Origin: a virus
Length of the DNA: 33,618 bases
Strand: one strand, 5' to 3'
IMG/VR virus record: IMGVR_UViG_3300046028_001801
Location: 1-33,618 of that record
This document shows, in pieces, positions 1-33,618 of this stretch. Both the position numbers and the translations under genes were made by a program. Positions within the stretch are counted from its first letter, which is position 1. Each line of letters opens with the position of its first letter. Under the pieces are notes generated by a model. That model ran no database searches and had not been told where the DNA came from. It worked only from the letters and a program-made list of their open reading frames with translations.

Positions 1-1
1 A

Positions 2-490
2 GACTTTAGTTCAGGTTCACCAACTTTTAGAATTGGCGACGTGTTTACTATTGCTAACGTGTTTGCTGTTAACCCACAGACTCGTCAGTCAACAGGTTCA
101 CTACAACAGTTTGTTGTAACTGCTAATCTAGACATTTCTTCAACCACAACTGGTACATTAACAGTATCGCCAGCGATGTATACCTCTGCTAACGCATTGG
201 CTACCATCAATGCTTTCCCTGCTGCTAGTGCTGCTTTAACTTTCCTAGGTGGATCTGCAACAGCTTACCCACAAAATTTGATCTATCACAAAGATGCGAT
301 CACTTTTGCGACTGCTGACTTGCTATTACCACAAGGTGTAGACATGGCTTCACGTCAAGTTCACAACGGTATCTCGATGCGTATAGTACGTCAGTACGAC
401 ATCAACAATGACCGTTTACCTTGCCGTATTGACGTTCTATACGGTTTCAGCGCAATCCGACCACAAATGGCTTGCCGTCTGTGGGGTTAA
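2..490 (+). CDS. Major capsid (coat) protein, P22 gp5-like, C-terminal part (5' end outside window)
   Basis: The reading frame is open from the first bases of the window, so this is the 3' part of a longer gene; the GTG at 41 is internal. The last ~45 residues carry the signature of the P22-type coat family: RIVRQYDINNDRLPCRIDVL, followed by a Tyr-Gly and a short conserved end in which an Ala-Cys-Arg-Leu motif is nearly terminal. This protein would form the T=7 icosahedral shell. Directly downstream lie a strong terminator and two small head-type genes, then gp4-like and gp10-like genes, the expected neighbours of a P22-type coat gene. Family knowledge and context make the call strong; the N-terminal two thirds cannot be examined. 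Confidence 0.9.
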   Translation, partial: DFSSGSPTFRIGDVFTIANVFAVNPQTRQSTGSLQQFVVTANLDISSTTTGTLTVSPAMYTSANALATINAFPAASAALTFLGGSATAYPQNLIYHKDAITFATADLLLPQGVDMASRQVHNGISMRIVRQYDINNDRLPCRIDVLYGFSAIRPQMACRLWG

Positions 491-498
491 ACCTAAAT

Positions 499-524
499 GC
501 TCCCGTGTAAACGGGGGCTTTTTT
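499..524 (+). terminator. Rho-independent terminator after the coat gene
   Basis: The arms GCTCCCGT (499-506) and ACGGGGGC (511-518) form an 8-bp stem with one G-T wobble and a GTAA loop, followed by six Ts (519-524). It begins 9 nt after the coat stop codon and 21 nt before the next gene, so it probably limits read-through from the highly expressed coat gene. Confidence 0.9.
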
Positions 525-544
525 AATATTTAAGGAGAATTATT

Positions 545-943
545 ATGGCATTACCTAATGGTGCAGGCGGTTATCAAATTAACGACGGTAACGTCGGTGA
601 AGCATTATTGTTTGTGCAAGGCGCTCCAACATCTTTAACTGCTGGCGCAACTGCAACTTCAGCTCAATTAGCAAACGGTTTGTTTGTATTTAACGGTACT
701 GCTGGCAATTTAACTCTGCCAACTGTAGCTTTGCTTGAAGCCGATATTTCTAGCGCAAGTAAAGTAGACTCTGCGTTTGACTTTATCGTTATTAATGCAG
801 ACGCCACAACCGACGATGTTACGCTAGTTGTTGGCACAGGTTGGACAATTGTTGGCAATGCAGTTGTATCTGAAGCTACTTCAGCCCAGTTCCGCGCCCG
901 TAAAACAGGCGAAGGTACTTGGACTTGCTATCGTATTGCTTAA
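545..943 (+). CDS. Small head-associated protein (possible decoration protein), unknown function
   Basis: 132 aa with an excellent SD (AAGGAG, then 7 nt to ATG). It is rich in Ala, Thr, Val and Gly with alternating polar/hydrophobic stretches suggesting beta strands, and has no signal peptide or membrane segment. It sits between two rho-independent terminators right after the coat gene, a common place for decoration or head-fibre proteins. The gene is its own cistron: terminator, SD, ORF, terminator. I do not recognise a named domain; the decoration role is inferred from position and composition only. Confidence 0.75.
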   Translation: MALPNGAGGYQINDGNVGEALLFVQGAPTSLTAGATATSAQLANGLFVFNGTAGNLTLPTVALLEADISSASKVDSAFDFIVINADATTDDVTLVVGTGWTIVGNAVVSEATSAQFRARKTGEGTWTCYRIA

Positions 944-946
944 TGT

Positions 947-971
947 AATCCCCCGCTTCGGCGGGGATTTT
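947..971 (+). terminator. Rho-independent terminator with UUCG tetraloop
   Basis: The stem CCCCGC (951-956) / GCGGGG (961-966) is closed by a C(UUCG)G tetraloop. Outer A-T pairs (947-949 with 967-969) form after one bulged C at 950, and a short T run (968-971) follows. It starts just after the stop codon at 943. The short U tract suggests partial termination, letting some transcription through to the next gene. Confidence 0.75.
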
Positions 972-984
972 AAAAGGAAAAATT

Positions 985-1398
985 ATGTCGTCTAATACCA
1001 AACCAATTGGCGTTGCTTTTGAAGATCAAAACATTATCGGATCTAATTTTGTATTAGCTGGTGGCGAGTTGGGCTACACCGCAGAAGCAAGCGGTACAGT
1101 AACTCAATTGACAGACAAGTCTACAGGGGTAACCTTAAACAAGTCTGCTGGTCAGATTACACTAAACGGCGCCGCTTTAGCTAACATCACAAACGTCTCG
1201 TTTACTTTGACTAACAGCACAATCAGCGCAAAAGACGTTATAGTTTTAAGCGTTGCGTCTGGTGCTACCGCTGGTGCATACAACTGCTGGATTTCTAGCA
1301 AAGCTACTGGAAGTTGCGTAATTACAATACGTAACCTTTCGGGCGGTTCGCTCTCTGAGGCTTTTGTGCTTAACTTTGCAGTTATCCACGTTTTATAA
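985..1398 (+). CDS. Virion-type protein with a beta-rich domain shared with the 2352-3041 protein
   Basis: 137 aa, SD AAAAGGAAAAATT before ATG. From residue ~27 to the end (starting GELGY, then GTVTQ, KS-GVTL-KS, QITLN, SFTLTN, and GSLSEA near the C terminus) it aligns without gaps to the last ~110 residues of the fibre-like protein at 2352-3041, with more than half the positions identical by eye. The ~26-residue N terminus is unrelated to that protein. The domain looks like an all-beta, low-charge virion surface module, so this may be a short head fibre or decoration protein. It is followed by a UUCG hairpin. No enzyme motif is visible. The function is inferred from position and paralogy. 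Confidence 0.75.
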   Translation: MSSNTKPIGVAFEDQNIIGSNFVLAGGELGYTAEASGTVTQLTDKSTGVTLNKSAGQITLNGAALANITNVSFTLTNSTISAKDVIVLSVASGATAGAYNCWISSKATGSCVITIRNLSGGSLSEAFVLNFAVIHVL

Positions 1399-1405
1399 TG
1401 CTAAA

Positions 1406-1425
1406 TGGGGGACTTCGGTTCCCCA
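1406..1425 (+). other. Intergenic UUCG hairpin without a U tract
   Basis: TGGGGGAC (1406-1413) pairs with GGTTCCCCA (ending 1425) around a C(UUCG)G tetraloop; eight pairs include one G-T. No T run follows, so it is not a canonical terminator. It sits between the stop at 1398 and the ATG at 1433 and could protect the 3' end of the upstream message or slow translation of the next gene. Confidence 0.6.
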
Positions 1426-1432
1426 ACTAACT

Positions 1433-1615
1433 ATGACTATATATCTAAGACATCCTGATCACGGTAGTAAAGTTGCTACGATGGAACAAGAAGCAGAATT
1501 TGATGAACAAAATGGCTGGGTGCGTTATACTAACGATACGCCATCCGAAGAAGAAATGATTGCGGCTCCAGTCAATACGTTGGAAGTAAAAAGACGTCGT
1601 AAAACTATCGAGTAA
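1433..1615 (+). CDS. Small acidic/basic hypothetical protein (60 aa)
   Basis: I place the start at the ATG at 1433 (MTIYLRHPDHG), after the UUCG hairpin. The frame is open further upstream, but that would overlap the previous gene and translate the hairpin. The middle is acidic (EQEAEFDEQNG, PSEEEM) and the end strongly basic (KRRRK). Proteins of this type are common between head genes of such phages. No domain is recognised and no clear SD is visible close to the start. It precedes the gp4-like gene by 10 nt. Confidence 0.6.
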   Translation: MTIYLRHPDHGSKVATMEQEAEFDEQNGWVRYTNDTPSEEEMIAAPVNTLEVKRRRKTIE

Positions 1616-1625
1616 AGGGTGAGTT

Positions 1626-2342
1626 ATGGCAATTTATACCGCCAACGATCAAATTAATGGAGCGCTACGTCTATTAGGAGTATTGGCTGAAGGTGAAACG
1701 CCATCCGCCGCTACGTCGCAAGATGCCTTAGCTGCATTAAATCAAATGATTGATTCATGGAATACTGAGCGTCTAGCAGTATTTTCTACGCAAGACCAAG
1801 TATTTAATTGGCCACCTAATGTACTAAGTAGGACACTAGGCCCTTCAGGTGACTTTGTAGGTAATCGACCTGTTCTATTAGACGACTCTACATACTTTAT
1901 TGACCCTGCCAACGGTATCTCGTTTGGTATTAAGATGATTAATCAACAGCAATATAACGGTATTGCGGTTAAGACAGTCACTAGCACCTATCCGCAAGTC
2001 ATATTTACCAATATGACGTACCCTAACATTGAGATGTATATCTATCCTAAACCAACTAAAGTGTTGCAATGGCATTTTATTTCGGTTCAGGAGTTAACAC
2101 AGCCAGCCACGCTTGCAACTAATATATTGTTTCCACCAGGCTATTTAAGAGCTTTTAGATATAACTTGGCGTGTGAGTTTGCTGCCGAGTTTGGCGTTGA
2201 GCCAAGCCCACAAGTATCACGCATTGCAATCACGTCTAAACGCAACATAAAACGCATTAACAACCCAGATGATATTATGTCCTTGCCGTACAGTATTGTT
2301 GGCACACGTCAGCGCTATAACATATTTGCAGGGAACTACTAA
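1626..2342 (+). CDS. P22 gp4-like head-completion / tail accessory factor
   Basis: 238 aa. The N terminus (QINGALRLLGVLAEGETPSA, then DALAALNQMIDSWN) matches the helical start of the P22 tail accessory factor gp4 family. In that family a ring of subunits binds beneath the portal, stabilises packaged DNA and receives the rest of the tail. P22 gp4 itself is shorter (166 aa); this longer form has extra beta-rich sequence in the middle, as in many environmental podoviruses. The C-terminal part (FRYNLACEFAAEFG, then a basic KRNIKRINN stretch) is the conserved second helical region. The GTGAG at 1620-1624 is a usable SD. Position after coat and before gp10-like fits exactly. I see no lytic-enzyme signature. 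Confidence 0.85.
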   Translation: MAIYTANDQINGALRLLGVLAEGETPSAATSQDALAALNQMIDSWNTERLAVFSTQDQVFNWPPNVLSRTLGPSGDFVGNRPVLLDDSTYFIDPANGISFGIKMINQQQYNGIAVKTVTSTYPQVIFTNMTYPNIEMYIYPKPTKVLQWHFISVQELTQPATLATNILFPPGYLRAFRYNLACEFAAEFGVEPSPQVSRIAITSKRNIKRINNPDDIMSLPYSIVGTRQRYNIFAGNY

Positions 2343-2351
2343 GGATAACGT

Positions 2352-3041
2352 ATGAGTGATATTGCTATTACCGAATTACCCGTCGCAACCGCAGCTGCGA
2401 CCACAGACATATTCCCTATCGTTCAAAGCGACAATGTTACTAGACAGATAACTAATGCGTTAATATTTACATCACCTACGATTACTAGCCCTACGCTAAT
2501 AACCCCTGCATTAGGCACGCCTGCAAGCGGTAACATCAGTAACTGTACTGGTAGCCCTGTATTAGTTACGCCTGCGCTAGGCACTCCATCAAGCGGTATA
2601 TTAACTAATTGCACAGGTAGCCCTACGCTAACATCGCCTGTCTTAGGTAACGCTACAGCTACTACGATTGCTACAACAGGTAATATTCTAATATCAGGAA
2701 CAGGTAAATTAGGCTATACAACAGGTTCAGCGGGTACAGTTACGCAAGCGTCTAGCAAATCTAATGGCGTTACGTTATCTAAATCAAATGGTCAAATTAC
2801 GTTAAATGCTGCGGCATTAGCATCCGACACAACCGTATCGTTTACGCTAACTAACACAGTTATTGAAGCTGGCGACGTGTTAATTTTGAATCATATTAGC
2901 GGTGGTACAGCAGGTTCTTATCTGTTAAACGCACAATCGGCGGCTGGGTCAGCAAGCATTAACGTGCGTAACATTACAAGCGGTTCGTTGTCAGAAGCTA
3001 TTGTTATTGCGTTTGCGGTCATTAAAGCTACTACTGCGTAA
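2352..3041 (+). CDS. Fibre-like virion protein with 22-residue repeats; mosaic of two other genes
   Basis: 229 aa in three parts. Residues 1-40 (ITELP, then DIFPIVQS, TRQ) resemble the N terminus of the S74 tail fibre at 31650-33170 (ISALP, EILPIVQS, TRQ). Residues 46-110 hold tandem 22-residue units of the pattern SPTLITPALGTPASGNISNC, a repeat widespread in phage fibre-like proteins. Residues ~115-229 are a paralogue of the protein at 985-1398. The N-terminal segment is probably a virion attachment module and the C-terminal one an exposed beta domain. It lies between gp4-like and gp10-like genes, so it may decorate the tail hub. No enzyme motif is seen; the domain relations are direct observations, the role is inferred. 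Confidence 0.8.
   Translation: MSDIAITELPVATAAATTDIFPIVQSDNVTRQITNALIFTSPTITSPTLITPALGTPASGNISNCTGSPVLVTPALGTPSSGILTNCTGSPTLTSPVLGNATATTIATTGNILISGTGKLGYTTGSAGTVTQASSKSNGVTLSKSNGQITLNAAALASDTTVSFTLTNTVIEAGDVLILNHISGGTAGSYLLNAQSAAGSASINVRNITSGSLSEAIVIAFAVIKATTA
2487..2681 (+). repeat. Tandem ~66-bp repeats encoding TPALGTP-type units
   Basis: Two full 66-bp units (2487-2552, 2553-2618) encode SPTLITPALGTPASG- and SPVLVTPALGTPSSG-type repeats, each ending N-C-T-G. A degenerate third unit (2619 to about 2681) follows in the same frame. Copy number in such arrays can change by recombination. Confidence 0.85.
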
Positions 3042-3043
3042 GT

Positions 3044-4651
3044 ATGAAAAGCCCAATATTAGGTCAAGCCTATGTAGCTAGATCAATCAATGCGGCAGAT
3101 AACCGCATGATTAATCTATACCCTGAAGCAATGCCTGAGGGGGGAAAAGAAACGGGGTTTCTAAATAGAGCGCCTGGTCTTAGAAAACTAGCTACAGTTG
3201 GTATTGGCCCAATCCGTGCAGTATGGGCAAATCAATCAAGTAACGAAGATGCTTTTGTAGTATCAGGTAATGAGTTTTACCGAATAGATAATCAGTATAA
3301 CGTCAGGCTCTTAGGGCTTGTGTCAGGTACGGGGCCTGTATCTATTGCCGACAACGGCATACAACTGTTTTTAGCGTGTAACCCTAATGGGTTTATTTAC
3401 AACAAGTCTACACAAGCATTTCAACAAATTACCGACCCTGACTTTGCAGGCGCTGTTACTGTAGGCTACATCGACGGCTATTTTGTATTCAATCAACCAG
3501 ACTCGCAAGTTATTTGGATTACAACGCTACTAGACGGTACGTCTGTTGACCCACTAGACTTTGCTAGTGCTGAGAGCGCTCCTGACGATTTATTAAACGT
3601 AGCGGTCAACAATCGTGAAGTTTGGTTGTTTGGTACTAACTCTACCGAAGTTTTTTACGACTCAGGCGCAGTAGACTTTCCTTTGTCACCTATCCAAGGT
3701 GCGTATAACGAAGTGGGTTGTTTAGCTACTTATTCGGTTGCTAAACTAGACAACAGTTTATTTTGGTTAGGCGCTGATGCACGGGGTTTTGGTATTGTCT
3801 ATCGTAACCAAGGTTATAACGCTGTTAGGGTTTCCACCCATGCTATTGAGTTTGCCATTCAAAACTACCCTGTTTTAGCTGACGCTGTTGCGTATACATA
3901 CCAGCAAGAAGGCCATTCTTTTTACGTGTTGACATTCCCTACAGCAGGTAAGACTTGGGTTTATGACGTAGCCACGCAGTTGTGGCATGAGCGTGCAGGG
4001 TTTGTTAACGGTGAGTTTACCCGCCATCGTTCTAACTGTCAGATGAATTTTAACGACACAATCGTTGTTGGTGATTACCAAAACGGCAATATCTACGCTT
4101 TGGACTTAGATGTTTATGATGATAGCGTAGGGGTTCAAAAGTGGTTGCGGTCATGGCGAGCAATACCAACGGGTATGAATACGCTCAAGCGTACAGCGCA
4201 ACATACATTACAGCTCGATGCCGAAACAGGCGTTGGGCTTAACTTGTACCCTGAGTATACGCAAGCTGAGTATATTGATACACAAGCAGGGTTTCGACTT
4301 GCAACAGGGCCTACAGGCAATTTGCTAACAGAAGCAAGCGATGTTTTAGTTACGGAATCTGGCGATCCTATAGCAACAGATTACGATTTATTAGTTACTA
4401 CGGTTCATTCGGCAGCGCCAGGCTACATCCCGCAAGCCATATTGCGTTGGTCTGACGATGCAGGGCATACATGGTCTAATGAGCATTGGGCGTCAATGGG
4501 CAAAATTGGTCAGTACGGCTTTCGTACCTTTTTCCGTCGCCTTGGCATGACCGTTAAGTTGCGTGATCGAGTCTATGAAGTGTCAGGCACGGATCCTGTC
4601 AAGATTGCTATTATGGCCGCAGAAATACAAGTGTCACCGACAAGAGCATAA
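3044..4651 (+). CDS. P22 gp10-like packaged-DNA stabilisation / tail hub protein
   Basis: 535 aa. The N terminus (ADNRMINLYPEAMPEGGKET, then a GFLNRAPGLRKLATVG-like stretch) is the hallmark of the gp10 family (Phage_stabilise), where a hexamer sits under the gp4 ring and closes the head. P22 gp10 is 472 aa; this one is slightly longer, with a C-terminal part rich in aromatic beta strands (RWSDDAGHTWSNEHW is typical of the larger members). The start is 2 nt after the previous stop, and its stop overlaps the next start (TAATG). Residues ~425-440 contain NLLTEASDVLVTESG, which recurs in the 54-aa protein at 31407. Order after the gp4-like gene supports the call. Confidence 0.88.
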   Translation: MKSPILGQAYVARSINAADNRMINLYPEAMPEGGKETGFLNRAPGLRKLATVGIGPIRAVWANQSSNEDAFVVSGNEFYRIDNQYNVRLLGLVSGTGPVSIADNGIQLFLACNPNGFIYNKSTQAFQQITDPDFAGAVTVGYIDGYFVFNQPDSQVIWITTLLDGTSVDPLDFASAESAPDDLLNVAVNNREVWLFGTNSTEVFYDSGAVDFPLSPIQGAYNEVGCLATYSVAKLDNSLFWLGADARGFGIVYRNQGYNAVRVSTHAIEFAIQNYPVLADAVAYTYQQEGHSFYVLTFPTAGKTWVYDVATQLWHERAGFVNGEFTRHRSNCQMNFNDTIVVGDYQNGNIYALDLDVYDDSVGVQKWLRSWRAIPTGMNTLKRTAQHTLQLDAETGVGLNLYPEYTQAEYIDTQAGFRLATGPTGNLLTEASDVLVTESGDPIATDYDLLVTTVHSAAPGYIPQAILRWSDDAGHTWSNEHWASMGKIGQYGFRTFFRRLGMTVKLRDRVYEVSGTDPVKIAIMAAEIQVSPTRA

Positions 4652-4845
4652 TGGAAAATATAACCCAAATCCCTTCATCTAAAGTACCTGTGCTATTGGC
4701 TGATACAGATTTAATGTCAACCCAATGGTACAGATTCTTCTTTAACATCTATACGCTAACCAATAATGGCGTGTCAGGCAGTTTTACAACAAGCGATGGT
4801 AAAACAGTCACCGTCACTAACGGCATCATTACGGCAATTGTATGA
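4651..4845 (+). CDS. Small tail-region protein with C-terminal DGKTVTV motif (64 aa)
   Basis: The start overlaps the preceding stop by one base (TAATG). The N-terminal half ends in STQWYRFFFNIY, and the C-terminal half has a beta-hairpin-like SDGKTVTVTNGIITAIV. Small proteins of exactly this layout recur next to gp10-like genes in many podoviruses; their function is unknown to me. It occupies the place of the P22 tail needle gene 26 but is far too short and lacks a coiled coil, so I do not call it a needle. Confidence 0.75.
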   Translation: MENITQIPSSKVPVLLADTDLMSTQWYRFFFNIYTLTNNGVSGSFTTSDGKTVTVTNGIITAIV

Positions 4846-5375
4846 ATATAGAAATGACCGTCACTTATGGCCAAGGGTTTTTACCTACATTACCTATGTT
4901 TGCAAATATGGGTTTGGCTAATATTAACGTAACGCCTGATAAAATTGTTAAGTTGCAAGATGAATTGCTTAAAATGGAACAAGCAGACATTGTAACTGAG
5001 CATACGTTTACACCAGGCGTTTACGAACGAAAGATTATTGTACCGCCGTGGTGTATTTTAACGGGGGCGGCGCATAAAACAGATTACAAAGTTCGGCTAG
5101 AAAAAGGTACAATTGCTGTTAATATTGGTACAGAAGTAAAAATATTGACTGCGCCATGTGAATTTGATGCTTGTGCTGGTGAACAACGTGTTGGTCGCGT
5201 ATTTGAAGATGAAGTAGTTTGGGTAGATATTTACGCAAATCCTGACGATTGTAAAGATGTATCAGTTTTAGAAGATCGACTTTATGTTGTACCTGAATGT
5301 GGATTAGGCGCAAACAGAGTTAAACAGTTAGCGACAACAAACATAGCTAAACTTGTTAATGAGGGAGAAATATAA
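4842..5375 (+). CDS. Hypothetical virion-assembly protein at the gp14 position (177 aa)
   Basis: ATGA overlap with the previous gene shows translational coupling, and TAATG overlap with the next gene continues it. The N-terminal 60 residues contain a short amphipathic helix (KIVKLQDELLKMEQ). The middle, about 60-140, is beta-rich with VPPWCILTGAAHKTDYKVRL, which reads like a cupin-type barrel. Cys residues occur at CEFDAC and DDC. In P22 the gene between the needle gene and gp7 is gene 14 (172 aa, head assembly); similar size and position suggest an analogue, but I see no sequence proof. Confidence 0.7.
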   Translation: MNIEMTVTYGQGFLPTLPMFANMGLANINVTPDKIVKLQDELLKMEQADIVTEHTFTPGVYERKIIVPPWCILTGAAHKTDYKVRLEKGTIAVNIGTEVKILTAPCEFDACAGEQRVGRVFEDEVVWVDIYANPDDCKDVSVLEDRLYVVPECGLGANRVKQLATTNIAKLVNEGEI

Positions 5376-6172
5376 TGGCAGGATTTACAGCAGCAGCAAT
5401 AGGCGGCGCAGCCTTAATAGGCGCTTATTCATCTAGTAGAGCCTCTAGCGCACAAGCGCAATCAGCAGGCGAAGCTACGCAAGCGCAACGTGATATTGCT
5501 AACCAACAAGTTGCGCTTCAACGTGAACAGTATCTAAAAAATCTTGAGCTAAACGCACCGTTTAGAGAAGCGGGTTTAACTGCTCAGAATAAACTATTAG
5601 GCTATTTAGGCTTAGGCGAAGGCGATGGCAGATACGCTAGAGATTTTAGTATGGCCGACTACCAAGCTGATCCAGGCTATGCATTCCGTTTATCCGAAGG
5701 TACAAAAGCGCTTGACCGTACAGCAGCTGCTAGAGGTGGTTTGTTATCAGGCGCTGCTTTAAAAGGAGCGCAACGCTTTGGACAAGACTTAGCATCGCAA
5801 GAATATCAAAATGCGTTTAATCGCTATCAAGTTAACCGTTCTAACCAATTAAACCCCTTACAAAGTTTATTAGGTGTAGGACAAACAGCCGTAGGGCAAG
5901 ACATTAGTGGCGGCAATACGTACGCAAGTAATGTAGGTAATGCGCTAGGCGCATTTGGTGCTGGTCAAGCTAGTAACATTATTGGCGCAGGCAACGCAAG
6001 AGCGTCTGGGTACGCTGGCATGGCTAATCAATTCAGTAGCGGCGTAGGCCAAGGGTTAAATTTTTATCAAAATCAAAATTATTTAAACAGACGTTTTCCT
6101 ACAGCAGGGGGCGGTGGGTATGTTATGCCAGAACCATACTCATACGGCGGCGCAGACGCCAACACAATGTAA
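5375..6172 (+). CDS. Ejection protein, P22 gp7-like DNA transfer protein
   Basis: 265 aa, starting with a hydrophobic Ala/Gly-rich segment (AAAIGGAALIGAYSSSRASS) that could insert into membrane. A long helical Gln/Ala-rich region follows (QREQYLKNLELNAPFREAGL), then the widely conserved block DYQADPGYAFRLSEGTKALD with ARGGLLSGAALKGAQ, typical of small internal virion proteins of P22-like and T7-like phages. The C terminus is Gly/Asn/Tyr-rich. These proteins are packed in the capsid, leave before the DNA and help form the conduit across the envelope. It is first of three consecutive genes matching P22 gp7-gp20-gp16 in order and size (P22 gp7 is 229 aa). Confidence 0.82.
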   Translation: MAGFTAAAIGGAALIGAYSSSRASSAQAQSAGEATQAQRDIANQQVALQREQYLKNLELNAPFREAGLTAQNKLLGYLGLGEGDGRYARDFSMADYQADPGYAFRLSEGTKALDRTAAARGGLLSGAALKGAQRFGQDLASQEYQNAFNRYQVNRSNQLNPLQSLLGVGQTAVGQDISGGNTYASNVGNALGAFGAGQASNIIGAGNARASGYAGMANQFSSGVGQGLNFYQNQNYLNRRFPTAGGGGYVMPEPYSYGGADANTM

Positions 6173-6187
6173 TTTTAAGGACTAATT

Positions 6188-7534
6188 ATGCCTATTGATC
6201 CAAGTATTGCGTTAAGTATTAAACCTGTTCAAATTCAAGACCCGTTAAACCGCATGGCTGCAATGATGCAGATTGAAAGCGGTCAACAAGGTCAGCAACT
6301 TAATGCGTTACAAATGAAAAAAGCGCAACAAGAGTTTGATACGCAAAATAGATTGGGTAAAGCATGGCAAGGATCTATTAACCCTGATACAGGTGAAATA
6401 GACTACAACAGTTTATTAAGAAATTTAGCTCAAGATGAAATTGGCGCAACAGCTATTCCTGGTGTTATTAAGCAAAGAAAAGATGCTGACTTAGCCGCGC
6501 AACAATTAAAAACACAACAATTTGAAACACAGAAAAAAATAGCAGACCTTACTGCACAAATGAAACGTGATTTAAGTAGAAGTCCAACTAACGCAAACAT
6601 TGAAGCGCATTTTGAAGATTTTGTATCTAGTAAACTTTTTAACCCACAACAAATAGCCGCCGCACAAGCTACGCGAGATCAATTGTTGGCTATGCCTTTA
6701 GCCGATAGACAGCCATATTTATCAAGTATGGGTGCAACAGCAAGTGATTTAAAACCAACTATTAAAGATACAGATATTGGCGGAAGTATACTTCCACGCG
6801 TGCTTGATGCGTATAGTGGGACACAAATAAGCCAAGGAACACCTATTGTAAAAACACCGACAATTGCAGATAAAATATCGCAAGGTAATTTGAATGTAAC
6901 GCAACAACGGTTAGCAAATGAAACAAATCCTGAACTAATACGATTAAAAGCTGAAAATACAGAACTTGGCAAACTTGCTGCTGGGCAATCACCCCTTGCA
7001 CCTAAAGTTATAGCTGCTGACGCGGGTAAAAATTTAGTCGGCGATGTGGCTACTCAAATGGGTAACTCATATCTTAAATTGTATGAATCAAGCGGTATTA
7101 AATCTACTAGTAGAGGCGCTGCCGCTAATTTAGCTGCTAGCTCTCAATCTTCTATGCTTGGTCAAATAGGTGGCGGTATTTTAGGTACAGAAAATCAATC
7201 GGAACGTGATTTTATTAAATCGCAACGACCAATTCTAGTACAAGGAATTGTTAAAGCAACAGGCATGACGGCATCGCAAATTAACTCTAACGTCGAATTA
7301 AAGAATTTATTAGACGCGGCTACAGATCCCGATAAAGGATATGAAACTAACGCTAAAAATTTAAACTTAATTAATAAGCGTTTTGGAACAGGAAAAAATA
7401 TTGTGCCTGAAAAACCAATTGCGGCAACACAAAGTGGGGCAAATACTGTAATTACTTCAGATGGAAAAACTTATACTTTTCCAACCCCCGCCGCCGCTGC
7501 GCAATTTAAACAAGCCATTTCTAAAATCCAATAA
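6188..7534 (+). CDS. Ejection protein at the P22 gp20 position (448 aa)
   Basis: 448 aa, SD-like AAGGACTAATT before ATG. The sequence is almost entirely helix-forming and Gln-rich in the first 180 residues (MQIESGQQGQQLNALQMKKA; LAAQQLKTQQFETQKKIADL) with no enzyme motif. A second helical region ends in a small beta tail, SGANTVITSDGKTYTFPTPA, often found at the ends of phage internal proteins. P22 gp20 is 471 aa and lies between gp7 and gp16 exactly as here. The family itself is fast evolving, so identification rests on order, size and composition. Its final codons and following spacer share a 14-bp identical block with the end of the gene at 14879-16006. Confidence 0.7.
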   Translation: MPIDPSIALSIKPVQIQDPLNRMAAMMQIESGQQGQQLNALQMKKAQQEFDTQNRLGKAWQGSINPDTGEIDYNSLLRNLAQDEIGATAIPGVIKQRKDADLAAQQLKTQQFETQKKIADLTAQMKRDLSRSPTNANIEAHFEDFVSSKLFNPQQIAAAQATRDQLLAMPLADRQPYLSSMGATASDLKPTIKDTDIGGSILPRVLDAYSGTQISQGTPIVKTPTIADKISQGNLNVTQQRLANETNPELIRLKAENTELGKLAAGQSPLAPKVIAADAGKNLVGDVATQMGNSYLKLYESSGIKSTSRGAAANLAASSQSSMLGQIGGGILGTENQSERDFIKSQRPILVQGIVKATGMTASQINSNVELKNLLDAATDPDKGYETNAKNLNLINKRFGTGKNIVPEKPIAATQSGANTVITSDGKTYTFPTPAAAAQFKQAISKIQ

Positions 7535-7547
7535 GGACTAAAATAAT

Positions 7548-9458
7548 ATGGCAGACTTTGAAGCGTTAGCAAAACAATTTGGTGGCGCAGTAGCACCTGC
7601 ACCTAAATCTGCTACAACGGCTAATGTTGATTATGATTTATTAGCTAAACAATTTGGTGGCGCTGTATCGACCCCGCCTAAAGGCACCGTATCTATGATG
7701 GGTACTGATGGTATTCCTGTAGGCCGTCAACGTAGTTGGTTAGACGTTCCTGTAGAAGCAATTGCCAACGTAGTACCAAGTGCTATTAACATGGCGTCTG
7801 GCGTGTACGAAGCTGTCACAAGTCCAGTTCAAACTATTAAAAGTCTTGGCGATGTTGCGGCGGGTGCGGTATACAACGTATTACCTAAAGAAGTTGTTAG
7901 CTTTATAGACAAATTTGATTCTAACCCCGCTAATAAACAACGCGCTATTGAAATGGCTAACGCCGTTGGCGGCGTATATAAAGATCGTTACGGTAGTGAA
8001 GAAGCAATTAAAAAAACTATAGCGACAGACCCTGTAGGTTTTGCAGGCGATCTATCTACTTTACTAACAGGCGGCGCTATGGTGGCAGGTCGAGTTGCAC
8101 CTACTGTTAGTAACGCGTTAGCTACTGGAGCTAGGTACACTAATCCAATGAACGCAATTACGCCAATTGTAAAAGCACCGTTTGTAGTTGGCGCAAAAGG
8201 CGTTGATTTTGGTCGTAGGGTTTTAAATCCTAAAACTAACGCTTTAATTGCTAATATAGAAGGTAAAGGCCCTGAAATTCTTAATGCGCTTCGCGCGCCA
8301 GAACAATTTGTAGCTGGCGCGGCACCAACAGCAGGTGAACTTGTTGCTACAACAGGTAGCACCTTATATCCAGCGCTACAAAAAAGTGTGCTTGAAAGAA
8401 TCCCATCTAAAGCATTAGAGCGTAAAAACATAAATTTAGAAGCTATTAAAGAACAGTTAGGTACTGTTGCTAAAGGCGCAGACGAGTTAGATATTGCAAC
8501 CGCTGCTAGAACCGCTGCAACTGATCCCTTGTATGAGGCAATTAGAACAGCAGGTAATGTAGTCGACCCACAAAAAGTGACCGCAATTAAATCTTTTATT
8601 GACGACACAATTAGTAAAAAGCCAGGTAATACTGAATTAGTCAATGAATTTTCTAAGATTAGCAAACAATTGGTAGATGAGACGGGCAAGGCTAGAATTG
8701 ACGCAGGGCAAGTATCGTCTATTTTAGATGGCCTTAAAACTAGTTTAGCTAAAGAAGATAATAAATTTATTCGTGGCGAACTATCAAAAGTTAAAAAACA
8801 ACTTGTAGACGTTATTCCTGGGTACGCCGCCGCCGACGCTAAATTTGCTGAAATGAGCCAACCAATTAATAAAATGCAAGTTGGACAATATTTAGAAACT
8901 AAATTAATCCCCGCGCTTGAAGGCAAAGCTAATTTAAAACCAGAGGCTTTTGTAGCTGCATTAAAAGATGCGCCAACAACTATTCGACAGTCTACGGGTA
9001 TGCCTCGCTATCAATCGTTAGCGCAAATGTTTACTCCAGACGAATTACAAATATTTGACGGCATTACTAAAGAATTAAGACGCACAGCTAAGTTTGAAGA
9101 AGCAGCCGCGTTTGGAAAAGAAGCAGGCGCTGTTTTACCCGCAGCTAAAATAGAAAAAATAAACTTAATGAACCGTGTAGCATCGGTAGCTAATTTAATT
9201 ATGTCTAAGGTGCAGGGAAAAATAACAGAAAAAATGGCAATTGAATTGGCAGTTGAAATGCTTGACCCTGCATTAGCGGCAAAATCAATAGAAAAAGCAC
9301 TTGCACATCAAAAAAAGACAGAGAAATTTCTTATTAATCCCGCTAGAATGGTTAGCAAAGCAGCGGATATTACAAGAACGCAACCAGCAGTTGCGGCAGG
9401 TCAGTTAACTAACGCATTAGCGCCTGAACAACAAAACCAAAACGCACTTGCAAGGTAA
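7548..9458 (+). CDS. Ejection protein, P22 gp16-like (636 aa)
   Basis: The largest of the three ejection genes (P22 gp16 is 609 aa). The N terminus has two copies of a short motif, EALAKQFGGAVAPAPK and DLLAKQFGGAVSTPPK, 25 residues apart; LAKQ-GG motifs at the N terminus are common in internal virion proteins and may serve virion incorporation. Residues ~60-240 contain hydrophobic Ala/Gly/Val segments (DLSTLLTGGAMVAGRVAPTV) that may be membrane-active during injection. The C-terminal 400 residues are long charged helices. No transglycosylase active site is apparent. The role in DNA delivery across the cell envelope is inferred from synteny and architecture. Confidence 0.75.
   Translation: MADFEALAKQFGGAVAPAPKSATTANVDYDLLAKQFGGAVSTPPKGTVSMMGTDGIPVGRQRSWLDVPVEAIANVVPSAINMASGVYEAVTSPVQTIKSLGDVAAGAVYNVLPKEVVSFIDKFDSNPANKQRAIEMANAVGGVYKDRYGSEEAIKKTIATDPVGFAGDLSTLLTGGAMVAGRVAPTVSNALATGARYTNPMNAITPIVKAPFVVGAKGVDFGRRVLNPKTNALIANIEGKGPEILNALRAPEQFVAGAAPTAGELVATTGSTLYPALQKSVLERIPSKALERKNINLEAIKEQLGTVAKGADELDIATAARTAATDPLYEAIRTAGNVVDPQKVTAIKSFIDDTISKKPGNTELVNEFSKISKQLVDETGKARIDAGQVSSILDGLKTSLAKEDNKFIRGELSKVKKQLVDVIPGYAAADAKFAEMSQPINKMQVGQYLETKLIPALEGKANLKPEAFVAALKDAPTTIRQSTGMPRYQSLAQMFTPDELQIFDGITKELRRTAKFEEAAAFGKEAGAVLPAAKIEKINLMNRVASVANLIMSKVQGKITEKMAIELAVEMLDPALAAKSIEKALAHQKKTEKFLINPARMVSKAADITRTQPAVAAGQLTNALAPEQQNQNALAR
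7566..7682 (+). repeat. Direct repeat of a ~42-bp motif within the gp16-like gene
   Basis: Two copies of a 42-bp sequence (7566-7607 and 7641-7682), 75 bp apart, encode LAKQFGGAVAPAPK and LAKQFGGAVSTPPK. They differ at a few third positions and around the Ala-Pro segment, so the duplication is old enough to have diverged. Confidence 0.8.
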
Positions 9459-9460
9459 TT

Positions 9461-9658
9461 ATGGAAGCCGAGAACAATACACGAATTAGCGTGCATGAAG
9501 CAGTATGTGCGGAACGATATAAGCGCATCGAGGAGCTATTTAAAATTGGTGAAAAACGTATGCAACGAATCGAGTATATGTTGTACGGAATTTTAGCGTT
9601 TACATTTTTTGGCAAGGACACTTTTATGCAATTACTACAAACAGTAATCGTAAAATGA
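9461..9658 (+). CDS. Small one-TM protein at the start of the lysis cassette (65 aa)
   Basis: The N-terminal ~37 residues are charged and helical (ISVHEAVCAERYKRIEELFK, then KRMQRIEY). One hydrophobic segment follows (MLYGILAFTFFG, about 39-50), then a short amphipathic tail. The layout (cytoplasmic coiled region followed by one TM) is frequent next to phage holins, where it may be a holin accessory or XhlA-like protein; the VHEAVCAERYKRIE pattern supports that comparison weakly. Its stop overlaps the next ATG (ATGA). Confidence 0.7.
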   Translation: MEAENNTRISVHEAVCAERYKRIEELFKIGEKRMQRIEYMLYGILAFTFFGKDTFMQLLQTVIVK

Positions 9659-10014
9659 TGCCTGAAGGATTCCTGATTGAAAAACTAGCGCCTGCCCTTG
9701 GTGGTTTGTTTGGTGGCTTGTCGCTTGCTATGTTTTGGACTCCTGAAAAGCTACAAGAGAAGGGTAAGGTTGCATCTGTATTTATTGCAGGTGGGATTAG
9801 TGCAATGGCAGGGTTTGCATTTACAGGAATAGTTGCTGAAAAACTAGGCATTAACCCTGAGAAGTTGGATATGCAGATTGGATTGGCATGGATATTAGGT
9901 CTATGTAGCGTAGCTGTCATCAATTGGGTGTCTAATTACATGGTAAAGCGCGAACACATGGACATCAAAGAAATTGCTGATGAGATTAAACATAAACCAA
10001 AAACAAGAAAATGA
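9655..10014 (+). CDS. Putative holin-like three-TM membrane protein (119 aa)
   Basis: Three hydrophobic segments at about residues 10-27 (LAPALGGLFGGLSLAMFW), 39-62 (VASVFIAGGISAMAGFAFTG) and 76-97 (IGLAWILGLCSVAVINWVSN) are followed by a charged cytoplasmic tail ending HKPKTRK. Size, topology and location directly upstream of other membrane genes and a muramidase fit a class I holin or its accessory. The start overlaps the preceding stop by four bases. Which of the three multi-TM proteins here is the true holin cannot be decided by reading. Confidence 0.65.
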   Translation: MMPEGFLIEKLAPALGGLFGGLSLAMFWTPEKLQEKGKVASVFIAGGISAMAGFAFTGIVAEKLGINPEKLDMQIGLAWILGLCSVAVINWVSNYMVKREHMDIKEIADEIKHKPKTRK

Positions 10015-10301
10015 CAATCATTCATTGGCTCATGTCTATTCTAGTAATTGAACTAATTGCAGTCTTTGTAGTAGCGTTCTTAGCGTTTTCAGGATTCTTT
10101 ACAGATATGCGTATGTTGTCTAAGATTGGTATATTTGTAATGACAACAGGGCTAATGGTACAAGTCATGCGTTCATTACACTATTTTGAGTATGGCGCGT
10201 ACCCTGTAGATACTTTGTTTCCGTTATGGATAACTAAAGACATTGGCGCATCTATTATCATATTTGACTTGGCGTTGCTACATTTTCGAAAGGCTAAATA
10301 A
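10011..10301 (+). CDS. Three-TM membrane protein of the lysis cassette (96 aa)
   Basis: Hydrophobic segments at ~2-29 (WLMSILVIELIAVFVVAFLA), ~36-54 (IGIFVMTTGLMVQVMRSL) and ~70-90 (DIGASIIIFDLALLHF) leave almost no soluble domain. It overlaps both neighbours (ATGA upstream, TAATG downstream), so it is a coupled member of the lysis operon. It could be an antiholin or second holin; no family is recognised with certainty. Confidence 0.65.
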   Translation: MTIIHWLMSILVIELIAVFVVAFLAFSGFFTDMRMLSKIGIFVMTTGLMVQVMRSLHYFEYGAYPVDTLFPLWITKDIGASIIIFDLALLHFRKAK

Positions 10302-10702
10302 TGTTTCCATTGACAGCGTTGTTTGATGTTGGGATGAAAGTCCTTGATAAGTTTATTCCCGATCCAGAAGCTAAAGCAAAAGCACAGCAAGAACTCTTAC
10401 AAATGCAACAAGAAGGCAAATTAGCTGAATTAAATGCTGATAATATAGAGGCTCAAGAACTCACCAAGCGACAATCTGCTGATATGATGTCAGACTCTTG
10501 GCTTAGTAAGAACATTCGCCCTATGACGCTTATATTTATTCTATTGACCTATACAGTCTTTGGCATGATGAGCGCTTGGGATATTGAGGTTAATAACAAT
10601 TATGTAGAACTCCTTGGTCAATGGGGGATGCTCATAATGAGCTTTTACTTTGGCGGCAGAACGCTAGAAAAAGTAATGGAGATGAAGAAAAATGCTAAGT
10701 AA
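10301..10702 (+). CDS. GTA_holin_3TM-type holin (133 aa)
   Basis: The N terminus, LFDVGMKVLDKFIPDPEAKA followed by a Gln/Glu-rich helix, and the central block RQSADMMSDSWLSKNIRPMT are the signature of the holin family first described for gene transfer agent release (PF11351). Two or three membrane segments follow (LIFILLTYTVFGMMSA; VELLGQWGMLIMSFYFGG), then a lysine-rich tail. It would make the membrane lesion that lets the downstream muramidase reach the murein. The gene overlaps the muramidase start by 11 nt, whose SD (AATGGAGATG) lies inside this gene. Confidence 0.8.
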   Translation: MFPLTALFDVGMKVLDKFIPDPEAKAKAQQELLQMQQEGKLAELNADNIEAQELTKRQSADMMSDSWLSKNIRPMTLIFILLTYTVFGMMSAWDIEVNNNYVELLGQWGMLIMSFYFGGRTLEKVMEMKKNAK

Positions 10703-11228
10703 TTGGGATAAGTCGTTTGATATGGTCATCGCCCATGAAGGTGGTTTTACAAATGATGAACGTGACCCTGGCAATAAGCTACCAAATGGTCGTAAAGGTT
10801 CTACCATGTGGGGTTGTACTCAGGCTAACTGGGAAAAGTATGTAGGACATGAAGTAACTCAAGATGATATGAAAGCGCTAAAGAAAGAAGATGTTAAACC
10901 ATTATACAAAAGAGATTATTGGGATGCCGTTCGAGGTGATGATTTACCTGCTGGCGTGGATTACGCCGTGTTTGATTTTGCTATTAATGCTGGGCCAGCC
11001 GCTGCTCGTAAGATGATACAGAAAGCCCTTGGCGTGGCGGCTGATGGATCTATTGGCCCTGCCACCATGAAAGCAATCCAAGAGGCAGAAGGTAAGGACT
11101 TGCTAGACAAGTTCAGCCACAGCAAAGAAGCGTTCTACAAGTCGTTGCCGACCTTCCAAACATACGGCAAAGGATGGCTCAAGCGTGTTGCTGACGTGCA
11201 AACATCTGCCTCAACTATGTTAGCGTGA
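10692..11228 (+). CDS. Endolysin: GH108-type N-acetylmuramidase with peptidoglycan-binding domain
   Basis: 178 aa. The family glycosyl hydrolase 108 motif is clear at the N terminus: AHEGGFTNDERDPGNKLPNG, with Glu16 in the EGG motif as the catalytic acid. It is followed by KGSTMWGCTQANW and the YKRDYWDAVRGDDLPAGVDY block. Residues ~92-150 (DFAINAGPAAARKMIQKALG, DGSIGPATM) form the second, PG_binding_3-type domain. The enzyme cleaves the glycan strands of murein. There is no signal peptide, so export depends on the holin genes immediately upstream. It ends convergently with the leftward operon, overlapping its last gene by 9 nt. Confidence 0.92.
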   Translation: MLSNWDKSFDMVIAHEGGFTNDERDPGNKLPNGRKGSTMWGCTQANWEKYVGHEVTQDDMKALKKEDVKPLYKRDYWDAVRGDDLPAGVDYAVFDFAINAGPAAARKMIQKALGVAADGSIGPATMKAIQEAEGKDLLDKFSHSKEAFYKSLPTFQTYGKGWLKRVADVQTSASTMLA

Positions 11229-11429
11229 CTGCTGCCTAGCCATCTCACGCGCTTGCATACATAACTCAGCGTATTTCTTAGCGGTATCAGGGTGCCAGCC
11301 GCCCATCAATACGTCACAATTAACTTTTGCTCGATCTTCTCTACGCGTTAGCTCGGTCATGCCGACCAAGTAAGTGCAGACAATAATGCCGAATAACGCT
11401 ACTAAAATAACTACGCCGTCTGTTTTCAT
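11220..11429 (-). CDS. Small membrane-anchored protein (69 aa), last gene of leftward operon
   Basis: One N-terminal hydrophobic segment (GVVILVALFGIIVCTYLVG, residues 5-23) is followed by a charged soluble tail with two Cys (VNCDVL, ELCMQ). A type II anchor or uncleaved signal is likely. It starts with a four-base overlap to the sigma-like gene, and its stop overlaps the muramidase stop on the other strand. No lipobox is evident, so I do not call it a spanin. Confidence 0.65.
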   Translation of the reverse strand: MKTDGVVILVALFGIIVCTYLVGMTELTRREDRAKVNCDVLMGGWHPDTAKKYAELCMQAREMARQQSR

Positions 11430-11608
11430 ATCACGTCTCCTAGTGAATATTTTTTTAATAAATGGTATTTAAACTTCCGCAACGCCATACTTTCAATCTC
11501 GCTAACTCGACTACGGGAAAGCCCTAACTCATCTGCAACTTCTTGCTGGCTCATGTGACCTTCGTTGTTCTGCGGCGCAGGTACATATTCTTCGTAGTCG
11601 TCGTCCAT
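11426..11608 (-). CDS. Sigma-70 region 4-like helix-turn-helix protein (60 aa)
   Basis: Residues 19-47 (SQQEVADELGLSRSRVSEIE, then SMALRKFK) have the exact pattern of sigma-70 region 4: recognition helix LSRSRVSEIE followed by the ALRK segment. The ~18 N-terminal residues are acidic (MDDDYEEY) and there is no region 2 or 3. A free-standing region 4 could bind promoter -35 elements or compete with or bridge the host RNA polymerase flap, which would redirect host transcription. It lies near the end of a leftward, probably early or middle, operon and overlaps both neighbours (TAATG and ATGA). Confidence 0.8.
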   Translation of the reverse strand: MDDDYEEYVPAPQNNEGHMSQQEVADELGLSRSRVSEIESMALRKFKYHLLKKYSLGDVI

Positions 11609-11784
11609 TAATAAGCACCTTTCTTCGGTGCGTTAATAGCATGGCAACAATATCTTTCGCCCATCTGTTTAATCATTCTCTTAGCGTCCTCAGCTTGCTT
11701 TTGGCGTAATAACTCGCATATATCAGGGGTAAATCGCCCAGCGCGAATCATTTGCGTAATCATATTCTTGTCGGTATTATTCAT
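11608..11784 (-). CDS. Small hypothetical protein (58 aa) in leftward operon
   Basis: The start at 11784 is preceded by AAGGAGCAACT, a strong SD, and the stop overlaps the next start as TAATG. The protein is helical and basic in the middle (LLRQKQAEDAKRMIKQMGER) with a Cys-Cys-His near the end. No domain is recognised. Confidence 0.65.
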   Translation of the reverse strand: MNNTDKNMITQMIRAGRFTPDICELLRQKQAEDAKRMIKQMGERYCCHAINAPKKGAY

Positions 11785-11947
11785 AGTTGCTCCTTGTATT
11801 GACTTGTCGATAGGCTTGGATAGCCGTTCGCAAGTCTCGTTTTAATAATTCTATCTCATAAGTATCCTCTAAAATCCGAGAATACGCTTCTGTTGCAAAT
11901 TCAACTAAATTGGCGTGTGACCAGGCGTAGAAATCAGGTTCGGTCAT
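11777..11947 (-). CDS. Small hypothetical protein (56 aa) in leftward operon
   Basis: Begins MTEPDFYAWSHANLVEF and continues as one amphipathic helix-rich stretch (EDTYEIELLKRDLRTAIQAY). ATGA overlap with the upstream gene and an 8-nt overlap with the downstream gene, whose SD lies in its last codons. Function unknown. Confidence 0.65.
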   Translation of the reverse strand: MTEPDFYAWSHANLVEFATEAYSRILEDTYEIELLKRDLRTAIQAYRQVNTRSNYE

Positions 11948-12138
11948 GGCGCTATAGCTTCCTTCATAATCTCAATACGCTCACGGCTAACCCGTAATGT
12001 GTTATACCTCATGTGCAAGCGTTCCATGATGGATGCTCGCTTGAGGCCACGTCGCTCCTCAATCAACATAATTAATACTTCAGACTCATTGAGCTGATTC
12101 AGTACGGCTTGCAGCTTGCGCCAACTTAGCGGTTTCAT
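11944..12138 (-). CDS. Small basic helical protein (64 aa), possible DNA-binding
   Basis: I choose the ATG at 12138 (MKPLSWRKLQAVLNQLNESE) because GAAAGG lies 6 nt upstream; the longer frame would need a TTG at 12162. The C-terminal half is a possible HTH (EERRGLKRASIMERLHMRYN, then TLRVSRERIE), like small phage regulators, but this is a weak reading. It overlaps the upstream gene by 53 nt in another frame. Confidence 0.6.
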   Translation of the reverse strand: MKPLSWRKLQAVLNQLNESEVLIMLIEERRGLKRASIMERLHMRYNTLRVSRERIEIMKEAIAP

Positions 12139-12280
12139 CTTCGACCTTTCTTTGTAGTTCAATAGTTTCAGCAGTAATTTTTTTTAATGATCTAAGCGCA
12201 GCGTTGTACTGCCTCGCCCTGATCGTTTCCTCAGCCATCGCCGCCTTCAGCTTGGCTTTGTATTGTAATAACCTTTTCAT
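12086..12280 (-). CDS. Small coiled-coil hypothetical protein (64 aa)
   Basis: Nearly all helical and charged (YKAKLKAAMAEETIRARQYN; AETIELQRKVEDETAKLAQA), suggesting a short coiled coil. The start overlaps the previous stop by four bases, with GGAGAGGAAAGA as SD inside the upstream gene. It is unusual in sharing 53 nt with the following gene in a different frame; both frames look real from SD and spacing. Confidence 0.55.
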   Translation of the reverse strand: MKRLLQYKAKLKAAMAEETIRARQYNAALRSLKKITAETIELQRKVEDETAKLAQAASRTESAQ

Positions 12281-12909
12281 TCTTTCCTCTCCTTAATGTC
12301 ATAAAACCAATCGTCGCCTGCCGACCACTTGCGCGTGCCATCGACTGTCCATAGCCGTTGCGCTGCCTGAAAGTCAGGGAACTTTGTCTCAGCAGGGATT
12401 AGACTCTGGTCGTACCACAGGCAACGGTTGTTGGGTTGCGTAGCAAATTGACCGTTCTCTAACTGGATAAAGTTAAAAGACTTGTGTTCTTCAGCCTGTT
12501 CGGTAAAGGTTGTGTCTACATCCAAGCCATCAGCGCAGAAGTCTACCGTAAACAAATAGCGCCCAAAGTGCCAGGCTTTGTCTTTACCCAAGAATTTCAC
12601 ACCCAAATTACGCAACGCAATCTTTTCAATAATGGTAAATCTATAACTCATGCAATCCCACAACTGCAAGACGTCGATTGGCAGATCACCAGCGTCAGCG
12701 TGCCAGACATACGCATGGATGGGCAACTTGTCGTATAGCGCGCCATACGCAGGCAATAGCGATTCAATACGAAAGACCTGCCCGCGCAAGGCTTTAAGGC
12801 TAACCCAAACGCAAGGCTCTAACTCGCCATGCCCTTTGTGGTCGTTGTACAAAAACTCACGTTTTATAAAGCATTTAACAGGCGGTAATGATGCAACAAT
12901 AAAACTCAT
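12277..12909 (-). CDS. Phage hypothetical protein (210 aa) in replication/recombination operon
   Basis: 210 aa, with an SD (TAAGGAGAAGT) that also contains the stop of the tiny zinc-ribbon gene. It is rich in aromatic residues (W, Y, F) with motifs HAYVWHADAGDLPIDVLQLW and KAWHFGRYLFTVDFCADGLD. It looks like a compact alpha/beta soluble protein, with no signal peptide. I have seen this type next to phage SNF2 helicase genes but know no function. The downstream gene starts within its stop codon. Confidence 0.75.
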   Translation of the reverse strand: MSFIVASLPPVKCFIKREFLYNDHKGHGELEPCVWVSLKALRGQVFRIESLLPAYGALYDKLPIHAYVWHADAGDLPIDVLQLWDCMSYRFTIIEKIALRNLGVKFLGKDKAWHFGRYLFTVDFCADGLDVDTTFTEQAEEHKSFNFIQLENGQFATQPNNRCLWYDQSLIPAETKFPDFQAAQRLWTVDGTRKWSAGDDWFYDIKERKE

Positions 12910-12917
12910 ACTTCTCC

Positions 12918-12995
12918 TTATTTATAACAGTATGGACATCTAACCAGTATGGTTAGTATCTTTGATTTGCAATGTACGCAAATGTAGTTGGTCAT
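12918..12995 (-). CDS. 25-residue zinc-ribbon microprotein candidate
   Basis: The ORF begins MTNYICVHCKSK and ends RCPYCYK, giving CVHC (residues 6-9) and CPYC (20-23) with ten residues between: the minimum for a four-Cys zinc ribbon, similar in pattern to Rpb12/RPC10-type ribbons (Y-x-C-x-x-C ... R-C-P-Y-C). The start overlaps the preceding stop as ATGA, and the stop is fused to the SD of the next gene (AAATAAGGAG), so it sits perfectly in the coupled operon. It fills what would be the only gap in the operon. The zinc binding is inferred; the coding signal is strong for so short a gene. Confidence 0.6.
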   Translation of the reverse strand: MTNYICVHCKSKILTILVRCPYCYK

Positions 12996-13216
12996 TTCTC
13001 ACTCGCTTTCTGTAATAATGCCTTAGCAAACTTATAGACATCGCTATACTGGTACGTCTCATCTTCAATAAAAACAGTTGCTGCAATACGTTCTATTTCT
13101 TCGTCTGACACGTCACGTTGCTCTAGTTCTTTGGATAACCGATTAACTTCTAACATCAACCGTGCAATCGTACCTTCGGCACTCTCAAGCAATTTAATTA
13201 ACTGTTGTTCGTTCAT
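12992..13216 (-). CDS. Small acidic helical protein (74 aa)
   Basis: Starts MNEQQLIKLLESAEGTIARL with a long coiled-coil-like helix, then an acidic segment (VSDEEIERIAATVFIEDE) and a helical tail. It overlaps the helicase stop by four bases (ATGA) and the zinc-ribbon start by four bases. It may be a helicase accessory by position only. Confidence 0.65.
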   Translation of the reverse strand: MNEQQLIKLLESAEGTIARLMLEVNRLSKELEQRDVSDEEIERIAATVFIEDETYQYSDVYKFAKALLQKASEK

Positions 13217-14553
13217 GTCAGCTCCTCCATAGCTATTTCCGATAACGCCTTTTTGTCTTTCAAGGCACCCAAAATGCGCTCCTCAATCGTTTTCGTTGTG
13301 ATCAGGATGTAAACCCACACATCATGCTTTTGACCGCTTCGGTGCAGTCTACCGATGGTTTGCTCGTAATACTCTAGCGACCACGGCAGAGACACAAACA
13401 CCATCTTGCACCCGCCATGTTGTAGGTTTAACCCATGCCCTGCTGATAGCGGGTGAATTAACAACAGTTCTATTTCACCTGCGTTCCAACGGGCAATTGA
13501 CTGCGGATCGTTAATCGTCTGTGCGTTAGGATACCTACGCTTAAGTTCTGCCAACTCCTCAACATAGTTGTAAACGATAATCGTATTAGCCCGTTGGTTC
13601 TCGTTCAGCAGCTCATCTAACATATCAAACTTATGGGTGCTAAACCAGATAGGCGTTTGGGTGACGTTCATGCGCCCAGGTGTATTAGACGCTGTTGTTT
13701 CGCTACTGTAAACAAACCCTGACGACATCTGTTGTAACTTCTGTGTGACTACGGCAGCACTAACCGCCGTAATTTTTTCTTTACCAAACTGCACAACAAA
13801 GTCCTTCTTCATCTTCTCATAATGGCTACGGTCAGCCATATCGCAACGCATTTCAACAATGTGTAGCGGTGGCAACTGGTCAGCGTACTCGCCAGCATCT
13901 AACACGAACGTCGCAGGTTTGATTGTGTGCATGACTTCAGGTAGCGCACCCTTGCGCGGCGCCCACTCACCAAAGTCTTTGTTCATTAGAATAAAATACT
14001 TTTGCATAAAAGCCCCTTTAGACCGCCCTAGTAGCTGTTGGTCGATAATCTTACATTGTCCAAACACATCCTCAAGGCCATTGCTAGTAAACGATCCTGT
14101 CAAACCCCAACGTATTTTGATGGAATCAATGACTTTATTAAGGGCTTTAAAGCGTGCGCCCGATGGATTTTTAAGCCTAGTCAACTCATCGAACACGATG
14201 CCGTCAAAGTCCATGTCGTCTGGCAACGATTGCAGATTGTCGTAGTTAGTTACAACGACTAGCGCTTTAGACTCGAACGCTTCTTTGCGTTGCTTGGGTG
14301 TGCCTACGGCTACGGCTAACTTCATAAAAGGCGCCCACTTCGGCTGCTCAACAGGCCACACATCGGTGCAGACACGCTTGGGTGCAATGACTAGCCATCT
14401 AGTTACAACGCCGTTGTACAGACAGTCGTACATAGCGCGTAGCGTGATAGCAGTCTTACCTGCACCAACAGGCGCAAGAATCATAGCACGGTCATGCTCA
14501 TACAAAAAATCAGCGGCTATCTCTTGGTAGTCGCGTAACCTTAACCCATTCAT
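13213..14553 (-). CDS. SNF2-family (SF2) DNA helicase/translocase
   Basis: 446 aa. RecA domain 1: motif I LAPVGAGKTAITLRA (Walker A ~27-34) and motif II GIVFDELTRLKNP (D122-E123), with the SNF2-type L-K-N after the DE box. Motif III is WGLTGSFTSNGLEDVFGQ. Domain 2 has SAGHGLNLQHG and the arginine-finger motif VI, QTIGRLHRSGQ (ending ~408), followed by VWVYILITTKTIEERI, all classical SNF2/RapA-type features. Such compact phage enzymes are predicted to move on DNA during replication or recombination. The SD AAGGAGCAGATAG lies inside the VRR-NUC gene, which it overlaps by 44 nt, so the two are co-translated and may act together. Confidence 0.93.
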   Translation of the reverse strand: MNGLRLRDYQEIAADFLYEHDRAMILAPVGAGKTAITLRAMYDCLYNGVVTRWLVIAPKRVCTDVWPVEQPKWAPFMKLAVAVGTPKQRKEAFESKALVVVTNYDNLQSLPDDMDFDGIVFDELTRLKNPSGARFKALNKVIDSIKIRWGLTGSFTSNGLEDVFGQCKIIDQQLLGRSKGAFMQKYFILMNKDFGEWAPRKGALPEVMHTIKPATFVLDAGEYADQLPPLHIVEMRCDMADRSHYEKMKKDFVVQFGKEKITAVSAAVVTQKLQQMSSGFVYSSETTASNTPGRMNVTQTPIWFSTHKFDMLDELLNENQRANTIIVYNYVEELAELKRRYPNAQTINDPQSIARWNAGEIELLLIHPLSAGHGLNLQHGGCKMVFVSLPWSLEYYEQTIGRLHRSGQKHDVWVYILITTKTIEERILGALKDKKALSEIAMEELT

Positions 14554-14803
14554 CTATCTGCTCCTTAGTCCATAAACACGCATATTGTTGGGATAACCCC
14601 GTTATTTCTTCCATAAAAAATTTCTGTAATGCAGACACTTTACCGCCCTTTGTTTTTAACTCTACAAACCACGTATCACCGTTAGGCAGACACGCTATCT
14701 GATCTGACACGCCGCGTTGGTTAATTGACCTAAACTTATAAGTCTTTCCGCCTATTGACATTACTGCCCATTTAAAATAAGATTCAATCTCTTTTTCGTT
14801 CAT
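14510..14803 (-). CDS. VRR-NUC domain nuclease (97 aa)
   Basis: The VRR-NUC variant of the PD-(D/E)XK nuclease fold is complete: MNEKEIESYF at the start (the E...E helix), RGVSDQIACLPNGD with the catalytic Asp, WFVELKTKGGKVSALQ with E-x-K and the Q helix. Stand-alone VRR-NUC proteins in phages are thought to cut branched DNA such as Holliday junctions, like T7 endonuclease I. It is first gene of the leftward operon, overlapping the helicase gene. No SD is visible before the ATG: the 17 nt upstream are GTGTTAAACTTTTTTAC, so its start may be leaderless or poorly translated. Confidence 0.9.
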   Translation of the reverse strand: MNEKEIESYFKWAVMSIGGKTYKFRSINQRGVSDQIACLPNGDTWFVELKTKGGKVSALQKFFMEEITGLSQQYACLWTKEQIDEWVKVTRLPRDSR

Positions 14804-14813
14804 GTAAAAAAGT

Positions 14814-14843
14814 TTAACACATAATTAAAAATGTATGTATAAT
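14814..14843 (+). promoter_or_regulatory. Sigma-70-type promoter for the rightward replication operon
   Basis: TTAACA (14814-14819) and a perfect TATAAT (14838-14843) separated by 18 nt lie 36 nt before the nuclease ATG at 14879. A clear SD (CTAAAGGAAACTAAA) follows. The 75-nt divergent gap also must hold the leftward promoter, for which I see only weak boxes (for example TGTTAAACT reading leftward close to the VRR-NUC start). Confidence 0.7.
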
Positions 14844-14878
14844 AAAATTTCTAAACAAATAAACTAAAGGAAACTAAA

Positions 14879-16006
14879 ATGGCTCAACATTCAAATATTG
14901 TCGGTGGCTCAACTGCTAAAAGGGTTATGGGTTGCCCAGGCTCTGTAGCGTTATGCGCTAAGATGCCCCCAAGACCAAGTAGCGTCTACGCTGACTTAGG
15001 TACATTACTCCACAATGCAGTAGCACAAGTGCTTGACCAAGGCGTAACGCCTGAGTCCTTAATCGGTATGAAGTATCAAGACCAAGTGCTTACGCAAGAC
15101 CATATTGATAACAAACTTCACGTTGCTTTAGATTTACTTGGCGAGATAGATCCTAAGTTAGAAATGGAATATGCCGTCGAGACTGAGGTTGGCTTTGGTG
15201 ACTTCTTACCTGATGTGTTCGGTTCATGTGACTTGCTAGGCCGTATCGGTAATCGGGCTATTGTGTTAGATTGGAAGTTTGGCGATGGCGTAGCCGTGGG
15301 TGTAGAAGAAAACGAACAGCTTTTATTCTATGCAGCAGCAGCTATGCGTACACCTTCAGTAGCATGGGTGTTTGATGGCGCAACGGAAATTGAGTGTGTT
15401 ATCGTGCAACCACCAAGTGTCAAGCGTTGGGTAACAACCGTTGAGCGTGTCAAAATTTTTGAAAATAATTTAGTTGCATCCGTTAAAGAATCACAAAAGG
15501 CAAACGCAGGCCTCAACGCGGGTGAGCATTGTCGTTGGTGCGCTGCAAAACCAATCTGCCCTAAGATGACAGGTGCAGTTGACCGTGCCTTGCAGGAGCA
15601 GTTGGTGAGCCTCGATGCTGATATGATAGGTGGCTACTTAAAGAATTGTGATCTGTTAGAACAATGGATTACCGATCTGCGAGCGTTAGCGCATCAGATG
15701 TTAGAAGCCGATAAACCTGTGCCTGGTTGGAAGTTAGTCAATAAGCGTGCCACACGGCAATGGGCGAACGATGATCAGGCAGCAGACGTGTTAGCAAAAG
15801 TTATTCCCGAAGCTGAGTTGTATGTGACTAAACTCATTACACCAGCAGTTGCGGAAAAGATACTCAAGAAGTTAGGTGAGCAATTGCCTAATGACTTAGT
15901 AATAGCAGTAAGTAGTGGTAGCACGTTGGCACGGGAAGAAGATCCTCGTCCAGCCGTAGTACAAATCGGGAAGCAACTTGTTGCAGCCCTCTCTAAAATC
16001 CAATAG
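14879..16006 (+). CDS. DUF2800-type PD-(D/E)XK nuclease, Cas4/AddB-like with four-Cys cluster
   Basis: 375 aa. The RecB-type nuclease motifs are in order: GTLLHNAVAQ (His45), GSCDLLG (Asp118), LDWKFGDG (Asp131, Lys133) and NEQLLFYAAA (Gln147). One Cys near the N terminus (MGCPGS, Cys19) and three at C218-C221-C227 (HCRWCAAKPICPK) match the iron-sulphur layout of AddB/Cas4 nucleases. The phage family is usually annotated DUF2800 and is thought to be an exonuclease producing single-stranded ends for recombination or replication. It begins the rightward replication operon 36 nt after a TATAAT promoter, and its neighbour 11 nt downstream may be the partner that coats the ssDNA. Confidence 0.85.
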   Translation: MAQHSNIVGGSTAKRVMGCPGSVALCAKMPPRPSSVYADLGTLLHNAVAQVLDQGVTPESLIGMKYQDQVLTQDHIDNKLHVALDLLGEIDPKLEMEYAVETEVGFGDFLPDVFGSCDLLGRIGNRAIVLDWKFGDGVAVGVEENEQLLFYAAAAMRTPSVAWVFDGATEIECVIVQPPSVKRWVTTVERVKIFENNLVASVKESQKANAGLNAGEHCRWCAAKPICPKMTGAVDRALQEQLVSLDADMIGGYLKNCDLLEQWITDLRALAHQMLEADKPVPGWKLVNKRATRQWANDDQAADVLAKVIPEAELYVTKLITPAVAEKILKKLGEQLPNDLVIAVSSGSTLAREEDPRPAVVQIGKQLVAALSKIQ

Positions 16007-16017
16007 GAACTAAACTA

Positions 16018-16680
16018 ATGTCTAATATAACTACGTTTTCAGCAGCAAATTTACCCTCTGTAACTTCATTATCGACAGCACTACGTGCTTTAGAAACAGA
16101 AGTCGGCGCAGCAGGTGTTGTCATCCTTAAAATGGATAAGACAGGTCATTGGGTATTCGGTGCAGACCAAACCGAAGTCGGCGATGATTCTACATGGGCA
16201 GTCAATCCGTTTAGCTTTGTGCATGGTTTTATCGCATGGGGCGACGGTGAGGTGCTTGGCGAGAAGATGGTATCAGTATCTCAGCCATTACCTGAACTTG
16301 AAGAAGCGCCGCCAATGGCTCGCAAGGGTTGGGAGACTCAGGTCGGTATGTCTATGAAGTGTTTGTCTGGCGAAGATAAGGGGATGGAAGTCCGTTACAC
16401 TACAACTTCGGTTGGTGGTAAGCGTTCCGTACAATCCCTTGCAGTTGCCATCGCTACGCAAGTAGACACCAATCCGAAGTTGCCTGTACCGATTGTGACG
16501 CTTGATAAAGAGCATTACAGTCACAAGTCTTATGGTCGCATTTACACACCAATTTTTAAAATTGCAAGTTGGATGAGTATGACCGATGAGTCTGGTACAC
16601 CAGCAGAAGAAACCGCAGTTGAGGCAGAAGCAGAATCAGCAGCTCCTGTAGCAACTGCACGCAGAAGAAGGAGTGTTTAA
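16018..16680 (+). CDS. Putative ssDNA-binding partner of the DUF2800 nuclease (220 aa)
   Basis: It lies 11 nt after the nuclease gene, with GGAACTAAACTA as SD. The protein has a mixed alpha/beta body with basic and aromatic surface stretches (MARKGWETQVGMSMKCLSGE; EHYSHKSYGRIYTPIFKIAS) and a C-terminal tail that is acidic and Ala-rich (TAVEAEAESAAPV) then ends ARRRRSV. An OB-fold-like core with an acidic tail is reminiscent of phage SSBs, and DUF2800 genes are often followed by SSB-like genes (for example DUF2815). I cannot recognise that domain directly, so the function is an inference from context. Confidence 0.6.
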   Translation: MSNITTFSAANLPSVTSLSTALRALETEVGAAGVVILKMDKTGHWVFGADQTEVGDDSTWAVNPFSFVHGFIAWGDGEVLGEKMVSVSQPLPELEEAPPMARKGWETQVGMSMKCLSGEDKGMEVRYTTTSVGGKRSVQSLAVAIATQVDTNPKLPVPIVTLDKEHYSHKSYGRIYTPIFKIASWMSMTDESGTPAEETAVEAEAESAAPVATARRRRSV

Positions 16681-16681
16681 T

Positions 16682-16843
16682 ATGATCAAGCTAGAACTTA
16701 GCATTGAAGAAGTAAACGGCATCTTGATGGCTTTAGGTAAAGCGCCTTACGAAATGGCGCAACCTTTGGTTGACAAGATTAAGCAGCAAGCCGTACCGCA
16801 AGTGCAGCCGCAAGCTGCGCCTGTGGATGTAGCCGCAGAGTAA
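16682..16843 (+). CDS. Small Gln/Pro/Val-tailed protein (53 aa)
   Basis: The ATG is 2 nt after the upstream stop. The N-terminal half is a compact helical segment, LSIEEVNGILMALGKAPYEM; the C-terminal half is a low-complexity Gln-Ala-Pro-Val tail. The pattern ELSIEEVNxIL..L...P...V..L is seen in small phage proteins near replication genes; function unknown. A potential regulatory hairpin begins 5 nt after its stop. Confidence 0.65.
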   Translation: MIKLELSIEEVNGILMALGKAPYEMAQPLVDKIKQQAVPQVQPQAAPVDVAAE

Positions 16844-16847
16844 GAAA

Positions 16848-16916
16848 TGGGGCTAGTCTGTGATTATTCAGTCTAGTACACACAAGTCGAAGAACTAAGA
16901 AAACCGACTAGCCCCA
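16848..16916 (+). promoter_or_regulatory. 11-bp perfect inverted repeat directly before the DNA polymerase start (operator/hairpin candidate)
   Basis: TGGGGCTAGTC (16848-16858) and GACTAGCCCCA (16906-16916) are perfect complements separated by 47 nt, which itself contains TGTG...CACA and GTCTAG elements that can pair further. No T run follows, so it is not a terminator. The right arm ends 7 nt before the polymerase ATG, in the place of the SD; no purine-rich SD exists there (the leader reads CCCCACCTACCT). In-frame stops show the start cannot lie further upstream. An RNA structure controlling polymerase translation is plausible, as with the T4 gp43 operator, but unproven. Confidence 0.6.
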
Positions 16917-16923
16917 CCTACCT

Positions 16924-18894
16924 ATGACAATTCTATATATTGATTTCGAGACACGCTCACGCTGTGATCTACCCAGCCGTGGCGTCTATAACTACGCAAG
17001 GGATGCTAGCACGTCTGTGCTTTGCCTATCCTATGCGTTTGATGATGAGGAAGTGCAGTCGTGGTTGCCTGATCAAGAATTCCCGTGGCAGATTGTTGAC
17101 CATATCGTATCAGGTGGACAAATTCGAGCGCATAACGCTGCGTTCGAGCGCTTGATTATGTGGTATGTCCTCTGCCCAGACAAAGGAATCCCAGAACCGA
17201 CTACGGAACAGTTCTATTGTACAGCTACGCAGGCACGTGCCAACTGCGCGCCAGGCTCGCTTGATGATGTGGGCAGATTCGCAAGCGTGAATATGCGTAA
17301 AGACCATAGAGGCAATCAACTAATTCGTTTGCTATCTATCCCCAAGGCCGATGGCACATTCAATAACGATATAACGCTCATGGCTGAGATGGTCGCCTAC
17401 TGCGAGCAGGATGTTCGGGCAATGCGTGCGATTAGTCAAGCTATGCGCCAACTGTCAGACGATGAGCTGTTAGACTATCATGTGAATGAGAAGATTAATG
17501 ATCGTGGGGTATTGTTAGACAAACCCCTAGCCGAGTCAGCAATCAAGTACGCAAGTGCAGAGTTAATAGAAATAGAGAATCTTGTTGCAGAATTAACAGA
17601 TGGTGAAATATTAAGCGTGAGAAGTCCACGGATGCGCGAGTGGGTACTTGCAAGAGTCGGCGATCAAGCCAAGAAGTTAATGGAAAACTACAAAGATGGT
17701 GACAAAAAATATTCAATCGATAAAACAGTTCGAGCTAATCTACTTGCTTATTCTGAAGAAAATCCCGCAGAAGTACCGCCGCAAGTTGCTGATGTTGTCC
17801 AATGCGCGGACGACCTATGGGCGTCTAGTGTCGCAAAATTTAAAAGACTAAAGGAGCTGGCAGATGAAGAAGATAACCGAGTTCGTGGAGCATTTGTCTT
17901 TGCTGGTGGCGCAGCCACAGGTAGGGCAAGTAGTTATGGAGCGCAAGTCCACAACTTTACCCGAAAGTGTGCCAAGGAGCCTGATGCCGTTAGATCCGCT
18001 ATGGTTAGAGGCCACTCAATTGTCCCTGCCTTTGGACGACGTATTACCGATGTACTCAAGTCAATGCTTAGACCTGCCCTCGTATCCGATAGGGGAAAAT
18101 CATTAGTTGTTGCAGATTGGGCAGCCGTTGAAGCACGGGTTAACCCGTGGCTATCCAACTGTCCCGCAGGTATTCGTAAGTTAGATCTATTCCGTACTGG
18201 CGAAGATGTTTACAAGGTCAACGCTAGCGCGACGTTCCATGTACCTGTTGATCAGATTACATCCGAGCAGAGACAGATTGGCAAGGTACAAGAGTTAGCG
18301 TGCGGATTTGCAGGTGGCGTTGGAGCCTTCGCTGCAATGGGTAGGGCGTATGGTATTTTGTTACCTGAACCTGAAGCCAAGCGCATGGTCAATGCGTGGC
18401 GTCTAGCGAATCCGTGGTCAGTACCGTACTGGCAAGACCTTGAAAATGCGTACACAAGGGCGATGCGTAACAAAGGACATGAGTTCAGAGCAGGGCGAGT
18501 AACCTATTTATTTGATGGGCAACATCTGTGGTATGCACTTCCAAGTGGGCGTGTGTTATGCTATCCCTTCGCACGGTTAGATACAGATGGAGTCAGTTAT
18601 GCTAAAGCATCGTGGAAGCCAGCAGCCGACGCTAAAGAGTGGCCTAGAGCAAGATTATGGAAAGGACTCGCCTGTGAAAACATTACACAAGCCGTCGCCA
18701 ATGACTTACTGCGACACGCTTTGCGAGGCTTGGATGATGTGGTACTTCACGTCCATGATGAAATTGTGGTCGAATCAGCAGAACCAGAAATAGCAGTACA
18801 AAAAATGAAAGACGTTATGTGTACCCCACCCGCATGGGCTGAGGGGTTACCCTTAGACGTAGAGGCAAGCATTATGACAAGGTACGGCAAGTAA
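16924..18894 (+). CDS. Family A DNA polymerase with 3'-5' exonuclease domain
   Basis: 656 aa. Exonuclease: motif I IDFET (D7, E9), motif II HNAAFE (70-75) and motif III YCEQD (Y159, D163), a DEDDy enzyme in which the usual motif II Asp is Glu75. Polymerase: motif A VVADWAAVEARV (D398), motif B region RQIGKVQELACGFAGGVGAF (R450, K454) and motif C LHVHDEIVVE (H611-D612-E613). The 'ADWAAVEAR' form of motif A is usual in phage polymerases of this size. It replicates the phage genome; no 5'-3' exonuclease domain is present. It lies between the recombination nuclease pair and the primase-helicase and is preceded by a long inverted repeat instead of an SD. Confidence 0.95.
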   Translation: MTILYIDFETRSRCDLPSRGVYNYARDASTSVLCLSYAFDDEEVQSWLPDQEFPWQIVDHIVSGGQIRAHNAAFERLIMWYVLCPDKGIPEPTTEQFYCTATQARANCAPGSLDDVGRFASVNMRKDHRGNQLIRLLSIPKADGTFNNDITLMAEMVAYCEQDVRAMRAISQAMRQLSDDELLDYHVNEKINDRGVLLDKPLAESAIKYASAELIEIENLVAELTDGEILSVRSPRMREWVLARVGDQAKKLMENYKDGDKKYSIDKTVRANLLAYSEENPAEVPPQVADVVQCADDLWASSVAKFKRLKELADEEDNRVRGAFVFAGGAATGRASSYGAQVHNFTRKCAKEPDAVRSAMVRGHSIVPAFGRRITDVLKSMLRPALVSDRGKSLVVADWAAVEARVNPWLSNCPAGIRKLDLFRTGEDVYKVNASATFHVPVDQITSEQRQIGKVQELACGFAGGVGAFAAMGRAYGILLPEPEAKRMVNAWRLANPWSVPYWQDLENAYTRAMRNKGHEFRAGRVTYLFDGQHLWYALPSGRVLCYPFARLDTDGVSYAKASWKPAADAKEWPRARLWKGLACENITQAVANDLLRHALRGLDDVVLHVHDEIVVESAEPEIAVQKMKDVMCTPPAWAEGLPLDVEASIMTRYGK

Positions 18895-18922
18895 AAAAAA
18901 CCCCTAGTTTTGGGCTAGGGGT
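18893..18922 (-). terminator. Rho-independent terminator oriented leftward
   Basis: ACCCCTAG (18900-18907) pairs with CTAGGGGT (18915-18922). Read on the minus strand the stem is followed by eight Us (from the A run 18893-18900), a canonical terminator; read rightward it is followed by AATTAATT and would terminate poorly. It overlaps the polymerase stop codon. It would stop antisense or leftward transcription coming from the primase side while letting the rightward operon continue. Confidence 0.75.
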
Positions 18923-18948
18923 AATTAATTCACGGAAGGAAACACAAA

Positions 18949-21258
18949 ATGCACAACTTTTTAGAGTTTATCACGAATTTAGCGCCAGAGGGCGAGACTG
19001 CCTTGATTGTGCGCCAAAAGCCACAGTTAAAAGATGGCGAATTACAGTTGCACGCCGATGGTGCTATTAAATGCACATGGCCTGCGTATTTGCCAAGTCA
19101 CAGGATGAAGGACGGTGAGGCGTGGTACATCAATACTGCATCTTTTATCATAGACCGCTTTGAGGATGGGCGTGTGTCAGCGTCCGCAGTCAACTGCGAG
19201 TTCGTTCTTTTTATGATGCTAGATGACATCGGCACCAAGTCGAAAACACCGCCCCTTGCACCGACATGGATTCTTGAGACTAGCCCTGATAATTTTCAAT
19301 ACGGCTACGCTTTCTCCGAACAACCCACGAAGGGTGAGTTCACGGCAGCGGTCAAAGCGATTGCTGCGGCAGGTTACACCGATGCAGGCGCCACAAACGC
19401 CGTCCGAAATGTACGTCTGCCAGGCTCGATCAACCTGAAGCCTGGGCGAGATAACTTCGAAGCCAAGTTAGTCGAGTTCCATCCTGAGCGTGATTACACG
19501 CTAGGCGATATTTGCACGGCGCTAGGTGTGACGCCTGCGCCTGCTGACACGAATCATTACGCACCGATTAGACTCGCCGACAATGGTGGCGATGATGTGT
19601 TAGCATGGATGAATGATCAAGGCATGGTATTGTCGAAGATCAACGGCGAAGGGTGGTTATCAGTCACTTGCCCAAACAACGCCGAACACACCGATGGCAA
19701 CCCCGAAGGTCGGTACAAACCCCTAGATCGTTCTTATTGTTGCTTGCACTCGCATTGTGTCGATTTCGGTAGTCAAACATTTCTCGATTGGGTAGCCGCT
19801 AACGGTGGCCCTAAAGTTACACATGGCTTGCGTGACAAATTGATCGCTGAGGCGATGACGGTTGCGCTTGCCAAGATCACGCCTAGTGATATGTTTACTG
19901 ATGATGCCGACGCTAAGATAGCCGAAGTCGAGCGTAAAGAGTTAGGGCGTGTCGAGAAGTCCAAGTGGTATGAGCGTTTCGCTTATGTGCAAGATGACGA
20001 ATCTTTCTTTGATATGCAAGATCGCCGTGAGGTGTCAAGACAGACTTTTAACGCTCTGTTCCGTCACATCAAGTGTCTATCACTACATACAAACACCAAG
20101 ATAGAAGCATCAATCTGCTTTGACCAGAACAGACAAGCGATGGGCGCTAAGGCGCTCGTGGGGATTACTTACGCCGCAGGCGAGACGGTGCTAGTCGCCC
20201 GTGACGGTGATTTGTATGGCAACCGTTGGCGTGACGCTCGCCCTGATGTGTCAGCCGTGGTTGCATCGGAATCGAAAATAGCGTCTTGGCTAGACCATTG
20301 CCGTGAGTTAGTGCCTGAGCCTGAAGAGTTAGAACATTTACTTAACATCATGGCTTTTAAACTGCAACACCCCGAATTAAAAATTAATCATGCCGTCTTG
20401 CACGGTGGCGATGAGGGTTGCGGTAAAGATACGATGTGGGCGCCATTCATTTGGTCGGTGTGCGGTAGCCATTTAAAGAACCGTGGCATTATGGATAACA
20501 ACTCGATTAATAGTCAATGGGGTTATCAATTAGAGTCTGAAATACTTTTAATCAATGAGCTGAAAGAACCCGATGCGTCCGCTCGTAGGCAGTTGGCGAA
20601 CCAACTCAAACCGATAATAGCGGCTCCCCCTGAGATGCTACCGATTAATCGTAAGGGTTTACACCCATACCAAATGGCTAATAGACTATTCGTTTTAGCG
20701 TTCTCGAATGACCCTGTTCCAATCTCGTTAGCGTCACAGGACAGGCGATGGTTTTGCGTATGGTCGGCAACTGGGCGCATGGATTCGAACAAAGCCAAAG
20801 AGATGTGGGATTGGTATAGACATGGCGGGTTCGAGTCGATTTCAGCGTGGCTACACGCTCGTGATGTGAGTAAGTTTAATCCGTCAGCGTCACCGATGAT
20901 GACCGAGTTCAAAGCGAACCTAGTTGAACACGGCATGAGTATGGCAGAATCGTTCTTGGTCGAGATGCTCAAGGGTCGCAAGGGCGAGTTCGCTAAGGGT
21001 GTGATCGGTTCACCGTTTCATGCGCTCTGTGACCGTCTAACAGGGCTTGCGCCTTCTAATGTTAAAGTGCCACAAGCCGCCCTCTTACACGCTCTCAAAG
21101 AGGCTGGCTGGGTAGACTGTGGACGCTTGAAGTCGAGAGAGTTTGACACGAAGAAGCATATTTTTGCTGACCCCGAAATAGCGTCAATTCTGAGTAAGTC
21201 TGAGTTAAGGCGTGCGCTTGAGGATGTGCCAACACCCCAAAGCGTCAATATTAAGTAA
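18949..21258 (+). CDS. Primase-helicase: RepB/PrimPol-type primase fused to DUF5906 SF3-like helicase
   Basis: 769 aa, SD AAGGAAACACAAA. Residues 80-170 contain an archaeo-eukaryotic-type primase core: FVLFMMLDDIGTK (D92-D93) and the conserved RNVRLPGSINLKPG. A Cys/His cluster follows (CPNNAEH 241-247, CCLHSHC 264-270), probably a zinc-binding element. Residues 480-640 form the helicase: Walker A HGGDEGCGKDT (486-495), Walker B-like EILLINELKE (~531-540), and FVLAFSNDPVPI as sensor, typical of the DUF5906 family of phage replicative helicases. The protein would prime and unwind DNA for the polymerase encoded just upstream. It closes the rightward operon at a bidirectional terminator. Confidence 0.88.
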   Translation: MHNFLEFITNLAPEGETALIVRQKPQLKDGELQLHADGAIKCTWPAYLPSHRMKDGEAWYINTASFIIDRFEDGRVSASAVNCEFVLFMMLDDIGTKSKTPPLAPTWILETSPDNFQYGYAFSEQPTKGEFTAAVKAIAAAGYTDAGATNAVRNVRLPGSINLKPGRDNFEAKLVEFHPERDYTLGDICTALGVTPAPADTNHYAPIRLADNGGDDVLAWMNDQGMVLSKINGEGWLSVTCPNNAEHTDGNPEGRYKPLDRSYCCLHSHCVDFGSQTFLDWVAANGGPKVTHGLRDKLIAEAMTVALAKITPSDMFTDDADAKIAEVERKELGRVEKSKWYERFAYVQDDESFFDMQDRREVSRQTFNALFRHIKCLSLHTNTKIEASICFDQNRQAMGAKALVGITYAAGETVLVARDGDLYGNRWRDARPDVSAVVASESKIASWLDHCRELVPEPEELEHLLNIMAFKLQHPELKINHAVLHGGDEGCGKDTMWAPFIWSVCGSHLKNRGIMDNNSINSQWGYQLESEILLINELKEPDASARRQLANQLKPIIAAPPEMLPINRKGLHPYQMANRLFVLAFSNDPVPISLASQDRRWFCVWSATGRMDSNKAKEMWDWYRHGGFESISAWLHARDVSKFNPSASPMMTEFKANLVEHGMSMAESFLVEMLKGRKGEFAKGVIGSPFHALCDRLTGLAPSNVKVPQAALLHALKEAGWVDCGRLKSREFDTKKHIFADPEIASILSKSELRRALEDVPTPQSVNIK

Positions 21259-21262
21259 AAAT

Positions 21263-21287
21263 AAAGCCCCGATTAAGGGGCTTTTTA
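21263..21287. terminator. Bidirectional rho-independent terminator
   Basis: Perfect 8-bp stem AAAGCCCC (21263-21270) / GGGGCTTT (21277-21284) with a 6-nt loop; T-rich on the plus strand after the stem (TTATTT) and T-rich on the minus strand too (TATTTTTAC). It closes both the rightward primase-helicase operon and the leftward microprotein operon. Confidence 0.92.
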
Positions 21288-21303
21288 TTTACTGGTTAAG
21301 GGT

Positions 21304-21366
21304 TTATAAATCAAATACGGCTATGATTAATAATGCAATAGCACTTACGATAAAAGCAGTTAGCAT
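21304..21366 (-). CDS. 20-residue transmembrane microprotein, last gene of leftward operon
   Basis: The whole peptide is one membrane helix: MLTAFIVSAIALLIIAVFDL. The ATG overlaps the upstream stop (ATGCTAA) and GGAG lies 8 nt before it. Its stop is 20 nt before the bidirectional terminator, as expected for the end of a transcript. Evidence is short length plus SD and coupling; no homologue is known to me. Confidence 0.5.
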   Translation of the reverse strand: MLTAFIVSAIALLIIAVFDL

Positions 21367-21470
21367 GAGATTACTCCGTTATATTTGTTAGCGAATAGTT
21401 GGGCGGATGTTTTATCGTTAAACCTGATAGAGTAATCTTCGCCTTGTATTTTGTAGTGGACTATATACAT
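21360..21470 (-). CDS. Small hypothetical protein (36 aa)
   Basis: MYIVHYKIQGEDYSIRFNDK begins a compact beta-strand-rich protein ending VISC. SD GGGAGAGCG lies in the end of the upstream gene, with 10-nt overlap there and 7-nt overlap with the next ORF. Unknown function. Confidence 0.5.
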   Translation of the reverse strand: MYIVHYKIQGEDYSIRFNDKTSAQLFANKYNGVISC

Positions 21471-21628
21471 ACGCTCTCCCATATCTCCAGTTCTTCTTCT
21501 ATCTTGTGCATAGTTGTGCAGATATCACTCCATTTTGCGTCATATTGTGGGTCGCCTTCGGGTATGCAATTCTCTCTCATATCGCATAAAGCGTCCCATA
21601 TAACTTCTAATTCGTCTCTTGTAATCAT
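21461..21628 (-). CDS. Small acidic hypothetical protein (55 aa)
   Basis: ATGA overlap with the upstream gene and SD GAGGAG eight nt before the start. Two helical acidic segments (TRDELEVIWDALCDM; HKIEEELEIWESVCI), several Cys and Trp. Unknown function. Confidence 0.6.
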   Translation of the reverse strand: MITRDELEVIWDALCDMRENCIPEGDPQYDAKWSDICTTMHKIEEELEIWESVCI

Positions 21629-21789
21629 TCTTCAATCTCCTCTATTGTTGGATTGCAATATTCTTCTTCTTGCTCAAGTTCGTCAAAATAATCAAATAAT
21701 TCCTCTTTTACCTTGCTTGACGGATAAACGGATTCTTCTTCGCCATCGTCCCAAACAATGTTCAGCGTGTAGGATTTAATTTTTCTCAT
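21625..21789 (-). CDS. Strongly acidic small protein (54 aa)
   Basis: Starts MRKIKSYTLNIVWDDGEEES and ends in a Glu/Asp-rich helix (LFDYFDELEQEEEY, IEEIEE). Many acidic residues against few basic ones; acidic microproteins of phages often bind host DNA-binding proteins or mimic DNA. Coupled by ATGA to the upstream gene through a GAAATGGAG SD. Confidence 0.6.
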   Translation of the reverse strand: MRKIKSYTLNIVWDDGEEESVYPSSKVKEELFDYFDELEQEEEYCNPTIEEIEE

Positions 21790-22064
21790 ACAGACTCCAT
21801 TTCGTAAATTAGTTCATAAGATAAAACCTTAAAATCGCTTGCACCGTCTAGCATGAGACTTTTTAATTCTTCTTCGCCACGGTTACAGTAGTAAAAAATA
21901 TGCGTGTCGGGGATACCGTAAGAGTCATTCCCCCAGTCTTGCCCTTCGTCGTTCTCGTAATCGAACCCAGCGTCCCCAAAACTAAAGTAATAATTCTCTA
22001 TCGGGTTCGCTTCGTCCGTGTATTGAATTGTTGCGTATGCGCCTATTGCTATTGGATTCTTCAT
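21786..22064 (-). CDS. Acidic small protein (92 aa)
   Basis: Beta-rich N terminus (GAYATIQYTDEANPIENYYF), then a very acidic Gly/Asp stretch (GDAGFDYENDEGQDWGNDSY) and a helical end LIYEMESV. Coupled (ATGA) at both ends; the 3' end carries the ACGAAATGGAGTCTGTATGA coupling element that recurs at 22061. Function unknown; abundance of Asp/Tyr suggests a protein-binding role. Confidence 0.65.
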   Translation of the reverse strand: MKNPIAIGAYATIQYTDEANPIENYYFSFGDAGFDYENDEGQDWGNDSYGIPDTHIFYYCNRGEEELKSLMLDGASDFKVLSYELIYEMESV

Positions 22065-22288
22065 ACCGTCTCCATTTCGTCAAAATAATCATGCTCAACA
22101 ATACCGTGATTAAGGCATACATTGACAAAATTGTCCGCCAGTTCTTTATTTGCGCTGATAGCATCAACAAGCATTTGTTCAATGTCGCCTCTATCTTCGA
22201 TGTCTATATCTTGCTCGTGCCATTCAAAATTATCTGTAAGGCGTGCAATACAAGCGTAAACCCAGTTTTCTAATTTAACATTTTTCAT
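22061..22288 (-). CDS. Acidic helical small protein (75 aa)
   Basis: MKNVKLENWVYACIARLTDN followed by an acidic segment (EWHEQDIDIEDRGDIEQMLV) and ending DYFDEMETV. Starts 2 nt after the stop of the upstream gene and ends with the 20-nt coupling element. The WVYACIARLTDNFEWHE pattern is common in small phage proteins of unknown function. Confidence 0.65.
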   Translation of the reverse strand: MKNVKLENWVYACIARLTDNFEWHEQDIDIEDRGDIEQMLVDAISANKELADNFVNVCLNHGIVEHDYFDEMETV

Positions 22289-22290
22289 TT

Positions 22291-22467
22291 TTAAACCCTC
22301 TTAAATTGTTTATAGAGATAAGTTAGAACCGCTTGTCCGTCCTCTACCATTTCTTTATCGGACTCGTAACAATCGTTTGACGGTTCCATATTTTGTAAAT
22401 AGTAGCCACAAAGCACGGACAACATATTTAAATCGCTTAATTGCTCTTTAGTAATTTCGATTAGCAT
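22291..22467 (-). CDS. Small hypothetical protein (58 aa)
   Basis: Strong SD (GAGGAGAGCGTAAA) inside the upstream gene, 7-nt overlap with it. Sequence MLIEITKEQLSDLNMLSVLC, then a helical acidic middle (YESDKEMVEDGQAV) and a basic C terminus (YKQFKRV). Unknown function. Confidence 0.6.
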   Translation of the reverse strand: MLIEITKEQLSDLNMLSVLCGYYLQNMEPSNDCYESDKEMVEDGQAVLTYLYKQFKRV

Positions 22468-22634
22468 TTTACGCTCTCCTCATATTCTTCGATTGATTCG
22501 GCTTCAATCTCGTAGACTGTCATCTGGTCGGCTTCGTCCAGTTCCATTGTGTTGGCTAAATTAATTGCAACACTTTCCGTGTCGGCTTCAATGGTATAAA
22601 TAACCTCAATAGTCTTTTTAACAATATATTCCAT
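22461..22634 (-). CDS. Acidic small protein (57 aa)
   Basis: MEYIVKKTIEVIYTIEADTE followed by a helical, Glu-rich end (YEIEAESIEEYEES). The 'VIYTIEADTESVAINLAN' pattern alternates strands and helices and is typical of small phage proteins. It starts 2 nt after the upstream stop. Confidence 0.6.
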   Translation of the reverse strand: MEYIVKKTIEVIYTIEADTESVAINLANTMELDEADQMTVYEIEAESIEEYEESVKC

Positions 22635-22636
22635 GA

Positions 22637-22879
22637 TTAAATTGTCTCCTCGATGTGATAGTTATGCCCTAGCGTGTCATAAATTTCAACGCTTAACCGT
22701 CCGTCCGTCATATTGTCATAGCCTACAAAGCCGTAGCGTAGAAGATAAGTGAGCGTGGCATCGTTAGAGTCTACACAGTCAAGGCAATCAATTTCATATT
22801 CTATTAACTCTTTTATCCATTCTTCCCTAGTGCGCTCAACTCTGTTAGATTCAAAATCAACTCGTATTAATTTTTGCAT
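22637..22879 (-). CDS. Small hypothetical protein (80 aa)
   Basis: MQKLIRVDFESNRVERTREE, then a helix and an acidic, Cys-containing stretch (IDCLDCVDSNDATLTYLLRY), ending in a beta-like LSVEIYDTLGHNYHIEE. AAGGG lies before the start. It follows two short hairpins at 22915-22957. Function unknown. Confidence 0.65.
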   Translation of the reverse strand: MQKLIRVDFESNRVERTREEWIKELIEYEIDCLDCVDSNDATLTYLLRYGFVGYDNMTDGRLSVEIYDTLGHNYHIEETI

Positions 22880-22914
22880 GATGTAACCCTTCGATTAGTT
22901 TAGATTAGTGTATT

Positions 22915-22957
22915 GGCTAAAATTAGCCCTATAGCGTCCCTCAACAGAGACGCTATA
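22915..22957 (-). other. Two adjacent hairpins in a leftward intergenic gap
   Basis: TATAGCGTC (22930-22938) pairs with GACGCTATA (22949-22957), nine bp, and GGCTA (22915-22919) pairs with TAGCC (22924-22928). There is no U run of terminator type. They separate the 32-aa membrane gene from the 80-aa gene and could be mRNA processing, attenuation or stability elements. Confidence 0.45.
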
Positions 22958-22968
22958 AGATAACTCTA

Positions 22969-23067
22969 TTAATACCAACCCTTTGCGTATATCCATATCC
23001 CTGCCAAGGCTAGCCCCATTAAAACGCTAAAGATTGCGCCTAGTATGTAATCAATGTATGGCTTCAT
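22969..23067 (-). CDS. 32-residue single-TM microprotein
   Basis: MKPYIDYILGAIFSVLMGLA is followed by LAGIWIYAKGWY: one long membrane helix from about residue 5 to 27 with a short positively charged C-terminal end. ATGA overlap with the 23064-23231 gene supports that it is translated. No homologue recognised. Confidence 0.55.
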   Translation of the reverse strand: MKPYIDYILGAIFSVLMGLALAGIWIYAKGWY

Positions 23068-23231
23068 TGTGTGACCTCGTCCGTAGGCTCTAACGCTCTT
23101 GCATATTTATCTGTTACATCGGGATATAACTCGTTAAATGCGTCCCAAAACTGAAATGAATAGTCATCTCTATTTGCGCCTGTGCTTATTGCGTGCGCTA
23201 TGATTGCGTCAAAATCAATAGTTAATATCAT
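23064..23231 (-). CDS. Small acidic hypothetical protein (55 aa)
   Basis: I take the ATG at 23231 (MILTIDFDAIIAHAISTG), because GGAAGG lies 6 nt upstream; a longer frame begins at GTG 23267 inside the previous gene. The body reads FQFWDAFNELYPDVTDKYAR and ends EPTDEVTQ, the same last four residues (EVTQ) as the 112-aa protein at 23449. Unknown function. Confidence 0.6.
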   Translation of the reverse strand: MILTIDFDAIIAHAISTGANRDDYSFQFWDAFNELYPDVTDKYARALEPTDEVTQ

Positions 23232-23233
23232 GG

Positions 23234-23452
23234 TTAGCCTTCCATATCGTTTAGGTTGATATACCAAGATGAGGGGATTGCTTGCATGGGCTTATAGTAG
23301 TTATTGCCTTGGTTCTCGAAAGTAATTTCACCGATTGAAAATGTTTTCCCTGTGCTAAACGGTAAGTAGAGCGTGAACACCTTACCGTTGAGCGAATCAC
23401 GGATTAGGGTTTTTTGTGCGGTGTTGCGCTTTGATGTGCGGTATTTTTTCAT
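23234..23452 (-). CDS. Small basic hypothetical protein (72 aa)
   Basis: The basic N terminus (MKKYRTSKRNTAQKTLIRDS) and a beta-rich remainder (GKVFTLYLPFSTGKTFSIGE) differ from the acidic neighbours. ATGA overlap with the 112-aa gene. It may bind nucleic acid through the basic end; no domain recognised. Confidence 0.6.
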   Translation of the reverse strand: MKKYRTSKRNTAQKTLIRDSLNGKVFTLYLPFSTGKTFSIGEITFENQGNNYYKPMQAIPSSWYINLNDMEG

Positions 23453-23787
23453 TGTGTAACCTCATCGTGGTTAGTTTCCCAATTTGTCATATACTCATCG
23501 GCATACCATTCGGCAACAAACCAAACAACGGCATTTTTAAATTGAGTGGCGCTATCGAGATTTTTAACGATGTAATCGGGCATTTCGCCAGTCATCTCTT
23601 TGTATTCGCTTATTATGTCGTGTAACTCATCTGCGAACACATCATATATGGCGGTTGTCTCGTTGTAATAAACAAGACCGCATACGCCATTTTGACAACC
23701 CGAATGGTTGATATTTTCCCAATCGGGATGCTCATAAGTATCTAGCATCCATTGTTTAAAAGTATTGTATTTTGTGTAATCGCTCAT
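23449..23787 (-). CDS. Phage hypothetical protein (112 aa), largest in the microprotein operon
   Basis: 112 aa, SD AAGGAAAACACAA. Motifs: TFKQWMLDTYEHPDWENINH, SGCQNGVCGLVYYNETTAIY, then a helical half ending FVAEWYADEYMTN. Two Cys (residues ~31 and 36) in GCQNGVCG might coordinate a metal. Proteins with an N-terminal W-x-x-D-x-Y and a terminal 'AEWYADE' helix occur in many environmental phages, without assigned function. It is preceded by a GNRA-loop hairpin and followed by coupled genes. Confidence 0.7.
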   Translation of the reverse strand: MSDYTKYNTFKQWMLDTYEHPDWENINHSGCQNGVCGLVYYNETTAIYDVFADELHDIISEYKEMTGEMPDYIVKNLDSATQFKNAVVWFVAEWYADEYMTNWETNHDEVTQ

Positions 23788-23817
23788 TTTGTGTTTTCCT
23801 TAGTTTAGTGAATTAGT

Positions 23818-23833
23818 GAGGGCTTTCGCCCTC
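23818..23833 (-). other. Hairpin with GNRA tetraloop between two leftward genes
   Basis: GAGGGC (23818-23823) and GCCCTC (23828-23833) form a 6-bp GC-rich stem; in the leftward transcript the loop is GAAA, a stable GNRA tetraloop. No U run follows on that strand, so it is more likely a stability or processing element than a terminator. Confidence 0.55.
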
Positions 23834-23838
23834 TTTGG

Positions 23839-23979
23839 TTAGAATTCTGTTAGTAGTAGCGCAATTACTAGCGCATCATTTTTAGATTGCAAGGCACGAA
23901 CTATTAAATCATTCTCAAGCGCCAATTCTGGCGCAACACTTAATTGCTCGCACTTTGCTATAAATTGTGATTGTGTCAT
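23839..23979 (-). CDS. Small hypothetical protein (46 aa)
   Basis: SD AAAGGATAAACAAA before ATG. MTQSQFIAKCEQLSVAPELA, then a helix ending VIALLLTEF. Short, helical, unknown function. Confidence 0.55.
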   Translation of the reverse strand: MTQSQFIAKCEQLSVAPELALENDLIVRALQSKNDALVIALLLTEF

Positions 23980-23991
23980 TTTGTTTATCCT

Positions 23992-24183
23992 TTAGTTGAG
24001 TTTAGTTAGTATGTTTAAATCTCTTATTGCTTTGTGTGCATGGCTTACTGTGTGCGATATGTAATCGTATCTGATACGCTCTTTATCTAAGTCTTTAATG
24101 CAATCTGTTAAGTCCTCTATCAAGTCCTGTAGATATAACAATCTGCCTTTTTCGCTCATTTTGTTTAGGTCAATATCAATCAT
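23992..24183 (-). CDS. Small coiled helical protein (63 aa)
   Basis: MIDIDLNKMSEKGRLLYLQD continues into a charged helix (LIEDLTDCIKDLDKERIRYD) and a second helix (SHTVSHAHKAIRDLNILTKL). Probably a helical hairpin. GGAATCT lies before the start. Unknown function. Confidence 0.6.
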   Translation of the reverse strand: MIDIDLNKMSEKGRLLYLQDLIEDLTDCIKDLDKERIRYDYISHTVSHAHKAIRDLNILTKLN

Positions 24184-24208
24184 TTTTAGATTCCTTTAAT
24201 TTAGTTAA

Positions 24209-24373
24209 TTACCAAGAAATAAAATCTTCGTGTTGTCTTTCAAATATTGCTAACGCTTGCTCAATTGCCATTTGCTCTGTAATGCCTTTTTCAAGATACG
24301 GTGAATAGTCAATTGACACGGTTTTATATCCATCTTTAGATAAATACCTTTCTTGTGTGATGTATGTTGTCAT
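24209..24373 (-). CDS. First gene of the leftward microprotein operon (54 aa)
   Basis: SD AAAGGAAAACAAC before ATG. MTTYITQERYLSKDGYKTVS then SPYLEKGITEQMAIEQALAI and a terminal Trp. Probably small alpha/beta. Promoters for this operon must lie in the iteron-rich region just upstream; a weak minus-strand pair (TTCAAC at 24607-24602 and TATATA at 24585-24580, 16-nt spacer) is a candidate only. Confidence 0.6.
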   Translation of the reverse strand: MTTYITQERYLSKDGYKTVSIDYSPYLEKGITEQMAIEQALAIFERQHEDFISW

Positions 24374-24993
24374 GTTGTTTTCCTTTGTTTAATTAATTAC
24401 TACACCTTGATTTGAACATAGGTAGATTTTAAACGCAACGGATTTCGTTACATTTATGCAAATAAATGCAAAATAATTATTTGAGGATTGTCCACGGTGG
24501 ATAAGATGTGGGCTATTTGTGGATGATGCGTAATCGTGTGAGAACCTTGCACGGCTTGAGAGTGGATATTGTGGATAGTTATATATACCTTATTCTATGA
24601 AGTTGAATAGTATATAAATAAGTATAATGACCTGTAGAGTTACGACGGCTGAAAATGGACTTGTCCACTTGTCCACTTGACCCACGCTTACCCCATGCCT
24701 TTTGTCCCCCGCTTTTTCCTTTCCCCTTGATGTGGGTAATGTGGACACCTAGAAAACAATAACCCATGTTGTCCACAATGTAACGGCTAACGGCTAGTAA
24801 CTGGCGGTTAAATTCTACTTGTCCGCATTGTCCAAGTAGCCCACGGCTTACAGTTGTTAGCAAGCACTTACTAGCAGAGGGCAAAAACTTTTAGCATGGG
24901 GGGGGTAGGTCCGAGCCGAACGGCCCTATGGCGGCGGAGCGTTTGCCCAAACTTTTTATTTTTTTTATAAAAAATCTATGCTAATATTCCACT
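24374..24993. other. Iteron-rich intergenic region, candidate replication origin (and possibly packaging site)
   Basis: 620 nt with no credible gene. About ten copies of a TTGTCCAC / GTGGATAA-type octamer occur on both strands: 24488, 24497, 24518, 24562, 24570, 24661, 24669, 24740, 24769, plus variants at 24819 and 24829. The best single matches to the DnaA box TTATCCACA are TGTGGATAG (24570-24578) and TTGTCCACA (24769-24777), each 8 of 9. Other elements: a palindromic pair TTGTCCACGGTGGATAA (24488-24504), a tandem ACGGCTAACGGCTA (24784-24797), a direct repeat ATGCAAATAA/ATGCAAAATAA (24456-24476), an AT-rich stretch around 24580-24630 and a G8 run (24898-24905) before a GC-rich block. It separates the leftward microprotein operon from terS. 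Confidence 0.65.
24943..24987 (+). promoter_or_regulatory. Late-operon promoter region upstream of terS
   Basis: TTGCCC (24943-24948) and TATAAA (24966-24971) have 17-nt spacing. A second, extended -10 (TGCTAATAT, 24979-24987) would start transcription at or next to the terS ATG at 24994, giving a leaderless message; no SD is present in either case. Which is used cannot be settled by reading. Confidence 0.5.
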
Positions 24994-25464
24994 ATGTTTG
25001 ATAACTTTCATTCCTATGTGTATGAGCCACGCAAGCTAGAAGCTACCGAGGCTAGATTGCAACGCATCTACGATGCTGCCAAGTTAGGACTCAAAGGCGA
25101 CACACTTGCCCTCGCTGCTGGGATGCGCCCTACCGAATACCGACAGCTCACGCAACTAGATCCCATTGCCGAATATGCTGAACAAAAAGGCAAAGCCGAT
25201 GGCGAGATGGAGTTATCAGCGATACTGCACAAAGCCGCTGCTGATGGCGACGCTAAAGCTGCGCTAGAAATTCTCAAGCACACCCACGGTTGGGTAGCTA
25301 AACAACAACTGTCGATAGATGTTGAGCAGCGCATCTCGATCACAGCCGCACTCGAACAAGCGCAACACCGCGTGATCGAAGGCGTGTTCAAACAAGTGGA
25401 TGATCAAACCAACGATGCCGAAATGCTCCACGTGAAACCTCAACTCAAACAAAAGGTAGCGTAA
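24994..25464 (+). CDS. terS: Terminase small subunit (DNA recognition)
   Basis: 156 aa. The N-terminal half is a helix-turn-helix-type domain (RIYDAAKLGLKGDTLALAAG, MRPTEYRQLTQLDP), followed by helices for oligomerisation (KADGEMELSAILHKAAADGD) and the conserved ALEILKHTHGWV block of small terminase-like proteins. It recognises the packaging site in concatemeric DNA and hands it to the large subunit two genes downstream. It starts right after the iteron-rich region, where the packaging site could lie. No SD precedes the ATG. Confidence 0.82.
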   Translation: MFDNFHSYVYEPRKLEATEARLQRIYDAAKLGLKGDTLALAAGMRPTEYRQLTQLDPIAEYAEQKGKADGEMELSAILHKAAADGDAKAALEILKHTHGWVAKQQLSIDVEQRISITAALEQAQHRVIEGVFKQVDDQTNDAEMLHVKPQLKQKVA

Positions 25465-25465
25465 T

Positions 25466-25879
25466 ATGCCAGGACTAAGCAAAGGTTTTCCTACAGGTGT
25501 TTATGGTATAGGCGTTAGAGAAACGCTTTACCCAGGCGAAGAAGATTACTTTAAAACCAATCCTCATGTTGCAGGGATGGCTGCGGATGACGACAAAATC
25601 ATTATGAACCCGTACAGCAAGTTAAAAGATAACGAACGACAAGCGGTAATGATGAACGAAGCGGCGCGAGTTCACATGAGGACTAAACTAATTGAACCAC
25701 CTAACTATGATTTGACGCCTGAACAAACCACGGCGTTTAAGGAATATTCGCAAGATCCTAACGATATTAGGCAGACTATTGCCGCACGTATACTGTCAGG
25801 CGATCCATCGGCGTTACAACCTACCCCCGCACAAACTGAATATGTAACTAAATTACGTCAGTTTATGGGCGTAAAGTAA
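25466..25879 (+). CDS. Hypothetical protein between the terminase genes (137 aa)
   Basis: Starts 1 nt after the terS stop. The motif PGEEDYFKTNPHVAGMAADD with KIIMNPYSKLKDNERQAVMM is strongly reminiscent of a protein found between terS and terL in many P22-like environmental phages; its role is unknown. The C terminus is helical (DIRQTIAARILSGDPSALQP, QTEYVTKLRQFMG). It may be a packaging accessory or a structural component; no catalytic motif is visible. Confidence 0.7.
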   Translation: MPGLSKGFPTGVYGIGVRETLYPGEEDYFKTNPHVAGMAADDDKIIMNPYSKLKDNERQAVMMNEAARVHMRTKLIEPPNYDLTPEQTTAFKEYSQDPNDIRQTIAARILSGDPSALQPTPAQTEYVTKLRQFMGVK

Positions 25880-27406
25880 ATGCAATCCACCATCTACTCA
25901 GCGCAAGACGAACAAGAGTTAATGTCACGCCTGTGGAGTCCTGCAATTAAGGACAACCCACTAGCGTTTGTGATGTATTGTTATCCGTGGGCGCAACAAG
26001 GCACGCCGCTGAAGAATTTCACAGGGCCACGCAAGTGGCAACGTGAGATCTTACTGGACATAGCCGAACATATTAAGCAAAACCAAGGCAAGCTGGACTT
26101 TGATGTATTGCGAGAAGCAGTAGCGTCTGGGCGTGGAATTGGTAAGTCAGCGCTAGTGTCATGGCTAGAGCATTGGATGTTATCCACCAGAATAGGCGCA
26201 ACCGTCATCGTGTCGGCTAACTCGGAATCGCAGCTGCGCTCAGTCACCTGGGCGGAGATAACTAAGTGGCTCAGTATGTCTATCAACAGCCATTGGTTTG
26301 AGGTATCAGCCACTAGAGTGATGCCAGCCAAATGGTTGACTGAGCTAGTTGAGCGGGATTTGAAAAAAGGCACACGGTATTGGGGTGTTGAAGGACGACT
26401 GTGGTCGGCGGAGAATCCTGATGCTTACGCAGGGGTTCACAACTACGACGGGGTAATGGTTATATTCGATGAGGCAAGTGGTATCGACGACAGCATCTGG
26501 GCGGTGACAAGCGGGTTCTTCACGGAGAACACGCCCAACAGGTTTTGGATGGCGTTTAGCAACCCACGACGCAACAGCGGGTATTTCTATGAAGCGTTCC
26601 ACTCCAAGCGGGAGTTTTGGAAAAACCGCAACATTGACTCACGCCAAGTCGAAGGTACAGACAAGAACGTCTATGAACAAATCATTGCTGAGTACGGTTC
26701 GGACTCGGTGCAAGCCCACGTCGAAGTGTACGGCCTGTTCCCGAACGCGTCCGATGATCAGTTCATTAGCGTCAACACAGTCGAAGAAGCTATGCAACGG
26801 GAGAAGTACAAGGATAATACTGCGCCCATCATCATTGGGGTTGACCCTGCACGGTTTGGTTCGGACTCAACCGTCATCGCTGTCAGACAAGGGCGGGATG
26901 TAATAGCTATTAAGCGGCACAAAGGTGACGATACAATGGAAACAGTTGGGCGGGTGATCGAGGCCATCGAAGAATATCAGCCAACGCTAGTCAACATCGA
27001 CGAAGGTGGGCTAGGAGCTGGGGTAGTGGACAGACTGAAAGAGCAACGCTATAAGATCAAAGGTGTTAACTTCGGGAACAAAGCAAAAAACAGTATGATG
27101 TATGGTAACAAACGGGCGGAGATGTGGGGCGATATGCGGGAATGGCTCAAGTCAGCTAGCGTGCCTACGGATCGGTACTTGAAAAGTGATCTAATCTCGC
27201 CCATGATGAAGCCTGATAGCAAGGGGAGCATATTCTTGGAATCAAAGAAGGATATGAGATCAAGAGGACTGGCGTCACCAGACGCAGCCGACGCTATTGC
27301 ATTGACTTTCGCTTTTCCTGTTGCAAATCGCGAATACAAGGGTATAATCCGAAAGAATACGTACCAAAATCAAGGTGCAGTCTCTAACTCTTGGATGGGA
27401 AGCTAG
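25880..27406 (+). CDS. terL: Terminase large subunit: packaging ATPase and nuclease
   Basis: 508 aa. ATPase: Walker A-like SGRGIGKSA (83-91), Walker B plus catalytic Glu in VMVIFDEASG (192-201), coupling motif near FWMAFSNPRRNSG. Nuclease (RNase H fold): IIIGVDPARFGSDST with Asp322, VNIDEGGLGAGVVD with Asp374, and a third acidic cluster SPDAADAIALTFAF near the C terminus. The enzyme translocates DNA into the procapsid through the portal and cuts the concatemer. The order terS - small gene - terL - portal is standard. The start is immediately after the preceding stop (no gap), and the next gene follows immediately. Confidence 0.95.
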   Translation: MQSTIYSAQDEQELMSRLWSPAIKDNPLAFVMYCYPWAQQGTPLKNFTGPRKWQREILLDIAEHIKQNQGKLDFDVLREAVASGRGIGKSALVSWLEHWMLSTRIGATVIVSANSESQLRSVTWAEITKWLSMSINSHWFEVSATRVMPAKWLTELVERDLKKGTRYWGVEGRLWSAENPDAYAGVHNYDGVMVIFDEASGIDDSIWAVTSGFFTENTPNRFWMAFSNPRRNSGYFYEAFHSKREFWKNRNIDSRQVEGTDKNVYEQIIAEYGSDSVQAHVEVYGLFPNASDDQFISVNTVEEAMQREKYKDNTAPIIIGVDPARFGSDSTVIAVRQGRDVIAIKRHKGDDTMETVGRVIEAIEEYQPTLVNIDEGGLGAGVVDRLKEQRYKIKGVNFGNKAKNSMMYGNKRAEMWGDMREWLKSASVPTDRYLKSDLISPMMKPDSKGSIFLESKKDMRSRGLASPDAADAIALTFAFPVANREYKGIIRKNTYQNQGAVSNSWMGS

Positions 27407-27682
27407 ATGGCTACTAAACAAAGCAAACCGATACCGCGCACGACCACGGGTAAGGGTAAGAACTATAACCCAACGGATAAGGGTGCAGGGATGACCGCCA
27501 AAGGGCGCGCCGAGTACAATGCAAAAAACAACAGTAATTTGAAAGCTCCTGCACCGAATCCGAAAACAAAAGCAGATGCTGGTAGAAAAGCATCGTTTTG
27601 TGCCAGAATGTCGGGTGTAGTTAAACACGCTAAAGGCGATGCACCGCGCGCTAAAGCGGCCCTTAAAAGTTGGAACTGTTAA
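27407..27682 (+). CDS. DUF6321-like basic protein with SFCARMSG motif (91 aa)
   Basis: Starts at the terL stop without spacer. The pattern MTAKGRAEYNAKNNSNLKAP, KTKADAGRKASFCARMSG and terminal ALKSWNC is a well conserved phage protein type (often labelled DUF6321) with two Cys near the end. Very Lys/Arg-rich: likely binds DNA or another acidic partner. It is the first of three small basic proteins before the portal gene. Biochemical function is unknown to me. Confidence 0.75.
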   Translation: MATKQSKPIPRTTTGKGKNYNPTDKGAGMTAKGRAEYNAKNNSNLKAPAPNPKTKADAGRKASFCARMSGVVKHAKGDAPRAKAALKSWNC

Positions 27683-27693
27683 AGGAGAATTAA

Positions 27694-27846
27694 ATGGCAA
27701 CTAAACCTGGACTATATGCTAATATTCTAGCTAAACGTGCAAGAATAGAAGCAGGATCTAAAGAAAAAATGCGTAAAGTGGGGGCAAAAGGTGCGCCAAC
27801 TGCCAAAGATTTTAAAGATTCAGCTAAAACTGCAAAGAAAAAATAA
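27694..27846 (+). CDS. Small lysine-rich phage protein (50 aa)
   Basis: SD AAAGGAGAATTAA before ATG. Sequence pattern KPGLYANILAKRARIEAGSK, then EKMRKVGAKGAPTAKDFKDS and a Lys-rich tail. This layout ('GLYANI.AKR.RI.AGS.EKMR..G..GAPTA..F') is common in small proteins next to phage terminase/portal genes; function unknown. Confidence 0.75.
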   Translation: MATKPGLYANILAKRARIEAGSKEKMRKVGAKGAPTAKDFKDSAKTAKKK

Positions 27847-27848
27847 TC

Positions 27849-27998
27849 ATGCCGTTAAAAAAATCAGCTAGTCCTAAAGCATTTCGAGAAAATGTTAAAG
27901 CCGAAGTAAAAGCAGGTAAACCTGTCAAACAAGCGGTGGCAATAGCGTATGCTATGAAGCGTAGCGCAGCTAAACCAGCAGGCAAAATGAAAAAATAA
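27849..27998 (+). CDS. Small lysine-rich phage protein (49 aa)
   Basis: MPLKKSASPKAFRENVKAEV, then KAGKPVKQAVAIAYAMKRSA and a Lys-rich end. The 'NVK.E...GKP.KQAVAIAY..KR' motif recurs in many phages. The stop and portal start overlap as TAATG. Function unknown; the charge suggests nucleic acid or portal/terminase association. Confidence 0.75.
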   Translation: MPLKKSASPKAFRENVKAEVKAGKPVKQAVAIAYAMKRSAAKPAGKMKK

Positions 27999-30256
27999 TG
28001 GCATACGACCAAACAAACATGAACCTTGTCGGTAAAGTAGCCGACGTCGGTAGCAACCCAACGACCAATGAAGATCCAAAGGATAAGCTATCTACGATGC
28101 GCTCACGCTTTACATCGGCGTTGTCAGCGTATAGCGAATCCCGCGAAGATGAGCTAGATGACCTTCGATTTATGGCTGGTTCTCCAGATAATCAATGGCA
28201 ATGGCCTGCTGACGTATTGGCAACTAGAGGATCTGTTCAAGGACAGACCATCAACGCTAGACCTTGCCTCACTATTAACAAATTGCCTCAACACGTCAGG
28301 CAAGTTACTAACGAACAACGTCAAAATCGGCCCTCTGGGAAGGTAATCCCTGCCGATGACAAAGGCGACGTCGAAGTTGCTGAAATCTTTGATGGCATGG
28401 TGCGTCATATAGAGTACATCTCTGATGCCGATGTAGCCTATGATACAGCTTGCGACAATCAAGTCACCTACGGTGAAGGTTATATCCGTATTTTGACCGA
28501 ATATTGTAATGATGAAACCTTCGATCAAGACATCCGTATTGGCAGAATCCGTAACGCTTTTAGCGTTTATATGGATCCACTAATCCAAGACCCATGCGGA
28601 TCAGACGCTGAGTATTGTTTCATTACCGAAGATATACAAAAAGACGAATACGAAAGGGAGTTTCCAGACGCTGCGCCAATATCATCCATGTTAGCGCAAG
28701 GCGTAGGCGACTCCTCACTTAGCCAATGGATAAACGAAAATACAATCCGTATTGCTGAATACTTCTACTACAAACACACCCCTACTAAACTGAATCTGTA
28801 CCCAGGCAATATGAGCCATTTTGATGGTTCACCTGAAGATAAGCAAATGAAGATGATGGGTTTAAAGCCAATCAAGAGTCGGATGGTGGACGTTAAAAAA
28901 GTTATGTGGATGAAAACCAACGGCTATGAAGTGTTAGAAGAAAGAGAATGGGCAGGCAAGTGGATCCCTGTCGTTCGGGTAGTTGGTAACGAATTTGAAG
29001 TAGATGGTCGTCTGTATGTGTCAGGTTTAGTGCGAAACGCTAAAGATGCCCAGCGTATGTATAACTATTGGGTTAGCCAAGAAGCTGAAATGCTAGCATT
29101 GGCACCGAAAGCACCGTTTATTGGTTACGGCGGTCAGTTTGAAGGGTATGAGCAGAATTGGAAAACGGCTAATACGACCAATTGGCCTTATTTAGAAATT
29201 AACCCAGATGTAACGGACGGCGCAGGCGCCGTATTACCCTTACCGCAACGCGCTCAACCGCCAATGGCATCAAGTGGGCTACTGCAAGCAAAAGCTGGCG
29301 CATCCGATGATATTAAATCTACCACAGGCCAATACGACTCGAGCTTAGGTGCCACAAGCAACGAACGCTCAGGTCGGGCTATCCTGGCAAGAGAGAAACA
29401 AGGCGACACAGGTACTTATCACTATGTTGATAATCTATCCCGTGCTATTCGCCATGTAACTCGACAATTAGTCGATATGATCCCTAAAATTTACGATACC
29501 GAGCGCATTGCAAGGATTGTAGGCTTAGATGGTGAAGTCGATATGGTGAAGATTAACCCAATGCAACCTGAAGCCGTCAAGAAAATCATTGATGAGCAGG
29601 GCATGGTAATCGAAAAAGTCTATAACCCTAGCGTTGGTACATACGATGTAGTGGTTACTACTGGCCCAAGCTACATGACTAAGCGTCAAGAGTCATTAGA
29701 TGCAATGAGTCAACTGTTGCAAGGCAACCCGCAACTTTGGTCGGTAGCTGGCGATTTGTTTGTTAAGAATATGGATTGGCCTGGCGCACAAGAAATGGCA
29801 AAACGCTTTGCTAAGACAATTGATCCAAAATTAATGCAAGACGACGATAAACCCCCTGAGTTACAGGCTGCTGAACAACAGATTCAAGCGATGGGCCAAG
29901 AACTCGACCAATTACAAGGGATGCTACAAAATGTTAATAGATCAATGGAAGCTCAAGATTTGCAACGTAAAGAATTTGAAGCCACTATTAAAGCGTTTGA
30001 TGCAGAAACTAAGAGAATTAGCGCTGTTCAAGCGTCCATGACACCCGAGCAAATTCAGGATATTATTATGGGTACTATTCACGGCGCAATTACATCAGGC
30101 GATTTAGTAGGCGCTATGCCTAACCGTGAAATGTCAGATATGAACGAATCAATGCCAGCGCAAATGCCTCCGCAAGAAATACCACAAGAAATACCGCAAG
30201 AAATACCACAAGAAATGCTTTCTCAAGGAATGCCGCCCCAAGGGATGCCACAATGA
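27998..30256 (+). CDS. Portal protein, P22 gp1-like
   Basis: 752 aa (P22 portal is 725). Characteristic N-terminal region: SREDELDDLRFMAGSPDNQW, ARPCLTINKLPQHVRQVTNE, QRQNRPSGKVIPADDKGD, and FDGMVRHIEYISDADVAYDT, then VTYGEGYIRI, as in the P22-type portal family. The central wing and stem region includes VMWMKTNGYEVLEEREWAGK. The C-terminal ~120 residues are Gln-rich helices (AEQQIQAMGQELDQLQGMLQ), like the barrel helices of P22 gp1, ending in a Gln/Pro/Glu repeat. Twelve copies would form the DNA channel. Coupling: TAATG at the start, ATGA to the HNH gene. Confidence 0.94.
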   Translation: MAYDQTNMNLVGKVADVGSNPTTNEDPKDKLSTMRSRFTSALSAYSESREDELDDLRFMAGSPDNQWQWPADVLATRGSVQGQTINARPCLTINKLPQHVRQVTNEQRQNRPSGKVIPADDKGDVEVAEIFDGMVRHIEYISDADVAYDTACDNQVTYGEGYIRILTEYCNDETFDQDIRIGRIRNAFSVYMDPLIQDPCGSDAEYCFITEDIQKDEYEREFPDAAPISSMLAQGVGDSSLSQWINENTIRIAEYFYYKHTPTKLNLYPGNMSHFDGSPEDKQMKMMGLKPIKSRMVDVKKVMWMKTNGYEVLEEREWAGKWIPVVRVVGNEFEVDGRLYVSGLVRNAKDAQRMYNYWVSQEAEMLALAPKAPFIGYGGQFEGYEQNWKTANTTNWPYLEINPDVTDGAGAVLPLPQRAQPPMASSGLLQAKAGASDDIKSTTGQYDSSLGATSNERSGRAILAREKQGDTGTYHYVDNLSRAIRHVTRQLVDMIPKIYDTERIARIVGLDGEVDMVKINPMQPEAVKKIIDEQGMVIEKVYNPSVGTYDVVVTTGPSYMTKRQESLDAMSQLLQGNPQLWSVAGDLFVKNMDWPGAQEMAKRFAKTIDPKLMQDDDKPPELQAAEQQIQAMGQELDQLQGMLQNVNRSMEAQDLQRKEFEATIKAFDAETKRISAVQASMTPEQIQDIIMGTIHGAITSGDLVGAMPNREMSDMNESMPAQMPPQEIPQEIPQEIPQEMLSQGMPPQGMPQ
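30170..30217 (+). repeat. Four tandem 12-bp repeats at the portal C terminus
   Basis: CCRCAAGAAATA-type units at 30170, 30182, 30194 and 30206 encode PQEI-PQEI-PQEI-PQEM. The copies alternate between CCG and CCA in the first codon. Tandem expansion in a disordered portal tail is a plausible explanation. Confidence 0.9.
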
Positions 30257-30738
30257 ACGCAGAATTAGCTAATTTTTTATTTGATTATAAAGATGGTAAA
30301 TTAACGTGGAAAAATCCATCTAACCCAAAAAGAACGCCAATAGGCTCAATAGCAGGAACTGTATCAAAACGTGGGTATATCCATATTCAGTACATGAAAA
30401 AGATATATAAAGCACATCGTCTTGTATACTTGATGTTTCGTAATGATACCCCCACATTAATTGACCACATAAACGGCGTTTTAACTGATAATCGTATAGA
30501 AAATTTGCGAAGTGCAAGTTATGTTGAAAATCAACGCAATTCATCAAAACGAATAGATAATTCTTCAGGGGTTAAAAATGTATCTTGGCATAAAAGAATT
30601 GCTAAATGGAGTGTTCAGTTAAGTGTTGAAAAACGTATTAAACATTTTGGCTATTTTGATGATTTTGAGTTAGCCGATTTAGTAGCCACAGAAGCAAGAA
30701 ATAAATATCATAAGGAGTTTGCTAATCATGGCGTATAA
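30253..30738 (+). CDS. HNH homing-type endonuclease with AP2-like DNA-binding domain
   Basis: 161 aa. HNH core: KAHRLVYLMF (H55-R56), TLIDHINGVLTDNRIENLR (D71-H72 and N80), the HNH_3 pattern. The C-terminal AP2-like domain reads SGVKNVSWHKRIAKWSVQLS, KHFGYFDDFELADLVATEAR. Such free-standing genes spread between phages by cutting intron-less or gene-less alleles. It is wedged between portal and the next gene, overlapping portal by ATGA, and its 3' end carries the SD (ATAAGGAG) of the following gene. More AT-rich codons than the neighbours suggest later acquisition. Confidence 0.9.
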   Translation: MNAELANFLFDYKDGKLTWKNPSNPKRTPIGSIAGTVSKRGYIHIQYMKKIYKAHRLVYLMFRNDTPTLIDHINGVLTDNRIENLRSASYVENQRNSSKRIDNSSGVKNVSWHKRIAKWSVQLSVEKRIKHFGYFDDFELADLVATEARNKYHKEFANHGV

Positions 30739-31096
30739 AGCCGCGGATTTTATAGGACTATTCTTTTTAGCTAGGGATGTAACGCATAGTGTGCATTTAA
30801 ACACTAGAAGTTACGCAAAACATAAGGCTTTACAGAAATTTTATACAAATATCATTGATTTAGCCGATAGTTTTGCTGAGGCTTATCAGGGAAGAAATGG
30901 TTTAGTAGGGCCAATTAGCCTAATGTCCGCCAAAAAAACATCAAATGTAATTGAATTTTTAGAAAATCAACTTGCCGAAATTGAATCTGTGCGTTACGAT
31001 GTATGCGATAAAGACGATGCACCGTTGCAGAACTTAATTGATGGTATTATCGAGTTATATTTATCAACGCTGTATAAGCTACGCTTTTTAGCATAA
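30728..31096 (+). CDS. DUF5856-like helical protein (122 aa), ferritin-like fold likely
   Basis: I choose ATG 30728 (MAYKAADFIGLFFLARDVTH) because AAGGAG lies 10 nt upstream; the alternative TTG at 30719 is too close to it. The pattern FFLARDVTHSVHLNTRSYAK followed by HKALQKFYTNIIDLADSFAE, then AYQGRNGL, is that of the DUF5856 family, predicted as a helical Dps/ferritin-like bundle. His and Glu/Asp residues in helices 1 and 2 could bind metal. It starts within the last codons of the HNH gene. Physiological role unknown; Dps-like DNA or metal binding is an inference. Confidence 0.75.
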   Translation: MAYKAADFIGLFFLARDVTHSVHLNTRSYAKHKALQKFYTNIIDLADSFAEAYQGRNGLVGPISLMSAKKTSNVIEFLENQLAEIESVRYDVCDKDDAPLQNLIDGIIELYLSTLYKLRFLA

Positions 31097-31107
31097 GGAA
31101 AAACATA

Positions 31108-31410
31108 ATGGAGTTACTTAGACCTTTAGCCGATGCCAATTATCCTGCTGCTACTGTTTCATATACAGGCACCGCAGGTTCTACATCTACTTGGGGCGCA
31201 GGCCCACAAGGTGTGGTTGTATGGTCATCTACACCAGCGTACATTGTAGTAGGTGAAGGCGTTACAGCGACTACTGCCAGCACACCAATACCAGCTTATA
31301 CACCAATTCCATTTACAGTACCCCCAGGCACAGGCGCTCCGTGGCGTGTAAGTGCAATTCGTGTTACTGATAGTGGCGATGTGTATTGCAAGCCAATTAA
31401 TATTCGATGA
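31108..31410 (+). CDS. Small virion-type protein (100 aa)
   Basis: SD AAGGAAAAACATA before ATG. Thr/Ala/Gly/Pro-rich with beta-strand alternation (YIVVGEGVTATTASTPIPAY) ending VTDSGDVYCKPINIR. No charge-rich or membrane segment. Composition resembles phage decoration or fibre proteins. The next start overlaps its stop (ATGA). Confidence 0.65.
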   Translation: MELLRPLADANYPAATVSYTGTAGSTSTWGAGPQGVVVWSSTPAYIVVGEGVTATTASTPIPAYTPIPFTVPPGTGAPWRVSAIRVTDSGDVYCKPINIR

Positions 31411-31571
31411 GTTTTGGAATTGACATTCGTAATAGTGTAGCCATTGGTTTAGGTGGCATTATTACATTGTTTTCAGGCACTCGTGATAGTGGAGCATCCG
31501 TAGGAAATCTTTTAACCGAAGCCAGCGATAATCTTGTACAAGAAGATGGCGGGCTTATCTTGTTGGAGTAA
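31407..31571 (+). CDS. Small hypothetical protein (54 aa) with TEASD motif
   Basis: ATGA overlap with the previous gene. Glycine-rich hydrophobic middle (VAIGLGGIITLFSG) and C-terminal GNLLTEASDNLVQEDGGLIL. The segment GNLLTEASD-x-LV-x-E repeats a stretch of the gp10-like protein (near 4315-4360). Such 'LTEASDxLVTE' elements recur in phage virion proteins. Confidence 0.65.
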   Translation: MSFGIDIRNSVAIGLGGIITLFSGTRDSGASVGNLLTEASDNLVQEDGGLILLE

Positions 31572-31575
31572 AAAA

Positions 31576-31638
31576 TTGGCAAACCAGCTTTTATATGTAT
31601 GTAAAAGGTTTGTTAAAGAATTGCTTGGACTTAAATAA
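31576..31638 (+). CDS. Possible 20-residue ORF with TTG start
   Basis: MANQLLYVCKRFVKELLGLK, read from TTG 31576. TTGGAG lies 7 nt upstream (in the previous gene), and the stop is just before the SD of the fibre gene. The next gene also starts with TTG. The peptide is amphipathic. Only spacing and SD support it, so this is tentative. Confidence 0.3.
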   Translation: MANQLLYVCKRFVKELLGLK

Positions 31639-31649
31639 GGAGAATTAAA

Positions 31650-33170
31650 TTGGCCGACGTCAAAATTTCAGCTTTACCCTCATCATCAACCCCACTTGCG
31701 GGTACCGAAATCCTACCTATTGTTCAAAGCTCAACAACTAGACAAGTATCTGTTGCTAATTTGACTGCTGGTCGGGCGGTAAGTGCTTTGTCAATTACAG
31801 CTTCAAGTCTAACAAGTGGTCGAGTAACTTATGCAGGTACAGCAGGTCTATTACAAGACTCAGCTAACTTAACATTTAATGGAACTACTTTAACAGCCAA
31901 TACTATAGGTGCGTATACCCTAAGTGGCACAATAGCAGGGGGTGGTAATCAGATTAACAATGTAATTATAGGAACTTCTACCCCGTTAGCAGGCTCATTT
32001 ACTACTATCAATGCGTCAACATCAATTACAAACGCAGGATTAACAAGTGGTCGAGTAACTTATGCAGGTGCTAGTGGATTATTAAGTGATAGTTCTGGAC
32101 TTACGTATAACGGAACAAACTTATCAGTTAATGGTGCAACTCTTACTGGCGGCGGCGCGCAAGTAGCAGGAGGTGCTTGGAGCGTTATCCCTTATGTTTT
32201 TAATTCTTTAACTATAGATAATGCAAGCGGCGCAGCAAGATTCTTTGCTACTGGTGCAAATGCATCTACTTATGGTTCATATATTTGGTATGGTGGTTTA
32301 ACTACTGGTGCAACAAGTGAGTATATGACACTTACTACAGGTGGTAATTTAATAATAGGAAATTCTACTGATGCTCTTGGTAGTAATAGATTGTATGTTC
32401 AATCAGCAAGCACAGCAGCCAATAATCGTACATTTAGCATATATAACACCGCAGCAACATCTACAGCTGTATTTGCAAACAGACTTATGCAAATTTCATC
32501 GAATGGAAGTGGTGCGGATGTAAATATACATTTTAGTGACCAAACAGCCTTCAATGCGTACATTGGAATGAATAGCGGTGCATTGTATTTTGGTACAAAT
32601 GGCACAAATGAACGGATGCGTATAGACTCTAGTGGTAATTTATTACTGGGTACTACAAGTAGTATTAGTGCTGGCAAATTAGATGTTTCTAGTGCGAATA
32701 GGGTTGCAGGATTTTTGACAAATTCTTCTAGTGGTACTCAAGATGCAATAAATATTGGCAATCAAGCAAATGCTGCATATACCCCTATTCGATTTTGGGT
32801 AAATAACATTGATACTGGGTCTGTAGTTGGGTCAATATCATGTACAACATCATTAACTTCTTACAATGTAACTTCTGATTATCGGTTAAAAGAAAATGTT
32901 GTACCAATGACAGGTGCTTTGGCTAAAGTTGCACAACTTAAACCTGTAACTTATAAATGGAAATCTAATGGTTCTGATGGGCAAGGATTTATTGCTCATG
33001 AACTACAATCCGTTGTACCTGATTGCGTAACAGGTGAAAAAGATGCTGTTGATGCAGATGGTAAACCTATATATCAAGGTATGGATACATCACATTTAGT
33101 AGCAACACTTGTTTCAGCAATACAAGAACTTAAAGCAGAATTTGACGCATACAAAGCAACCCATCCTTAA
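31650..33170 (+). CDS. Tail fibre/spike with C-terminal S74 intramolecular chaperone
   Basis: 506 aa; TTG start with perfect SD (AAGGAGAATTAAA). N terminus (ISALPSSSTPLAGTEILPIV, then QSSTTRQ) is shared with the protein at 2352-3041 and may attach to the virion. Two internal repeats of LTSGRVTYAG-x-x-GLL-x-DS fill residues ~50-150. The middle is low-complexity beta-rich sequence (Gly/Ser/Thr/Asn), ending in a YLLGTTSS-like stretch. The last 98 residues (409-506, SDYRLKENVVPMTGALAKVA; GQGFIAHELQSVVP) are a Peptidase_S74 chaperone, which assembles the trimer and then cleaves itself off at the Ser-Asp. It binds the host receptor. Confidence 0.9.
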   Translation: MADVKISALPSSSTPLAGTEILPIVQSSTTRQVSVANLTAGRAVSALSITASSLTSGRVTYAGTAGLLQDSANLTFNGTTLTANTIGAYTLSGTIAGGGNQINNVIIGTSTPLAGSFTTINASTSITNAGLTSGRVTYAGASGLLSDSSGLTYNGTNLSVNGATLTGGGAQVAGGAWSVIPYVFNSLTIDNASGAARFFATGANASTYGSYIWYGGLTTGATSEYMTLTTGGNLIIGNSTDALGSNRLYVQSASTAANNRTFSIYNTAATSTAVFANRLMQISSNGSGADVNIHFSDQTAFNAYIGMNSGALYFGTNGTNERMRIDSSGNLLLGTTSSISAGKLDVSSANRVAGFLTNSSSGTQDAINIGNQANAAYTPIRFWVNNIDTGSVVGSISCTTSLTSYNVTSDYRLKENVVPMTGALAKVAQLKPVTYKWKSNGSDGQGFIAHELQSVVPDCVTGEKDAVDADGKPIYQGMDTSHLVATLVSAIQELKAEFDAYKATHP

Positions 33171-33182
33171 GGAGAATAAATA

Positions 33183-33500
33183 ATGGCAAACGTATACACA
33201 TGGACAATCACAGCAATGGATTGTTCTACAACAGAGACTAATCCTGATACTGTAATCACAGCACATTGGACTTGTGCAGGAACAGACGGCACTTATAACG
33301 CCTCTGTCTACTCCACTTGTTCATTCGCACCACCTGAAGGCACATTTACACCTTACGCAGACTTAACGCAAGAACAGGTCTTAGGATGGTGTTGGACTAA
33401 TGGTGTAGATAAAGATGCAACAGAAGCGTCGGTAGGACAACAGTTAGCTAACTTAGCTAATCCACCTGTAGTAACGCCACCATTACCTTGGGTCGCTTAA
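33183..33500 (+). CDS. DUF7936-like fibre-associated protein (105 aa)
   Basis: SD TAAGGAGAATAAATA before ATG. MANVYTWTITAMDCSTTETN, then ITAHWTCAGTDGTYNASVYS and YADLTQEQVLGWCWTNGVDK and a Pro/Val end; the T-W-x-I-x-x-M-D-C ... LTEEQVLGWVW pattern is a frequent small protein directly after phage tail fibre genes. It has four Cys. Function is not known; a fibre assembly or structural accessory role fits position. Confidence 0.75.
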   Translation: MANVYTWTITAMDCSTTETNPDTVITAHWTCAGTDGTYNASVYSTCSFAPPEGTFTPYADLTQEQVLGWCWTNGVDKDATEASVGQQLANLANPPVVTPPLPWVA

Positions 33501-33504
33501 TATA

Positions 33505-33618
33505 ATGACAACTGTTAACCTATCCTCGTTAGCTGGCGCTGGTAGCCAATTTTTTAACGATAGTGGCGTTCCACTAGCGGGTGGGTTAATTTACACATAT
33601 ACCGCAGGTGGTCTTCTT
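33505..33618 (+). CDS. Start of another tail fibre/spike gene (N-terminal part, cut by window edge)
   Basis: The 38 visible codons read MTTVNLSSLAGAGSQFFNDS then GVPLAGGLIYTYTAGG. This 'LSSLAGAGxQFFxxxGxPLAGGxxYTYxAG' start is common in phage spike and fibre proteins and in some virion-bound enzymes. The frame is open at the window end. Only this N-terminal adaptor can be judged. Confidence 0.75.
   Translation, partial: MTTVNLSSLAGAGSQFFNDSGVPLAGGLIYTYTAGGLL

Follow-up and report, generated by a model that had tools for sequence, protein, structure and literature searches.

A leftward operon of sixteen microgenes and its 20-residue closing peptide in a probable P22-like freshwater podovirus

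A hypervariable cassette between primase and small terminase

The slot between the primase and small terminase genes of this virus has been found to hold a hypervariable cassette of microgenes, flanked by genes that are collinear in about 80 relatives. It lies on the minus strand of the window, the whole stretch of 33,618 nucleotides that was analysed, and comprises sixteen genes (g1 to g16). Taken as a whole, the stretch is probably best explained as an accessory operon that runs leftward in a P22-like podovirus of fresh water and is organized as a modular rack of microgenes. Early accessory regions of lambdoid phages, such as nin, consist of small, same-strand and often overlapping genes, mostly of unknown function, and it is with lambdoid-type accessory operons that the cassette is best filed, as one that carries a new micropeptide family (g16).

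The sixteen consecutive minus-strand ORFs of the original prediction, from 24373 to 21304, have all been re-found by an independent gene-chaining script, a dynamic-programming chain over ORFs preceded by a Shine-Dalgarno sequence (SD). All sixteen start with ATG and have an SD match; together they account for 92% of the stretch and form 12 tight joints (within 12 nt). In 40 dinucleotide shuffles, the corresponding values are 3.4 ± 1.4 ORFs, a cover of 12% and 0.08 tight joints; the same chaining on the opposite strand of the slot has given 2 ORFs. The small overlaps described earlier are present as joints of −4 (five), −7 (two) and −10 nt (one), next to non-overlapping joints of +2 (three) and gaps of 12, 25, 51 and 89 nt. 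For g6 and g15 the starts at 23231 (55 aa) and 21470 (36 aa) have been chosen, exactly where the homology blocks of relatives begin. A 33-aa alternative ORF (22996-22895), which overlaps the end of g7 and a conserved hairpin, has been dropped. The predicted bidirectional terminator corresponds to a terminator-like inverted repeat with T-runs on both sides. The features, from 24993 down to 21263, are as follows (relatives carry L numbers).

24374..24993, no strand: non-coding leader, 620 nt, separating the cassette from the small terminase gene, without a long ORF
24209..24373, minus: g1, 54 aa, start linker ATTAATTAAACAAAGGAAAACAAC; 73% identity in L039 (dN/dS 0.19), 82% in L179
23992..24183, minus: g2, 63 aa, start linker; orphan, SD and ORF only
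23839..23979, minus: g3, 46 aa, start linker; 85-96% identity in four distinct relatives, dN/dS 0.03-0.51
23788..23838, minus: intergenic joint, hairpin GAGGGC-GAAA-GCCCTC and linker CTAAACTAAGGAAAACACAAA; folding z −3.7
23449..23787, minus: g4, 112 aa, charge −16, DUF7222 family (PF23864 match); dN/dS 0.04-0.07
23234..23452, minus: g5, 72 aa, orphan, the sole member that is clearly basic (+5); ATGA overlap with g4
23064..23231, minus: g6, 55 aa, charge −8; 81-89% identity in three relatives, dN/dS 0.08-0.28
22969..23067, minus: g7, 32 aa, single hydrophobic helix; cluster in 34 of 81 slots, dN/dS 0.08-0.24 where dS is measurable
22880..22968, minus: 89-nt intergenic joint, 15-pair hairpin (about 22925-22960) and linker; folding z −4.8
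22637..22879, minus: g8, 80 aa, charge −10; 95% identity in L002, dN/dS 0.08
22461..22634, minus: g9, 57 aa, charge −13; dN/dS 0.04, two relatives
22291..22467, minus: g10, 58 aa, charge −5; cluster in 15 slots, dN/dS 0.09-0.34
22061..22288, minus: g11, 75 aa, charge −13; dN/dS 0.12-0.20, relative in the 58-kb contig L162
21786..22064, minus: g12, 92 aa, charge −15; precisely absent from L002 and L003, dN/dS 0.06-0.07 against L028 and L030
21625..21789, minus: g13, 54 aa, charge −13; dN/dS 0.14-0.32
21461..21628, minus: g14, 55 aa, charge −11; dN/dS 0.02-0.06, four relatives
21360..21470, minus: g15, 36 aa, commonest soluble member; tblastn matches in 34 relatives, dN/dS 0.06-0.17
21304..21366, minus: g16, hydrophobic micropeptide of 20 aa, MLTAFIVSAIALLIIAVFDL, encoded at the end of the operon
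21263..21284, no strand: putative intrinsic terminator, bidirectional, which separates the cassette from the convergent primase gene (consensus scan, both strands)

The leader carries direct and inverted repeats of the type TTGTCCAC, which are possibly operator or origin sites, and its end adjoining terS (24875-24992) shows 75-95% identity in many relatives. A putative leftward promoter presumably lies within it; in a promoter scan none stands out, and promoter-like matches are fewer than in shuffles.

Relatives have been found for 14 of the 16 genes, with dN/dS mostly between 0.01 and 0.3, which indicates purifying selection in almost all, and with ORF start and stop positions retained in most relatives. 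Real translation, which had been proposed even for the shortest ORFs, is well supported by these low ratios together with the codon-position mismatches of the g16 family (213:35:511). Ratios near 1, named at the outset as the sign that would tell against it, have not been seen except in one close, low-divergence pair of g12 (0.80 against L032). A reading in which non-coding DNA carries most of these ORFs by chance or as decaying frames is thus of nearly negligible probability: the orphans g2 (searched in viral_contigs) and g5, for which no relative was found, would fit it, whereas the shuffles, the low dN/dS and the retained starts and stops speak against it, and on these sequence grounds it is already refuted for 14 of the 16 genes. 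The strong acidity noticed earlier is borne out by a net charge of −107 over 961 aa (−11 per 100 residues vs −1.3 elsewhere), and the two anticipated single membrane helices are the hydrophobic helices of g7 and g16.

Turnover of single genes among relatives

The 746 proteins called from 81 slots fall into 197 clusters, 92 of them singletons. Between the window and L002, L003, L004 and L032 (L003 and L032 being short contigs in this comparison), which have 97.7-99% primase protein identity, the cassette aligns over 11-55% and the left flank over 97-100%. Exactly one gene is gained or lost in 60 of 79 clean joints, and the left ends of homology blocks fall exactly on a start codon in 115 cases, vs 3.6 expected. 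About eight cassette families recur in L162, where the primase of this group has not been seen. Eight genome-bin contigs carry the primase; their bins belong to mixed phyla, with two named beta-proteobacterial or Rhodoferax, and are too inconsistent for a host to be named.

When the region was compared with phage records by megablast, no match was returned. Phage DSL-LC05 of the proposed family 'Luchaoviridae' (PMC10611076) has a TerL with 67% identity, a similar gene order and small leftward genes in the same slot; it differs in that none of the sixteen genes has been found there and that no 19-20-aa [polar]-Leu peptide of the g16 type has been seen in its slot. Rhodoferax phage P26218 has only the virion gene plan in common with this virus, as judged by annotation.

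Joints between the genes

Two types of joint connect the genes: stop and start overlap, with the SD inside the upstream gene, or a hairpin is combined with a linker, as in the longer joints, where the start-linked linker is a common one. The intergenic hairpins have a median folding z of −2.8 (vs −0.14 in coding controls). In one hairpin class, that of 22880..22968, compensatory changes are seen, as its 15 pairs are 100% paired in 7 sequences with 6 pairs changed on both sides; this element also stands between other genes in L009, L040 and L024. The linker is common to unrelated genes (132 pairs with at least 20 of 24 nt identical, 0.0 expected), and among non-homologous coupled starts 11 pairs agree at 19 or more of 24 nt, where the SD profile predicts 0.2. 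A cassette-specific linker has been ruled out, since it also precedes the gene that opens the rightward replication operon (window position 14879); it may therefore be a ribosome site used by early genes in general instead of a joint for recombination.

Homology at the joints is below 9 nt in 61 of 79 and has a median of only 4 nt, and because of this median purely directed recombination has not been adopted. There is about an even chance that gene-exact breakpoints arise purely from selection, with illegitimate recombination occurring anywhere, survivors keeping whole genes and the joints having no role in recombination. The short homologies and the use of the linker outside the cassette favor this account, whereas it is opposed by the 9-24 nt of shared sequence in 18 of the 79 clean joints (among them a repeat of 20 nt that the g11 and g12 ends have in common, and the linker of 24 nt in L012/L033) and by coupled starts that share more than their SD profile predicts.

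Somewhat short of even odds, and thus tentatively, we propose that the operon has evolved as a plug-in expression rack. Microgenes drawn from a pool in common with other phage types would enter or leave one by one at its hairpin-linker and stop-start joints and be expressed immediately, and the rack would be closed by a new, near-universal transmembrane family of 19-20 residues with a core function. In the probable reading as an accessory operon, given above, transcription would be early, from a promoter within 24374-24993; overlapping joints would couple translation and hairpin joints insulate it, such that any gene inserted at a joint could be expressed at once. The acidic microproteins might bind host proteins that act in defence, replication or transcription, with differences between hosts accounting for their turnover.

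The 'boundary sequence' model of phage mosaicism describes exchange at gene borders with short shared border sequences (PMC3029335). With lambdoid accessory regions and boundary mosaics the cassette shares the many small, near-touching genes on one strand and the breakpoints at gene borders, while shared stretches occur at some borders, reaching at least 9 nt in only the 18 joints mentioned. It is unlike lambdoid regions in belonging to another phage type, in its place between primase and small terminase on the strand opposite to both, in its strong turnover by single-gene steps over 79 joints and in its near-invariant 20-aa closing gene. At the gene 67-68 joint of Island3/Brujita, the C-terminal codons of an extra small gene repeat those of the upstream gene, which implies recombination between sequences of ~50 bp and was reported as the first such case in mycobacteriophages (PMC3029335). 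The g11/g12 joint resembles it at a 20-nt scale; in the present group, such joints recur in several relatives. In Cluster K mycobacteriophages, repeated asymmetric SAS and extended SAS (ESAS) sequences precede the starts of unrelated genes, often with an upstream inverted repeat (PMC3203893). The cassette likewise has a repeated start-linked sequence before unrelated genes, which works alike without being a member: its sequence CTAAACTAAAGGAAA is unrelated to SAS (GGGATAGGAGCCC, for which a search allowing up to 2 mismatches has given 0 matches in the window), and hairpin sequence and host also differ.

The small genes of phages are usually dismissed one by one, and the origin of joints in phage mosaics is a long-standing question. 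As the about 80 relatives form a natural series of single-gene gains and losses with joints at base level, it becomes directly testable whether joints are directed by border sequences or filtered by selection.

The closing 20-residue peptide

The shortest ORF, g16, is the most conserved member of the cassette, with a counterpart in 132 of 134 related loci. These counterparts have 19-20 residues, are hydrophobic and end in a polar residue followed by Leu or Ile; ORFs of this type are found in 0 of 132 loci on the other strand and in 0 of 376 control windows. A terminator follows 0-30 nt past the stop in 127 of the 132. With the g16 family it is seen that, in an otherwise fluid region, the strongest conservation can reside in a gene of just 20 codons; since such genes lie below the usual length cut-off of gene finders, similar core micropeptides have probably been missed in many phage genomes. 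If the proposed rack is real, its closing peptides are among the shortest conserved phage proteins.

The g16 peptide would span the inner membrane and serve a constant phage function while other genes turn over, most likely the modulation of a membrane protein or of the membrane potential. Ibs toxins depolarize the membrane and require their C-terminal residues (PMC8309996), and g16 may be a membrane-depolarising peptide of this type I toxin-like kind, weakening the cell or blocking superinfection, for example. We regard this as rather unlikely. The two agree in length (19 aa in IbsC) and in forming a single, almost wholly hydrophobic helix, and with a hydropathy above 1.9 at 19-20 aa the g16 family agrees with the hydrophobic peptides of 18-19 aa in Ibs/Sib systems. 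Against it stand the conserved position and C-terminal D-L of g16, its place as the last gene of a phage operon instead of in a toxin/RNA pair, the RNA-family search of the region, in which neither Sib nor another RNA family appeared (one match below threshold) and thus no antisense antitoxin RNA was found, and the lack of a sequence match in phage records and PDB.

Protein families and possible functions

The earlier impression that none of the proteins looks like a known family does not hold for g4, which belongs by sequence to Pfam DUF7222 (PF23864; E 1e-13, 51.9 bits at a gathering cut-off of 27) and also matches PHROGs 27501 and 2543, both without a functional annotation. Its predicted fold (pLDDT 71) supports the assignment, with the viral Foldseek matches in BFVD being DUF7222 proteins (prob 0.99). 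Against PDB, no match has been obtained below E 6 for g4 and below E 3.5 for the g12 fold (mean pLDDT 78). The match of g13 to the PHROG 'DNA sliding clamp inhibitor' (E 0.0018, 28 acidic residues) has been judged composition-driven, and that of g5 to Prophage_tail (E 0.0086) has been rejected as below cut-off.

Early expression and roles in host takeover or anti-defence may be suggested for the cassette, as position, direction, size, acidity and turnover agree with such a reading. None of the sixteen proteins matches a known anti-defence or host-takeover family, and PADLOC has given no convincing match for them (best E 0.004) or for a further 85 families of this slot; the matches of both sets are marginal only (best E 0.002-0.004) and are judged to be chance. 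Alternatively, the slot could mainly serve lysogeny, immunity and replication control, the microproteins regulating the phage itself instead of the host. This we consider unlikely: the strong turnover between close relatives is unusual for core control genes, and no regulator or DNA-binding family has been matched by the sixteen, even though a 'repressor protein C' is annotated in this slot of the more distant relative DSL-LC05 and a 'dnaa protein helix-turn-helix' in MW202483, and even though a protein resembling a sliding clamp (Pfam E 4.9e-9, PHROG E 1e-13) and a resolvase resembling RusA are encoded in some slots. Only a few families in the slots of relatives can be named, and these are enzyme-like or of the DNA-metabolism kind (sliding clamp, RusA, amidoligase and GP88).

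Gene Content of the Cassette

The window, which comprises an entire virus record (33,618 bases), has a P22-like virion gene set, as judged by its relationship to annotated relatives, and a leftward cassette of short ORFs, numbered g1 to g16 in reading order, lies between the genes of primase and small terminase.

18949-21258, rightward: primase gene, left-hand neighbour of the cassette
24373 (beginning of g1) to 21304 (end of g16), leftward: sixteen ORFs
24994-25464, rightward: small terminase gene, right-hand neighbour of the cassette

When ORFs are chained by a script that gives credit for ATG starts and Shine-Dalgarno (SD) matches, the result is the same sixteen ORFs as in the original prediction and no others. 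Together they cover 92% of the stretch and meet in 12 tight joints, i.e., borders between successive genes, versus 3.4 ORFs, 12% and 0.08 joints in shuffles, and the net charge of their products (−11.1 per 100 residues) is far more acidic than that of 25 other proteins of the same phage (−1.3). A primase scan has provided 80 relatives with the same primase-small terminase slot, most of which keep the start and stop codons of the cassette genes. Pairwise dN/dS among homologues of at least 70% identity has been found at 0.01-0.34 for g1, g3, g4, g6-g11 and g13-g16, apart from single outliers (0.51 in one g3 pair), and g12 has yielded 0.80 in one close pair and 0.06-0.07 in two other pairs. The comparison thereby identifies fourteen of the sixteen ORFs as real genes under selection, for which the proposed real translation has gained good support. 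For g2 and g5, no relative has been detected at the sensitivity used, either in the compared slots or among 2.9 million viral contigs, and their case therefore consists of SD, position and joints only.

Gene-Sized Turnover in a Hypervariable Slot

In four related contigs with primases 97.7-99% identical to that of the window and left flanks that align over 97-100% at ∼90-92% DNA identity, the cassette aligns over 55% (L002), 46% (L032), 25% (L003) and 11% (L004), where the values of the short contigs L003 and L032 are lower bounds. Over all pairs, the median alignable slot fraction falls from 0.49 in those with 90-95% primase DNA identity to 0.16 in the 80-85% class; slot content is identical in the 15 pairs at or above 98%. 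From 81 slots, 746 proteins have been called, some of them spuriously (197 clusters, 92 singletons), and the slots of divergent relatives are likewise leftward runs of short genes.

The left ends of slot-versus-slot BLAST blocks coincide exactly with a start codon in 115 of 988 cases (3.6 expected), 32-38% of block ends are no more than 10 nt away from a start (versus 7%), and exactly one gene has been gained or lost in 60 of 79 distinct clean presence/absence joints, so that single-gene turnover at joints is evident at the sequence level. The gene g12 is absent from L002 and L003, whose joint holds the 20-nt sequence ACGAAATGGAG..C.GTATGA; as this sequence closes both g11 and g12 in the window, g12 is flanked by direct repeats, which comprise the last codons, the SD and the ATGA overlap. 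Equally clean is the absence of g8, g10 and g14 from L032, and a published parallel to the g11/g12-type joint is found at gene 67/68 of mycobacteriophage Island3 (PMC3029335). Homology at joints has a median of 4 nt, often ATGA, and extends to 9-24 nt in 18 of 79. Because most joints share few bases, exchange is in our view filtered mainly by selection for intact genes, and homology at the joint provides the route in a minority of cases.

In the way it works, the cassette resembles lambdoid accessory regions and boundary-sequence mosaics, and it is best classed as a variant of that kind. We propose that it would be expressed early, that its joints would combine translational coupling with insulation, and that its acidic proteins may act on the host. 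Given the fast change of the genes, a putative anti-defence role is plausible.

Hairpins and a Shared Linker at the Joints

Two kinds of joints occur, namely overlapping ones with the SD inside the upstream gene, and longer ones in which a hairpin is combined with an unstructured linker (CTAAACTAAAGGAAA..-ATG). The median folding z of intergenic gaps 40-130 nt long (104 distinct ones) is −2.8 versus −0.14 in coding stretches, and since few of these hairpin gaps continue into T runs, they are not ordinary terminators. All 15 pairs of the g7-g8 hairpin are kept in seven sequences, with 6 pairs changed on both sides, which slid controls fail to reproduce; the element also appears between other genes in three relatives (L009, L024, L040). 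The joint hairpins are of the RNA type.

The linker precedes non-homologous genes in 132 pairs matching in at least 20 of 24 nt (0.0 expected from independent columns). In the relatives, the coding strand of the slot has 100 copies, 88 of which have an ATG no more than ∼14 nt away, and the opposite strand has one; 26 copies lie outside the slot, many of them ahead of the replication operon's first gene. If up to 3 mismatches are allowed, the window contains 8 matches (1.6 expected). By these counts, the linker is a start sequence that recurs in this clade, alike in kind to the Start-Associated Sequences of Cluster K mycobacteriophages, from which it differs in sequence (PMC3203893). One copy with 1 mismatch (14859-14879) stands ahead of the first gene of the window's rightward replication operon, which suggests a shared early-gene translation signal.

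A Constant Last Gene

The shortest cassette ORF, g16, encodes MLTAFIVSAIALLIIAVFDL, which would insert into the membrane and resembles IbsC in length and hydrophobicity (PMC8309996); unlike in an Ibs-type pair, no antitoxin RNA has been found. Among 134 loci with sufficient sequence and primases at least 68.5% identical, 132 carry a hydrophobic ORF of this type close to the primase end and in the same orientation, whose 19 or 20 residues finish with a polar residue followed by Leu (Ile once). The set comprises 97 distinct DNA sequences and 70 distinct peptides; some contigs are included twice, as both primase scans retrieved them. The same criteria have given 0 of 132 on the opposite strand and 0 of 376 in other slot windows. 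Mismatches at codon positions 1:2:3 amount to 213:35:511 and 238:64:479, which shows that g16 is translated and constrained. Of the 67 peptides counted with a Met start, 57 have Asp at position −2 and 66 have Leu as the last residue. In 127 of 132 loci, a terminator-like hairpin begins within 30 nt past the stop, where it follows the constant last gene. At the corresponding place, g16 is absent from more distant relatives (primase ∼53-68%) as well as from DSL-LC05 and MW202483. Phage records, PDB and PHROGs have returned no match for the 20-residue query, which has little search power, and compared with open papers the family appears new. Fremin et al. 2022 reportedly studied small phage genes, among which some cassette or g16 families may already be included.

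Flanking Repeats and a Probable Gene Pool

Many relatives carry ∼20-nt repeat units (such as GGGGACGCTATTTTCGATTA or AAACGCTCCCGTTTTTTGCAG) between cassette terminator and primase end, which have not been seen in the window:

L005, L006, L007, L012, L016, L044: units in the last 150-300 nt of the slot by the primase stop

In L006, a GAGCTA/GAGCTG hexamer repeat run directly follows the cassette terminator (∼10520-10660). The window's non-coding leader (24374-24993), a candidate replication origin or operator, contains direct and inverted repeats of the TTGTCCAC type, which resemble iterons or DnaA-box-like sites:

24661-24686, leader: TTGTCCAC-type repeat
24732-24756, leader: TTGTCCAC-type repeat
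24828-24845, leader: TTGTCCAC-type repeat

Regarding known families, g4 is a DUF7222 member. For 85 other families from the relatives' slots, twenty PHROGs have been matched, few of them named (RusA-like resolvase, sliding clamp, amidoligase), and Pfam adds DUF7227, GP88 and class-II glutamine amidotransferase. In L162, part of a 58-kb contig, about eight cassette families have relatives, g4 and g11 among them, and no primase of this group has been seen in the stretch covered; the cassette genes are therefore probably drawn from a pool that phage types share. A cassette gene of ∼200-215 aa (L028:7292-7903, L044:11814-12461), whose product is similar to the sliding clamp of DNA polymerase III, belongs to a cluster found in 16 slots. 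In L016, L023 and L026, amidoligase-like (∼440 aa) and glutamine-amidotransferase-like (∼345 aa) proteins, possibly a peptide-modifying pair, replace much of the microgene run.
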